A DNA stretch of 64,000 bases from contig NZ_JHXU01000002.1 of the NCBI RefSeq assembly GCF_000687815.1, positions 1-64,000 on the forward strand, read 5' to 3'. The notes below the pieces were generated by a model, which worked only from the letters and a program-made list of their open reading frames with translations, was not told where the DNA came from and did not search any database. Shown here in pieces: positions 1-64,000 of this stretch. Made by a program: the position numbers and the translations under genes. Each line of letters opens with the position of its first letter. Positions within the stretch are counted from its first letter, which is position 1. This DNA comes from Mycoplasma elephantis ATCC 51980. Lineage in GTDB: Bacteria; Bacillota_I; Bacilli_A; Mycoplasmatales; Metamycoplasmataceae.

Positions 1-501
1 TTACTTATTAAAATACTTAAAAATGAATTATCTTTTGATTAGTGAAATTATCTAGATTAGTTAAATTTGAATATAAAGGGATATCAATATTAAAGAAAGC
101 AACATTAAATACAATGTCTCCGTCATTATTTAAAGATTCTGATGACGGATTAGAAAAAGTTTTGGCAAAATTTATATTTGATAGCGAATCAATTATAACC
201 AACATATAATAGTGCATAAAAATATTATTTGATATGACATTTTTTTAATTCACCTATTTAAAGTTTGGTGATTTTTTATTTAAACAAAATACATAAAAGT
301 GATTTTTCCTTTATAAAATATTGCTTTATTGTTGAAAAAACACTTTTTCATTGTTTTTTTTTTTTTTTTTAGAAAAAGACTTAAAAATATGCTTTTTTGT
401 TATTTTTAATTTATTAAAAATATTAATGTTAAAATTTAGTTATATTATGAAATATTCAGTAAATTTCAACAAAAATTACTCATAATATATTAAGGAGGAT
501 T
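1..501. other. Intergenic region upstream of the N/Q-rich membrane protein
   Basis: No convincing gene. A 66-codon minus-strand frame (17-217) has no ribosome binding site and no family signature. A hairpin (TCACC/GGTGA, about 247-278) is followed by T residues on the plus strand and looks like a terminator. A 17-base T run lies at 354-370. The rest is the upstream region of the gene starting at 502, with a possible -10 (TATATT, 441-446) and a strong Shine-Dalgarno (AAGGAGG, 492-498). Confidence 0.6.
354..370. repeat. Homopolymer tract of 17 T
   Basis: Seventeen T residues in a row, about 70 bases upstream of the possible -10 box (441-446) of the surface protein gene at 502. Runs of this length are unstable in replication. 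In mycoplasmas, homopolymer tracts near promoters are known to switch surface proteins (for example the vlp poly-A tract of M. hyorhinis). This tract is further from the promoter than in that case. Confidence 0.8.
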
Positions 502-3393
502 ATGTTTTTTAATAAAAAAAATAATAATAAAAATAGTCAACAAGATCAAAATGCAAATTTAAATAATAATCAAACTTGAAACAATTTTAATGCATCACAA
601 CAAGATAATGTTATGCAACAAAACACAAGTAATCATTTTGATCAAATGAATAATAATCAAAATCAATTTAATAATCTAAATCAATTCAATAATTATCAGC
701 AACAGGCAATGAATAATAATCAAAACCAATTTAATAATTATGCTCAACAACCCGTTAATAATAATGCTTCTCCATTAGGTTATCAAAATGGTAGTTTTCA
801 ACAACCACAACCACAGCCACAACAAATAAATAATCAATATACTAGCCAAATTCCTTATAATCAAACTAATTTAGCATTACCATCAATTCTACCTAGTCAA
901 ACAATGACTGTTAGCACAGAATTTAACCCTAACAATCAATACCCACAAACTTATGAACATCATGAAAAGAAATGAAAAAAAATATTAATGTTAATTTCCG
1001 CAGCTATATCACCAGTTATTTTATTTGGAGCAATTATAGGCGGACTATCTTTTAAAGGTGTATACCAACCAGTGGAAAATACTTTTATTAATGATGAAGT
1101 CAAGACATATATGATAGATAATTCTAATTACAATATTAACGATTTAGAATCTAATAATAAAGTTGTAGAAGAAATAATGAAAGAAATCGTTAGAAAAAAT
1201 TCTGAATTGGTTCCAAATGATTATGATGCTACATACACATTGCTTCAAACAAATAAAAATAATAATTCTGCAAGAATATTGATAAGTTTAACAAATAAAA
1301 ATGACCAAAATACTTTTACAAAAGAATGCTTAGTAACTGGGTTCAAAGACATTATTAATCCTAGCTTATTAAACGTTCCTAGCGCAAGAATATCTTTAAT
1401 AGGACAAATACAATCGTTATCAAATTCAGGTAGACTAATTGTAAAAACACAACTTCATGAATTTGACAAATTAGGCGTTGATTTTTTTGAGTATCAAGAC
1501 ATTAAAGAATTGGAAAATGATATAAAATTAAATATTCCATATTATGAAGATAAAACTAAAACAAATATTTTAATTGAACGTCAAGAAAAAAATTCAAACT
1601 CTTTAAAAATAACTTTAAAAATTTCTGATAAAGATAATAAAAAGATACATGAAAATCTAGTATTTGAGGTTACGGGTTTTGGTAATGAAAATAAAATTGA
1701 AACAATAAGAAATGGTTTCATTAATATTGTTAAAGAAATTAAAGATCAAGAAATAAAAACTAAATCAACAGCAAAATTATCAAGTGAAATTAATTATGAT
1801 AAATCATTAAGTTCTCTAGAAAAAGATATTAATATAAATATCAATGAATTATTAAAAAATAACAAAATAGATCCTAATAAAACTGATGTCACTTTATTAA
1901 CAGAAACAAACAATATAAAAGAAGGTTATAAAAAAGTTGAAATAAAAATTTCAACAATCGTTAATCCTACAACAAATGAAAAAATTGACAATAAATTCGA
2001 AATTCTCGTAAATGGTTTTACAACTCCCGATAATTTAATAAGTAACTTTATTGAGCAAGCAAGTAATATTACATTAACAACAAATGACAAATCAAAATTG
2101 CCTAAAAATGTTAAATATAATACTTTTGATGAACTTGTAAGAAACACAACTGACAATAACATAATGAATCTATATAGTGAACTAAATAATAGATTAAATA
2201 ATGAGCTATTAATCACTTTAGATTCTTCTAAAGCGGATATAGATAATGATATGTCAGGACAAAAAACAACCCATTTCATAATTGAACATAAACAATCTAA
2301 TATTAAAAAACCTATTAAAATAAATATTAATGAATTCAAAAACGAATTTAAAGAAACCGTCGAAATAATTGATACGGCCATAGAATTAGGGTTATTAAAT
2401 GGTGGAGAAATAATTAATGGCATGTATTCAGAAATTGAACCTTCTAATGCCGCAAATGAAAACAATATTTCATTCAAACTAGATAATAAAAACTTTTATG
2501 ATGATAAATTACATACTGAGAAACATATTAGTATAAAAATCGATAGTTTTATACCAGATAATGAAGCGCATACACTAAAAGTTATATATCATTATGTTTT
2601 AGAAAATAATAATAAGGTCATCATAAAACAAAGCGAACAAAAAAATAAAACAATTAAAACAAGCAATGGTGGAACTTTAATTAAAAATTACTTGGAAAAT
2701 CCTGATTTAAAATCTGTTTATTATCAAGCTGGTTCAGATATATTTTCTGATTTAACTTTTACAACTATGACTGATTCAACAGGTACTGAATATAAGAATT
2801 TTAAAACAAAAGATATTAAACCATATGGTCAATCACGTATGTTTAATAATTCCAACTATCAAAAAGTATATAATGTACCAAACAATAATATAGATATTAA
2901 TTTTGCTCCATCATGAAGAAGCAATGGTACTATTAAAGATTTTAATGGTAATCCTGATAATTTATTTATATATGAGACATCAAATAATAATGAACAATAT
3001 TTAAAAAATAATAAGTTAAAACTAGATAAATTAGGTAAAATAGAAGAACCAAAATCCCCTAAAGACAACGAGATAAAGTCGGCTTCAAATATTCAAAGTT
3101 ACAAACAATTGAATTTTTTAGGTGGAAATTTTGGGGTGAAAACAGAATATACAATTGGTGGCGCCCTAAATAAAGAAAAAGGTAACCCTTACATTTATTG
3201 CCCTGGGCAAACTCGTGTTGCACCAGATACAATGTCAACAAGAATAACATTAACATGTAAAGGAATTAAAATCACCAAAAATATAACAACTGGTCCTGCT
3301 GTATTGTTGTTTGAATTAAATAATAATAACGAAATTACAAATGTGCATGTTGCATATCCTTTAAATGAAGAATCTGGAGCTAAAATAGAGTAA
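502..3393 (+). CDS. Large single-span membrane protein with Asn/Gln-rich N-terminal domain
   Basis: 963 residues when UGA is read as Trp (internal TGA at about 574, 973 and 2914). The start follows AAGGAGG. Residues 1 to about 155 are extremely rich in Asn and Gln with repeats of the NNNQNQFNN kind, low in hydrophobic residues and prion-like. A basic patch (HHEKKWKK) precedes one membrane span at about 165-185, so the positive-inside rule puts the N/Q head in the cytoplasm and the remaining 780 residues outside. The outer part looks like repeated domains of about 110 residues sharing motifs such as 'F.VTGFG/VNGF'. No lipobox and no recognised family. It is probably a surface, adhesin-like or cytoskeleton-linked protein; that role is inference. 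Single gene, closed by a terminator. Confidence 0.85.
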
Positions 3394-3416
3394 AAAACCA
3401 AGACTTTGGTTTTTTT
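3393..3416 (+). terminator. Rho-independent terminator after the surface protein gene
   Basis: AAAACCAA, loop, TTTGGTTTTTTT directly at the stop codon. Confidence 0.75.
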
Positions 3417-3499
3417 ATTATAAATTTTGAACATCACCAACAAAACCTAATGCATTGTTTTATATTTAAATTTTATTAATTAATGAATTAACGACTCAA

Positions 3500-3526
3500 A
3501 AACTAGGAAAAATCCTGGTTTTTTCA
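3500..3526 (+). terminator. Second hairpin with T run before ruvA
   Basis: AACTAGGA, AAAA loop, TCCTGGTTTTTT, about 85 bases beyond the first terminator with no gene between. It is either a back-up terminator or part of the ruvA leader. Confidence 0.4.
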
Positions 3527-3585
3527 TATTTTTTTGTTTTTTTACGATTTTTTTGTTTTTTTTGTCATTTATAGGTGAGGTGAAA

Positions 3586-4176
3586 ATGATTATATATAGA
3601 ATTGGAAAAATACAATACAAATCAAAAAACTACATAGTTTTTGATACAAACTTTACAGGATACAAAATTTATGTACCTGACATCAATAGATTTGAGGAGG
3701 AAAAAACATTTAGGCTTTACTTGTATGAACATAAAAATGACTACTCAGAAGCTTTATTTGGATTTCTAGATTATAAAGAAAGAATTCTTTTTGAAGATCT
3801 ACTAGGTTTAAGTGGAATAGGGCCAAAAACCGCTATTGATATGCTAAATTATGGTTGAAAAAATCTTGCATTTCTTATAGCTAATGGAAATGTTGAGGAA
3901 TTATCTAAATTTAAATATGTCGGAAACAAAACTGCTAGACAAATAATATTTGAATTTCAAGATAAGTGACAAAAATTAATAAATAATAATGAATATGTCC
4001 CTAATACAAATACCCTTAATTCCAATGAAGTTGTAGAAACATTAAAAATGTTAGGATTTAAGAAATTTGAAATAGATTCAGTTATTGATAAATTAACTGC
4101 ATCCGATACAGAAAGCATGGTTGAACAAGCAATTGAATTATTAACTCAAAAGTCTCAATTAAATGCAACAAATTAA
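3586..4176 (+). CDS. ruvA: Holliday junction DNA helicase subunit RuvA
   Basis: 196 residues, the usual RuvA length. The chosen ATG lies 4 bases after GGTGAGGTG; an in-frame start 33 bases earlier lacks such a site. RuvA binds the four-way junction and positions RuvB. Visible are the N-terminal OB-type domain (about 1-65), two helix-hairpin-helix motifs (LLGLSGIGPKTA at about 77 and FKYVGNKTARQII at about 108) and the C-terminal RuvB-contacting domain (LKMLGFKKFEIDSVI at about 158). UGA codes Trp at two places. The 3' end overlaps ruvB by 14 bases, so the two are co-translated. Confidence 0.95.
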
Positions 4177-5104
4177 CACATTTAAAAATTTTATTGGTCA
4201 GGATAGTGTTAAAAAAACTATTAAAACTATGTTAAGTTCTAAAATAAAACAAAATAAGACACTAGATCATATTTTGTTTTACGGGATGCCCGGAACTGGT
4301 AAAACAACACTTGCAAATATTATTAGCAAAGAAATAAATACAAAAGTTCACTATGCCCAAGGACCTATGCTTGATAAAAAATCGGATATTATTACACTAT
4401 TCAATAACATTAAAGAAAATGATGTTGTTTTTATCGATGAAATCCATGGAATAAATAAAAATATTGAAGAGTTAATGTATTCAATCATGCAAGACTTCAA
4501 AATTGACATTATTATAGGTAAAGACACTAACTCCAAAATGTTAAGAATAAACATTAAACCCTTTACATTAATTGGAGCTACAACAAAATTACACCAAATT
4601 TCTCAACCATTCAGAGATCGTTTTGGTTATATTGCAAAGTTTCAACCTTACAATATAGATAATATTGCGCAAATAATAACTAATTACATAAGTGATCGAG
4701 AGTTAGAAATAACAGAAAAAGAGATTTATTATATTGCTCAATTTGCTAAATATACACCAAGAATTGCAATCAATTTAATAGAAAGAATTATTGATTTTAG
4801 CATAGCGAACAATACAAAAAAGATATCTATTACAAATATAAAGAAATATTTAAAAATCATGGGAATTTATAAGTATGGATTAAATGATGAACATATTGAG
4901 TACTTAAAGGTTTTAAACGAAGGAAATAAGTGCAATTATTTCTCGCTAGATCTAATATCTGGGATCACAAATTATGAAAAAGAGAACATACTAATGGAAA
5001 TAGAGCCAATATTATTACAATTAAAATTTATTATAAAGACATCACGAGGACGCAAGATAACTAGAAATGGTATAGAATATATTAATTCCTTTATGAATAT
5101 ATAA
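4163..5104 (+). CDS. ruvB: Holliday junction branch migration ATPase RuvB
   Basis: 313 residues, no internal UGA. RuvB is the AAA+ motor that drives branch migration with RuvA. Walker A is GMPGTGKTTL (about residue 40), Walker B FIDEIHGI (about 90), sensor 1 GATTK (about 141), the arginine-finger region PFRDRFG (about 150), and the C-terminal winged helix includes the block TSRGRKITRNG. The start lies inside the ruvA tail. No ruvC is seen nearby, as is common in mollicutes. Confidence 0.95.
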   Translation: MQQINTFKNFIGQDSVKKTIKTMLSSKIKQNKTLDHILFYGMPGTGKTTLANIISKEINTKVHYAQGPMLDKKSDIITLFNNIKENDVVFIDEIHGINKNIEELMYSIMQDFKIDIIIGKDTNSKMLRINIKPFTLIGATTKLHQISQPFRDRFGYIAKFQPYNIDNIAQIITNYISDRELEITEKEIYYIAQFAKYTPRIAINLIERIIDFSIANNTKKISITNIKKYLKIMGIYKYGLNDEHIEYLKVLNEGNKCNYFSLDLISGITNYEKENILMEIEPILLQLKFIIKTSRGRKITRNGIEYINSFMNI

Positions 5105-5153
5105 TATATAAATTGTTTATTTTATATATCTTATATGTTAAAATATTTTATAC

Positions 5154-7805
5154 ATGAATAAATTCAAAAAGTTTTTTGCCCTAAACACTTTTAAAAGATG
5201 GGTTATTCTTAGTTTTACATTTATAGCAACCATTATTTCAATAGTGTTTGGTGGTGTTTTTTTTGTTTCTAAAAATATTAATAAATCTATAGAATATGGT
5301 GGAGGGATTCAGGTTATTGTTCAAGTAACTAATAAGGAATCCGCAAATCCAAATGATGTTGATAAAAAACTTGTTGAAACAGTTTCTGAATCTATTAATA
5401 ATAGATTAAATGGCGGAAATGGATTGAATGGCATTAAAACTACAATTGGTAGTGATGGAAAAATTAAAATAACAAAAAATGGCGGGGTTTCCGAAAGAGA
5501 AGTTGATTCATTTATTAATCAAATCATAAGCAAACCTCAACTTGTTATGACCGACACAAAAATGAGACCTTTATTTGTAAATGGTTTCTTTAACACAAAT
5601 ATTAATGATATAAATAACTCATCAAATACCATTGATTATAATAACTTATCAAAATATGCGCCACCAATACAACCCGGTAGTGCTAAAGCTCTTTTAGCTC
5701 CAAACGGTAGTAATTATCTTTCTTTAAATCTAAGAGAAGATAATCAAGGAAGTTATCAGGTTGAGTGAACAAAGACTACTGAACATATCTCAAAAACTGG
5801 AGATAGACAAATCCTAATGTGAATAAACTTAGATTCTCTTATTAACATTGCCAAAACTAATTTTCCCAAGGAATGAGAAAACGCCAAACAAAATCCATAT
5901 AATTTTGTTTATGTTAATGAATCGCCAACACCAAAAACCGGTGAACAAAACACTAGTTTAAAACCAATACTTAAAAAACACACCATAAACGCAAAAGATT
6001 TCTTAATTTCTCAAGCAATGGTACAACAACCACTTAATGGAAATTCATTTCAAATTTCTGGTAATTTCACACCAGAAGAAGCTAATCAATTAGCCCTAAA
6101 TATTAATTATGGAACAGCTAAATATGATTTAGATTTTGTTTCTAGTTCAATAATATCTCCAAATAGTTCAAATGTATCTAATTTTGATCATGCATTAATT
6201 GCAGGAATTGTTGTTTTAACATTAATTTCTATCTTTATGATTGCGAACTATTTCTTATTAGGAATAATAACTACATTATCAATGTCTTTATATATTTTCT
6301 TAACATTACTTTTATTTTCGGCTTTAAATGGAGAATATTCGCCAGCAACTATTGCATCATTAGTTATAGGTATAGGACTTAGTGTTGATGCTAACATAAT
6401 TACATATGAACGGCTTAAGAATGAATATTATAATGGCGATAGTTTAATAAAGGCGACAAGGAATGCTCACAAATTTTCATTATCTTCTATATTAGATGCT
6501 AATATAACCACTTTAATTATTACATTTGTTTTATTTTTCTTTGGTTCAATTAGTGTTAAAAGTTTTTCTATTTCATTAATGATTTCAGTAATGTTCACAT
6601 TACTAGTTATGCTAATATTCAATAAATTACTTGTTAAAATTTTAGTTAATATTCCAATAATAAAAACTAGACCATGACTATTTGGAATTTATAAAAAACA
6701 AAATCAAGTTCAAGATGTAACAAATAATAATATTCCATTTTATAAAAAAATAAATTATGTGAAAGCGTCAAATTACTTATTTCTAATTTCATTTTCAATC
6801 ATTTTTATTATATTAATTGCTTTTATTATTTTATCAATAGTAAACAAAAATGTTTTTGGTGCATTTAATTTGTCAGTTGATTTTAGTGGTGGAAGCATTG
6901 TGTCAATAGAATCACCAAATATTGATATACCTTTAGAAAATACAACAAACCCACTAAATGCAACAAATATAAAAAATGAAATTATCAATATTTTTAACAA
7001 TAAAAACATTGATATTACGAATGATATTAAAATAGTCAAAAAAGATATTGCTGGAACAAATTATGGAATTGAAATAAGAACATCAAAAGACATTATTGAT
7101 TTTATAAATGATAAAACATCAAATGGTTTCGCACAAATACTAAACAGTAAATTCATAGATTTAAAAGTTGCAAATTATTCAATTTCACAATCCGAATCAA
7201 TAAAAATTGTTAACAACGCATTGTTAGCAATAGGTATATCATTTATAGGCATTATTGTTTATACAATAATAAGAATGCGTTGAACTTATTCAATTGCCGC
7301 AATAATAGCCTTACTACATGACTTATTATTTGTTATAGGAAGTTTTATCGCTTTAAGACTAGAGGTTTCACCGATTATAATAGCTGCTATGTTATCGATT
7401 GTGGCATTCTCAATTAATGATACAATTGTTATCTTTGATAGAATTAGAGAAACCATTAATACAGAATATTCAAATCAAGTAATTTCTAAAGAAGATTTGA
7501 AATTAATTATTAATAAATCAATAGGCGAAACAATTAAACGTTCATTGTATACATCTATAACCACAATTATCACTGTTTTAGTTTTATTAATGTTTAAAGA
7601 TGCTACCGAATTGAATTTTAATATAGCTATGTTAATAGGGTTATTTGTTGGTGCATATTCATCTATTTTTATAGCAACCCAAATATGATTTAGACTTGAA
7701 ATATTACGTCAAAAAGGTATACAAAGAAGAAAAGAAACAAAATTTTGAAAAATTAATAAACCAAGCGAACAAATTTTCCCGGGTATAAATGACTTTAAAT
7801 ACTAA
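5154..7805 (+). CDS. secDF: Fused protein-export membrane protein SecDF
   Basis: 883 residues through five or more UGA Trp codons. SecDF uses the proton-motive force to complete Sec-dependent export. The SecD half opens with a membrane span and the motif IEYGGGIQV, has a large extracytoplasmic P1 domain (about 45-330) and a five-span block with SVDANIITYERLKNE. The SecF half has LSVDFSGGSIVSI and ends with FSINDTIVIFDRIRE. No Shine-Dalgarno is seen; an extended -10 (TATGTTAAAAT) ends about 9 bases before the ATG, so the mRNA may be leaderless. A terminator follows. Confidence 0.95.
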
Positions 7806-7832
7806 ACACCATATTTCAGGGTGTTTTTTTTA
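7805..7832 (+). terminator. Terminator after secDF
   Basis: AACACC, short loop, GGGTGTTTTTTTT overlapping the stop codon. Confidence 0.75.
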
Positions 7833-7854
7833 TATATTATTTTAATAACTCAAT

Positions 7855-7860
7855 TATAAT
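7855..7860 (+). promoter_or_regulatory. -10 box (TATAAT) giving a likely leaderless mRNA
   Basis: Perfect TATAAT with six bases between it and the ATG at 7867, and no Shine-Dalgarno. Transcription would start at or next to the start codon. Confidence 0.6.
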
Positions 7861-7866
7861 ATTCAT

Positions 7867-8538
7867 ATGTTAGCCGGAATTATTATTGGATCAATTATTA
7901 CATTTATCATTATAACCTTGCTTTTTACTTTTGCTATAGTAAAAAGAAAAAACATAACATCAAGGCGCAAAAAAGGGATATTAGCAGAAAAAAGAATAAA
8001 TAAATTTATGGGAAATTATGCATCAAAGCATAATTTAACTTTTATACCATCTAATGTATATGCTTATGAAATTAATAACGAAAAGAAATATTTTGAAGTA
8101 GATGGAATTTTAATCGGAGATGATTTAATGATTGTCATAGAAGTAAAAAGTATAAATGGTACGATTTATGGAGATGCTAATGATAGCAAACTAAATGTTA
8201 AAAATAGTATTTCATATACAATAAAAAATCCGATAATTCAAAATGATATACATATAGAACACCTTGAAAAGATAATAGATGATTCATTCCCAATTTTTTC
8301 AATGATTATTCTTTGCGATATTACAAGAGAAAATATAAAATTTAAACCAGACCATGTAATCCTCACAAAAGAAACTAAATTACAAGAAGACCTTGACAAC
8401 TTTTATTCAGCGGTTGAGACTCAATTCAAAAGAATTGGTGATGAAAAATATAAAGAAATAATTGTCAAAATAAAAGATAAAATTGCAAATCATGAAGATT
8501 TAATGAGATTTTATGAAATTACCAAAAGATTCAACTAA
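7867..8538 (+). CDS. Membrane-anchored NERD-domain (nuclease-related) protein
   Basis: 223 residues. One N-terminal membrane span (about 3-26), then a basic stretch, then a NERD domain. The restriction-endonuclease-like core shows an acidic residue in FEVDGILIG (about 78) and the EVK element in IVIEVKSINGTIYGD (about 97), which fits a PD-(D/E)XK-type site. NERD proteins are presumed nucleases of unknown biological role. The next gene starts 26 bases inside this one, so they are coupled. The promoter is a TATAAT immediately upstream. Confidence 0.8.
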   Translation: MLAGIIIGSIITFIIITLLFTFAIVKRKNITSRRKKGILAEKRINKFMGNYASKHNLTFIPSNVYAYEINNEKKYFEVDGILIGDDLMIVIEVKSINGTIYGDANDSKLNVKNSISYTIKNPIIQNDIHIEHLEKIIDDSFPIFSMIILCDITRENIKFKPDHVILTKETKLQEDLDNFYSAVETQFKRIGDEKYKEIIVKIKDKIANHEDLMRFYEITKRFN

Positions 8539-9280
8539 ATTAATAATCAATATAGACAAAGATAATTTTTTAGAAAAACAAAAAAATATAAATCCTATCA
8601 AATCATCAATTATTATCTTTTACGATAAAGAAAATTTACAATCTGAATATGCAATATATTTTTATAATAAAAATGTATCCAATATTTCTCTAAAACTAAA
8701 GGTTGGTAATATTTTCATCTTATCCTACAATTACTTATTCCATTCTTATGATAAAATAATTACTTTTTTAGAAAATTCGGCATTAAAACTTATTAATAGG
8801 TCCCAAAAAATTTCTTCAGAAAGATTTAAATATCTTAATTTATCAAAAAATGAATTTGTTCTTTTTGATGAAATACATACTTTTAAAATAGATGGTAACA
8901 AACTTATAGTTGATGATGATAAGATAATTAGTATTGTTCAAAAAAACTCAAATATTGATTTAGCAATTAAAAAATATAAAGCTAATAAATTACTAATGTA
9001 TATATCAAAAAAACAACATGAATTAGAATTATTAATGAATGTTCCCAAGCACGATATCAAAATCATAAATGCAAATACTTTATGAGCAAAAAATTGAATC
9101 AAAAGAAGATCTATATCTTATTCTTTTAATTTAAGTAAACAAAATAAGGATTTTATCGATTTAACAATAATACATGAACTAGCACATTTTTTCCACCAAA
9201 ATCATTCAAAAGAATTTTGAAATCTTGTTAAATTTTATGCTCCTAATTATAAAAAAATAAACAATGGTTCGTTTTTTTAA
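8513..9280 (+). CDS. YgjP/DUF45-type zinc metallopeptidase-like protein
   Basis: 255 residues with UGA Trp near the C-terminus. The C-terminal block IIHELAHFFHQNHSKEFW (about 218-235) is the HExxH...H zinc motif of the YgjP-like/SprT-like metallopeptidases, preceded by the expected WAKNWIKRRSISYSFNLS region ('GSC.....i.fn..l' in the family). The N-terminal half is diverged. The substrate is unknown. It overlaps the NERD gene by 26 bases and converges on the Pgi-like gene, overlapping it by 4 bases. Confidence 0.8.
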
Positions 9281-10470
9281 AAAAATGGATTTTTATTATC
9301 TAAATATCTTAAAAATAATGTTAATTTTTGAATAAATATAACTAGATGGGACAATGTTTTACTTGATGAATCCTTTAAAACAAACTCAACAATAGGCGTA
9401 TTACCAAAATTCCCCTTTATTTCTAATATTGAATCTTTAATAATTTGTTGAATATTATTTAAACTTAATGTTTTAATGTTTGCAAGATTATCTTCATTAT
9501 AGATGTCATCATAAATGTCATAATCATATAACTTATTTTGAAATGATGTAAAATGATTTAGCATTGTAGTATTATGAAAACTTGTTGTAAGAATATCACT
9601 ATAACTTGAATTAATGGCAACTTTCTTTACAACATTAAAAAACATCAAGGTTATAAATTTGGAAACTGATTCTTGTTTTTTTTCAAAAAAACCTATAGAA
9701 ATAACGTTTTTATTCAACATTCTTAAAACACAAATATATTTTAAAAGCTCATTAAAATCAGTATCACGTTCATTAAATTCGATATCCGCCTCAACTGCAG
9801 ATTTAATAATTTCTTCAACATTTATTCTATATATTGCCAATATAAATAGTATAGGATACGAAAAGAAAGAAAAATTTTCAGTAAATTTTTCATTTATAAC
9901 TAAAGTATTAAATTTATTATATTTTGCAAAATAAAAATTTTCTCTATCAGATGTTTTTATCCCAAAATATATATATTTTTTAGAATTATATTTTCCTTGA
10001 GAAGATATTAATGAGTTATTAAAAATGTTAAAGATAATATTTTGGAAATTGTTCTTAGAAAATAAAATGTTAAATATAATAAACTTTTTATCATTTAATT
10101 TATTAAATATGTCATAAACTTTATCTAAAGAATCCCCTTCACAAATAAAAAAGGTATTGATAGGTTTTTCAATGGCGTTTTTATTTGTTAAAAAATCAAT
10201 CGCCATTTTAATTTGCGTTTTAACAATAACCGGACATAAAATTAAAATATTTTCAATATTTGCATCCAATATTTTGTTTGCTTCATTAAATATTTTTTTA
10301 AAATTTTTTTTATCATATCCATAAATAATATCTTTAAAGGATAAAAATTCGAACCCATCAATTTTATAATCATCAATTAATTTCGCAACTTCAAGAACAT
10401 ACTCAGAATTATTTTTTAATGCACTTTCAACAGAAATATTATGATATTTAACAATAACATTACTCATCAT
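9277..10470 (-). CDS. Pgi-fold protein lacking the glucose-6-phosphate isomerase active site
   Basis: 397 residues against about 430-450 for Pgi. It aligns by eye with Pgi along its length: GFEFLSFKDI..GYDKKNFKKI (about 39-60) matches the family's 'G.DFLGW.DLP..YDKEEF.RI', and SHLVIFIQKLTLFLRYLDNKNPF matches the family's end block ending in 'GVNPFDQPG'. The functional loops are gone: GIGGSYLGA is replaced by CPVIVKTQI (about 79-87), SKSGTTTEP by FSKNNFQN (about 137-144), the GRYS loop by ENFSFF, and the catalytic Glu segment GESEGK is absent. It is therefore inferred to be a pseudoenzyme. Start is either of two adjacent ATGs after AAAGGA. Coupled to the S1-domain gene upstream. Confidence 0.7.
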   Translation of the reverse strand: MMSNVIVKYHNISVESALKNNSEYVLEVAKLIDDYKIDGFEFLSFKDIIYGYDKKNFKKIFNEANKILDANIENILILCPVIVKTQIKMAIDFLTNKNAIEKPINTFFICEGDSLDKVYDIFNKLNDKKFIIFNILFSKNNFQNIIFNIFNNSLISSQGKYNSKKYIYFGIKTSDRENFYFAKYNKFNTLVINEKFTENFSFFSYPILFILAIYRINVEEIIKSAVEADIEFNERDTDFNELLKYICVLRMLNKNVISIGFFEKKQESVSKFITLMFFNVVKKVAINSSYSDILTTSFHNTTMLNHFTSFQNKLYDYDIYDDIYNEDNLANIKTLSLNNIQQIIKDSILEIKGNFGNTPIVEFVLKDSSSKTLSHLVIFIQKLTLFLRYLDNKNPFF

Positions 10471-10783
10471 ATTCCTTTATGATTGATGTTATTAAATTCC
10501 TAAAACCATTTTGAGTTTCTTGGATAATGAACTTAACATCATTATTCCTAAAGTTATAATGTGTATCTTTAAATGATGCAGTAAAAGATTTTTTCGCATC
10601 ATCAACACTCAAAACTCTAAAAGTAATTTTTTCATTTAATGAAAAAATTTTATCAATATTTATATCTGAAAAATCAGTTATTTCGCTATATTTAATAGTC
10701 CCTATCCATTCACTAACTTTTACTTTAATTAAATCAGAATTTATCTCATAAATTCATCCATATGAAACATTATTCTCAACCAT
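10460..10783 (-). CDS. Small S1-domain RNA-binding protein
   Basis: 107 residues, start ATG at 10783, one UGA Trp (YGWIYEI). An S1/OB fold fills residues 5-75: GWIYEINSDLIKVKVSEWIGTIKYSEITD, then the basic hydrophobic block KITFRVLSVDDAKKSFTASFK. It resembles the small single-S1 proteins of Firmicutes (YugI/GSP13 type) that bind RNA or ribosomes. It overlaps the Pgi-like gene, which follows with an 11-base overlap. S1 proteins beside pgi are, as far as I recall, common in related mycoplasmas. Confidence 0.75.
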
Positions 10784-10861
10784 ACCTAAAATTATACACA
10801 TATATTTACCTATAATATACTTATATATAATATAATATATATTTGCTTAAAAGGTGGTAAT

Positions 10862-12214
10862 ATGAGTCAAAACATTGATATAAATGAAATTATTAGTCAT
10901 TTAAAAGTTCAGGGTTTTGTGTTTCAAGGCTCTCAAATTTATGGTGGTTTAGCTAACACATGAGATTATGGTCACCTAGGTGTATTATTAAAACAAAATA
11001 TAATTAATGAATGAAAAAAATTCTACATACTTAGCGAACCAAATAATTACTTATTAGATTCAAAGATTTTAATGCATAAAGATGTATGAGTAACATCTGG
11101 ACATGTTTCAAATTTTAATGACCCTCTTATTGAAAATAAAATAAATAATAAAAGATATCGTGCTGATAAACTTATATCAGAATTTGATGATAAAATCAAT
11201 GCTGAAGCAATGAGTGATGAGGAAATGTTTAATTGAATCAAAACAAATATAAAAGAATATGACGGCAGTAAATGTAATTGACTCCCTATTCGCAAATTCA
11301 ATTTAATGTTCGAAACAAAACAAGGTGTTGTTGAAGATAAAAAATCTCTTGTTTATCTTAGACCGGAAACAGCACAAGGTATATTTATAAACTTTAAAAA
11401 TATGCTCCGCGCAACAAGGAGCAAATTGCCAATGGGAATTGGACAGTTGGGTAAATCATTCAGAAATGAGGTAACTCCAGGTAATTTTATTTTTAGGACA
11501 AGAGAATTTGAACAATTAGAATTAGAAGTTTTTTGCGAAGAAAAAGATTCAAAACATATATTTGATAAATATTTAAATAAAGCTATTGATTTTTTAAAAT
11601 ATTTAGGAATAAATTCTAAAAATTTCAGACTAAGAAAACACGCCAAGGAAGAACTTGCTCATTATTCCTTAGCAACAACTGATATTGAATATAATTTCCC
11701 TTTTGGTTGAGGCGAATTATTAGGTGTAGCCAATAGAACTAATTACGACTTAACATCACATATGAATGCAACAAAAGAAGATTTAACCTATTTAAATAAC
11801 GAAAATAAGAAAATTATACCTTTCGTTATTGAACCATCAATGGGTTTAGATCGTTTAATGCTAGCAATAATATGCGATTCATTTGTTAAAGAAAAAGATA
11901 ATGAGGATCGGGTAGTATTAAAATTAGATAAGAAATTATCTCCATATAAAGCAGCAATATTGCCACTAGTTAAAAAACAATCAGAAAAAGCTTTAGAAAT
12001 ATATAATTTTCTAATTAAAAATGATATTAGTACTACATATGATGAGTCAGGAAGTATTGGAAAAAGATACAGAAGACAAGACGCAATCGGAACCTATTAC
12101 TGCATTACTATTGACTATGATACAGAAAATGATGATTCTGTTACTATACGTTCAAGGGATACAATGGAACAAAAACGAATTAAAATAAAAGAGTTACTAA
12201 ACTACATGAAATAG
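10862..12214 (+). CDS. glyS: Glycyl-tRNA synthetase (class II, dimeric type)
   Basis: 450 residues with UGA Trp codons. Charges tRNA-Gly. Class II motif 1 and the opening [20 protein letters not shown] are typical of the alpha2 bacterial/eukaryotic form. [14 protein letters not shown] (about 160), [23 protein letters not shown] (motif 2, about 195) and the motif 3 block [14 protein letters not shown] (about 322) are all present, followed by the anticodon-binding domain. The ATG follows AAGGTGGTAAT. First gene of the glyS-dnaG-rpoD unit. Confidence 0.95.
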
Positions 12215-12223
12215 AAAGGACAC

Positions 12224-14062
12224 ATGAAATATTCTCGCGAACTAATCGATGAAATTAAAAATAAAAATGATATTGTTGAAGTTATTGGCGAGAATATTTC
12301 GCTTCAAAAAAGAGGAAGTAACTATATTGGGTTATGTCCTTTCCATGATGATAAAAATCCTTCGCTTTCAATTTCGCAAGAAAAGCAAATTTTTAAATGT
12401 TTTTCATGTGGAACAAGTGGAAATGTTATTAAATTTATTGAGTTATATAATAATATTAGATTCCTAGAGGCCTTAAAAAATCTTGCAATAAGAGCTAACA
12501 TTGATTGCGATTTTTCAAGTTTTGTAGAAGATGTGGAATTCGACAATTACACACAAGAACAATATAAATTAATAAGTTGTTTGAATGATGCCACTACTTT
12601 TTTTAATTGAGAATTACAAAAAAATGAAAACGCAATGAATTACTTACAAAGTCGCGGAATAACCAATGATATCATTGGTTATTTCAAAATTGGTTTTGCT
12701 AATGGTGATTCCGTAATAAAAGAAATGCAAAGATTAAAATATGAAGATTATTTAATTGAAGAAGCTAGCTTGTGTAACGAATTTAAAAAACCAATTCTTT
12801 GAAATAGAATAGTTTTTCCTATTAAAGATGAATTTAGTTATGTTGTAGGTTACAGCGCAAGATCAATAGATAATAATCAAACAAAATATATTAATTCTAA
12901 GGAAAGCGCTGTCTTTATTAAAAATAAAATTTTATTCAATTATGAACGTGCTCATATTATCGGTATAGAAAATAAAGAATTATTTATAACTGAAGGTTTT
13001 ATGGATGTAATCGCTTTACACAAAGCAAACATAAAAAATTGTGTTGCATTAATGGGAACCACTCTTACTCAAAACCATTCACGATTATTAAAACCAATTC
13101 CTAAAATTGTAATGTTTCTTGATGGCGATGACGCTGGACAAAACGCTACGTTTAAATCATTGGAATATTTAGTAAAAAATAATTTTAAAGTAGAAGTTGT
13201 TGATAATAATACAAAGCTTGATCCGGATGAATTATTTAATAAAATGACAGTTGAAGAATTTGTTGAATTAACTAACAAAAGACTTCAATCTATTGATTGA
13301 ATTTACAAATATCTATTAAATTTTTATGGAATAACGAAAGAAAATTATGAAACAATTGGCTCAAATATTAAAATAAAATTTGTTAAACATTTTAATGAGT
13401 TTTTAAAATTTGAAACTAGAGACACATACAAATACTACACCTCCTTAATTGCAAATGAATTCAAAATTTCTAAGGATTTATTTGAAGAAGCACCCATTGA
13501 AAATCACTACCGGCCAATATATTTGGAAAAGAAAATAAAAAACTTTGATCTTTTAAAATCTAGAATAAAAATACAAAATATACTTATTTTATTTTTAAAA
13601 TTGAATCCAAAATTTTTAAAACTACTAAGCAAAACCATAGATGATAATACCCTTATTAATCCATTTAATAATGAGTTTTTCAACAAATATATTGAACTTT
13701 GTGATAACATTAGAACAAACCCTGATAAAAATATGCAACATCAAATAGCAAATCAAGCGCGTTTAGAATTAGAAGATCTAAAAAACAAATATAATTTAAG
13801 AAAAGATATAAAAAATATCTTTAGTATTTTTTGAAATGATATGGATAGCGAAGAAAGCGACCCTACATTACTAAAAGAATTCTGACAACTCTATTCAAGA
13901 GCATTATTAGAATCTATAACTGATGAAATACAGACAAATTATAATTATTCAATAAAAGAAGGAACTCAAGAAAAAATTAAAGAAAGCATTCACAAAAAAA
14001 TTAATGACTTAAAAAAGAAACAAGAAAAAGCTAATTATTATATAAAAAGGTTTTCAGAATAA
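12224..14062 (+). CDS. dnaG: DNA primase
   Basis: 612 residues. Makes RNA primers for replication. The N-terminal zinc finger is CPFHDDKNPS..CFSCGTSGN (about 38-65), the Toprim domain carries ITEGFMDVIAL (about 256) and FLDGDDAGQNA (about 303). The C-terminal DnaB-interacting region is diverged. Start follows GAAAGGACAC, 9 bases after glyS. Confidence 0.95.
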
Positions 14063-14072
14063 AGAGGTAAAA

Positions 14073-15341
14073 ATGGCAAAAAATGAATTTAATACAATTA
14101 TTAAAGAATTAAAGAAAGCACTTAAATCTAGTAAGAAGAAAAGATTTTTACAAGAAGAAATTCTTGATTATTTAGATAAAAACAAATTGTACTTAGATGA
14201 TGATCATACAGATACCTTTTTCCAAAAATTAATTGAAGAAGATATGGTTGAATCATATTCTGAAGAAGATGAAAAAGAAATAAGCGAAAATGATTTAGAA
14301 GAAGAAATAGAAGACACAAACGATTATGAACCATCTACAGATGAGATCAATTTGGAATCCGAAGACACCGATATGATTAGTTTTGATGATTATGATGGAG
14401 AAAACATAAATCTTGAAGAAGATGATGAAGAAAAATTTAGTAATGATAAACTAACAAATAAACTAACAGAAACAAATGATATCGTAAAATGATACATGCG
14501 TTGAATTGGAAAATATGGTAAATTATTAACTGCTGAAGAAGAAAAAAAACTTGCTTCCCAAATCAAAAAAGGCGGTATACGAGGCAAAAGAGCTCGTGAA
14601 ATGCTTATAAAAAGAAACTTAAGACTTGTAATTAATATTGCTAAAAAATATAAAAATAGAGGGTTGGGATTTATTGATTTAATTTCCGAAGGTAATGCTG
14701 GTATTATAAAAGCTGTAAGCAAATATGATTTTACAAGAGGATTTAAATTTTCTACATATGCAACATGATGAATTAGACAAGCAATTACTAGGGCAGTAGC
14801 TGATCAAGCCAGAACTATTCGTGTTCCAGTACATATGGTAGAAACAATTAATAAAGTAATTAGACATGAGAGAGAACTTCAACAAGAATTAGGATATCAA
14901 CCAACAGATAAACAAATAGCCGACTCAATTGGCGAAGATTTTGATGAGGAAAAAGTTCAATATATTAGAAAAATAAATATTGACCCAATAAGCTTAGATA
15001 AAAATGTTGGTAAAGAAAATGATACAAGTTTTAGCGATTTTGTTAAAGATGAAAATGTAATAAATCCTCTTGATTATTCTTCAAAGAAAGAATTGGGGGA
15101 AATTCTTAATGAATTACTTGCCGAATCACTTGATTATGATGAACAAGAATTAATTAAAAAACGTTATGGGGTTGGAGTAGATGATTTTGGTAATAAGTTT
15201 AGAATTCACTCTCTTGATGAGTTGGCTGAAGAGAAAAATGTTACAAAAGAACGCATTAGACAAATAGAAACCAAAATTATTCGCAAATTAAAAAATAATT
15301 CATCAAAACGTAAGATACTAAAAGATTATTTAGATATATAA
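14073..15341 (+). CDS. rpoD: Primary sigma factor RpoD (SigA)
   Basis: 422 residues. After a highly acidic N-terminal region (about 50-135), region 2 reads [20 protein letters not shown] then [18 protein letters not shown] with UGA-coded Trp, region 3 follows, and region 4.2 is [23 protein letters not shown]. It directs RNA polymerase to the TATAAT boxes seen in this window. Ten bases after dnaG, the standard dnaG-rpoD operon; a terminator follows. Confidence 0.96.
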
Positions 15342-15364
15342 AAAGCATCACTTGATGCTTTTTT
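15341..15364. terminator. Bidirectional terminator between rpoD and the DUF3137 gene
   Basis: AAAAGCATCA, CTT loop, GATGCTTTTTT. The T run serves rpoD and the A run on the other side serves the convergent gene. Confidence 0.8.
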
Positions 15365-16406
15365 AATCAATTTTATATGACAATTTATCAGTATTTGAAT
15401 TATAAACAGAGAAACATAGAAGTTCTAAAATACTATAAACATCATTTTTTAAATCAAGAATTGTTGATTCAATAAATTCTTTTAAATTAGATATATTTTT
15501 ACCTTGAATAATCAAATGTTGTTTATTAATCGGTCTAAATACAATTCTAGTTATATTATCGTCTTTACTTACTGTGATTTTCTTTAAAATTTTTTCATTA
15601 TATTTATCCAAGATTTCTGCTTGTTTTGCTGGCGTAAAAATTAATCTTGCTTTTATTTCATCAGAAACATTCAATTTAATTTTTTTATTAAATTCACTTG
15701 ATTCTAAATCAATATTTGATTTACGTTCATAAAACATTGTGTAATCAATCATGTTTTCAATATCTATATTTTTCTTATTTATATCATGTTTGAAAACACC
15801 TACAATAGCTTCTCTTGTGTATGAATATTTACCAACATTTTCAACCCACATGTATCTAAACATTTTCATTGATATAAAATCTGGATATTTAAAATTTAAT
15901 TTATATATAAAATGGCCTCATTCATCAGTTAATCTTGCATAATTCGGTATGCCAAATCTTGATAATTCAAAATCATACAAATCTAAATCGCTTTCCATAT
16001 TAGGGTTATAATTATCCTTTTTTTCAATTAATTCAACAATAGGGTTAGAACAAAAGCATTTATTAATTAAATCTTTCTCATTAATTGCTTCCCTTAATCT
16101 TTTAAAAATTTTCTTTCTTAGCAAAATCGCTAACATAATCACAAGAAGCGTACCTATTATGGAAATCGTTAAAAAAAACATACCAAACATGAGTGAACTT
16201 GATGATGATGCGAAATTATAACAAAGTATCCCTATTAACCCTAAAATAAAACCAATTAATATATATACAAATCATTGTCATGTTGACATTAGCATCTTAT
16301 CAAATCATGATAACTTACTATAAAAATCTTTTATATTTTTTTCTATCTCATTTCTTAAATTTTTATCTACATATTCTGAAAATTTTCTTTTATCCATTAC
16401 CTTCAT
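15363..16406 (-). CDS. DUF3137-type membrane protein
   Basis: 347 residues from ATG at 16406 (an in-frame ATG at 16397 is possible). A short cytoplasmic head, two membrane spans (about 44-66 and 73-96), then a soluble domain. The stretch SSEFNKKIKLNVSDEIKARLIFTP (about 232-255), followed by a conserved hydrophobic strand block, matches the DUF3137 pattern 'F...F.V.S.D..EARYiLTP'. Function unknown. It lies 8 bases downstream of the 4TM protein gene, so they share an operon. Confidence 0.65.
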
Positions 16407-16413
16407 AAATTCC

Positions 16414-17370
16414 TTAATTTTTATTTTTTTCTCAAAATGGATTATTTAATAATTCAAATTCTTTACTATATTCACTATCATTTGCTTGAACATTTGCAAT
16501 TTCTTGTGTAAATGAAAATGTTGATGTATAACTTCTTTCCGGTTTTTCATCGTGTTTGAAATTCTCATTTATATCTATTTCAGTTTTTAAAATTTCTTTG
16601 GTTATTTGTAATTCTTCTTGACTATATTCTTCATTATATTCATCTTCATTTTTAATGATATTTTTTTCTTTTTTCTGTATTTTTTCTTTATTTTTTATTG
16701 TTTTTACATTTTTTTTGTTATTCAATCACTTATTAAAAACTTTATAATCTTTATTAAATAATAATGTAAAAGGTTTTTTGTAAATACCAACTAATAATAA
16801 ATATATAAGAATAAAAATTATAATAAATAATACTGTTATATTAGAACCAGTAAGACAAATAAAGTCAAACAATATTGCTCAAAACAATCCTGGTGTATTA
16901 CTTATTGGAAATCATTCATTATTAGTTCTTGAAAACTTTGAATACCATTCATTTGTACATAAAAATAAATTATTATCATGCCCAAATCACACGCCCCTAT
17001 CAGAAATATCAAAACATAATTGAATAAGCAATGAAACAAACAAAATAAACAAAATAATTGTTGAAAATTTTACCCTAGATGTAAATTCATAGTAAAAACG
17101 TTTTTTAATTGAAATTTTTGATTCAACCAATAATCAAATTGAATAAGCAATCATAATAAAATAAATAATATATGAACTATAACCAAAAACCATTCCGAAT
17201 GTATATGAATGAAATACACTCAAAACATAAACATTATTAGCTATTGCTGAAACAAAAAGAAAGCAACCAAAAATTAAAAAAAATAAAAAACGAGTAATTC
17301 TATTTTTTATAAACTTACTATTTAAAATCCCTTGTATAAAAATTGCAAACTTGTTATTTTTTATTCACAT
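16414..17370 (-). CDS. Four-span membrane protein resembling the FtsK N-terminal 4TM domain, without a motor
   Basis: 318 residues through six UGA Trp codons; start MWIKNNKF. Four hydrophobic spans (about 26-45, 53-78, 100-118 and 165-196) are followed by a lysine/glutamate-rich cytoplasmic tail that ends at WEKNKN. The pattern of spans (YTFGMVFGYSSYIIYFIMI, later GLFWAILFDFICLTGSNITV) is like FtsK_4TM, but no Walker A/B translocase domain follows; the next gene is DUF3137. It may be a stand-alone divisome or membrane-anchor protein, or only superficially alike. Confidence 0.5.
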
Positions 17371-17407
17371 TATAATCCCATTAATTTAATTATATTATAT
17401 AGATTTG

Positions 17408-19057
17408 TTATACCCCATAAAATGTAACTACAACCATTGGCTCTTTGTCAGTAATTTTAAAAATTCTTTTACGAACAACTCTCCTAATTCTTTCTTGAGC
17501 ATCTTTTATTTTAGCAAATGATTCTTCATTAAGGGTTTGAGTTATTATTGATTTAATTAACTCATCAGCTAGTTTTTTTTGTGATTTAGATATAACTCCT
17601 AAATAATTTATGTTTATGTCACCTATTATATTTTTTGTCGCATTAGAAAATAATAATGATATTGCAATTACACCATTTTGTCCAATTATTTCTCTTTCTT
17701 TAATAACTTCTGTTGATACATCCCCTATTCCAAAACCATCGATAATCGCATCTCCAATTTCAGAAATTTTACCTTTACTACTTGACAAAACCCCATTTAT
17801 AAAATGATGAATTTTGCCATTTTGAGAAATCAAAATATTATTTTGTTTTAATTTTGAATTTTCAATTATTTTATTTTGAGCAACTATCATATATCTATAT
17901 AAACCCATAACCGGAATTACATAATTAGGATTTAAAATATTAACTGTATCAATAATATCTTTTTCATATGGTCTATGTAATCTAAAATCATTATCAGGTA
18001 TATCCGTTAATTTAGGACAAATTCTTGCAACTTCATCAAGCGTAAATGCCGCTAATGATTCAATACCATTAATTGGTGGAGCTAACATAATAATATTGTC
18101 ACTCTTTTTAAAACGTAAATAAACGTCTTTTTTATCACAAATCCTTAAAAATCTTTGATATAAACGCTCAACTGTACTTGTTACCAATATAACTGCATTG
18201 TCTGTTTTGTTTGCCTCTTTATAATCAATGAATTTAGGGAAAGAATTATTTTTATGTATTTTAGAAATTAAATAAATTAACTGCCCATATGTTTTACCAT
18301 AAGTAATAACTGGTCTATTATACTTGATTGCAAGATCTAAAATTTCAGAAATTGAATACATTTCTTCATCATATGCACCAACGATTATGCGTTGATTATC
18401 TTTAGCTTTTTCAAAAACTTTACTTACTTGTAATGGTAGCTTTATTTTTTCTACACCATACCCAGCAATATTCGCTTTTCCTGAGTCTAAAACTAGTGCT
18501 AAAACTTTTTTAGCCCCTATATATTTTTTTATATTTTTTAAATTAGTTTCACCATAAATACCTAAATCACCACAAACATAATTAAACAAAAATATAATAT
18601 GACCATCTTCAGTTTCAAAATCAAAACCATTTAAACCAGGCATTGAACCAGCTAATGGTATTGGTTTTATTAAAGTGTTTCCAATTTTAATAGCCTTAGT
18701 TATTTTATTTATTCTATATTCATTATGTCCGATTTTATATTTTTCAATTCTGTTTTTTATAATTAAACAGTTAAATGGACTTGAATATATATCAACATTT
18801 TTAAGTTCCATTAAAAGTCATGGTAATGATGAAAATGAATCATTTTTTGTATCAGTTATAAAAATACCTTTGATTCTATTTTTGTTTTTTATTAAATATG
18901 AATAATCCGGAATAACTGTATCAATGCCGTTTTTTGAATTTACAGGTATTTTAGCCCCTGTGTTAATTACAAATAAATCATTTTCTATATCAATAAGATA
19001 AGAATTTTTACCATTTTCATCAATACCACCGAGAGATGAAATTTTAATATTTGCCAT
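17408..19057 (-). CDS. RNase J-family protein with degenerate metallo-beta-lactamase site
   Basis: 549 residues, read through one UGA Trp at about residue 80. The fold is plainly RNase J: SLGGIDENGKNSYLID, GIDTVIPDYSYL, IIVGAYDEEMYSISEILDLA and a beta-CASP region, ending with the RNase J C-terminal domain. All the usual metal ligands are changed: HGHEDH is DTKNDS (69-74), the TTHSIPDS histidine is in LAGSMPGL, the GDFKFD aspartate is lost, and the late PIHGEYR is PVMGLYR. A catalytically dead partner of an active RNase J elsewhere is the likely role (inference, by analogy with the weakly active RNase J2). Confidence 0.85.
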
Positions 19058-19149
19058 ATATGCTCCTAATTATTAGTTATATAAAAGATAAAAATAAATA
19101 TATTCTTTATTATATATAATAATATTTTTTTATCTATAATATTTTTAAT

Positions 19150-21126
19150 ATGTCAAACGATAATATCAAAACAAGAATACATGAATTAACTAAATTAATA
19201 AATAAATGAAATAAAGAATATTATGATTTAGATAAACCTAGTGTATCTGATTTTGAATATGATCAAGCTATTTTAGAATTAGAAGCATTAGAAAATGCAT
19301 TCCCCGATCTAAAGTTAAGCAATTCTCCAACAAACAAAATTGGTTCCAGTGTTGATTCGCGTTTTAAAAAAGTTGTCCATGATAAAAAAATGTTATCTTT
19401 AAATAAGGCGTATAGCTTTGATGATGTAAAAAAATATATAGATAACATTAAGAAAAAAACAGGAATTTTAAAACCATTATTTTTTATGGAACCTAAAATT
19501 GATGGTTTATCAATTTCATTAAAATACAAAAATGGAATACTTATTCAGGCGGTAACTAGGGGTAATGGAACTGTTGGTGAAGATGTTACTCATAATGTTT
19601 TAGAAATGCAAAGCGTCCCTAAAAAAATTAATTATTTAAATGATATAGAAGTTCGTGGAGAAGTTTTTATTTCTAAAAAAGATTTTGAGGATATAAATAA
19701 TATTCTAAAAAATAATAATCAAAAACTATTTGCTAATGCCAGAAATGCAGCAAGCGGAAGCTTAAGACAATTAGAATCAACCAATATAAAAGACCGAAGA
19801 CTTCAAGCAATTATGTACTATATTGTAGATGCTGAAAAACACAATATAGATAACTATGAAAAATTAACATCTTTTTTAAAATCAAATAATTTTCAAGTCC
19901 AAGAATGATATTTTAAAACAGATGATATTAAAAAAATAAAAGAAGTAATTGATGAATATAAATTATTAAAAAATACTTTTTCTTATGAATGCGATGGTTT
20001 AGTAATTAAATTAAATGATTTAACAATATATAACTTACTTGGTTCAACGTCAAAGTTTCCACACCATTCTATTGCTTATAAATATGAAATAGAAAAAGTT
20101 ATAACACGTTTAATAAATATAATTCCCACAATTGGCAGAACAGGAAAGATTACGTATAATGCAATATTAGAACCAGTAGAATTAAATCAAACAACTGTAT
20201 CCGCCGCAACATTACACAATTATGATTACATTGTTAATAATAAAATAAATATTGGTGATGATGTATATGTAATAAAAGCTGGAGAAATAATACCTAGAGT
20301 AGTTGCTCCTGTTAATCCTAAAGACAAATCGTATTTTTTACCATTAAAAAAATGCCCATGTTGTTTATCAATTTTAGAAAAAATTGATGATAGTGTAGAT
20401 CAATATTGCATTAATGAAAATTGTAAAGAAAAAATTATTAAATCTTTAATTTATTTTTGTTCGCGTGAAGCAATGAATATTGAATCATTAGGAGAAAAAG
20501 CTATAGAATTATTTTTTAATTTAGGTTTTATAAAGAGTATACAAGATATTTTTAATCTTGAAAAACACAAAAATGAGATATCACAAATTCATGGTTATGG
20601 CAAGAAAAGCATTGAAAATATATTGAAAAATATCAAAAAATGTTCTAATTGTTTTGTATATCAAGCACTTAATGGATTGGGGATTAAATTTATTGGCTTA
20701 CAATCTTCTAAAACTATAGGAAACAATTTAGATAAACTTTCTGATTTATTTAAATACAATTATGATGACATTATAAAAATGAAAGATATTGGCGACAAAA
20801 CAGCGAATGAAATAATTCGCTTTATAAAAATTGAAAAAAATAAAGAATTAATTAAATTTTTAGATAATAATCTTACATATAAAAAAAATATGAAAGTTTC
20901 AAATAATTTTACTGGTCTAACTTTCGTTATTAGCGGAACACTTTCTGAACCAAGAGATTATTATAAAAACTTGATTGAGGAAAATAATGGGGTGGTAGTG
21001 TCTTCTATTTCTAAAAATACAAGTTATTTATTATTAGGAGAAAACGGCGGTTCAAAGCAAGAAAAGGCTGTAAAACTAAATGTAAAAATCATTAGTGAAG
21101 AAGATTTAAAAAAAATGCTATTTTAA
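19150..21126 (+). CDS. ligA: NAD-dependent DNA ligase LigA
   Basis: 658 residues. Seals nicks using NAD+. The adenylated lysine motif is PKIDGLS (about 117). The Ia/adenylation domain, OB domain, a four-cysteine zinc finger (CPCC...C..NCKEK, about 401-427), helix-hairpin-helix repeats (GYGKKSIENIL) and a C-terminal BRCT domain (GLTFVISGTL...) follow in order. No Shine-Dalgarno; TATAAT at 19135-19140 lies 9 bases before the ATG. A terminator follows directly. Confidence 0.96.
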
Positions 21127-21145
21127 AAATAGCATTTTAATTTTG
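21113..21145. terminator. Bidirectional terminator between ligA and the deaminase gene
   Basis: AAAAATGCTATTTT and AAAAATAGCATTTT form a perfect stem that includes the ligA stop codon. Confidence 0.8.
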
Positions 21146-21622
21146 GTATTGCTTATCACCCACTTTAACATTTACATGAGTTTCTATTTCTATTTTTCTA
21201 GTTGCAATATTACTTTCTTTCAAAATTTTTCTAGAAATTTGAAACTCGATATTATCATGATATTTATCTTCTTGATATACAATCTCTTTTATTCCTGTTT
21301 GCGAAATTGTTTTAGCACAATTGTCACATGGGAATAGCGAAACATAAAGAGTACAATTTTTAAGATTTTGATTAGTATTTAGAATTGCATTAATTTCAGC
21401 ATGAACAACATATGAATATTTGGAATTCATTTTGTTATTTTCATCTTTATGTCACGGAAATGCATCGTCATTACCTTTTGGCATACCATTATATCCTAAT
21501 GAGACAATAATTTTGTCTTCATTAACTATACATGCACCTACTTGTGTTACTGGATCTTTACTACGCATTGCAGATATTTTTGCTAATGACATAAAATATC
21601 CATCCCCAATATAATGAATCAT
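21137..21622 (-). CDS. dCMP deaminase-family protein
   Basis: 161 residues, ATG at 21622, one UGA Trp. Converts dCMP to dUMP for thymidylate synthesis. The zinc motifs are HAEINAI (about 73) and PCDNCAK (about 97); the deaminase signature [11 protein letters not shown] (about 23) is present. The ComEB/dCMP deaminase family is the nearest match by eye. It points away from the SRP RNA, with only about 36 bases between them. Confidence 0.88.
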
Positions 21623-21658
21623 TTTTTTTCATATTAATATTTTATATTATAATTTAAA

Positions 21659-21741
21659 AGCCATCGAAATGATTACAGCATAACCTGGTCAGGTTGGAAA
21701 CAAAGCAGCCATATTGCCTTGGATCGTGTTTGATGGTCTTT
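21659..21741 (+). ncRNA. ffs: Signal recognition particle RNA (small 4.5S type)
   Basis: The apical hairpin of SRP RNA is plain: GGTCAGGTTGGAAACAAAG followed by CAGCC, matching the universal GGTCAGG..GGAA..AAGCAGC core that binds Ffh domain M. The ends pair (GCCATC at 21660 with GATGGT at 21731), giving one rod of about 80 nucleotides, with a T-rich 3' end. Boundaries are good to a few bases. Confidence 0.9.
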
Positions 21742-21744
21742 TAT

Positions 21745-22455
21745 TTAAATTTTTGAACCAGCTTCTTTGTCCACAATTATTGTTACATTTCCATGAAGTT
21801 GTAGAGAAGATGCGGGACATAAATTTGTATATTCACCCTTCACAGTTTCATAAATAGCTTGGGCCTTTTTTTGTCCTGATGCTAATAAAATAATTTTTTT
21901 AGAGTTTAAAATTGATTTTATACCCATAGAAATCGCTGTTTTTGGCACTTCATCCATATTTTTAAAGAAACGTGAATTTGCACTAATAGTATTTTCCGTT
22001 AAATTAACAACTCTTGTTTCATCTTCGAATGAACATTTTGGTTCATTAAAAGCAATATGTCCATTTTCACCAATACCCAAAATAACAAAATCTAGAGGGC
22101 CATTTTTTTTAAGTGTCTCATTATATGCTTTTACGTTTGAGTCTATATCTCCTACACCTATTGGAAAATTTATATTTTCTGGCTTTACATTAATATTTTT
22201 GAACAAATTTTCCTGCATAAAATAAAAGTATGATTTAGGATGCGTTTGTTCTAAACCAATATACTCATCTAAATTAAAAGTTTTTATTTGAGAAAAATCC
22301 GCTTTACTTTTAATTAATTCCTCATACATCCCAATTGGGGTAGATCCTGTTGCAAAACAAATACTTGAATCAGGCTTAAGTGCAATTTGATCAAGTAAAA
22401 TTTTAGCTGCTTGTTTTGACATTTCCTTATAATCATTAACCTTTATAATTTCCAT
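21745..22455 (-). CDS. nagB: Glucosamine-6-phosphate deaminase NagB
   Basis: 236 residues from the ATG at 22455, which follows AAGGAGAATA; the ATG 15 bases earlier overlaps the Shine-Dalgarno. Converts glucosamine-6-phosphate to fructose-6-phosphate and ammonia. Motifs: LATGSTP-type loop FATGSTPIGMYEEL (about 39), NLDEYIGL (about 66), GIGENGHIAFNEP (about 128) and the C-terminal LQLHGN. It feeds amino sugars into glycolysis. It starts inside the end of trmB (20-base overlap). Confidence 0.95.
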   Translation of the reverse strand: MEIIKVNDYKEMSKQAAKILLDQIALKPDSSICFATGSTPIGMYEELIKSKADFSQIKTFNLDEYIGLEQTHPKSYFYFMQENLFKNINVKPENINFPIGVGDIDSNVKAYNETLKKNGPLDFVILGIGENGHIAFNEPKCSFEDETRVVNLTENTISANSRFFKNMDEVPKTAISMGIKSILNSKKIILLASGQKKAQAIYETVKGEYTNLCPASSLQLHGNVTIIVDKEAGSKI

Positions 22456-23074
22456 TATTCTCCTTATCATTAAAACTAAATTCTATATAATTAATGTTTT
22501 TATTTAACAATGTTCATTTTTTTTCATATTCAGTCATAATATTATCTTTTGCTTTGCTTGAATTGTGTAAATCTTTAGTGAAAAATATTATATTACAATT
22601 ATATTCTTTTATTGATTCAAGCGTGTAATCATATAAAAAGTCATTATCTGTTTTAAAACAGATTTTTCCTTGAGGTAATAATATTTTTTTATACTTTTCT
22701 AAAAAATGTAAATGAGTTAACCTTCTTTTAGCATGTCTTTTTTTAGGTCATGGGTCACTAAATGTTATTCATATTTTTTGTACTTTATCCATAAATAAAG
22801 TATCAATATTTTCAATATCTTCGCATATTATTTTTACATTATTTAAACCTAATTTGTTTATTTTTTTAAGAATACTTAAAGCAACTGTATGATATTTTTC
22901 TACAGCATAAAACATAATATTAGGATTAATTATAGCCATATTGCATATCATTTCACCTTTTCCGGAACCTAATTCTATAATATCATTTGGTTTTAATGAA
23001 ATCGGAAAATTTTGTATAAGATAACCACTCTCTTTTAGTATTAATTTCGCATTTGGTATATTTCTAAGCCTCAT
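22436..23074 (-). CDS. trmB: tRNA (guanine-N7-)-methyltransferase TrmB
   Basis: 212 residues with UGA Trp codons. Makes m7G46 in tRNA. SAM-binding block IIELGSGKGEMICNMA (about 37) and the family signature SDPWPKKRHAKRRL (about 107) with UGA-coded Trp. The tail overlaps nagB. Divergent from gmk. Confidence 0.93.
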
Positions 23075-23149
23075 TGCATTATTATAAGGCTAAAAATTTA
23101 AATTATATAAACAATAATAAATTATAAATATATAATTAAATGTAAGATT

Positions 23150-23728
23150 ATGACAAGAAAAGTAGTAGTATTTTGTGGACCTAGTGGCGTTGGTAAAGGA
23201 ACAATTGAATCAATTTTGTTTAAAAATGAAAATTTAAAACTTAAACTTTCAGTCTCTGCAACAAGTAGAAGTCCCAGAGATAGAGAAATAAATGGAGTCC
23301 ATTATTTTTTTATATCACAAAATGACTTTAAAGAAAAAATAAAGAATAATGAATTTTTAGAATGAAGTAGACACTTTGAAAATTACTATGGAACGCTAAA
23401 ATCACAAATTAAATCTATTTGCGACAATGGGTTAATTCCTTTCCTGGAAATAGAAACAAATGGAGCAAAACAAGTTATTAATATAAATAATGCTACTGGT
23501 GATTTCGATCTTATAACTATATTTCTCCACGCTCCAGATATGAAAGAATTAGAAAGAAGAATTAGGGGCAGAAATACAGAAACTAATGAAGTTATTTTGC
23601 AAAGATTAGAAAAAGCAAAAAAAGAAATTGGAGAATCAGTTATTTTTCAATATCATGTTATAAATCACACACCTGAACAAGCAGCATCAGAAATAGAAAA
23701 AATTATTTTAAATCATGGAGGTAAATAA
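23150..23728 (+). CDS. gmk: Guanylate kinase
   Basis: 192 residues. Phosphorylates GMP to GDP. P-loop GPSGVGKGTI (residues 9-18), SATSRSPRDREINGVHYFF (GMP-binding) and the lid region RRIRGRNTET. First gene of the gmk-prpC-prkC-rsgA-rpe cluster, a conserved mycoplasma order. TATAAT at 23131-23136; no Shine-Dalgarno. Confidence 0.95.
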
Positions 23729-24462
23729 TGCACTCATATGCATCAGATATTGGTTTGGTTAGAAATGAAAATCAAGATAAAATAGGTATTTGAACAAAAG
23801 ACCACATCACACTTGCTATTTTATGCGATGGAATGGGTGGACACTATGGGGGTAAAGAGGCATCAAGTCTTGTTGTTTTAGCATTTGAGAAAGAATTCGA
23901 AAACTATAATACAAACTGAGTAAACCAAAATGATATTCAAGAATGATTTTATAACACTGTAAAGAAAGCAAAAAATTTAATGGTTTTAAAAACTCAACAA
24001 AATGAATTATTTAAAGATATGGGAACCACTCTTACAGCAGCAATTATTGATCATAAAACCAAATATATTTATGTAATAAATATAGGGGATTCAAGAACTT
24101 ATGTTTTTGGAAATAATCTAAAACAAATAACAACAGACCACAATCTTCAAAACTACTATATTCATGAATTTAATTATTCTTTACGTAAGGCAAGAAAAAT
24201 TCCTAATGCAAAGGGACTAGTTTCAGCACTAGGACCAACAAAACATACACAAATGGAAATATTCATTGTTGAACCAAGTAAAGAATCAAAATTTGTAGTT
24301 TTAACATCAGATGGAGTGCACGATCATGTTTCTTTACCTGTCTTTGAAGAAACTCTTAAAAATAAACAAAAAAATCTACATGAAAAAGCATTAGAATTAA
24401 TTGATCTTGCAAAACGCAACAATTCTTTAGATAATTTATCAGTAATAATTGCGGAGATATAA
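23728..24462 (+). CDS. prpC: PP2C-type protein phosphatase
   Basis: 244 residues; start codon shares a base with the gmk stop. Metal-binding motifs: SDIGLVRNENQD (about 5-16), LCDGMGGHYGG (about 32), IGDSRTYVF (about 117), TSDGVHDH (about 194) and D-N in NNSLDNLSVIIAE. It reverses phosphorylation by the kinase encoded next. GGAGGTAA lies before the ATG. Confidence 0.93.
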
Positions 24463-25467
24463 ATGCATTACTGAGATTTATATAATGTAGGCAAACAAGT
24501 TGGTAAAGGTGGAATGGCTCATGTTTATAAAGCTACAAAGAAAAATTCTAATGATAAAAAAACTTATGCCTTAAAACTTATAAAGAATAGTACAAATAGT
24601 AGTGATAATTTTACTTTTTCTCAGCGTTTTTTTAATGAAGTGTCTAGTCATAGACTTGTAAATTCTCCATATGTTTGCAAATATATTGAATCATCACTAG
24701 ATTATCAAGATAAATTAAGAGATGGCTCAAAGTTTCTTCTTGTAGAATTTATAGATGGAACAATTTTGTCTGACAAAATAAAAAAAATGGGTAGAATAAC
24801 CGAAAGACAAGCGGTAGATATTACTATAAAACTTTGTCATGGTTTTAGCGAATTACATAGAAATGATATTATTCATAGAGATATAAAAAGCTCAAATATA
24901 ATGATTGATAAATATAATAATCCAAAAATTATAGATTTAGGTATTTCGTTAAGAAAAGATTCAAGTAGAGTTACAAAAGTAAATTACGTTATTGGTAGCC
25001 CATCGTGACTTGCGCCAGAATTAGTTAGCGGCGGAGCTGCATCAATTCAATCCGATATATATTCTTTAGGTTTGCTTTTGTATGAAATGGTAACTGGAAA
25101 GTTACCATTTAAGTCTAATACAAATAATAATAGTGAAATAATAAATAAGATAAAAAATCAACCCATACCCTTTATAAAAAAACAAATTCCATCCGCTTCA
25201 AATGGATTAGTTAATGTTATTTTTCGCGCAACAGCCAAAAACCCTAGAGCAAGATATAATTCAATGCTAGAATTTGCCAAAGATTTACAAACTTGTTTGA
25301 ATGATAAAAGAGTAAATGAAACATTATTAAATCCAAATAATTTAAAACCTAAGAAAAATGCTACATCAATAATAACGTCACTATGATTTATTGCTGGTTC
25401 AGTTATTTTTATAATAGCAATACTTATTACAATTATAGGAGTCATGATTTGAAAATTAGGAGTTTAG
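24463..25467 (+). CDS. prkC: Membrane Ser/Thr protein kinase (PrkC/PknB type, no PASTA domains)
   Basis: 334 residues. Gly-rich loop VGKGGMAHVYKA (about 10), the VAIK-type lysine in YALKLIK, the catalytic loop IIHRDIKSSNIMI (about 137), DLGIS in place of DFG (about 157), GSPSWLAPE activation segment and a single C-terminal membrane span (about 306-330) with almost no outer tail. The extracellular PASTA repeats of PrkC are missing, so any signal is probably sensed inside or in the membrane. One base follows the prpC stop codon only by abutment. Confidence 0.92.
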
Positions 25468-26309
25468 ACATACCGAAAATCCATTCTATTAATGGGGGTT
25501 TTTATGAAGTATTTTTTAATAATAAAATACACACTTTAAGGGGCGCTGGTAAATTACGAAATAATAATTTAACCCCTCTTGTTGGCGATTATGTTGATAT
25601 TAGTGATGGTTTTGTGGAAAATATATTAGAAAGAAAAAATGAATTAATTCGCCCGAAAGTTGCAAATATAGATTATGCAATTGTTGTTTATAGTTACAAG
25701 GAACCTAATTTTAATTCTTTTATTGTTGATGCATATTTAGCAATGATCGAGTATTCCAATATAACACCTATTATTATTTTTACAAAAAAGGATCTATCCA
25801 CACAATCAAGTTGAAAAAATTTATACAAAAAGCTTGGTTATTTGTGTTTCGATTTTTCAAATAAATCAATGAAAAACATTGAAAAAATAAAGAAATTATT
25901 AAAAAATAAGGTTAGTGTTTTTATGGGACAATCCGGAGTTGGAAAAACAACTTTAATTAATAATATTACTAACCAAAACTTAAATACACAAACTATATCA
26001 AAATCACTAAATAGAGGAAAACATACCACTAGAATAGTAACCCTTTATAAATATGATGATATGGAAATTATTGATACACCCGGATTTTCTAATTTAAGTT
26101 TGAATTTACTTCCTCTTCAATTAGCAAATAGTTTTAAAATATTTAAAGACAATTCTATAAAATGTAAATTTCGCTCTTGTTTACATGACATAGAGTCTGA
26201 AAACGATTGTTACATTAAAAAACTTGTACATGAAAATAAAATAAATGAATTTAGATACAAAAATTACTTAAAATTACTTAAGGAGAGTTATGCGTTGAAA
26301 ACATATTAG
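25449..26309 (+). CDS. rsgA: Ribosome small-subunit GTPase RsgA
   Basis: 286 residues from TTG at 25449, chosen because AGGA lies 8 bases upstream and the first family-like residues (LKIRSLDIPKIHSINGGFYEV) begin there. Circularly permuted GTPase: G4-like TKKDLS (about 117) comes before G1 GQSGVGKTTLIN (about 161) and the G3 DTPGFS (about 207), then the zinc motif C..RSCLHD..NDC. It assists late 30S assembly. It overlaps both neighbours (19 bases with the kinase, 20 with rpe). Confidence 0.93.
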
Positions 26310-26964
26310 CCCCAGCATTTTAGATGTGAAACCTAAAGAAAGAACAAACTTTGTTAATGATTTAATTAAAAATAAGAATATAAAATGAATTCATTATGAT
26401 GTTATGGATGGCAAATTTGTGCCAAATAATGCCATTACCTTGGAAGAAATAAAGGAAATAAAAAAAGCGACACCCAATCATTTTTGTGATGCGCACCTTA
26501 TGATAAATAATCCGCTAGATGAAGTGCATAAATATTCGCCATATGTAACAACTGTAACATTTCATTATGAAGCAATAAAAGATTTGGATTTAGCATTATT
26601 CATAAATAGATACTTACATGATTATTCGATCGGTTTAGCAATTAATCCGGATACAAGTGTCGATGATATAGTGCCATTTTTACCTTTTTTAGATATTGTG
26701 CTAGTTATGTCGGTGTGACCAGGTAAAGGGGGGCAAAATTTTATTCCTACAGCAATAGATAAAATTAAAGAATTAAAAAGATTAAGAGTACTTAATAATT
26801 ATCACTATTTAATTCAAGTAGATGGGGGAATAAATAAAGAAACATCTAAACATGCATGAAGAGCGGGCGCGGATCTAATTGTTGTTGGTTCATATATAGT
26901 TAAGGATCCATCAATTGAAAATATTAATAGCATTAAATTTGAAAATAGATTTAAAAATGATTAA
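26290..26964 (+). CDS. rpe: Ribulose-phosphate 3-epimerase
   Basis: 224 residues, start MRWKHISPSILD with UGA Trp at codon 3, after AGGAGAG. Interconverts ribulose- and xylulose-5-phosphate. Motifs: HYDVMDGKFVPN (about 34), HLMINNP, MSVWPGKGGQNF (about 140) and QVDGGINKET (about 178). Last gene of the kinase-phosphatase cluster. In M. genitalium pgi lies between rsgA and rpe; here it does not. Confidence 0.94.
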
Positions 26965-26966
26965 GT

Positions 26967-27770
26967 CTATTTTTTATAAAACAAATTATATAATCCTCCA
27001 TTTTTAGATCTTGGGCCGACATATGTTGCATTTTTTTTAAATTCTTTTGCACCATTACCCATCGCAATAACTGTCCCTAACATACTAATACATGTTGCAT
27101 CAGTCATAGAATCCCCTATATGAATTGCATAACTAGGATCAACATTCATTATTTCACAAAATTCAGAGGCCGCACTACCCTTATTACAAAATCTAGATGT
27201 AATTTCTACAACGTAATTACCGGTTGATGAAAATATATCTAAACCAGGAAATAAAATCCGTAAATTATCTACCAAACGTTGAGTAAAAAATGGCGTTTTT
27301 AAAATCAATGAAATTTTAAAAATTTTATTATTGATAGAAAGATTATTAATACTATTAGTATTAACACCTCTCACAAAACTTGCGAGAACTATTTGTAATT
27401 TACTATATAAATATATATTTGTAAATTGTTCATCAAATGTAACAAAAATTATTTTTCTATTAGTTAAATATTTGAATAAATTTGATAAAACTTTTATATC
27501 TATATAGTTAGTTTTAATAAGTGAAAAATTATCATATAATTTTGCCCCATTATATAAAATTAATTTATTAATACCATATTTTTTTGCAACTTTATAAACT
27601 TTATTATCAAATCCTCTTGATGTAGATATAATAATTTCTTTGCTTTTTTTCATATTATCTAAAAATAAACCATTTTTAGGGGAAATTAGTTGTTTTTTAG
27701 AATCAAATAATGTCCCATCTAAATCTAAGAAAATGATTTTGCTTTCTCCTAATATCTTTTTTATATCCAT
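26967..27770 (-). CDS. Cof-type HAD-superfamily phosphatase
   Basis: 267 residues. Catalytic loop FLDLDGTLFDSK (about 14-25), motif II STSRG (about 49) and motif IV HIGDSMTDATCI (about 217) with cap type IIB between. Members dephosphorylate sugar phosphates, nucleotides or flavins; the substrate cannot be told. Converges on rpe with only 2 bases between and no clear terminator. Confidence 0.85.
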   Translation of the reverse strand: MDIKKILGESKIIFLDLDGTLFDSKKQLISPKNGLFLDNMKKSKEIIISTSRGFDNKVYKVAKKYGINKLILYNGAKLYDNFSLIKTNYIDIKVLSNLFKYLTNRKIIFVTFDEQFTNIYLYSKLQIVLASFVRGVNTNSINNLSINNKIFKISLILKTPFFTQRLVDNLRILFPGLDIFSSTGNYVVEITSRFCNKGSAASEFCEIMNVDPSYAIHIGDSMTDATCISMLGTVIAMGNGAKEFKKNATYVGPRSKNGGLYNLFYKK

Positions 27771-27798
27771 AAGCCTTTTTATATTTTACAATATTTAT

Positions 27799-27804
27799 TA
27801 TAAA
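27799..27804 (+). promoter_or_regulatory. -10 box before fpg
   Basis: TATAAA with 8 bases to the ATG of fpg and no Shine-Dalgarno: another likely leaderless message. Confidence 0.5.
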
Positions 27805-27812
27805 ATATATAC

Positions 27813-28630
27813 ATGCCAGAACTTCCAGCAGTAAAAGTTGTTGTAAAAAATTTAAAAAGCGTTATTTTAAACAAAAATATAGAAAAAATATTGATTTTAC
27901 AGAATAAATTAATTAAAGAAATTGAGCCAAATGATTTTATAAATAGAGTTAAAAATTCTAAAATTATAGACATAAACAATATAGGTAAATTTATTGTTTT
28001 CAAACTAAGTAACAATGAAGTAATAATTTCTCACTTAAGAATGGAAGGGAAGTATAGATTTTTAACACATAATTACAACATAGATAAACATTGTCATTTG
28101 ATTTTTTATTTTAGCGACAACACGCAATTAAGATATTATGACTCAAGAATGTTTGGTACTTTTCATTTAAGGAAAACTAATGATTATCTAAATACATTAC
28201 CTATTTCAAAATTAGCAAAAACACCAGAAAAAATAGATCCAAACTTGTTATATGAAAAAATAAAAATAAAAAAACACAAATAAAGACCTTACTTCTTGAC
28301 CAAACGTTGATAGCAGGAATTGGAAATATATATGCAAATGAAACATTGTGAGCTTGCAAAATACTACCTTCGAGAAAAGCTTGTAATATCACAAAAAATG
28401 AATTAATTAATATATTAAATGAGTCTTCAAGGATAATGAATTTATCAGAAGAGCATGGAGGTGCTACAATTTCTAGTTTTGAATCATTTAATCATAGAAT
28501 AGGAGATTTTCAAAATTTTCTAAAAGTTCATGGTAGATATAACAAACCTTGTTTCATTTGTAAAAATCTAATATCTAAAATTAAAATAAATGGTAGAGGA
28601 ACATATTTTTGCAGTTTTTGCCAAAAATAA
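27813..28630 (+). pseudogene. fpg: Formamidopyrimidine-DNA glycosylase Fpg/MutM, with a -1 frameshift at a 7-A run
   Basis: The first frame gives MPELPAV... with catalytic Pro2/Glu3 and the beta-lyase lysine in NNIGKFIVF, and stops at 28281-28283. The remaining family sequence (TLLLDQTLIAGIGNIYANE, the C-terminal zinc finger PCFICK...FCSFCQ) continues in the -1 frame to 28630. Together they make about 272 residues, full length. The switch falls at A_AAA_AAA (28268-28274) in the right phase for -1 slippage. So this is either programmed or transcriptional slippage, a recent loss, or one missing A in the sequence. The usual Glu of PELPEV is Ala. Confidence 0.85.
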
Positions 28631-28646
28631 ATATTAATAATATTTA

Positions 28647-29246
28647 TTATTTAATTAATATACTTTTTATATTTTTGTATGATACTCTATGTTCTGGTGT
28701 TATCCCATATTTCTTAATAGCATTATTATGCATTTTTGTGCAATAACCTTTATGTTTTTTGAACATAAAATTAGGATATTTTTTATCCAAATCAATCATA
28801 TAATTATCTCTCGAAACTTTCGCTAGAATAGAAGCGGCGGCAACCGTTATACTTTTTTGATCACCTTTAATTAAATTGTCTTGTTTTATTTTTATATCTA
28901 TGTTTTCATAATCCGTAATTACTATTTCGGGAATAATTTTAAGATTTTCTATACACCTTTTCATACCTAATTTACTTGCTTTTTTAGGATTTAACTCATC
29001 CACTTCTTTCGATGATATAAAAATTATTGAATAATCGATTGCATCATTTATTATGATATTAAACAATTTATTTCTTTTATTATTTGATATTTTTTTAGAA
29101 TCATTTATTAATATATTTTGATAATTTTTTGGAAAAATTACACATGCACACACAAGAGGTCCTGCACAACACCCCCTGCCCGCTTCATCAGTACCACAAA
29201 TAAAATTTATTTTATTATCTCAGTATTTTTTTTCATAATCTAGCAT
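28647..29246 (-). CDS. rnhB: Ribonuclease HII
   Basis: 199 residues from ATG at 29246, with one UGA Trp. Removes ribonucleotides from DNA. The catalytic block is CGTDEAGRGCCAGPLV (DEAGRG, about 19-24), followed by INDSKKIS and VITDYENID. ATG follows the thiI stop with no gap, so the genes are co-translated. Converges on fpg. Confidence 0.93.
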
Positions 29247-30380
29247 TTATTTAAACACCTGTATTTGATTCTTTAATATTTCATTCTCAAATTCAAATAA
29301 ATTAGAAAGCTCATTTTCAAGTTGTTTTGCTTGATACAAATTTGGTTTTATAATGGGGTTTTTAGGGGCAAAAAGTTCACATGTTTCATTTGCCTTTTCA
29401 ATTGATATATTATATGTTCCTATATTTGTTGCTATTTTAATAGTTTCAACTTTATCATTTGTTAAAACTGGCCTAAAAATTGGTAAATTCGTTACCTCAC
29501 TTATTACATTAATTGATTCAATTGTTTGCGAAGCCACTTGACCAATATTTTCGCCATTAGATAATGCTTTATAATTATTTTTATTAGCTACCTCGGTTGC
29601 AATTCTATAAAAACTTCTTCTCATCAAATTGATTTTATATTCTTGTTTTGAAATTAATGAAATATAATTCATAATCTTTGTATATTTCACAAGATAAAAA
29701 ATACTGTTATTTTGATATTTATTTAAAATTTCTATTATTCTTTTCATTTTATCAATTGTTTTTTTATCTGTTTGGGGAGGTGTGACAAAACTTATAAAAT
29801 CTACTTTTAGTCCTCTTTTAATTAAATTATATGCAGCAACCGGAGAATCTATTCCCCCTGATAAAAGATGCAAAACCTTACCAGAAGTACCATTAGGCAA
29901 GCCCCCCAATCCTTTTATATGTTCAAAAAATACAAAAATGTTGTTTTTTCTTACCTCAATATTTATATTTAAATCTGGATTTTTTACATCAACTTTTAAA
30001 TTAAAGTTTTTTATAACAAATTCTCCCAAATAGTTATTTATCATATTAGAATTCATTTCAAAACTTTTATTATTTCTTCTAGCTGAAATTTTGAATGTTT
30101 TATAGCAATCTTTATTTCTTAAAAAATCTAAAATTATTTTTTTTACATTTTCCACATCTAAATTAGAAACTATTACTGGAGAAAAAGATGTAATACCAAA
30201 AACAAACATAAGATCATTTAAAAATTTCTCTTCATATTTGATAAACATCCTATCATACTCTACTTCTACATTTGTTTTTAACTTATGTTCTATATCACTT
30301 TTTAATGCATTTATAAAATACATTCGGTTATTTTTTTTTAACACTAATTCGCCATATCGAATTAATATCTTATTGTACAT
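29247..30380 (-). CDS. thiI: tRNA 4-thiouridine synthase ThiI
   Basis: 377 residues. Ferredoxin-like and THUMP domains (about 1-160), then the PP-loop HLLSGGIDSPVAAYNL (about 171). The C-terminal rhodanese domain of E. coli ThiI is absent, as in Gram-positive forms. Makes s4U8 in tRNA; a role in thiamine synthesis is unlikely here. Overlaps the EzrA-like gene by 11 bases. Confidence 0.93.
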   Translation of the reverse strand: MYNKILIRYGELVLKKNNRMYFINALKSDIEHKLKTNVEVEYDRMFIKYEEKFLNDLMFVFGITSFSPVIVSNLDVENVKKIILDFLRNKDCYKTFKISARRNNKSFEMNSNMINNYLGEFVIKNFNLKVDVKNPDLNINIEVRKNNIFVFFEHIKGLGGLPNGTSGKVLHLLSGGIDSPVAAYNLIKRGLKVDFISFVTPPQTDKKTIDKMKRIIEILNKYQNNSIFYLVKYTKIMNYISLISKQEYKINLMRRSFYRIATEVANKNNYKALSNGENIGQVASQTIESINVISEVTNLPIFRPVLTNDKVETIKIATNIGTYNISIEKANETCELFAPKNPIIKPNLYQAKQLENELSNLFEFENEILKNQIQVFK

Positions 30381-31722
30381 CTTTCATTCCTTCCTTTAAT
30401 CTTGAAATAAGCATCTCTAATTCATATAATTTCCTATTTCGAATTTTATGACCTAACTCTAATAATTCATTTTTAGTAATATTTTTACTTTCATTATCAT
30501 TATTTTTAAAAATATTATTATAGTAATCTTCATTGAAAATTAAAGCTTTGTACATTTCATCTAAAATAACAATTACCTCTTTTAAATCTCCAGCTAGTTC
30601 AACATATTTATCAAATAAACTTGAACATGTAAATAGTTCTAATTCATTCTTTAATTGATCTATAGTATTATTAATTTTAACAATTAAGTTTACTACATAT
30701 TTTGAGTTATTGTTTTCTTCGCCAAAATCTTTTGTATCAAAGACAATTTTAAAGTTTTCTATTAATTCAGAGAAAATTTTATCAATATCTATCTTAGGAA
30801 TAATAGTTTTAAAATAATTATCCCTTATAATTGATTCATTGATTTGATTTATATTTTTTTGAATTAATTTAAATTCATCGATGTTGTCAATTAAATTATT
30901 TTTTTTAAAATTTCTTTGTAATTTTAACAACCTTTTTTCTGAATTTTCCAATAGTTTTTGTTGAATACTAAAGTGAAAATGTTCATTTTTGTATTCTATA
31001 TTTAATTTATTTTTTACATTTTCTATGTCTTTAATTAATTCCTTAAAAACTATAAATTCTAGATTATAGTAAATATTAATATTCTTAATTAACTCATCCA
31101 TTCTAATAGCTATATTAGTTATAGAATCTTGTTTTTCATTTAGTGATTCATTACTATTTTCGACCATGTAAATTAAATTAACTAAATTTTTTATTTCATT
31201 ATTAAATTCATTCACTTTGTTAGGAAATATATTTTTATTAATATTTATGAATTTCTTAACAGAATTTATCAATTCTCGTTTTTTATATAGTGATTGATTA
31301 ATAAATTCAATATTTTTAAAATATTCGTCATATACACCTATAAACTTTTTACGCAATATAATAAATTCTTTTTTATTTTTTTCATATTCTTTAATTTTAT
31401 TCTTTTTTTGTTTGGGTTTAAATCCGGATGAATGAAATAAATTATTTAATTCCATAACAATTTTGTTATGTTTTTTTACTAATTCATTAAAAATTAAAAT
31501 AAAATTTTGTATTTCGTCATCTATCTTTTTATTAAAATTTCTCATTATAAAATTTGACTTAGATTCTATTTCGCCAATAATACCATCCACTTCCGCGGCT
31601 GTATTTTGATTAATTTCTTTTCACTTATTCCTTAATAAATTATCATAAATAAATAAAAAAACTATAACAATAATACCAATTACAACAAGAATTAATAATA
31701 GTATGATAATGTAATAAAACAC
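30370..31722 (-). CDS. EzrA-like septation regulator (membrane-anchored coiled coil)
   Basis: 450 residues from a GTG at 31722, chosen because ATAGGAGAT lies just upstream and it gives a proper N-terminal membrane span (VFYYIIILLLILVVIGIIVI). After the span, KWKEINQNTAAEVDGIIGEIESK leads into a long helical, Lys/Glu/Asn-rich coiled-coil region. No catalytic motif. The same topology and the rpsD-ezrA-thiI neighbourhood of Bacillus support EzrA, a regulator of FtsZ ring placement. Sequence alone is weak. Confidence 0.6.
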
Positions 31723-31799
31723 GATTCCATCTCCTATATAAATAAATATTATATATATTAAATTTATTAAAACTAATGAATAAGTTATTTAATTAATAA

Positions 31800-31965
31800 A
31801 ATATATTAAATTTTTAGTAAAATAATAAAGCATATACAGCAGATTAATATTTAAGAGCAATGTTAAGTTTGTTAAGAGTTGAAAGTAAATTATGCTGAAA
31901 ATCGAAATCATTAAACTTAAAATATTATTAAAGAATTAATCCCTTTTATGCGAAAGGAGAAAAAT
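31800..31965 (+). promoter_or_regulatory. rpsD leader with possible hairpin
   Basis: About 165 untranslated bases precede rpsD. TTAAGTTT (31863-31870) can pair with AAACTTAA (31913-31920). S4 represses its own mRNA through a structured leader in Bacillus and E. coli, so this may be an S4 site; the fold is not shown to match those classes. Confidence 0.35.
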
Positions 31966-32565
31966 ATGTCAAGATATACTGGTCCAGTATTTAAAAAAGC
32001 AAGACGTTATGGTTATTCAATCCTTGAAAGCAATAAAGAATTTGCTAAAGGAAAGAAAAGAAATTATGCCCCAGGTCAACATGGGCAAAAAAGAGTTAAG
32101 TTATCAGATTATGGATTACACTTATATGAAAAACAAAAATTAAAATTTGTTTTTGGAATGACTGAAAAACAATTTAGAAAAACATTTGAAAAATCAAGTA
32201 AATTACAAGGTATTAGTGGTACAAACTTTCTTCAAATGCTTGAAAGTCGTTTAGATTCAATTGTATTTAGATCAGGTATGGCGCAAACAAGAAGACAAGC
32301 TAGACAACTAGTAGTTCACGGTCATTTTTTACTAAATGGTAAGAAAGCAGATATTCCATCAATGCATATAAAACAAAAAGATGTAGTTACATTAAAAGAA
32401 AAATCAAGAAAAATTACCCAAATTACTCAAGCAATGGAAAATGGAAACGTTGCTCCATGATTAACTGTTAAGAATTTTGAAATTACATATGATAGATTAC
32501 CCGAAAGAAATGAAATGCACAAAGATATTAATGAAGCATTAATAGTTGAGTACTTCAACAAATAG
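31966..32565 (+). CDS. rpsD: 30S ribosomal protein S4
   Basis: 199 residues, ATG at 31966 after AAAGGAGA (an ATG 18 bases earlier overlaps the binding site). [18 protein letters not shown] opening, the [11 protein letters not shown] block and the S4 RNA-binding domain [25 protein letters not shown]. Internal UGA Trp near the C-terminus. Followed after 7 bases by rpmE. Confidence 0.97.
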
Positions 32566-32572
32566 GAGAGAT

Positions 32573-32791
32573 ATGAAAAAAGATATTCACCCAAAACATA
32601 ATAATATCACTGCATCATGTTCAACATGTAATACAAAATTTGAATTTGGTAGTTCAAAGTCAAAAATTTCTATTGATGTGTGTTCTGGTTGCCACCCAGT
32701 TTACACAGGGGACCGTACAAAAACTAAAGCTACAGGTAGAATCGAAAGATTTAACCGTATGCTTAAAGCAAAAGATAATAAGAAAAAATAA
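32573..32791 (+). CDS. rpmE: 50S ribosomal protein L31 (zinc form)
   Basis: 72 residues from ATG after AGGAGAGAT. MKKDIHPKHNNITASCSTC then CSGCHPVYTGDRT: four cysteines of the zinc-binding L31 type, though the first pair is CxxC rather than CxC. Second gene of the rpsD unit. Confidence 0.95.
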   Translation: MKKDIHPKHNNITASCSTCNTKFEFGSSKSKISIDVCSGCHPVYTGDRTKTKATGRIERFNRMLKAKDNKKK

Positions 32792-32808
32792 GCTATTGCT
32801 TATTTTTT
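32783..32808. terminator. Bidirectional terminator between rpmE and the lipoprotein gene
   Basis: AAAATAAGC, TATT, GCTTATTTTTTT, overlapping the ends of both convergent genes. Confidence 0.75.
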
Positions 32809-33389
32809 TCGTTCTTGTAACCTTCAATAATATCGTTAAGTTGTAATATAGAATTATTCGCATTATTAAGAGAAACTTTAAGTTTTTCAATACCAATCTT
32901 GGTTTTTAAATTAGAATTGTATAATTCTAAAGATTCTTTCTTTTTTGTTTCATCACTCTCTGTATTCGAGACTATTTTTTCAAGTTCTTTGATTTCGTTA
33001 GAAATAAAATCATTTTGAGTTTTTTCTAGTCTACTTTTTTCTTCATTTAATGGTAAATTGTTATCTTTATGAAGAATATTATTATAGTATCACATAGCTT
33101 CGCCCATTACTAAGCTAACCGACTTAGATAATTCTAGTTTTGTAACTATTTGTTTTTTTATTTCTTCAATAGTTTTAGATTTATCAATAGATTTGTTTAT
33201 TTCTTGTTCCAATTTATTTAATTCATTTGTAGCATTATTTAAAAATGGTTGAGCAATAATTGCTCTTTCAGCAACATTAAATTGTTCTTCTTTTTGTTCC
33301 TTTGTTAATTCTCCCCCGCCACAAGAAACCAAAACCAGAGGAGATGAAAGGCATAAAAATAATGGGGTTATTAATTTAAGAAATTTCAT
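32793..33389 (-). CDS. Helical lipoprotein
   Basis: 198 residues from ATG at 33389 after AAAGGATTAAA. Signal peptide with lipobox (MKFLKLITPLFLCL...LVLVSC, Cys at about 23), then a Gly stretch and an almost wholly helical, charged region with heptad-like pattern (coiled coil). One UGA Trp. Anchored outside by lipid. Not recognised as a known family. Twelve bases downstream of the preceding membrane protein gene. Confidence 0.8.
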
Positions 33390-33400
33390 TTTAATCCTTT

Positions 33401-34126
33401 CTAACAAAAACCAATAATCAAACATATAATAAACACCAAAAACAACGCTCCAATTGCAACAAGCGGTATAAAATATTTATGTGTTTTACGATTTTTCGCA
33501 TACATTTTTTGAATTTCATTTATATCACAAATATTTGTTGGGTCAACTTGATCATCTTTTGTTGGGGTTGTGTTGTATAAAATATCATCAGACACAAAAG
33601 ATGACTTTGTTTTATAATTGCTTAACTCATTATCATTATTTAAATCTTGATAATAAATTTGAGTTCCATCAATTATCCTTATATCACAATCTTTTTTTAC
33701 CTTACCATCAAAATTCTTGTCTAATATTTTTAAATCATAATTTTTTAATTCTTGTTTTATCTTCATAACAATATTTGAACCAAGAATTTTATTTTGCTTT
33801 CTTATACTTATTGTTTTATCTTCATTTAATCCAATTGCACTAATAAATTCTTTTTTTATTTCATCTGAATAATTTATTACAAAGTTAACTGAGTATTTCT
33901 CACTATTTTCTTTTTTATAAAGCACTCCAGCTAGTCCATCATTAGGATCTTCAAAGAAAACTCTGCATCCTATATTTTGTGCTAAAAGCCAAGCGATCGC
34001 AATTGTTCTTTCTTTAAATGTTGCGAAAAAATCTTCCATACCATTAGGGTTATCCTTATAAATTACCCAATGATTATTTTTTCTATTTTTATCGTATGCT
34101 ACATAGTAATCTTTATATCTAATCAT
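33401..34126 (-). CDS. Hypothetical protein with C-terminal membrane anchor
   Basis: 241 residues. The N-terminal YYVAYDKNRKNNHWVIYKDN...FATFKERTIAIAWLLAQ faintly resembles DUF2188-type small domains ('W.V......S..f.tk.eAi..A..la'). The middle is charged, and one span (about 217-240) ends the protein, so the body is cytoplasmic. TATAAT lies just upstream, directly after the tmRNA terminator. Function unknown; probably in an operon with the lipoprotein. Confidence 0.7.
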   Translation of the reverse strand: MIRYKDYYVAYDKNRKNNHWVIYKDNPNGMEDFFATFKERTIAIAWLLAQNIGCRVFFEDPNDGLAGVLYKKENSEKYSVNFVINYSDEIKKEFISAIGLNEDKTISIRKQNKILGSNIVMKIKQELKNYDLKILDKNFDGKVKKDCDIRIIDGTQIYYQDLNNDNELSNYKTKSSFVSDDILYNTTPTKDDQVDPTNICDINEIQKMYAKNRKTHKYFIPLVAIGALFLVFIICLIIGFC

Positions 34127-34149
34127 AATATTATTATTATATATAAAAA

Positions 34150-34176
34150 AGAAAAACCATCTTTTAAAAGATGGAA
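34150..34176 (-). terminator. Terminator of tmRNA
   Basis: On the minus strand CCATCTTTT/AAAAGATGG is followed by TTTTTCTTTTTT, just past the tmRNA 3' end. Confidence 0.8.
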
Positions 34177-34191
34177 TTGGTCAATTTGATT

Positions 34192-34571
34192 TGGTGGAGA
34201 TGCCGGGAGTTGAACCCGGGTCCAAATATTAATAAGGTTACAAATCTACAGTTTATTTCATCTAGATTTACTTAATAAATAATACAAATGAACAAATTAT
34301 TACTTACCGCAAAGGCTTATTTAACTATTATCTACGCCATCATCGATAAAAGCGATCTCTTACACATTTAGTTAGTCGAGAATTCTAACAAATGACTTTT
34401 ATTTTAGTATGCAAATAAAAGATTTGATAGTTGATTGTTTTTAGCAATCATTAAGTTTGAGTATTCAAACTCTTCTTTTTCTTGGTTTCCGTTTAGGATG
34501 CCTAGAGCCTTATAGTCTGCAGACTACTGCATTGTATACCGCATAATACATGTCGAAGCCATTACACCCCC
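34192..34571 (-). ncRNA. ssrA: tmRNA (transfer-messenger RNA)
   Basis: About 380 nucleotides. The 5' end GGGGGTGTAATGGCTTCGAC and the 3' end GGTTCAACTCCCGGCATCTCC plus encoded ACCA form the tRNA-like domain. The tag frame (34490-34404) reads GNQEKEEFEY, then SNLMIAKNNQ, then LSNLLFAY and a TAA: 28 residues, with exact resume codon uncertain by one. It rescues stalled ribosomes with SmpB, encoded just upstream on the same strand. Confidence 0.95.
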
Positions 34572-34592
34572 AATATGCATTTAGCAACAAAA

Positions 34593-35015
34593 TTATATAG
34601 TATATTCTCTAATTTTTTTATTTACTTCTTGTTGCTTGATTTTTTCTCTTTTTTCATATTTTCTAAGACCTCTTGCCAGACAAATCTGAACTTTTATTTT
34701 ATTTTTCTTTCAATATAATGATTTAACAACTAATCTTAGTTTAAATTTATCTTGTTTTAATTTTATTTTTTTTATTTCAGATTTGTGCAAAAGCAATTTT
34801 CTACGACGAGTTGGATCTGATTTTTCCAACATATACTCTTTTATATAACACTCTTCAATAAAAATTTCTCCTTTATAAATGGTGCAATATGAATTAGTTA
34901 AATCAATATTATTTGCTCTTATTGATTTAACTTCAGATCCTGTCAAAACTATCCCACACTCAAATGAATCAAGTAGTTCATAATTTCTAATTTGTTTTTT
35001 ATTTGTTGTTATCAT
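34593..35015 (-). CDS. smpB: SsrA-binding protein SmpB
   Basis: 140 residues with one UGA Trp. IRNYELLDSFECGIVLTGSEVKSIR opening and the beta-barrel block RRRKLLLHKSEIKKI are typical; the basic C-terminal tail (RGLRKYEKREKIKQQ) enters the decoding centre. It lies 22 bases upstream of tmRNA on the same strand, so both partners of trans-translation are made together. Confidence 0.95.
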
Positions 35016-35193
35016 TGAATACTTTCTTTTAATATTTTATATTAATTACATAACATTATTTTTTTAAAATACATAAATACTATAAGAATGGAATATCATT
35101 TATAATTATTTTTGTTATATTGTTATAAATAACAAAATTGTGTATTAGACTCATTTCAATATATCTTGCAAAGTTTAAATGTATTTTTTCATA

Positions 35194-35199
35194 TATAAT
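35194..35199 (+). promoter_or_regulatory. -10 box of the methyltransferase gene
   Basis: TATAAT, 26 bases before the ATG at 35226, with AAAGG between as a Shine-Dalgarno. It suggests the off-frame gene is still transcribed. Confidence 0.5.
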
Positions 35200-35225
35200 A
35201 ATTTAAAAATATAAAGGTTAATAAC

Positions 35226-36064
35226 ATGTTAATAGAAAATTCATCCATAAACAATAAGGAGAGAGAGAGAGAGAGAGACTAGTCTCTCATAATTTTTTAC
35301 ATAAAAAAATTGTTATTTGAGCTTTATTTGATGATGCAAATTCATCATACAAAAATGGAATAGAAAAATACTTTAATAAAATTAATGATGGCTACAAAAT
35401 TGAGGTTCATTCGATTGGTATTAATGATATTAATTTTAATGAAAATAGTGATTATTTTTATCACAAAATAGATTTATCCATTACTAATTTTTCACTTATA
35501 AAAGAATTGTCTAATTTACCAAAACCAGACATTATTTTGGCATCCCCACCTTGTGAATCTTGATCCTCCGCTGATTGCGCCGGAAAAATAGTAAGGCGTT
35601 TTTCAAGCGATGGAATTTGAGAAGTTAAAAATAAAAAATATTATGATGATATGAATAAGACTTGCCACCCTGTTAAACATAGATATTTTGAGCAAAAAGA
35701 AAGGGGCAGATTGATAGGGGAGGGCACAATAGCTGGGACAATATTTATCATAAATAGTTTTAAACCAAGGGTATGAATAATAGAAAATCCGACAACATCA
35801 AAAACATGAGAATATCAAAGAAATCATTGAAATTTTGTTGGAAACGAAAATAAAACGTATTATAGTGCATATGATAAAAGATTTAGTTTAAAACCAACCA
35901 TATTTAAATCGAATATTAAATTAAATCTAAGTTTAGAGCGAAAAAAGAGCAATAACCATCATATGGCATTTGGTTCTTATACACAAAGAAGTTCTATACC
36001 AAAAGAACTTATAAGAGAAATTATTAAGCAATGCATTGATTATATGGAGAATAAATATAAATAA
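35226..36064 (+). CDS. Phase-variable DNA cytosine-5 methyltransferase, in the OFF frame
   Basis: From 35258 to 36064 one frame encodes VIWALFDDANSS (SAM-site region), ILASPPCESWSSADC (PPC catalytic motif IV, about 106), VWIIENPTTSKTW (ENP for ENV, motif VI) and a C-terminal block like phage-type C5 methylases. That frame has no ATG before its upstream TAA. The only well-placed start, ATG 35226 after AAAGG, is joined through (GA)10 (35259-35278) and at ten units runs into TAA after about 22 codons. With nine (or six, twelve) units the two join to give about 279 residues. The product would methylate cytosine; the target is unknown. Confidence 0.8.
35259..35278 (+). repeat. (GA)10 tract in the 5' coding region of the methyltransferase
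   Basis: Ten perfect GA units inside the reading frame. Each gain or loss of a unit moves the frame by two bases, so one state in three is ON; ten units is OFF. Confidence 0.9.
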
Positions 36065-36148
36065 AGATTGTATTTATAACTAAAACTTATTTGTTATTAA
36101 GATTTACCATAAATTTAAAAACATATTAATTATTTAAAGGAAAACAAA

Positions 36149-39024
36149 ATGGATGATAAGAAAAAAATAAATTATTGAACAATAGGAACAGGTCTTGATA
36201 ATTATTTTGATGCAATAATTAGTTGACTTAAATTTGAAAACTTAGATTTAATGAAATTTAAGGAGACAAAAATTATTTATGAACTTCAAGAAAATGATAA
36301 TGATGATAATAATAGAGTTAGGTGCTATTTTGAAAATTATGAGAATATTCCTTTTTATAAATGCAATAAGTCATATGGTAAAAGTACAATTGATCAATTT
36401 TTACATTTTTTAACATTTTTCGAAGTTATTGAAGAATATTCTTATTCTATTGCACCATATTATTACAAAATAAATAAAAATTTCATAGATAAGTTTTGTT
36501 CTTATTTTTATGAAAAAAAATTAGAAGGAATAGAAAAAGAATTATCTTTGTATTTAATGGAAATATTAAAAAATAAATTAACCAAACACAATGAAAAATT
36601 GCAAAATTTAATAAATGAAGAAAATGACGAAATTGAAGAAAATGTTTATATTAATACCTATAGCCATAGAATTTTAAATTCTTTTGTTGTAGATTATTTA
36701 AGAAAAAAAGAGATACTTACTAATAAATCATTCGAATATAAGGATATAATTAAAAAAATAAAAAAAATTTGCGAAATAAAGAATGATGATTATTATTTTT
36801 ATAATATATTAAAAAAATTTAAAGATATTTTAAAAAATTCAAATGAATTTTCTAAATTAAATGAGATTTTTGAATTTATTGATAATGAACTTTTTAAAAC
36901 ATTAATCAAGTATTTAAAGTGACCATTCTATGATAATTCGAAAATATTATTTTTAAAAATTGATGATAATAACACAAATAATTATGAAGAATATTGCCTA
37001 TCTAAAATACAAGATAAAAATAATATAAGTAATGACAATAATTGTTTATTAATAAATATCTATGATCTATTATTAAATTCAGACAAATTGAGTTCAAAAC
37101 AAAAAATTAATATACCAATTTATCAAAGAAATTATGTGTGAAATAATATTACTGTTTCTAATATGATAAATAGTATTTTAGATGATGTTAGAAACAATAA
37201 AGCTAACAACACCAAATATAGTTTTTTAAATAATATAATTTACACAGTAGATCGAACTTATAAACAAAATAATTACTATACAACATTAAATATAATTGAT
37301 GGACAACAAAGAATATTTACATTATGATTAATAATATTTTCATTATCAAAATTATTGATCGAAGATAAAACTAATTGTGTTGAATTAAATAAAATATTTG
37401 AATCTTCAAAAAAATTTAATGAAATATTTTTTAATGAAAATGCAGATGAATTAGAATCATATAAGAACTTTTATGAAATTATAGATTGAAAAGATAATAT
37501 AGAATTTGAAGGTAACAAAATTTCAGAGTTATTGACAGAAATTTGCAAATTAATTAGAGATTTTTCAAATGATGAAAAAATTAATTTTAAAAAAATATTG
37601 GAACATATTTTATTTAATACATATGTTGTCCAAACAATATTAAATGATTTTGAAGGTCATAAAATTTTTCAGAATTTAAATAAAAATGTAAAAATTTTAA
37701 ATTCATTAGATTTATTAAAAAATCAAATATATACCTATATATATAACGATAAAAATAACAATATAGATCGGAATGAAGAAATTAATAAATATATAAGAAT
37801 TACAAAACCATTTTATAAAGAGAATGGAGATTTGAATGCAAAATACATAGAAAATTTTGCATCACTTTTATTTTTTAGGGAAAAAACAGAAAGATTTCCA
37901 AATTTAAAAAGGAATGATTATGATTTAAACATGTTTGTTTTTGAAGAATTAAAAGCATGTTTTGATAAATGAATTAATGATGAAAAAAATAATTCACCTA
38001 AAGAATCCACCATAAAATATGCTTTAAGAAAATTTGAGGAAAATATAAATAAGTATTTTTTAATTAAAAATCCTTATAGCGACTGTAAACCAAACTTTTT
38101 TCCAATGAAAGTATATTGTGTTCAATATATGGTATTACAAATAAGGGAGATATAAATGTTACTTATCCCGTTATATGAGAATTACTAGACAAATATAAAA
38201 TATGAGACATAGTTAAAAAAAATACATTAGTAAAAGATGAATATAAAAATATAGAAATGGTTTCGAAGTGATTATGTGAATTCGAAAAATTTATTGTGTT
38301 ATGAAAAACAAGATATTTTAAAGGTCAATCAATAGGAGATTCTTTAAGACAAATTACTGAGAGAATCAAGAGTAATGAAACCTACTCTTTATCAAGATTC
38401 CGGAAAGAATTGTTAGGAATAATTATTAATGATCAAGACATAAAAATAATAAACGAGAATTTTTGTACAGCAATTAAAGAAAAAATAAGCAACAATATCG
38501 AAAAAGATATGATGAACAAAAATAAAATAAATTTCTTAGTTAGAATTGATTTTTATTTATCAAACAGAAAAAAATTAATTATTAGTCCATCAACTTCCGA
38601 CCTAATTACAGTCTATAATCATAAAAAAATAACATATGAACATTTTTTAGCAAATAAACCAAAAAATGAAATAGAGAAAAAATATCAATTATTATCATCA
38701 TCAATCGGAAATGGAATTCTACTCACTAAAACAGATAATATCTCAGCAAAAAATAAACCTATATGAGAAAAATACGAATCGTATGAAAAAAACAACACAA
38801 TTCCAGATACAAACAAAATATATTATGGTGAAAAAGATATATTAAGCCCGCTATTTACTAACGAAATGAAAAAACTATATTCTCAAAAGAATGATAAATT
38901 AAAGCATGAACTATTAAATTTATTTGAAAAAAACATTAAATTAAGAGAAGCGCAAATCGCAAATATTCTTTATGAAATGTATAAATATGAAGAAATAAAT
39001 GAAAATAGTGATGATAAATCATAA
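36149..39024 (+). pseudogene. DUF262/DUF1524 (GmrSD-like) restriction-type protein, split by a -1 shift in a T run
   Basis: First frame: 668 residues to 38155. A unique N-terminal part (about 1-300) precedes the DUF262 signature IPIYQRNYVWN (about 322) and LNIIDGQQRIFTLWLI (about 382). After a six-T run (38096-38101) the homologous sequence goes on in the -1 frame: NKGDINVTYPVIWELLDKY, then ITYEHFLANKPKN (HNH-like His) and SIGNGILLTKTDNIS, the 'GNL.LL...N' of DUF1524, ending at 39024. A seventh T would restore about 958 residues. DUF262 is a ParB/Srx-like NTP-using domain and DUF1524 a nuclease, the pair found in GmrSD and relatives. It lies 84 bases after the methyltransferase. Confidence 0.75.
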
Positions 39025-39048
39025 TTATTATTAATAAGAAAATTTTAG

Positions 39049-39054
39049 TATAAT
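39049..39054 (+). promoter_or_regulatory. -10 box (TATAAT) of the candidate small RNA
   Basis: TATAAT 25 bases beyond the stop codon of the DUF262 gene. The -35 is weak. A transcript would begin near 39061. Confidence 0.5.
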
Positions 39055-39060
39055 GATAAT

Positions 39061-39131
39061 GTAAAGATAGTTCTTAACTATGTTTAGCATAGAAAGTCTA
39101 TTAACGGAGACCTATTGGCCTTCGTTTTTAT
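39061..39131 (+). ncRNA. Candidate small structured RNA beside the abiF-like gene
   Basis: After the TATAAT come a hairpin (ATAGTT, CTT, AACTAT at 39067-39081), a short single-stranded stretch and a strong terminator-type hairpin (ACGGAG..CC TATT GG.CTTCGT) followed by TTTTTATTTTT. There is no reading frame. It is convergent with the abiF-like gene and the terminator stem includes its last codons. A structured 'abiF RNA' near Abi_2 genes is known from comparative work and RNA antitoxins of AbiF proteins have been reported; whether this RNA belongs to that class is inference. Confidence 0.5.
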
Positions 39132-40047
39132 TTTTATAATGAATATAATTTAAAATTTTTGCACTTATTTCTGTATCAAAACTATCATTATTTATGTATT
39201 TATTTATTTTTTGTATAAAAATAAATCTTAATGATTGAAATTCTAACCCATTTCTATTTTTATTATTTAGCGCATCCAAAATATTTACTATATCAAATAG
39301 CCTTATTTTTATGTTTTTTGAACCATTGACTACTATTTTTTTCTTAATATTATAAAGAACATTATTGTGACAAATTCTATTTCTTGTTTCTTTTAAAATG
39401 ACTAAAATAGATAAAAAATATTTTGATGAATAAACATTAATATTTTTTAAAATAATAAATTTAATATCATCGTTTATTTTTTTATAAATATCAATTATTG
39501 TGCCAAAAGACATAAGGATCATAAAGATTCAAATTGGGCACATTTTTAGATTATCTTTATATTTCAAAATAAGGTTATTGTATCTAAGTATTCATAATTT
39601 ATCAATAATTTCTTTTCTTAACGATAGACTTGAATCATAGGGGAAAAGCAAATTTCAATCTTTGTTATTTATGTCAAGTATTTTCCCGTTTTTAAATCTA
39701 TCAAAGAAACCATTCTCGTTTACTCATTTATTCATTGCATAAATTATTAATGATGAAATTTTTCTTTCTACATTTTGTATATTTGATAAAATAAAATTCG
39801 AAATTCCTCGATCAAAATTAAAAAGAGAGATTATATTAGAAGGTCTTGCATTACTTTTATATTTTCTCATTTTACGATCTTCATTTACAAAAAAGAAGTC
39901 ATTATATCCATTTACAAAATTTTGATATCCATACATTTTAAGATATAACTTAAATTTATTTTTTTCACTTTCGCTTGAGAATTTTAAATTTCTTTGTTCA
40001 AGAAGTTCGATTTGTTCATCAATACTTAAAAATGGTTTATTTTTCAT
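39112..40047 (-). CDS. AbiF/AbiD-type (Abi_2) HEPN abortive-infection protein
   Basis: 311 residues read through four or more UGA Trp codons. The Abi_2 opening LSIDEQIELLEQRNLKF, then FKLYLKMYGYQNFVNGYNDFF and RGISNFILSNIQNVERKISSLIIYAM, are family-like. The HEPN RNase motif is RNRICHN (R-x4-H, about residue 221). Such proteins act as toxins that cleave RNA and stop growth on phage infection. No Shine-Dalgarno at the ATG. Convergent with the DUF262 gene and the candidate RNA; divergent from the ABC-F gene. Confidence 0.8.
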
Positions 40048-40097
40048 TTGTAAATTATATATAATAAAAGAACTAATATTTTGAGGTGTATAAATTT

Positions 40098-41714
40098 ATG
40101 ATTAATGTAATAGGATTATCAAAAATATTCGCAGATAAAAAGCTTTTTGAAAATGTAAATTTGAATTTTGTTGAATCAGAAACATATGGAGTTATTGGGG
40201 CAAATGGCGCTGGTAAATCTACTTTTTTAAAAATTTTAGCTGGCGAAATCGAACCTTCAGGTGGTCAAATAATTATAGAAAAAAATAAGAGAATTTCGGT
40301 GTTGTCTCAAGATCATAATGCATTTGATAATGAGGAAGTTACTAAAGTTGTAATTGCCGGCAATAAAAGACTTATTGAAATTGAAAATGAAAAAAATTCT
40401 ATTTATATGAACCCCAACTCAACAGAAAGTGATTATACAAAAGCGGCACACCTAGAATCGCTTTTTGGTGAAATGGGTGGTTATGAAGCAGAAAATGATG
40501 CTCAATCTCTTTTATCAAACCTTGGAATTGAACAAGAAAAATGAAACTTAAATATGTCAGAGCTTAAAGCTAACGAAAAAGTTAAAGTTTTACTTGCAAG
40601 AGCATTATTCGGTAACCCTGACGTTTTAATCATGGATGAACCAACTAACCATTTGGATCTTAAATCAATTAAATGACTTGAAACTTTTTTATCTGAATAT
40701 AAAAATGTTGTTATTGTTGTTAGTCATGATAGCGACTTTTTAGATTCAGTTTGCACTTCTATTGTAGATATTGATTTTAATGAGGCTAGGTTATATCATG
40801 GTAATTACACTTTTTGAAAAGAATCATCACAACTTGCTTTAGAAATGCAAAAACAATCAAATGAAAAAAAAGAGGCACAAATTGAAAAACTTAAACAATT
40901 TATATCCCGTTTTTCTGCGAATGCTTCAAAATCTGCACAAGCTACTAGTCGTAAAAAACTTCTTGATAAAATAACAATCGATGAAATTAAACCCTCAAAT
41001 AGAAAATATCCTTATATTCGTTGAGATCTTTTTAGAGAACCTGGTAAACAAATATTAGAAGTGGAAAATTTAACATATATAAATGAAAAAGGTGAAACAC
41101 TTTTTGAAAATGTAAGTTTTTTATTAGGATCAAAGGAAAAAATGGTTATTCTTGCTAATGATGATATTACTAAAACAAGATTTTTACAAATTTTAGCAGG
41201 TGAGATAAAACCAACGAGCGGAACAATTAAATGGGGGCAAACAATCAAAAAAACATATTTCCCAAATGATAATTCAAAATATTTTAATAATACTGATGAA
41301 ACTATTTTAGAATGAATATCAAAATGACCTTTAGAAAATGAAATCAAAGAAAATAAAGATAATTCAGATCATAGAATGAGACAATTTTTAGGTAGAATGC
41401 TTTTTAGTAATGATAGTGTATTCAAAAAAGTTAAGATTACATCCGGGGGAGAAAAAGCAAGGTTAATGTTCTCGCGTATGATGATGTTGGAATCTAATTT
41501 TCTTATTTTAGATCAACCATTAGATCACCTTGATACAGAAAGTATTGATTCTGTCATTGAAGGACTAACAGCTTATAAAAGTGGTTGTATATTTACAACA
41601 TATAATAGAGCTTTTGTTAAAAATGTAGCAAACGTTATTTTAGAAATTAAACCAAATGAGTCTTTTATTTTTAGAGGAAAATTAGATGAATATGAAAAAA
41701 GAATGGGGTACTAA
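40098..41714 (+). CDS. ABC-F ATPase with a degenerate second nucleotide site
   Basis: 538 residues from ATG at 40098 after GAGGTG. Soluble twin-ABC protein of the YkpA/YbiT type, thought to act on the ribosome. Domain 1 has a good Walker A ([14 protein letters not shown], about 34) and Walker B ([11 protein letters not shown], about 181) but a poor signature ([11 protein letters not shown]). A charged linker follows. Domain 2 has a lost Walker A ([15 protein letters not shown]) but a good signature [15 protein letters not shown] and DQPLDHLD. Thus each composite site is impaired on one side. Overlaps the tyrS start by one base. Confidence 0.88.
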
Positions 41715-42958
41715 TGAATATTCTTGAGGAACTAAAATTAAGAGGTATTTTTAAAGATATTTCCGATATAAACAAATTTAATAACCTTTCAAAAGGTGAT
41801 GGTGTTTATATTGGGTTTGATCCCACTGCAGAAAGTTTGCATCTAGGCAACTATATACAAATAACTATATTAAAAAGATTTGCGCAATATGGATTTAAGC
41901 CGTATGCTATTTTGGGCGGAGCCACAGGAATGATAGGAGATCCGAGTTTTAAAAATACTGAACGAGTTTTATTGGATAATGAAACTATACAAAAAAATAA
42001 ACAAAAAATTAAAAAACAACTTGAACTCTATGGATTGGATGTAATAGATAACTACTCTTGATATAAAGATATGTCTATTATTGATTTTCTTCGTAACATT
42101 GGGAAAATGATAAATATTAGTTATTTATTGGCTAAAGATTCAATTAAAACAAGAATTGAAAAGGGATTGAGTTTTACAGAATTCACATATTCATTATTAC
42201 AAGGTTACGATTTTACACATTTATATAAAACAAAAAATATTTACATGCAACTTGGCGGAAGTGACCAATGAGGAAACATAACAACAGGACTAGAAATGCT
42301 AAATAAAATTTACAACAATAATCACAAGGGGTGTGTAATTACAACAAATTTACTTACTGACGAAAATGGTAATAAGATAGGGAAATCACAAGGTGGTGGA
42401 GGATTATGAATTGATAAAAACCTATGTTCCCCATTCCATATTTACCAATACCTATTAAATATTCAAGACTCTAAAGTGGAATCGTTTTTAAAATGACTTA
42501 CATTTATTCCTGTTGATGAAATTGATTCTATTATAAGAAAATCAATGAACGAACCTTCTCTTAGATATGCACAAAAAATGCTTGCATTTGAAGTTGTAAA
42601 GGATTTACATGGTGAAAAAGAGGCAATTAAAGCCCAAAAAATAACAGAAGCTTTATTTGTAAATAATAAAGATATATTCAATTTAAGTGATAAAGATTTT
42701 GAACAATTAAGAGGAAGTCTACCTTTTTATACAATTCAAAAAAACTCAACAATTCAAGATGCTTTACTTGAAACAAAAATTGTTAGTTCAAAACGTGAAT
42801 TAAATGAATTTTTTAGAGACAAAACTATATTAATTAACAATAAAAATGTTGAAAATTTACAGAAAATGATTGATTTTAGTGAATTTAATAATAGGTTTAT
42901 AATTGTTAAAAAAGGAAAGAAAAAATATTTTATTTTAGAAAATAAAACCAACAATTAA
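41714..42958 (+). CDS. tyrS: Tyrosyl-tRNA synthetase
   Basis: 414 residues; ATG shares its A with the TAA of the ABC-F gene. HIGH motif is HLGNY (about 39), the tyrosine-binding [20 protein letters not shown] and QLGGSDQWGN are present, and the KMSKS loop reads KIGKSQGG (about 222). A C-terminal S4 domain (about 340-400) binds tRNA. No T-box leader is possible because of the overlap. Confidence 0.96.
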
Positions 42959-42972
42959 TGTTGGTTTTGTAT
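42945..42972. terminator. Bidirectional terminator between tyrS and the p69 gene
   Basis: AAAACCAACA, short loop, TGTTGGTTTT, straddling both stop codons. Confidence 0.75.
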
Positions 42973-44712
42973 ATATTTTTTCATATATGATGAACTTAAA
43001 TTTATGATAATAATCGATATTGTTGAAAACCAAATATAAGCAGCGGCTATATCAGGATGATAACTTTTAACATTATCCAATGATGTCCATATCATATTCC
43101 CAAAATTCATTTCTTCCCCCACAAACATACTGTATGTTATTGTATTTCTAAAAATTAACTCAAAATAAAAACTAAGTAATGAATAAAAATCTTTTTTAAT
43201 CGAAGGAAAGATAAAATTCCTAAAAATAAAATTATTAGAATACCCTTGCATTTTTAAATATGCTATTTTTTGTTCACTTAAATTATCAATTGTTTCAACA
43301 ACTTGTTTTATTAAATTTGTTGCTTCTTGAATACCTATTAAAATTATCAATAAAATAAATGGTGAATCAAATAATGGTTTAAAAATATAAAACATCACAA
43401 TAATTGGTATAGTTCTAATTAATACAAAAATGCAACGAGAAATAAATGGATAATAGTTATTATTAGTTAATTTAATACTTGCAAAACGGACAAATAATAT
43501 TGTTAATATTGCAACAATTACAATGCAGAGTATAGAAAATTCGAAACACTTTAATAACATTAGAAACGAATTTTTACTAAACTCTGTTGAATTTAAATTC
43601 AGGCTATTTCAATTCGGTTTAAATAAAGAGGTAACAAATAATTTAATTGCATTCATGTTATGAATAAGAAATTTTATATCTATTAAAACATAAATCGAAT
43701 AAACAATAATCAATAAAAAAAAGATAAATAAAACAATACTTCTAATATTTCTCTTTTTACTTAAGGATAAATATTTATTTTTATTTGACATATTTTCTTC
43801 GAAATTTATTTTCTTTGACTTTGCTTCAAATAAATATTTTTTAAAAATAATATTAATTATTTCTAAAAATATTATAAATGTTATTAAAACAAAAAGCGGT
43901 ATACCCAACTGTTTAAATTCTTCAGTTGAAGAATAACCTTTTTTCAAGAGAATTCCAATACCCGGTAATGATAATGCACTCAAAATTGAAGTTCATTTCA
44001 CATTAGATTCAAAAGAAAATAAAAACAAAGAAAAAAATTTATTTTTTGCACGCGACAATATTTCATCCCTAAATGCTTTATATCTAGAATTCCCTTGCAT
44101 CATTGAAATTTTGTATGCTTTTAAATCAATACTCTCAAGAAGTTCTATGTAGTATTTATGTAGTCATAATCATGTAAATCAAATATAAATAAATAATAAA
44201 CAAACCTCATTTCTAAATGTCATAGAAAAAATTCTAATAAATACCAATTCGGGAATTGCTCTTAGAAAAAGAATAAATAACTTTATAAAATATGCAAATT
44301 TTTTATTATTAATGTTTTTATAAGATAAAAATGATGTTATAATCGCTAAAATAAAACCTATAAATGTGCCAACCAGAGCATATTTAAAAGTTATATACAA
44401 ATACTTAAAACTTAAAAATCATAAATTATCATACTCGTAACTAAATGAACCTGTTAAAAAATTGCTATTTTTATCAAAACTAAAAATATTTTTTATACGC
44501 TCTCAAATTAATTCAAAATTGTTAAATCTAAAATTCCAATTTTGTAAAGCAAATAAAATTACAATAATTGCAACAAATAAAAAAATTAATAAACGTTTAT
44601 AAATAGGCAATATTTTTATATTCGTTTTCGCTTTAGGACTTTCAATAAAATATTTAAACAAATTTGAATTTAGTTTTACTTTACTTTTTGAATCATGTTT
44701 TCTAAATCGCAT
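42955..44712 (-). CDS. ABC transporter permease, p69/PhnE type (two fused permease domains)
   Basis: 585 residues with several UGA Trp codons. Two BPD_transp_1 halves, each with about five or six membrane spans: LFLRAIPELVFIRIF (first half, about 140) and VLIRTIPIIVMFYIF (second half) are the equivalent helices, and EAA-like loops (YKISMMQGNSRYKAFRDEI; IAYLKMQGYSNNFIFRNFIFP) face the ATPase. This is the p69 partner of the p37 system of M. hyorhinis. It starts 37 bases inside the ATPase gene. With the upstream riboswitch it is inferred to import thiamine or TPP. Confidence 0.9.
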
Positions 44713-45428
44713 ATGCTTATTCCTTCATTTTTTTTATTAAAAACAATATTTTTATTATTTAACACAATAATTCGGTCAAAAAACTCTAAAGCTAAATTTA
44801 AATCATGTGTATTCACAAGGCAAAGTATATTTTTCTCTTTTGTTAGTTTTTTTAAAATAGATAAAACATCTCTTGAAGTGGCATTATCAAGATTTGATGT
44901 TGGTTCATCTGCTAAAATTAGCTTTACATTTTTAACTAGCAACTTAGCAATTTCTACCCTTTGTTTTTGTCCCCCGCTGAGATCGCTTACTTTATAAAAA
45001 GATTTATCTAAAATATTTAAATCGTCAAGAATTGAAAAAATTTTAATTCGTTGTTCCCTTGTTAAATAGTTAATTAATTTAAAAATTTTATTTTTATAAT
45101 CATTAATTGATCTTTTAATGTTTAAATATACATTTTCTTCCTCAATTAAGCATGGTTCTTGTATTAGAAAACCTATTTTTTTAATTATATTTTTCCATTC
45201 TTTTTTAGTTAATAAGTCAATATTTTTATTGTTAAATAAAATACTACCTAAAGTAGGTTTTTTATTTCTAACAATTAATTTAAATAATGTGCTTTTACCA
45301 ACACCACTAGGCCCAATAATAGCCACCATTTCACCTGACTTAAATATGCAATTTATATTTTCTAAAATTAGATTATCTTTTTCTTTATATTTGAAACTTA
45401 AATTTTTTATTTCCAAAACTTCATTCAT
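44676..45428 (-). CDS. ABC transporter ATP-binding protein, p29/PhnC type
   Basis: 250 residues, no UGA. Walker A GPSGVGKSTL (about 39), Q-loop LIQEPCLIEEENVY (about 88), signature LSGGQKQRVEIAKLL (about 149), Walker B LILADEPTSNLD (about 169), and the switch His in NTHDLNLALEF. It powers the p69 permease. Six bases after p37 and overlapping p69. Confidence 0.94.
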   Translation of the reverse strand: MNEVLEIKNLSFKYKEKDNLILENINCIFKSGEMVAIIGPSGVGKSTLFKLIVRNKKPTLGSILFNNKNIDLLTKKEWKNIIKKIGFLIQEPCLIEEENVYLNIKRSINDYKNKIFKLINYLTREQRIKIFSILDDLNILDKSFYKVSDLSGGQKQRVEIAKLLVKNVKLILADEPTSNLDNATSRDVLSILKKLTKEKNILCLVNTHDLNLALEFFDRIIVLNNKNIVFNKKNEGISICDLENMIQKVK

Positions 45429-45433
45429 AATAC

Positions 45434-46720
45434 TTAATTTATTTCCGGAATATCGTTAACTAAATTTTTTAGGGATTCGGCTTGAATTTGTAAAAGTATA
45501 AATTTTTTAAATAAGTCTAAGTCAATTGTTTGAAATTTATTATAACCAGTATATAAACCATATGTATTTTCTTCAACCGATAGTTGCAACAATGTTTTTT
45601 GCAATATTTCAAGTTGTTTATTATTAAAATGTCTACGCGCTAAAACAACATCATATGGAGCAGGATTAGTCATTACCAAAACGCGAACCACATCATTTTG
45701 TTCATCATCGTAATTTTTATTATTTATAAAATTATCGGGCTTATATCATGAATTATTTCCTTTATTATTTAATCAATTCATTTCACCCTCAGCTGCAAAA
45801 CCAATTCTACAAGTAACATATCCTGATTTTTTTCCTAATGCATTTTTTGCATCATTACCTTTTATTATATGGTTGTTTGATGTATCAATTAATATTTCAT
45901 TTATTTCTTTAATTGTTTTATTAAAGTGACGCGCCATTAATGCTACTTGATATTTAAAAGCACTTGTTTTTGAAGTGTCTTTATAAACTAAATTATAAGA
46001 CAAAAATGTATTTAAATCTTTATCATTTCAACATTTTATTATTGATTCTCTCTCTTTTTTGTTTCCCGAAATATAAATAGCACCTCTATAAACATATGTT
46101 AGGTTTTTTTTATCATAAAAATTCGTATATTTAGAACCGTCAAAAATTAATTTATTGGGATACTTAACTCAATCAGGATACTCTAAATTATTTTCTTTGA
46201 ATCATTTTTCATTATTTTTAATCGCTAGCTTTCTTAATGGGTCAGTTTCTAACCCATTTTCATAATAAAAATTATCTTGTCCTTGCCACGAAAATTTTAA
46301 TGTACTTGTTTGTGCTACTGGTTTGAATTTTAAATTTGATTTTCAATTTTTATCTTCATTAATATATGCAAAATTAGCAACAAAATCACCATAACTAATA
46401 ATTGCAATATCTTGTTCTTTATTATTTGCCTTTAATTCATTAAGCATGGAAGTAGAATCTCCGTTAGTTTGTATTTCAAAACTTACGTCAGAATAATTCT
46501 TTGCTTCAATATCTTGATTTTTAATTTTATTAAAAGTTTCTGTTAATTTTTTTAAAAATTTTTCTTCTAAATTTGTATTTTTAAAACCATTATTAATTCA
46601 TTCATTTTTAATTGTAATTTTTTCATCCCATAAATCTTTATCCTCATTTGAACAACTTGTTGTTGCTAACAAAGGTAAAAATATTGATGAAAACACAAAA
46701 GGAACTGCTCTTATTTTCAT
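45434..46720 (-). CDS. p37: Substrate-binding lipoprotein of the p37 (Cypl) type
   Basis: 428 residues from ATG at 46720 after AAAGGAGATAA. Lipobox LLATTSC (Cys about 23). NWLNNKGNNSWY, TNPAPYDVVLARRHF and the bilobed binding-protein layout match p37 of M. hyorhinis, whose crystal structure holds thiamine pyrophosphate. Several UGA Trp. First gene of p37-p29-p69; a TPP riboswitch in its leader agrees with that ligand. Confidence 0.92.
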
Positions 46721-46724
46721 TTAT

Positions 46725-46830
46725 CTCCTTTGATAGCAAAGGAATAAAAAATTTAGCCAGAAGTTACGCATGAATTACCATGATCAACTTATAGGTATAA
46801 TCTCAGCCGTTAGGCACCCTTTGCTAATAG
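46725..46830 (-). promoter_or_regulatory. TPP riboswitch with Shine-Dalgarno switch controlling p37-p29-p69
   Basis: Minus-strand leader with the thi-box core: GGGTGCC, GGCTGAGAT, then a P4/P5 arm GATCATGGTAATTCATGCG closed by AAGTT/AACTT, and P1 (TTAGC 46827-46823 with GCTAA 46757-46753). Downstream, CCTTTG (46742-46737) can pair with CAAAGG of the Shine-Dalgarno (46732-46727). The aptamer's own 5' strand TTAGCAAAGG can instead pair with CCTTTGCTA. So TPP binding should free CCTTTG to hide the ribosome site: translational OFF. The core is canonical; the switch is my reading. Confidence 0.88.
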
Positions 46831-46849
46831 AATTATAAATTATAAATAA

Positions 46850-46873
46850 AAAAATAAGCAAAGCTTATTTTCT
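46850..46873 (-). terminator. Terminator of rpsO
   Basis: Minus strand AAAATAAGC, TTT, GCTTATTTTTTT including the rpsO stop. It separates rpsO from the TPP riboswitch. Confidence 0.75.
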
Positions 46874-47131
46874 TATTCCTAATTCTGCAATTAGTTTAAC
46901 ATATGAATCAAAATTTGTTCTCTTAAGGTATGCTAATAATGACTTACGTCTATTTATTTTGGCCATAAAACCACGTTTTGAATGATTATCTTTTGGATTT
47001 GCTTGAAAATGTGGTTTTAATGTCTCAATATCTTGAGTTAATAAAGCAATTTGAACTTCAATTGCCCCAGTATTTTTTTTGTTATTTCCGAATTTTTGAA
47101 CAAGTTTTGATTTTGTTGCTTTTAATAACAT
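46865..47131 (-). CDS. rpsO: 30S ribosomal protein S15
   Basis: 88 residues from ATG at 47131 after AAGGAGATATA; the in-frame ATG 24 bases earlier lies before this site. NTGAIEVQIALLTQDIETL and HFQANPKDNHSKRGF, then RRKSLLAYLK, are the S15 core that binds 16S rRNA. Confidence 0.96.
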   Translation of the reverse strand: MLLKATKSKLVQKFGNNKKNTGAIEVQIALLTQDIETLKPHFQANPKDNHSKRGFMAKINRRKSLLAYLKRTNFDSYVKLIAELGIRK

Positions 47132-47280
47132 TATATCTCCTTGTGTTACATTCATACCCTAGCAATAATTAAAAAAATTAAAACAAAGGAATGAAAACTT
47201 ATGTAATTAAATTACTATAATATTTTACTATAAATAAAATATGTTTTTTCAATTTTATATAGATATATATAATTTAATTT

Positions 47281-47763
47281 ATGAAAAATAATTCACATAT
47301 TATAAAAAGAGTAGGTATTTGCGCAAATATTCTAATTATAGTTATTTTGGTTTTTCCAATTATATTTAGAATCTTTAATTTAAAAACTACTTTAATAGAA
47401 GTCATAATGGATTCTTTATTTACTTTCTTTGCTTTTATTTTGTTTTATTTTTTTATTTTTAAAATAAAAAAAGATATTTTTTCGAAGCACAAATTAATTT
47501 TTGCATCAATAAATATGATAATTATTTTATTTGCATCAATAATTCAATTATCAATATTTCTATACTTTAATAAAAATACGTATGAATTACTACTAGAAAA
47601 AAATTTAAATAGATATGAACATATTTTTGTTATTTTGGGTAGTATTTTAGAAATATTAAAATTTATTTTATTAATTATAAATTGATATGTTTCATATAGA
47701 ATTGTAAAAGAAATTAGCTTTAGTGAAAAAAATATGGCTAATAAATATATTGAGGAAGAATAA
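47281..47763 (+). CDS. Small four-span membrane protein of unknown function
   Basis: 160 residues with one UGA Trp. Hydrophobic spans at about 12-31, 39-60, 71-94 and 112-136, and a charged cytoplasmic tail ending NKYIEEE. It sits one base before rluD, where many mycoplasmas carry lspA, but none of the LspA motifs (NxGxAF, the two aspartates) is present. No Shine-Dalgarno is visible. Not recognised. Confidence 0.7.
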
Positions 47764-47764
47764 A

Positions 47765-48688
47765 ATGATTGAAATAAAAGTTAAATATAAAGAAAGAATA
47801 GATAAATATATTTCTGACAATTCAGAAATATCAAGGAATGATATAAAAGAATTAATAAAATTGGGTGCTGTTCAGTGCGATAATGATATAGTTAGAAAAC
47901 CAAACTATATTCCAAAAATAGATTCAATAATAAAAATTACAAAATTATTAGATAAGGAAATTAAGTTAACAAGTGAAAAAATTGATTTTGAGATTATATT
48001 TCAAAATGAAAATTATATTATCATAAATAAACCCAACAACTTAGTTGTTCATCCTTCTCCTTCACACCCCAACAATACATTAGTAAATGGATTATTATAT
48101 TATTTTAAAAATAATTTATCAAACAATAATGGTTTACTTAGACCCGGAATAGTTCATAGAATAGACAAAGATACTACTGGTTTACTTTTAATTGCAAAAA
48201 ATAATATTGCACATAATTATTTTGCTGAAATGATTAAAAATCATCAAGTTAAAAGAGAATATTTGGCAATAGTTGAAAATTGACCAGATCAAGATATTTA
48301 CCACATAAATTTACCAATTGGCAGAGATAAAATGGATAGAAAAAAAATGGGTGTAACTAATATTGATTCTAAAAATGCAATTACACATATTTATGTTTTA
48401 AAAAAATTTGAATACAATAACAAAAAACTAGCACTTGTAAAATGTATTTTAGAAACTGGTAGAACGCATCAAATTAGAGTACATCTAAATTATATTAATT
48501 ACCCTGTTTATAATGACCCTACATATGGAAACAAAGAAAATGATTTCCATCAATACTTACATGCATATAAACTTTCTTTTTGCGATCCATTTGATAGTAA
48601 AAATAAATCTTTTTTTGCTAAACCACCAAAAGAATTTGACATAAGTATGTATGATTTTTTAAACTTAAAAAATGATAATCGTAACTAA
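47765..48688 (+). CDS. rluD: RluD-family 23S rRNA pseudouridine synthase
   Basis: 307 residues from ATG at 47765. N-terminal S4-like domain (about 8-60: RIDKYISDNSEISRNDIKELI), then YIIINKPNNLVVHPSPSH and the catalytic motif RPGIVHRIDKDTTGLLLIAKN (HRID in place of HRLD, Asp at about 139), then TGRTHQIRVHL. Modifies uridines of helix 69. A terminator follows. Confidence 0.93.
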
Positions 48689-48691
48689 CAA

Positions 48692-48728
48692 AAAATGCTG
48701 AAACTCAATGGTTTTTCAGCATTTTTTA
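48692..48728. terminator. Bidirectional terminator between rluD and adh
   Basis: AAAAAATGCTGAAA, loop, TTTTTCAGCATTTTTT. Confidence 0.85.
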
Positions 48729-48745
48729 AAGATAATTTATTTTAA

Positions 48746-49804
48746 TTATTTTCTAAAATCTATAACAGCTCTACCTAAAAATTCACCTTTTTGTAATTTA
48801 TCAAAAATAGATGCTACTTCATCGAGTTTTACAATTTTTGTAACTTCTGATTTAACTTTTCCCTCAGCTGCATATTGTAGAGATTCTGCTAAATCTTGTC
48901 TTGTCCCAACTATAGAACCAGCGAGTTCTCTTTCACATAATACAGTTCAAAATATTGAAACTTTTATATCATCTTTACCTAATTTATCTTTTGCGGGCAA
49001 TCCGACAAGAACTTGTCTTCCACCTCTACGAAGTAAATTCATAGCTTGTTCAGCAGCTTGTGGGGCAACAGATGTATTTATTACACCATGAACTCCGCCG
49101 TTAGTAAATTCAACAATTTTATCAACATAATTTTTATCCTTTGCTGAATTTATAGCAAATTCAGCTCCCGAATTTAATGCTAATTTCACTTTTTCATCAC
49201 TAACATCAATACCAATTGGGCGCATACCCATTGCTTTTGCATATTGGATTCCTAATTGTCCTAATCCACCAACACCAACTACAGCTACATAATTTCCTGG
49301 AACACATTTTGTTTGTTTAAGTGCTTTGTATGTTGTAACTCCAGCACAAACAACTGGGGCACCTGTAATTAAATCTAATTTTTCAGGAACTATGCCAACA
49401 TAATCTTCATGTCCTATTGCATATTCTGCATATGATCCATCTTTTGTATATGCTGACATATTTTGTTTAGGACATAATGTTTCACGTCCTGTTAAACAAA
49501 ATTCACAACTACCACATGCATCATGTAATCAAGCTAAGCAAACACGATCACCAATTTTTAGACGCGTACATCCTTCACCTAGCGCAACAACTTTACCAAT
49601 TCCTTCATGACCTGGTATTAAAGGGTATTTTGGTTCAACTAATCAGTCATAATTAGCAGCATGTAAATCAGTATGACAAATTCCTGAAGTTTCCATTTGA
49701 ATTAACACTTCTTTCATCTTAGGTTTAGGAACATCTACTTCCTTAACACTTCATTTTTTTGGCGAATCAACTACAAACGCCTTCATTTTTTTTGGAATAC
49801 TCAT
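48746..49804 (-). CDS. adh: Zinc-dependent alcohol dehydrogenase
   Basis: 352 residues, start ATG at 49804 ([18 protein letters not shown] 12 bases upstream). Catalytic zinc ligands in [10 protein letters not shown] (Cys about 43) and PGHEGIG (about 64), structural zinc cysteines [15 protein letters not shown] (about 94-108), and NAD fold [17 protein letters not shown] (about 176). Medium-chain dehydrogenase like bacterial AdhP; interconverts alcohols and aldehydes with NAD(H). Monocistronic. Confidence 0.93.
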
Positions 49805-49979
49805 TTTAATATATAACCTTTCATTTGATCTATTGATCTATCTAATTTTATTAATTTATATATAATAAATAGGTAAATTTAAACATTTTATGGTTAAATG
49901 TTTCCATTTTATAACTATGATTATTAGATTATAAAATGAGTAAGTGATAAAATAAGATATGTCAAATTTCAGGGGTTAA

Positions 49980-52805
49980 ATGAGCAAAGAAAAAATTATT
50001 ATTAAAGGAGCTAAAGAAAATAACTTAAAAAATGTTTCTTTAGAATTACCAAAAAATAAACTAATTGTTTTTAGCGGATTAAGCGGTAGCGGAAAGTCTT
50101 CATTAGCTTTTAATACCATATATGAAGAGGGACGTCGTCGTTATATCGATTCATTAAGTACTTATGCCAGAAATTTTTTAGGCGGAACAACTAAACCTAA
50201 TGTTGAAAGCATTGATGGATTATCACCATCTATAGCTATTGAACAAAAAACAACACATAATAATCCTAGATCCACTATTGCAACAACAACTGAAATTTAT
50301 GATTTTTTACGTTTACTATTTGCAAGAATTGGTAAACCATATTGCCCTAATCACAAAATTGAAATTGGTGGAAAAACTAATAAAGATATTTTAAACTCTA
50401 TTTTTTCTTATAAACCGGGAACAAAAATGATGATCTTATCCCCCGTAATTAATGGAGAAAAAGGTACTCATACAATTCTTTTAGAAAAATTAAAAAAGCA
50501 AGGCTTTGTTCGCGTAAATATAGATCATGAAACATATTTACTTGAAGATGATATTGTTCTTGAAAAAAACAAGAAACATGATATTGACATAGTAGTTGAT
50601 AGAATTATTGTTAATGAAGAAAATAAATCTAGAATTTTTGAAAGTATTAAAGTTGCACTAGAATATGGAAAAGGAATTATTAAAATTAGAACAATAGGTA
50701 GTGGAGAAGATCAAATTTTTTCAACACTTCATTCATGCGTTCATAATGATTTTGAAATGAAAGCAATAGAACCTAAATTATTTTCTTTCAATGCTCCATA
50801 TGGTATGTGCTTAAAATGTAAGGGGCTAGGAATGGAATTAAGGGCAAACTGAAATGCTATAGTTCCTGATGAATATAAAACCATTCGAGAAGGTGGAATA
50901 AATTACTATAAGGCAAGAGAAAATTCAAATATTGAATGACAAGAATTTCAAGTTTTATTACACGCTCACAACATAAGTATGGATGTTCCTATTAATAGAT
51001 TAACAAATCAAGAATTAGATATTTTAAAATATGGTTCTGAAGAGGAAATTTCATACACGATAAAATCTTCATCCAACAATGTGTACAAAAGACATAAAAA
51101 AATAGAAGGCTTAATACCTAAAATTGAAAGACTCTTTATGGATACAACAAGTACCATGATAAGAAAATGATTAAACAAATATATGGTTGAAGTTAATTGT
51201 CGAGAATGTAATGGAAAACGATTAAATAAATATGCATTACTTGTTTACATCAATAATAAAAATATAAATGATTTAGTAAATTTAAGCATTAATGATTTAT
51301 ACGATTTTATTTGTAATATAAACTTAACTGAAACTGAATTAGAAATTTCAAATCTAATATTAAATGAAATAACAAATCGTTTATTGTTTTTAAAAAATGT
51401 TGGTCTTGGATATTTAACCCTCAATAGAAAATCCGAAACTTTAAGTGGTGGTGAATCGCAACGTATTCGATTAGCAACACAAATCGGAACAAACTTAACT
51501 GGAGTATTATATGTTCTGGATGAACCATCTATCGGACTACATCAACAAGACAATCAAAAATTACTTAATTCACTTAAAAAAATGGTTGATATTGGGAATA
51601 CTCTAATTGTTGTGGAACATGATGAAGAAACAATATTGCAAGCAGATCATATAGTAGATATAGGTCCTTTTGCTGGTGAAAATGGTGGCAGAATCATTGC
51701 TCAAGGAACTGTTGACGATATTATTAATGAACCAGAATCAATCACTGGTCAATTTTTAAGTGGTAATGAAAAGATTGAAATACCAAAGATAAGAAGAAGC
51801 GGTAACGGAAATGTTATTAATATTAAAGGCGCTAAAGAAAACAATTTAAAAAATATTGATGTAAAAATACCTTTAGGTAAATTTATTGGTGTTTGTGGAG
51901 TTAGTGGAAGCGGAAAATCCACTCTTATAAATAAAATTTTAGTAAATGGAGTTAAAGAAAAATTACAATTAACTCATGAGTTGGTTGGTGAACATAAAAC
52001 AATTGAAAACTTAGGATATATCGATAAATTAATCGATATAGACCAATCACCAATTGGGCGTACTCCACGTTCTAATCCTGCAACATACACAAGTATTTTT
52101 GATGATATTAGAGAAATATTTGCAAACACAAGTGATGCAAAAGAAAAAGGTTTTACTAAATCTCATTTTAGTTTTAATGTTCCGGGAGGAAGATGTGAAA
52201 AATGCTCGGGTGATGGTTTAATTAAAATTGAAATGCATTTTTTACCAGATGTTTATATTGAATGCGAAGATTGTCAAGGTAAACGCTATGATTTAGACAC
52301 ATTAGAAGTTTTATATAAAGGTAATAGTATATTCGATATTTTGAATATGACAATTGATAAAGCATCACTTGTTTTTGCTAATCAACCAATAATTAAATCA
52401 AAATTAGAAGTTTTAAAAGATGTTGGTCTTGGTTATATAAAACTTGGACAATCTTCAACCACACTTTCCGGCGGGGAAGCGCAAAGGATTAAATTGGCAA
52501 CATATTTGCTTAAACCTTCAACAGGAAGAACGCTTTATGTTTTAGATGAACCAACAACCGGATTACATACTTATGATGTTAGAAACTTAATTAATGTTTT
52601 AAATAAAATTGTCGATAATGGCGATACAGTTATAGTTATAGAACACAACCTTGATGTCATTAAATGTTGTGATTATATTATTGAATTGGGTCCTGAAGGT
52701 GGTATAAATGGAGGAAAAATTATTGCAAGTGGCACCCCGGAACAAATTTCAAATGTTTTAAATAGCCCTACAGGAAAATATTTAAAAGCAATGCTTAATA
52801 AATAA
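49980..52805 (+). CDS. uvrA: Excinuclease ABC subunit A
   Basis: 941 residues with UGA Trp. Damage-recognition ATPase of nucleotide excision repair. Walker [13 protein letters not shown] (about 32), UvrA signature [29 protein letters not shown], second Walker [12 protein letters not shown] (about 643), CEKCSGDG and CEDCQGKRY zinc module, and second signature [12 protein letters not shown]. The first zinc module is weak (KCKGLG). ATG follows AGGGGTTAA. uvrB/uvrC are not in the window. Confidence 0.96.
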
Positions 52806-52822
52806 ATATACTAATTATTATA

Positions 52823-52828
52823 TATAAT
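52823..52828 (+). promoter_or_regulatory. -10 box before hprK
   Basis: TATAAT with seven bases to the ATG and no Shine-Dalgarno: leaderless start likely. Confidence 0.6.
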
Positions 52829-52835
52829 ACTAAAT

Positions 52836-53750
52836 ATGAAAAAAACACTAAATGCGCAAAAAATTATTGATCGCTTCAAATTTAACATGTTAAATCTTGA
52901 TAAAATAAGAGATTTTAGAGAAATAGAAGAGCCGGCCATTAAGAGAATAGGACTTGAACTTTCTGGTGCTCTTGTAAATGATAAACTAGCAAGAAATTTA
53001 ATAGGGTGAGGGACAAGTGAATGTATTTATTTTACGTCAATAGGTAAGAAAAAAACGCAAGAAGCTCTTGAAAGAGTTTTAAAATATTGTCCACCAATAA
53101 TAGTTTTAAGTAAAGGTTTTGAAAAAAAAGCTGTAGATTGAGTTTTAGAAGTTGCTAATAAGTTTAATATTCCGGTCGCTTGACAAAACCAAAGTTTGTC
53201 TACAATTACATCAACTGTAGGCGCATATCTTTCTGAATTTTTTGCAAGAGAAATTCAATTACATGGGTGTCTAGTTTCAATTAGTAATATTGGTGTTTTA
53301 ATTACAGGTCCTAGTGGCGTAGGTAAATCAGAAGCTGTATTAGAATTAATTCAAAATGGACATATTTTTATAAGTGATGATGCCGTAATAATTAAACAAT
53401 TAGGAAGTAATTTTATTGGACATAGTCCGGAAATAACTAAGTCATTACTAGAGGTAAGAGGTATTGGGTTAATTGATGTTAAATTCACATATGGAGCAAA
53501 AGTAATTAGTGATAGCGCTCAAATAAAATTAGTTGTTGAATTAGTTAATCAAGATTTAAATTTGGATCGTTTGGGCGTTGATTATTTAAAAGAACAAATT
53601 TTAGAGGGATACATAGATAAAATTCAAATACCTATTAAAAAAGGTGGTAATATTGCTTCATTAATTGAAACAGCCGTTAACACATATATAGCAAGAAGAC
53701 ACGGTATAAAAGTTATAGATATTTTAAATGAAAGGGCAAGACATGCATAA
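52836..53750 (+). CDS. hprK: HPr kinase/phosphorylase
   Basis: 304 residues. Phosphorylates HPr at Ser46 to tune PTS sugar uptake. The C-terminal kinase has LHGCLVSISNIGVLITGPSGVGKSEAV (Walker A about 160), FISDDAV and the signature LLEVRGIGLIDV. Followed by lgt (8-base overlap) and trxB, a conserved mycoplasma order. It implies PTS sugar transport in this organism. Confidence 0.95.
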
Positions 53751-54723
53751 TTATTTTGATCCTCAAATTTTTTTACCAAAAGGTATCGGGTTTCCTCACG
53801 TTCTCTTTAGTATTGGTAATTATAATTACCACACATATTCTTTAACTATGATGTTAGGAATAATTGCTTCCATTTTAACAATTGCTTATTTTTGAAAACG
53901 AGAAAAATACAGTTGAGAAATTTTTCTAACAATGGTAATTATAACTATTCCTTCCGCATTTATTGGTGCTAGATTATGATTCGTAACTGAAAAATTAATT
54001 TATTATCGTGATACATTTAATTTTAGCCGTTGGTACGCTATCTGAGATGGGGGACTCGCTATTCAAGGTGGGGTAATGATGGCCTTTATAACTAATGCTA
54101 TTTATTTATCAACAAAAACATATGAGGTGGATATAATTAAAATCTTTACTTTTATATTCCCGGCAGTATTGATAGGTCAAGTTATTGGTAGATTTGGTAA
54201 TTATGCAAACCATGAAATTTACGGTGGTATTGATTGAACAGGAAGAAGCGCATTATGAATGGGATATGGTCCAGGTTCAAACATGTTTTTATCAGATCAT
54301 TTAACAAACGATTTAAATATAAATGGAGCATTTCGACATCCTTTATTTATATATGAAGCCGGACTCAACCTTATAGGTTATATCATATTGGTTTGATTAT
54401 GTAACGGTATGAATTTATTAAAACCAGGTTCAACCGGTTCATTGTATTTTGTTTGGTATGGAGTAGTTAGAATGATTATGGAACCATATCGTATTCATGC
54501 TTACGGAATTTATCAAATTACTTCTGCACTTTTTCTTGTTTTAGGAATGATAGGATTTGTTACATTTGAATTTATTTTAGATTTATATAATAGACAATGA
54601 ATCAAGTCACAATTTAGATTTAATATGATAAGAAAAAATGAAAAAGAAAAACCAGAAAATTATCAAAATTGAATACAAAAATTATTTAAAATTCAACAAA
54701 AAAGACAAATCCAAAATAATTAA
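53743..54723 (+). CDS. lgt: Prolipoprotein diacylglyceryl transferase
   Basis: 326 residues with many UGA Trp codons. Seven-span membrane enzyme that attaches diacylglycerol to the lipobox cysteine. Motifs: YAIWDGGLAIQGG (about 97), the signature GQVIGRFGNYANHEIYGG (about 145) and RHPLFIYEA (about 198). Serves the lipoproteins of this window (genes at 32793, 45434 and 59017). Charged C-terminal tail of about 40 residues beyond the usual end. Confidence 0.95.
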
Positions 54724-54732
54724 GGGGGGAAT

Positions 54733-55638
54733 ATGTACGATGTTGTAATTATTGGCGCAGGCCCAGGAGGTCTTAATGCAGCTCTTTATGCAGCCCGCAA
54801 TAATCTTAAAGTATTAATTTTAGAAAAATCTGCACCAGGTGGTAAGTTATTGGTAACAAATAAAATTGAAAATTGAATTGGTGATAATTTTATTACAGGT
54901 TTTGATTTGGCTCAAAGATTTTTAAATCATGTTAAAAAAACAAACGCAGAATTACAAACGGCTGATGTCGTCAACATTAGATCAAACTCAATTAATGACA
55001 AAGATATTTTATTATCTAATGGAAAAGTAGTTAAAACAAAATCCATCATTATTGCAACCGGTATGACAAATAGGGAGCCATCTTTTATAAAGAACTTAAA
55101 TAAATTTAAAAATAAAGGTTTTTCTTATTGTGGAATTTGTGATGGCCCAATGTTTAAAGATAAAAATATTGTAGTATTAGGGGGTGGAAATTCTGCTGTT
55201 GAAGAGGGAACCTTTCTTACTTCAGTTGCTTCAAAACTTTACTTAATAACAAATTCCGACACATTAACCGCAGAAAAAAAACTTGTCGATGAGTTAAAAA
55301 GCAAGAAAAATGTTGAAATAATCTTGAATGCAAATGTTAAGGAATTAAAAGGCAATGATTTTATTGAAACAGTAATTTATGAAAAAAACAATCAACTAAT
55401 TGAAATAACTGCAAGCGCATTATTTGCATATATTGGAATGATGCCAGCCACAGATTTTGCTAAGGATTTAATGATAACCAATGAATATGGCTTTATCACA
55501 ACAAATGAAAATATGGAAACAAAAATAGGAAATATTTTTGCGATTGGAGATGTTCGTGATAAAAATGTCCGTCAAATAATTACAGCGGCATCAGATGGGG
55601 CAATTGCAGCTAAAACTATAATAAACAGACTAGGATAA
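54733..55638 (+). CDS. trxB: Thioredoxin reductase
   Basis: 301 residues. FAD fold IIGAGPGGLNAALYAARN (about 6), redox pair SYCGICDG (about 136), NADPH fold VVLGGGNSAVEEGTFL (about 152) and C-terminal FAD motif IFAIGDVRDKNVRQI. Reduces thioredoxin. AAGGGGGGAAT lies before the ATG, a strong binding site. Last gene of hprK-lgt-trxB. Confidence 0.94.
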
Positions 55639-55640
55639 AT

Positions 55641-55668
55641 AAAAAACAACTATTAGGGTTGTTTTTTA
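55641..55668. terminator. Bidirectional terminator between trxB and folD
   Basis: AAAAAACAAC, loop with the folD stop, GTTGTTTTTT. Confidence 0.8.
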
Positions 55669-56492
55669 TTTACTGTATATGGGTTATTAATCAAATTATA
55701 TAAAAGGCTAACGACTGTTAATGGGCCAACACCACCCGGAACAGGAGCAAAGAAGCTTGCTTTTGTCTCTAATTTTTCAGGGTCAACATCACCTTTAAGT
55801 TTGTATTCTGTTTGTTTATCAATATTTGTTCCAACATCAATAACAACACAATTATCTTTTATCATTTGATAATTCACAAGATGAGCGGTTCCAGCGGCAA
55901 CTATTAAAACATCATTTACGTTTATATTATCGATACCTGTTGATAAATCATACGTATTGACAATTGCCCCTCTTTTTCTTAATAAATAAGAAATAGGTTT
56001 TCCAACTAAATTTGATTGTCCTATTACACCACATTTCTTAGCATAAACATCAATATCATAATAATCAATAATATTTAAAATAGCATTGGCTGTAGCGGGT
56101 GTAAATGAAGTTTTATCATTATAGAATTTATTATTATTTTTAGAAGTTAAACCATCTATATCTTTTCTATATGGTATTAAATCGCAAACTTTTTGTTTAT
56201 CTAAGTGCTTTGGCAAGGGTAATTGAACCATAATACCATCGAATTTATCTTCATTATTTAAGAAAAACTTTTTTAATTCCTCGAATTTAACATCTTCTGA
56301 AAAAGAGAATAATTGAGCATTTATACCTAATTCATTAGCTTTTTTTATTTTTAAGCTTACATATTTATTAGATGATTCTAATGTGCCAACTTGTATTATT
56401 GCTAATGATGGCTTTACTTTTAGGCCTTTTACTCTATCTTTAATTATTTCGGTTATTTCAAGAGCTACCTTCTTACCATCCATTAAATACAT
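55653..56492 (-). CDS. folD: Methylenetetrahydrofolate dehydrogenase/cyclohydrolase FolD
   Basis: 279 residues. Active-site YVSLKIKKANELGI (Tyr-x3-Lys, about 43), DGIMVQLPLPKHLD (about 83), NADP loop IGQSNLVGKPISYLL (usual GRSNIVGKP) and PVPGGVGPLTVVSLLYN. Interconverts one-carbon folates for fMet-tRNA and dTMP. Starts inside the end of valS (10-base overlap), so translated with it. Confidence 0.95.
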   Translation of the reverse strand: MYLMDGKKVALEITEIIKDRVKGLKVKPSLAIIQVGTLESSNKYVSLKIKKANELGINAQLFSFSEDVKFEELKKFFLNNEDKFDGIMVQLPLPKHLDKQKVCDLIPYRKDIDGLTSKNNNKFYNDKTSFTPATANAILNIIDYYDIDVYAKKCGVIGQSNLVGKPISYLLRKRGAIVNTYDLSTGIDNINVNDVLIVAAGTAHLVNYQMIKDNCVVIDVGTNIDKQTEYKLKGDVDPEKLETKASFFAPVPGGVGPLTVVSLLYNLINNPYTVNKKQP

Positions 56493-58960
56493 TCTAATTC
56501 CTTTTTGTATTGGTTAAGTTTTTGTTTGTAATTTTCATATTTTTCTTTTTCTATTTCTATTTTTTCACGTGGCGCTTTAGAAATAAAATTCTCATTGTTT
56601 AAAATTTGTTCAGATCTAACAATTTCTTTTTCATAAAATATAATTTTTGCTTCAATATCATTTTTTAGTTTTGTTTTTGTGTTTTCATCCATTTTAATGT
56701 ATAGATTACCTAATGATAAAGCAACTAAATAATCCTTGTTTTGTTCAAATTTTGCATTAGCTATTTTATTTATTGATGTAATAATATTTTCATTTAGAAC
56801 TCCATCATAATCAAAACCAATAATATCTTTATTACTTATATTGTTATTTTGGCGATACTTACGAATTGATGTAATAATTTCAATTATTATATCTATGTTA
56901 TTTGATAAATTATATTTCTTAAATTTTGGTCATTTATTATCTAAGACTGATTCATTAAATAATGTATTAAAAATTGCATCTGTAATAAATGGTAAAAATG
57001 GATGTAATACAATTAGAGTCTTCTTAAGAATTTCAAGTGATTGATATTTATTATCAATAGTTTTAGAAAGTTCAATATATCATGATGAAAAATCATTATA
57101 AATATACTTTTCAATCTCTTTTCCGATAATCGAAAATTCATATTTTTTCAATAATTTTTGAATATTTTTATTCAAATTACGCAATTTATTGTTTATTCAT
57201 TTATCAATCTCATATAACTCTTTATTACCACTTTCTTCTTTATTTTTTATATACCTTGCAACGTTTCAAAGTTTATTTATCAATGATTGATGGATGGCAA
57301 AATCCTTATTTGAAATACGTAAATCATTACCGGCTTTTGTGTTAGAAACAATCGTTCATCTTAAGGTATCGCTGCCATATTTTTTAATAACATCATTAGG
57401 ATCAATTCCGTTATTCAAACTTTTTGACATTTTGACATTATTCTCATCCCTAACTAAACCGTGAATCATAATATTTTTAAAAGGGGCCTTACCTGTAAAT
57501 TCTAAGCTAAAGAAGTACATTCTTGCTATTCAAAAAAATATTAAATCACGCCCGGTAACAAGCAAATCAATAGGATAATAGTGTTCTAAATTTTTAGTAC
57601 TTTGAGGCCACCCTAAAAATGTAAAAGAACTTATCCCACTACTAAACCATGTATCTAAAACATCTTCGTCTTGAATTCAATCTTTGCCTGGAGAATCTAT
57701 TTGAACTTTAATTTGATCACCTTTATATCAAGCGGGTATTCTATGACCCCATCATAATTGACGAGATATTGTTCAATCATGAACATTATTCATTCATCTT
57801 TTCAATTCTTTTGAGAATCTTGAAGGATAAAATTTAGAACATAACTTTGTTTTTAAATTTTCTAAAACATCTTTACTAAATTGTTCCATTTTTACAAATC
57901 ATTGGTCTCTAACTAAAATTTCAACAGGAGTTTTAGTTCTTTCACTTAGACCTACATTAGAAATTGTTTTTTCAATCTTTAATACAAAATTGTTATTAAT
58001 AAGAAATTCATTTATTTTTGCTCTCGCACTAACCCTATCCATTCCACTAAATTGTTTTGCGTTATATAAAATCCCATTTTCATCTATTGTTTCATTTATT
58101 TCCAGATTATATTTCTTAATTATTTCAATATCCTCAATTGCATGAGCCGACAATTTCATCAATCCTGTCCCAAAGGATGGATCTATATATTCATCAGCAA
58201 TTATTGGTATTTCAGAATTTAAAAGCGGATGGCTAACTTTTTTGCCGAGTAAATGCTTAAATCTTTTATCATTAGGATTAAATACTACCGCCACATCAGA
58301 GAATAAAGTTTCTGTACGTACAGTAGCAATGGTTATAAATTCATCGCTTCCCACAATTGGATATTTGATGTAAACCATATCTTGTTCAATTTCTTCGTTT
58401 ACAACTTCAACATTACTTAATGCGGTTTTTAGTTTACAATCCCAATTAATTGGAGACTTTCCTTTATATATATAGCCTTTATTGTAAAGATGAACAAACA
58501 CTTTTAAAACCGCTTCATTAGCTTCATCATCAAGAGTAAAACGTTCATTTTCAAAATCAAGTGATAAACCTAATCCTTCTCATTGTTTTCTCATTATTGT
58601 TGAGTATTTAGATTTTCATTTTCAACATTCTTCCAAAAATGCTTCACGACCTAATTTATGTTTATCTTTTCCTTCTTCAACTAATAATTGTTCAACTTTT
58701 GATTGAGTAGCAATTCCTGCATGATCCATACCAGCAATAAACCAAACATCATAATTATTTAATTTATAATATCTATTAATTGTGTCTGGAATATATGTGT
58801 CAAGAGCATGCCCTAAATGAAGAACTCCCGTGACATTTGGAGGAGGTAACAAAATAGTAAAAGGTTTTTTGCTTAAATCATGATTTGAAAAATAGCGTTT
58901 TTCAACCCATTTTTTAAAAATAATTGGTTCGAATTTATTATGATCAAAAATTTTATCCAT
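56483..58960 (-). CDS. valS: Valyl-tRNA synthetase
   Basis: 825 residues through about twenty UGA Trp codons. HIGH motif [15 protein letters not shown] (about 36), editing (CP1) domain with [20 protein letters not shown] as [13 protein letters not shown] (about 495), anticodon domain, and a C-terminal coiled-coil arm ([16 protein letters not shown]). No T-box leader. Divergent from the lipoprotein gene. Confidence 0.96.
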
Positions 58961-59003
58961 TGATCTCCATTTCTAATATTTAATATTATATTATTAAATT
59001 AAT

Positions 59004-59009
59004 TATAAT
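59004..59009 (+). promoter_or_regulatory. -10 box before the lipoprotein gene
   Basis: TATAAT with seven bases to the ATG at 59017, again without Shine-Dalgarno. Confidence 0.55.
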
Positions 59010-59016
59010 AGGTACT

Positions 59017-59802
59017 ATGAAAATAAAAAAAATAACAATGCTGTTTTCATTATCTTTTTTACCAAACTTGACCACAATATCATGTATAAATAATAATGAT
59101 TACAATATTGATAAAATAAACGAATTTAGAGGAAAAAGAGTAATTAATAACTTAAAAATAGATATTATAGGCGAAAATTGTAATCTATATACAAGCTATA
59201 ACAAGATTAATTTTAATAAAGATAATAATAATCAAATTCTTCTATCCGATATCGTTCAAAATGATTTATTTAAAAATAATTATTTATTAGAATTAGTAGA
59301 TAAAAATAACTCTTTATTTCTAAAACTATTAAGTAGAACAACACCTGCAAATGCTACATATTTTGAGTGCATAAAATGTAATATGGACTATAAAATTTTA
59401 AATGTAGAAAAAAAATATAATACAAATAATAAATTAATAAATATAAAATTTATGTTTGATTTAAAGACATATGTTTATGCAAATAATAATGAAAAATATT
59501 ACTTAAGTACCACAAATGATGTAAATTATGTTTTAAATCATTCTAACGAATTCCAAAAAATTAAAATTTATTATGATGAATCTATGAAACCGAAAAATAT
59601 AAACCAACTAACTTCATATTTAAATCCCGGATTTGACATAAATAGTATTAGTAATGAAACTAAAAAACAATTGTCAATTATTCATTTTTTATCAACTTAT
59701 GCAAGACAAAATCTATATTTTGTAATTGATAAAAATATTTTTAAAGAAGATAACATAGACTTAAAAATGAATAAACCAAAAATTTCTATCCAAATTGTTT
59801 AA
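59017..59802 (+). CDS. Lipoprotein of unknown function
   Basis: 261 residues. Signal peptide MKIKKITMLFSLSFLPNLTT and lipobox TTISC (Cys at 23). The mature part is rich in Asn, Lys and Tyr, of mixed predicted strand and helix, with two close cysteines (ECIKC). No family recognised and no UGA codon. Likely exposed on the surface. Its end overlaps the convergent ABC-like gene by 4 bases. Confidence 0.8.
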   Translation: MKIKKITMLFSLSFLPNLTTISCINNNDYNIDKINEFRGKRVINNLKIDIIGENCNLYTSYNKINFNKDNNNQILLSDIVQNDLFKNNYLLELVDKNNSLFLKLLSRTTPANATYFECIKCNMDYKILNVEKKYNTNNKLINIKFMFDLKTYVYANNNEKYYLSTTNDVNYVLNHSNEFQKIKIYYDESMKPKNINQLTSYLNPGFDINSISNETKKQLSIIHFLSTYARQNLYFVIDKNIFKEDNIDLKMNKPKISIQIV

Positions 59803-61910
59803 TCATCCTTTTCATGCACATATCTCGATAATTCTCATTCATTGGTATTTTCAATAATCACCTTCTTAGTTTCATCATTATTTACATCAAGTTTTGACTT
59901 TAATTTAAAATAATTTAATGACATTAAATTATTTTCTTTAATAATATTTACATAATTATGTGGAACAGTTTTTTCGTAATTTCTATATTTATTCAAGAAA
60001 TTTTCTTGATTTTCAACATTAAATGAATTTAAAATAAAATTATTTTTGACAAAATAAACTCAATCAATTTTTCACTCTTTAAGTTTTTTAGAAATATCAT
60101 TATCATTAATTAAAACATAAGAAATACTGCAACAATTTAATTGGTTAAGAATTTGATAAACATTAGAATAAAACCATGCACCAAATGGAGAATCTAAATT
60201 TATTTTCGACAAATCCATCTGTATAATATTTTGATTTTCTAAAATCTTAGATAAAAGGATTATTTTATTAGAATTAAATTCATTAATAAATTTGTATTTG
60301 TTTACCAAAATTTCTGGATTGATATTAAAAATATCAATCATATTTAAAAATCTATATGCCTTAACAAATTTTTTAAATGAATTAAATCTACATATTTTAT
60401 ATTTACGCAGAAAATCAATAATATCTTTCTCTAATTTATCAATCATAAATTCAATCTTCTTTTTTTCCAATATTGAATCAAACTTATTTTCTAATTCCGC
60501 TCAAGATTGATGATTTTCTTTTAAAATATTTTTTATTTTTTTTAAAAATAATTTGTTTTCTTTAGTCTTTTTTCTCTGAGTTAGTAAAAAACTATCTAAA
60601 AGAAAATTATTAAGTTTTATCTTTTGATTACTAGAAGTTTTTTGATGATTATCGATTCATTTTTTTTCAGCCATATCATCATAATATGAATAATATTTAT
60701 TAATAAATAAATTATGCATGTCAAGATTATTTCTGTTTCATGAAATTAGCTTGTGGTTTGTTGAAATTGAGTGTTTAATAACATCAATTTGTCTCTTGAA
60801 TTCATTTTGATTTTTTTTATTTTGAATAATAAATTCGTCTAAAATGTCTTTGACGAAATTAGCAATTAAACGTGGAAATTTTTTGTTTTGCTTTTCAAAT
60901 ATTGAATAATTGTTTTTTGATATAGTAAAAAAATAAAGTTCACTTAAAATTTTATTTTCAAAATTTTTAAATTGTTCTTTAGAAAGAAATAAAAACTTAT
61001 TTTTTTGTTTTCTTACCGAATATGCGAAATTAGAATATATTTGTTGACGATACCTCAATAATGATTCATTATTTTTTATATTTGTTTTGTATTTAACACT
61101 TATTTGAAAAATCATTTGATCAAAATCTTTTGATGCAAATTTCTTTCTTTTGTTAATAGTTTTTTTTATTTCTTCTATTTCTTCTTTTAAATTTCTTATT
61201 TTATTTAAGTTATCATATGATAAACTTGGTTTATCAACAATATTTCTTATAACCTTAATTTGTGAATAATTATTTTTTAAACGCGCTTCTAATTCTTGTG
61301 AGTTGCTTCTTTTATCATCGAAAATAAAATTCTTGATGATACTATGAATATCAAATAATGATTTAATCCTTGTGACATTTACTTGATCAACAAGTAAATT
61401 AAACTGTTCTAAAAATTCAGTCATGCTTTCAAAAGAGAAATTTAATTTCTCATTTAAAAACTTTTGAAAATAAAAGAAAAAAAATTGATTTATCTTTTGA
61501 TATCTTGCTCTTTCATTTATATTTCTTTGTTCAGCTATATTTGCATGCAACTTAAAAAAATTAGATTTAAGGTGTTTGTATTTATACTTTAATTCTTTTT
61601 TGGTAGGTAATTTTATTGCTTCGCTTTTACTATACAAATCATTAAAAACAAACGATTCAGATATTTGTTCTTTTCCTTCTTCACACCTAAACATTGGGAT
61701 ATATGTATTTATTTGACCAACATATATTCCATTATCATTTTCTAAGACACAATTTTTTTTATTAAATAAATTAATTGATTTTATATTATTTTCTTCTGAG
61801 AAAAAAAATAAATGATGAGAATTTTCATGAACCAACATTGGAGAAACATATTTTTTTTGTGTTCCACACCAATTTAAATCATTAATATAAAACAAAAGTT
61901 TTTTTCTCAT
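59799..61910 (-). CDS. Degenerate ABC-ATPase-like protein with a long coiled-coil insertion
   Basis: 703 residues from ATG at 61910, which follows AAAGGTGATT; UGA Trp codons join the pieces. The middle (about 130-500) is helical and very rich in Lys, Asn and Phe. The last part, NKIILLSKILENQNIIQMDL..INLDS, NVYQILNQLNCCSISYVLIND and WKIDWVYFVKNNFIL, follows the order of an ABC ATPase after the signature (ALA..L..P.iillDEPts.LD; ..l..l......i..vtHD), but Walker A, signature and Walker B residues are absent. So: ABC fold without ATPase residues, moderately likely. It lies 9 bases after an ECF-type membrane gene. Confidence 0.45.
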
Positions 61911-61919
61911 AATCACCTT

Positions 61920-62933
61920 TTAATAAACTATGCTTTGATTCTTATTAATTAAACCAAAAACAATTGAATATGAATAATAAATAATAGTTAAATTAATTCA
62001 AATTTTAATTGGAGATGTCGCAATATGAGTAATTATAAATAACGGTCATTTTGAAATATTTCCAGATAATGAAGTGGCATCAGCCATTGATAATATTGGA
62101 ACATTTATAAATTCTAGAAGAGCGCTAAAAATTATGATCGGAACAAAAATTGTATATTTTTCTGGTTTTATTTTAAATCTTCCAACAATAATAAAAACAC
62201 CCATTGTACTAAACCCAAAAACAAGTAAACCTAATAGAACATATCTATTTTTTATAACTGAATCTTCCAACATTTCATCGGTAATAATATTAGGAAGGGC
62301 AAAAGCAATAGAAATAGTAAAAATTACTGCTACCAAAATAGAAGTTGCAACAATCATATTAATATTCATTAAAGTTGTTGAGTATTTACGGATTCTTCAT
62401 CTTTTAATTTTTGCCTCACGATAAAGAATTGTCACTTCTAATTTAGAAATCATGTCTTTGTATTTGTTAGCTTTTTTTGCATCAACTTTTTTTAACTTTT
62501 CTTTTAAAAGTAAAATTTTTTGCTTTGCCTTAACAATTTTTCTTTTATGAAAACTAATTCTAATGTCATATCCAAAATAATAACCTAAAAATTTAATAAA
62601 AAATCATCCCACTAATCCCGAAACAACTCCATTCATCATTGTTGCAAGAGTATAAAATGGATGGAAGAATATTGGCAAAAACATAAATGAAATCAAATCA
62701 GCTATAAGCCCAGTTAATAAACCAACAATTGGACCAAAAATAAATCCCGTAATTTTTACTGGTAAACCAATAAACGAAATTTTAAATGTGGGGATAGATG
62801 CTAAAAATATAATTTGTGTACCAATAATTACAAAAACAACAGCAATTGATATTAAGATAGCTGTAAAAGATATTTTTCTTATTTCCCAAAATCTTCTAGA
62901 TTTTGTTGTTTTATTTTGTTTTTCTTCGAACAT
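61920..62933 (-). CDS. ECF-transporter S-component-like membrane protein
   Basis: 337 residues with UGA Trp. The first half (about 22-125) has ISFTAILISIAVVFVIIGTQI and FKISFIGLPVKITGFIFGP..GLLTGLIADLISF, the pattern of ECF substrate-binding (folate/vitamin) S components. A lysine-rich cytoplasmic helical loop (about 130-190) splits it from three or four further spans. The substrate is unknown. Usually paired with EcfA ATPases; here the co-transcribed gene is a degenerate ABC-like protein. Confidence 0.7.
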
Positions 62934-62955
62934 ATATTAATAATATAATAATATA

Positions 62956-63390
62956 TTATTTATGATAATTTGAATTAGAATTAATTTTTATGCCTCTATA
63001 TATTTGTTCTATAAGCATTATTCTAAATAATTCATGTGGAAAAGTTAAATCTGAAAACGAAATAGAACAATAATCCTTAATTAATTCCTTATCAAAACCA
63101 TTTGAACTTCCTATTAAAAATGTAATGTTTGAATTATTTAATTTTTTGGCAAATTGTAATGAATCTATCTTTTCACCATTTAAATCTAAAAAATATGTTA
63201 TTGAATTTTTTGGAATTTTATCTATCGCCAATTCTGTTTCTTGCCTTATTTTTAAATCAATATTTTTTATATTTAATTCTTTCAATTCAATAACGTTAAT
63301 TTTACACCCATGAATTTTGTTTAAATAATCATCAAAAAGTAATTTATTATTTTTTGAAAGTTTTCCAAAACACACTAAATTAATTTGCAT
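62956..63390 (-). CDS. rlmH: 23S rRNA m3Psi1915 methyltransferase RlmH
   Basis: 144 residues from ATG at 63390, preferred because GGAAG precedes it by 7 bases; an ATG lies 12 bases earlier. SPOUT fold: ITYFLDLNGEKIDSLQFAK, ITFLIGSSNGF (GGxxG-like SAM loop) and the C-terminal FPHELFRIMLIEQIYRGIKI..NSNYHK. It acts on the uridine made pseudouridine by RluD, also in this window. Overlaps the mnmG end by 11 bases. Confidence 0.94.
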   Translation of the reverse strand: MQINLVCFGKLSKNNKLLFDDYLNKIHGCKINVIELKELNIKNIDLKIRQETELAIDKIPKNSITYFLDLNGEKIDSLQFAKKLNNSNITFLIGSSNGFDKELIKDYCSISFSDLTFPHELFRIMLIEQIYRGIKINSNSNYHK

Positions 63391-64000
63391 TATTACTTCC
63401 ATTAATCTTTAATCAGTAAATTAACATTTGTATATCACTAGGGTTTATTCCACTAATTCTGGATGCTTGCCCTATTGTTTCAGGTAAAACTTCTTTGAAT
63501 TTTAATCTAGCCTCAATAGCAATATTATCAACTTTGTCATAATCTATATTTTCAGGAATCTTTAAATTTTCTAGTTTTTGCATTTTATTTGCATCATTAA
63601 TTTGTTTTTCAATATAACCATTTAACCTTACATTAACCATGACTTCGTAAGGAAATTCAAACCCTGCCAAAATATCATTATAATCAACTTCTGGGCGAGC
63701 TAAAAGTTGAAGATAGCTAACAGCATTACTAATACCATATTTTGTAGCAATTTCAGATTTTGTAGAAACAAATTTTTCTTTTAATTCCTTTATTTTTTGC
63801 TCAATTTTCTCATATTTTGTTTTTACAAAATTTAGTTTTTCTTTACTTTTTATATTTATTTCTTTAGCATATTTATAAAGCCTTTTATCAGCATTATCAT
63901 TACGTAACAAAAGCCTATATTCTGCACGACTTGTTAACATTCTATATGGTTCTTTCGTTCCTTTTGTTGTAAGGTCATCTATCAAAACACCTATATAAGC
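63380..64000 (-). CDS. mnmG: tRNA uridine 5-carboxymethylaminomethyl modification enzyme MnmG (C-terminal part)
   Basis: Incomplete: the 5' part lies beyond the window end. Visible is the C-terminal third: [34 protein letters not shown], the helical region and [22 protein letters not shown] at 63413-63415 is Trp, and the true stop is the TAA at 63380-63382, giving the tail [12 protein letters not shown]. With MnmE it modifies wobble uridines. rlmH follows directly. Confidence 0.94.

Follow-up and report, generated by a model that had tools for sequence, protein, structure and literature searches.

The locus lies within a 64,000-nucleotide stretch of Mycoplasma elephantis ATCC 51980 DNA (hereafter the window), in an interval (35016–40085) holding smpB, a methyltransferase–nuclease gene pair, an AbiD gene and an ABC-F gene. 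At the head of the pair, a (GA)10 tract (35259–35278, plus strand; 10.0 copies with a 100% match by TRF), read directly from the sequence, sits between an ATG at 35226 and the plus-strand frame of a predicted C5 methyltransferase (35279–36061, stop 36062–36064; conserved domain from 35303). Read with the mycoplasma code, the methyltransferase frame runs uninterrupted for 261 codons, six of them TGA (tryptophan) (the chance of an open frame of this length is ~2 × 10−9 from base composition). As the initial annotation had claimed, this frame has no start of its own: a stop closes it just 5′ of the tract, no start lies between that stop and the tract, and its first ATG, GTG or TTG (TTG 35507) falls inside the enzyme, with none 5′ of the conserved domain. 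Translation from ATG 35226 runs through the tract to TAG 35280–35282, immediately behind it (plus-strand leader frame 35226–35282, encoding MLIENSSINNKERERERD and then the stop), leaving the gene OFF as assembled. The frame of this ATG is one off that of the methyltransferase, such that multiples of three units (6, 9 or 12) join the two and 10 or 11 do not; the position of the TAG and the frame arithmetic agree with the earlier claim of a gene OFF at ten units and open at six, nine or twelve. The arrangement is that of a repeat-driven phase-variable gene, with the repeat between start and enzyme and the number of units setting the frame.

Both motifs that the initial annotation had placed upstream of ATG 35226 can be read on the plus strand, namely a Shine–Dalgarno-like AAAGG (35213–35217, 8 nt 5′ of the ATG) and a −10-like TATAAT (35194–35199), but in a promoter scan the TATAAT match was no better than in shuffled sequences (7 found versus a mean of 10.9). 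The tract itself is far outside chance expectation (a first-order Markov model predicts ~2 × 10−8 (GA)10 tracts in 770 kb) and is the sole GA tract of at least 7 units in the 770-kb window genome; in the nearest relative (G082), too, no GA tract of that length was found apart from that of the methyltransferase. The end of the window tract can also pair with a TCTCTC just 3′ of it, ahead of a T run (35269–35298), forming a terminator-like hairpin with the OFF-frame stop in its loop, a feature not seen over the tract in the relatives looked at.

Several lines of evidence bear on the identity of the enzyme, which had been assigned to the C5 methyltransferases on its PPC and ENP motifs. The frame matched phrog_2882 (DNA methyltransferase; E = 3 × 10−63) over nearly its full length, and the closest named homolog, at 58% identity across the enzyme, was MarMP of Mycoplasma phage MAV1. 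PPC and the EN of ENP are invariant across 41 homologs and the following P is conserved in >90% of them, and neither motif varies among the 24 nearest. General C5 models scored below their curated cut-offs (PF00145, 16.5 bits versus 22; TIGR00675 dcm, 14.1 versus 100.65), and the fold was therefore tested with an AlphaFold model built from the 41 homologs (pLDDT 84, pTM 0.84). The 50 PDB matches shown for this model were all C5 methyltransferases (HaeIII, DNMT3, HhaI; probability 1.00), at modest TM scores of ~0.36–0.50; a sequence search of solved structures returned no match. Judged from the model and the motifs, the assignment holds and the predicted enzyme is a divergent branch of the C5 cytosine DNA methyltransferases; a Type III Mod (N6-adenine, DPPY motif) was ruled out, the enzyme being of the PPC/ENP C5 type. 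MarMP starts MNKTIVWAL, and the window frame reads HKKIVIWAL at the same place, where the usual start codon is absent and a leader with the GA tract and another start comes before it. Values of dN/dS were 0.16 for the window methyltransferase relative to G082 (74% identical) and 0.10–0.25 across five pairs in all, this pair included, indicating that the methyltransferase is still under purifying selection.

To place the tract in a wider context, a profile of the family was searched against 320 genomes of the order (Mycoplasmatales), with matches in 66; a first genome-collection scan with a single-protein query had given no match, and in the named-genome collection only three mycoplasma records matched, uncultured or metagenome-assembled. 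Among the 320 genomes, 14 MarMP-like methyltransferases have an ATG separated from the enzyme domain by a GA/AG tract of 6–24 units (G000 (the window genome), G130, G082, G080, G269, G149, G111, G087, G280, G308, G258, G265, G268 and G157), spread over six genera, two families and 13 species besides that of the window. As assembled, all but one (G280, ON) are OFF, and the offset from ATG to enzyme is +1 in eight, +2 in five and 0 in one, so that both wrong frames occur, as slippage predicts. The proportion OFF (13 of the 14) exceeds the two-thirds expected by chance (P = 0.03), which counts against a phase-variable reading; two of the 13 (G087 and G157) have an in-frame TTG 5′ of the tract as an alternative start.

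These offsets also bear on whether the enzyme might be made without any change in repeat number, by programmed ribosomal frameshifting at the tract or from a non-AUG start behind it, such as the in-frame ATT 35309. The tract encodes a slippery-looking RERERE run and ATT 35309 coincides with the start position of some phage homologs, but no Shine–Dalgarno-like sequence precedes this ATT (a possible though unlikely start), and the offset varies between homologs such that no fixed shift would serve the family, which rules out a fixed programmed frameshift and makes this route as a whole improbable. We regard it as very improbable that the true repeat number is in frame and was misread in sequencing or assembly: the window genome is a draft of 25 contigs, but a 20-bp tract is shorter than any read and each of the two wrong frames is represented among 12 other assemblies, which include single-contig genomes.

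Every repeat-bearing member falls in one clade of 26 (support 94/93) that also includes the MAV1 MarMP, and the repeat is present in 18 of the 25 scorable clade members versus 0 of the 18 other tree rows (Fisher tests on this distribution ignore relatedness and are indicative only). Variants on the arrangement include a (CA)8 tract in place of GA, in frame (G156), and an interrupted GA run (G155). Two further members carry repeats upstream of an in-frame ATG, 44–66 nt before the conserved domain ((AT)9 in G081 (L107) and (TA)10 in G129 (L118)), where switching at the promoter is possible. A repeat is absent from almost all phage homologs of the methyltransferase. The viral and named-genome collections yielded 114 homologous loci; of these, a repeat close to the start was seen in just two mycoplasma records and in a Mannheimia sequence that occurs in both collections. 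From these comparisons, the gate appears to be an on/off defence switch in wide use and not an isolated case.

That 13 other species have the gate too, with differing frames, bears out the core of the initial annotation, a C5 methyltransferase whose sole good start enters it via a slippable repeat; what that reading missed was the pairing with a nuclease, and the frameshift in that nuclease. In the window, a GmrSD-type nuclease gene follows on the plus strand, its N-terminal domain and DUF262 part in a first frame (36149–38155) and its DUF1524 part in a second (38116–39024), with homology to the intact G082 nuclease changing frame at a T6 run (38096–38101). Both domains that mark the GmrSD nuclease family are thus present but split over two frames, and the window nuclease is probably inactive, unless the assembly is wrong. 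It starts 84 nt 3′ of the methyltransferase stop and is not close-coupled; with the frameshift, this distance suggests that ON cells here may only methylate. Across the chromosomal clade, most methyltransferases overlap or abut their nuclease gene, with the nuclease ATG mostly −17 to +9 nt from the methyltransferase stop. A cognate nuclease beside the methyltransferase, as in a Type II restriction–modification system, is found in nearly all chromosomal members, intact in most relatives and frameshifted in the window. Partners are of two types: GmrSD-type proteins of 900–1023 aa (G082, G080, G111, G129 and G130) and, in half of the clade, HNH_2 proteins of 390–480 aa, both of the two tested passing the NCBIfam model ‘MAG4270 family putative restriction endonuclease’. 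An N-terminal domain of ~95 residues is common to the two types (hhalign 95%, E = 4 × 10−8) and may recognise the target.

Comparison of three genomes of the genus indicates that the pair has been inserted at a variable site: between smpB and ABC-F, G001 has a small ORF and G002 the AbiD gene only. A prophage origin of the locus was not supported, the neighbours being chromosomal (smpB, AbiD, ABC-F) and the interval varying within the genus. The AbiD-like (Abi_2) gene beside the pair in the window (39112–40047, minus strand) is an abortive-infection gene. An insert in a variable spot, with an OFF methyltransferase and a distant, frameshifted nuclease, is also what would be expected of a decaying remnant, in which an acquired pair lost its nuclease to a frameshift, leaving the methyltransferase as a pseudogene that happens to include a repeat. 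However, the methyltransferase remains open over all of its codons and under purifying selection, and the same gate recurs in the other species, with the nuclease intact in 11, and we therefore consider decay unlikely.

In these relatives, 11 OFF methyltransferases adjoin an intact nuclease gene, an arrangement that would be dangerous with a classical restriction enzyme unless the nuclease were coupled to, or dependent on, the methyltransferase. If the genes are expressed, the nuclease would spare DNA methylated by its partner and would not be lethal with the methyltransferase OFF; its harmlessness could be accounted for either by coupled translation or by a need for the methyltransferase. Coupling may be leaky, as many nuclease starts have their own Shine–Dalgarno-like sequence. 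The second option, that the nuclease needs the mark or the methyltransferase itself, so that the repeat would switch the whole defence and the OFF state would be harmless, is a possible but less favoured account. Besides the 11 intact nucleases, it is suggested by the relationship of GmrSD-type partners to SspE and Type IV enzymes and by constitutive pairs in which a methyltransferase with a plain in-frame ATG accompanies an intact nuclease gene (G309, G289, G129 and G251). SspE requires phosphorothioate to act. Against it, coupled translation accounts for the same facts, and the HNH_2 partners in half of the clade are named as restriction enzymes. The GmrSD-type partners share DUF262 and DUF1524 with GmrSD, BrxU and SspE, but differ from them in an additional N-terminal domain and in being paired with a C5 methyltransferase of their own.

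Starting from the tract, frames, conservation, partner genes and selection, all shown here, we favour the reading that the locus is a phase-variable Type II-like restriction–modification module of mycoplasmas (with a probability of roughly three in four). The MarMP-like methyltransferase would be translated from the ATG 5′ of the GA tract, and slipped-strand changes in repeat number, which we infer for M. elephantis, would put this ATG in or out of frame. In the relatives, the start of the nuclease gene falls within or beside the methyltransferase stop; nuclease translation is therefore probably coupled to that of the methyltransferase, and the two genes would switch ON and OFF together. The restriction activity and target site of the module are likewise predicted, and so would be any phasevarion role, in which its methylation state would alter the expression of many genes. 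In the window, with the methyltransferase OFF and the nuclease frameshifted, a switch to ON would probably give methylation without restriction. The intact nucleases beside OFF methyltransferases and the window’s own broken, loosely placed nuclease count against this reading.

The use of GA tracts for this purpose would not be unusual in mycoplasmas, in which GA-gated Type III, Type I and CpG methyltransferases are already known. GA tracts of at least 8 units occur in 94 of the 135 genomes of the family, and 20 of 22 sampled outside the MarMP-like methyltransferases precede Type III mod, Type I hsdS or other DNA-methyltransferase genes (identified by inspection of motifs in the downstream frame rather than by profile searches); the other two precede one possible further modification enzyme and no clear gene, respectively. 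Read from these sequences, a GA tract in the family appears to be a mark of phase-variable DNA modification. In one genome (L039, G076), a 14-unit GA tract precedes another, ordinary-looking C5 methyltransferase.

Slippage of such tracts has been demonstrated in mycoplasmas (PMC3498834, PMC9465063, PMC5476646), with GA switching of Type III mod genes in MmyCI (PMC3498834) and M. agalactiae (PMC9465063), and dinucleotide length variants arise in vivo, the OFF form being the commonest for a number of genes (PMC5476646). MmyCI (AG12 OFF, AG10 ON; PMC3498834) and other GA-gated mod genes resemble the present module in repeat, OFF/ON logic and the order of mod then res, but MmyCI is an N6-adenine enzyme whose nuclease works only with Mod. 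Closer in chemistry are the CpG C5 methyltransferases, which are switched by poly(G) in M. agalactiae, where length variation was shown, and which in M. pulmonis and M. crocodyli have a poly(GA) tract (PMC9465063); these, however, belong to another methyltransferase family, have the tract mid-gene and are treated as without a cognate nuclease. Genes gained by M. felis include a ‘C5 methylase (MAV1virus-like)’ and an ‘HNH endonuclease’, unlinked, in the portion of that report consulted (PMC11004492), possibly the same kind of pair, although that portion reads them as replication genes and mentions neither repeat nor pairing. In the open-access literature, we found no report of a MarMP-like methyltransferase–nuclease module as phase-variable or as a pair.

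An oddity of one sequence thereby becomes a conserved switch that can be put to the test, in which one enzyme in many mycoplasma species is tied to a nuclease and has a dinucleotide repeat in its opening codons. If the favoured reading is true, a few cells would keep a restriction barrier while most of the population accepts foreign DNA, the persistence of methyltransferase–nuclease pairs in OFF genomes would be explained, and a mycoplasma phage would have a reason to carry the methyltransferase alone. In phage MAV1 (L010, 2128–2907), MarMP nests in the chromosomal clade but has a plain in-frame ATG, no repeat and no matching nuclease, being followed by marRP, which is dissimilar to the window nuclease; MarRP was accordingly rejected as a homolog of it. 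Possibly, judging by its sequence and position in the tree, MAV1 MarMP is a captured methyltransferase used as counter-defence. More tentatively, a new class of phase-variable defence pair may exist in the Mycoplasmatales, in which a frame-gated C5 methyltransferase is combined with interchangeable GmrSD or HNH_2 nucleases that have a recognition domain in common and are active only with the methyltransferase ON, slippage of one repeat arming or disarming the system as a whole, and in which the ungated MAV1 enzyme serves as counter-defence. Outside the mycoplasmas, the Mannheimia sequence (Mannheimia sp. USMARC-1261; L157, ~5957–5991, and its copy L240) carries a (TGCAA)7 repeat just after motif I that places a homologous methyltransferase out of frame, a candidate independent repeat gate in the Pasteurellaceae.

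Follow-up and report, generated by a model that had tools for sequence, protein, structure and literature searches.

A probable translational TPP riboswitch of thiM-like, strand-exchange design in the p37 operon leader of Mycoplasma elephantis and its relatives

The leader of the p37 operon of Mycoplasma elephantis ATCC 51980 raises two questions: how could so short a stretch of RNA sense thiamine pyrophosphate (TPP) and control translation, and what does the 'phosphonate-type' transporter encoded behind it bring into the cell? The window analysed here is a stretch of 64,000 nucleotides, in which a first-pass annotation had read a clear thi-box core, three short competing segments and a link to p37. 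A local covariance-model search by E-value, suggested there as a check, bears out the core. An aptamer (THI box) of 86 nt at 46746-46831 on the minus strand, the strand that carries all leader features, the operon genes and the upstream gene, matches RF00059 over model positions 1-105, that is, along its full length, with 37.9 bits (E 4.4e-6). In a genome-wide search (E 2.3e-6), M. elephantis has no second RF00059 match. As this score lies below the Rfam gathering score of RF00059 (54.3), a default scan misses the aptamer; run at gathering score over the whole window, such a scan returned only tmRNA and SRP RNA and left the aptamer site empty. Two antisense Rfam matches at the site, OrzO-P (E 0.27) and Rev13 (E 0.47), were rejected as chance. 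The CUGAGA and GCGUA cores of TPP riboswitches hold TPP in the established structures, and both are intact here, as CTGAGA at 46801-46806 and GCGTAA at 46764-46769 (minus strand). The whole-aptamer match and the two conserved cores place the element in RF00059, and the observation of a TPP riboswitch in the p37 leader is thereby confirmed.

On the minus strand, the leader runs in the order TTAGCAAAGGGTGCC-aptamer-GGCTAA-ATTTTTTATT-CCTTTGCTA-T-CAAAGGAG-ATAA-ATG, ending in the p37 start codon at 46718-46720. The three competing segments are present as the first-pass annotation described them, and the constrained folds reported below agree with it. Segment A (TTAGCAAAGG, 46818-46827) provides the 5' strand of P1, in which TTAGC faces GCTAA (46753-46757), and alternatively may serve as an anti-anti-Shine-Dalgarno strand. 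Segment B (CCTTTGCTA, 46734-46742) can form a perfect 9-bp helix with TAGCAAAGG within A or, through its CCTTTG, a 6-bp helix with the CAAAGG of segment C, the Shine-Dalgarno (SD) sequence CAAAGGAG (46725-46732), over a 4-nt CTAT loop.

The position of the promoter bears directly on the role of segment A. A probable -10 box, TATAAT, lies at 46832-46837 (minus strand), with an alternative candidate at 46839-46844, and we predict a transcription start at about 46825, give or take a few bases. The box is also conserved in the leaders of relatives: among 101 representative leaders, the 12-position window just 5' of the GGG core contains a match to TATAAT at five or more of six positions in 95 (24-28 in control windows), and a perfect TATAAT in 71 (3 in the control). 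This conservation suggests that transcription probably starts at P1, which would place A at the 5' terminus of the message or close to it. With a -10 box so near, the start would probably lie at or inside TTAGC, and P1 may comprise only 3-5 bp. The earlier proposal that TTAGC is locked into P1 stands as regards its pairing with GCTAA, which forms in the aptamer-constrained fold, and is refined as regards the length of this helix. Upstream, an A+T-rich terminator-like hairpin (about 46846-46872) separates the p37 promoter from an open reading frame of 96 aa (46865-47155, minus strand), which we take from its sequence to be rpsO, the gene of ribosomal protein S15; the hairpin lies at the end of this gene.

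Strand exchange at P1 combined with masking of the SD is an established mechanism of TPP riboswitches of the E. coli thiM type (PMC10907184, PMC3280964), and we propose a similar mechanism here. Transcription would start at or just before segment A, and the leader would open with the 5' strand of P1. In the absence of TPP, TAGCAAAGG would pair with CCTTTGCTA, disrupting P1 and P2 and keeping B off the SD, and p37 would be translated. With TPP, the aptamer would close and hold A in P1/P2; the CCTTTG of the freed segment B would then pair with the SD and block the ribosome. As in thiM, one side of the aptamer P1 competes with a pairing that opens the SD, and ligand leads to a masked SD. The leader differs from thiM in its short P1 and minimal P3, in an alternative helix that probably draws on the extreme 5' end of the RNA, and in its target, which is an ABC importer and not thiamine salvage or biosynthesis. 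The mutually exclusive pairings that characterize the thiM type, aptamer and anti-SD on the one hand and anti-anti-SD on the other, were found in the folds, the accessibilities and the covariation. We infer both TPP binding by the leader and the sign of control. Sequence and comparison establish the aptamer, the segments, the covariation, the operon and the lack of a detected thiamine pyrophosphokinase (TPK). Very probably, this is a translational OFF riboswitch for TPP on the p37 operon.

Folding calculations are consistent with this switch. When the A:B helix is enforced, each base of the SD is unpaired with a probability of 0.83-1.0, apart from the last base for one of the assumed starts; enforcing the aptamer instead brings this probability down to about 0 at all but the last two bases. 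The predicted sign, TPP lowering translation, thus holds in computation. The forced-fold ensembles lie at -26.4 to -27.8 kcal/mol for the A:B state and at -22.9 to -25.4 kcal/mol for the aptamer state, about 2-3.5 kcal/mol apart depending on the assumed transcription start. Judging from the Kd values tabulated for TPP, 50-500 nM (PMC3280964), tight ligand binding could overturn such a gap. When transcription is assumed to start at AGC, the A:B state is about equal to a P1-less aptamer state. The unconstrained minimum free energy fold of a 143-nt stretch reaching into the gene (z-score only -1.2) masks the SD even without ligand, so that the balance of states is uncertain in detail. In the M. 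elephantis leader, SD accessibility is 0.77; blocking A by an unpaired constraint reduces it to 0.10, and foreign A strands of 7 nt reduce it to 0.21 on average. After dinucleotide shuffling of the post-aptamer stretch, an equally good A:B helix arose in 150 of 20,000 sequences (p 0.0075), an equally good anti-SD pairing in 606 (p 0.03) and both jointly in 22 (p 0.0011). For the M. elephantis leader alone, this test lends only moderate support to the switch.

It could be argued that transcription is the step mainly controlled, with termination at the B:SD hairpin and antitermination through the A:B helix. Many relatives indeed have a U run (GGAGTTTTTTT) after the masking hairpin, and in some paralogous leaders a plain ATATCC..GGATAT-U hairpin lies a long way from the start codon. 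The M. elephantis hairpin, however, covers the SD and is followed by AUAAAUG rather than by U; the sequence 3' of it, GGAGATAAATG, contains no U-run, which argues for control of translation rather than of termination. We therefore regard transcriptional control as improbable for this leader, and retain the translational switch.

The strong evidence for this switch comes from conservation and covariation in relatives. We searched 135 genomes of the family for RF00059 and for CypI/p37. The former was matched in 114 and the latter in 113, and the riboswitch is present in 108 of the 113 p37 genomes, including two (L197 and L198) recognized on closer inspection of seven that had shown no match. Only 68 of the 135 genomes have a match over the Rfam cut-off, so that in about half of the family the element goes unnoticed at the gathering threshold. 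Of 132 riboswitch elements in the family, 100 lie directly upstream of p37, and others lie before an ATPase or permease gene of apparently the same transporters. Two weak matches (L078, L079), located inside coding sequence and devoid of a thi-box, were dropped. The five p37 genomes without a detectable riboswitch (L192-L196, i.e. G070, G073, G083, G086 and G087) belong to a single genus; G070 retains a AAGGGTGC-like remnant upstream of p37, which suggests secondary loss.

Comparison of the p37 leaders, also proposed in the first-pass annotation, indicates that A, the 5' strand of the aptamer, and B, the anti-SD strand, covary in the family. For 101 non-redundant leaders, wider-order relatives included and near-duplicates removed, the mean A:B pairing score with the own partner was 17.66, against 14.11 (sd 0.27, max 15.16) in 20,000 between-species partner exchanges, a test from which relatedness among the sequences is only partly removed; 86 of the leaders lay above the additive expectation for their own pairing. 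The p37 leaders contain 46 distinct A 9-mers, of which 35 have a partner of at least 6 bp. At position -4, the A:B pair occurs as A-U, U-A, G-C and C-G, and at position -5 as A-U, U-A and G-C. The strands change in step, from TAGCAAAGG/CCTTTGCTA in M. elephantis to AGCAAAGG/CCTTTGCT in the congener G002, with TTGACAAGG/CCTTGTCAA, TTAACAAGG/CCTTGTTAA, TTATACAGG/CCTGTATAA, GTAAACA/TGTTTAC and others elsewhere. Over 76 leaders, the SD had a median predicted accessibility of 0.51 when free; this fell to 0.19 with A blocked and to 0.32 when the seven bases 5' of the core were taken from other species, but hardly moved, to 0.46, when other stretches of 13 nt were blocked. The fit is not universal: by accessibility, 52 of these 76 leaders dropped by more than 0.1 and none rose by more than 0.1, and by strict helix criteria 39 of 94 leaders display a clean A:B:SD overlap.

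These data also bear on whether the aptamer might be a relic that has lost TPP binding, its leader being retained for another reason. Such decay would fit the score under gathering, the short P2 with its G-U pair and the very short P3, which has 3 bp and a short loop. Yet both cores are intact, A and B are both kept with compensating differences from relatives, and the leader of G002 has the same architecture; we consider a relic highly improbable. A strand-exchange riboswitch of thiM-like design, in itself a known one, that recurs across the whole family is, by contrast, well supported by the comparison.

The genes behind the leader encode a p37-ATPase-permease importer. p37/CypI, an extracytoplasmic lipoprotein of 428 aa (45434-46720; PF06646, E 2.1e-44, 152.5 bits for a curated cut-off of 27), is followed by an ABC transporter ATPase of 250 aa (44676-45428; PF00005, E 5.8e-32) and a double ABC permease of 585 aa (42955-44712; two stretches of PF00528, E 2.1e-11), all on the minus strand and read with code 4. 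The link to a crystallized homologue is upheld: p37 matches M. hyorhinis p37/Cypl (PDB 3e78, 3e79 and 3eki) with E 1.6e-38, as a full-length although divergent homologue, and 3eki holds TPP (PMC6609329).

Does the transporter import TPP or thiamine? Two genes of the M. elephantis genome carry the TPP-enzyme domain PF02779, which implies a need for the cofactor. TPK was not detected by PF04263 in any of the 135 family genomes, M. elephantis included, nor by TIGR01378 in M. elephantis or the other family members tested, whereas 16 relatives in the order have it. Among 58 genomes, 27 carry p37 only, 16 TPK only, 15 neither and none both (Fisher p 3.9e-6), a non-overlap that reflects few independent lineages. 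Without a detected TPK in the family, TPP is favoured over thiamine as the imported form; the same argument from kinase loss has been made for JCVI-syn3A (PMC6609329). Together with the homology of p37 to 3eki, this genome context makes TPP the most likely substrate, and the switch would then operate as end-product feedback. The riboswitch could also function as described while thiamine or thiamine monophosphate is what enters through the transporter, TPP being made inside the cell. MG289 of M. genitalium, a p37 relative, has been reported to bind thiamine (PMC6609329, citing Sippel 2011), and its structure, 3myu (PMC6609329), also matches p37 (E 4.8e-13); moreover, a kinase other than the recognized TPK could still make TPP in the cell. 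Given that no TPK was detected in the 135 family genomes by PF04263 and that TPK and p37 did not co-occur in the 58 genomes, we rate import of a precursor as the less likely case, at perhaps one chance among several, and continue to favour TPP.

In several cases where the riboswitch occurs without p37 (L028, L061 and L144), the next gene encodes a ThiT-type thiamine transporter (PF09515). It is tempting to suggest, at even odds, that import of intact TPP by p37 has replaced thiamine uptake and TPK throughout the family, under a translational TPP switch whose 5'-terminal strand doubles as P1 and anti-anti-SD, and that lineages lacking p37 have instead brought ThiT under this riboswitch, in some cases together with an APH-type kinase. 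In p37-less relatives and in G008, an APH/choline-kinase-like protein is either fused to the product of a transporter-like gene under riboswitch control or encoded after it (L021:102-1460, L061:2778-3551, L063:625-1410, L149:12-893 and L064:2709-3374), and is a candidate replacement for the missing TPK. Behind the riboswitch of L144, a TENA/THI-4 family gene (L144:1197-1826) comes after the ThiT gene.

A TPP riboswitch between p37 paralogues, hence beside a gene of the same transporter family, was named in one sentence for Mycoplasma hominis (PMC4498124), without switch mechanism, distribution or covariation. A limited literature search found no paper on the mechanism or distribution of the TPP/p37 switch in mycoplasmas. 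As few regulators are known in these bacteria, a well-supported, family-wide metabolite switch should be useful. Its distribution among genomes independently supports a role of the 'phosphonate-type' p37 transporter in handling TPP, makes the choice between thiamine and TPP directly testable, and hints at uptake of the cofactor in finished form instead of plain vitamin B1.

TPP riboswitches also precede other genes in relatives. In eight genomes (L159, L172, L175, L176, L177, L074, L075 and L170), one lies upstream of BspA-type leucine-rich-repeat (LRR_5) lipoproteins, and several of these leaders have a terminator-like ATATCC..GGATAT-U hairpin after the riboswitch. Members of the Mycoplasmopsis bovis/agalactiae group (L164, L165, L166 and L168) carry a second TPP riboswitch before another lipoprotein; of these four lipoproteins, the two that were scanned, those of L164 and L168, match the Spiralin domain. 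Finally, a gene for a pyruvate-dehydrogenase-type E1 component (L062:2086-3210) lies directly 3' of a TPP riboswitch with no obvious anti-SD, an arrangement that would place a TPP-using enzyme under TPP riboswitch control.
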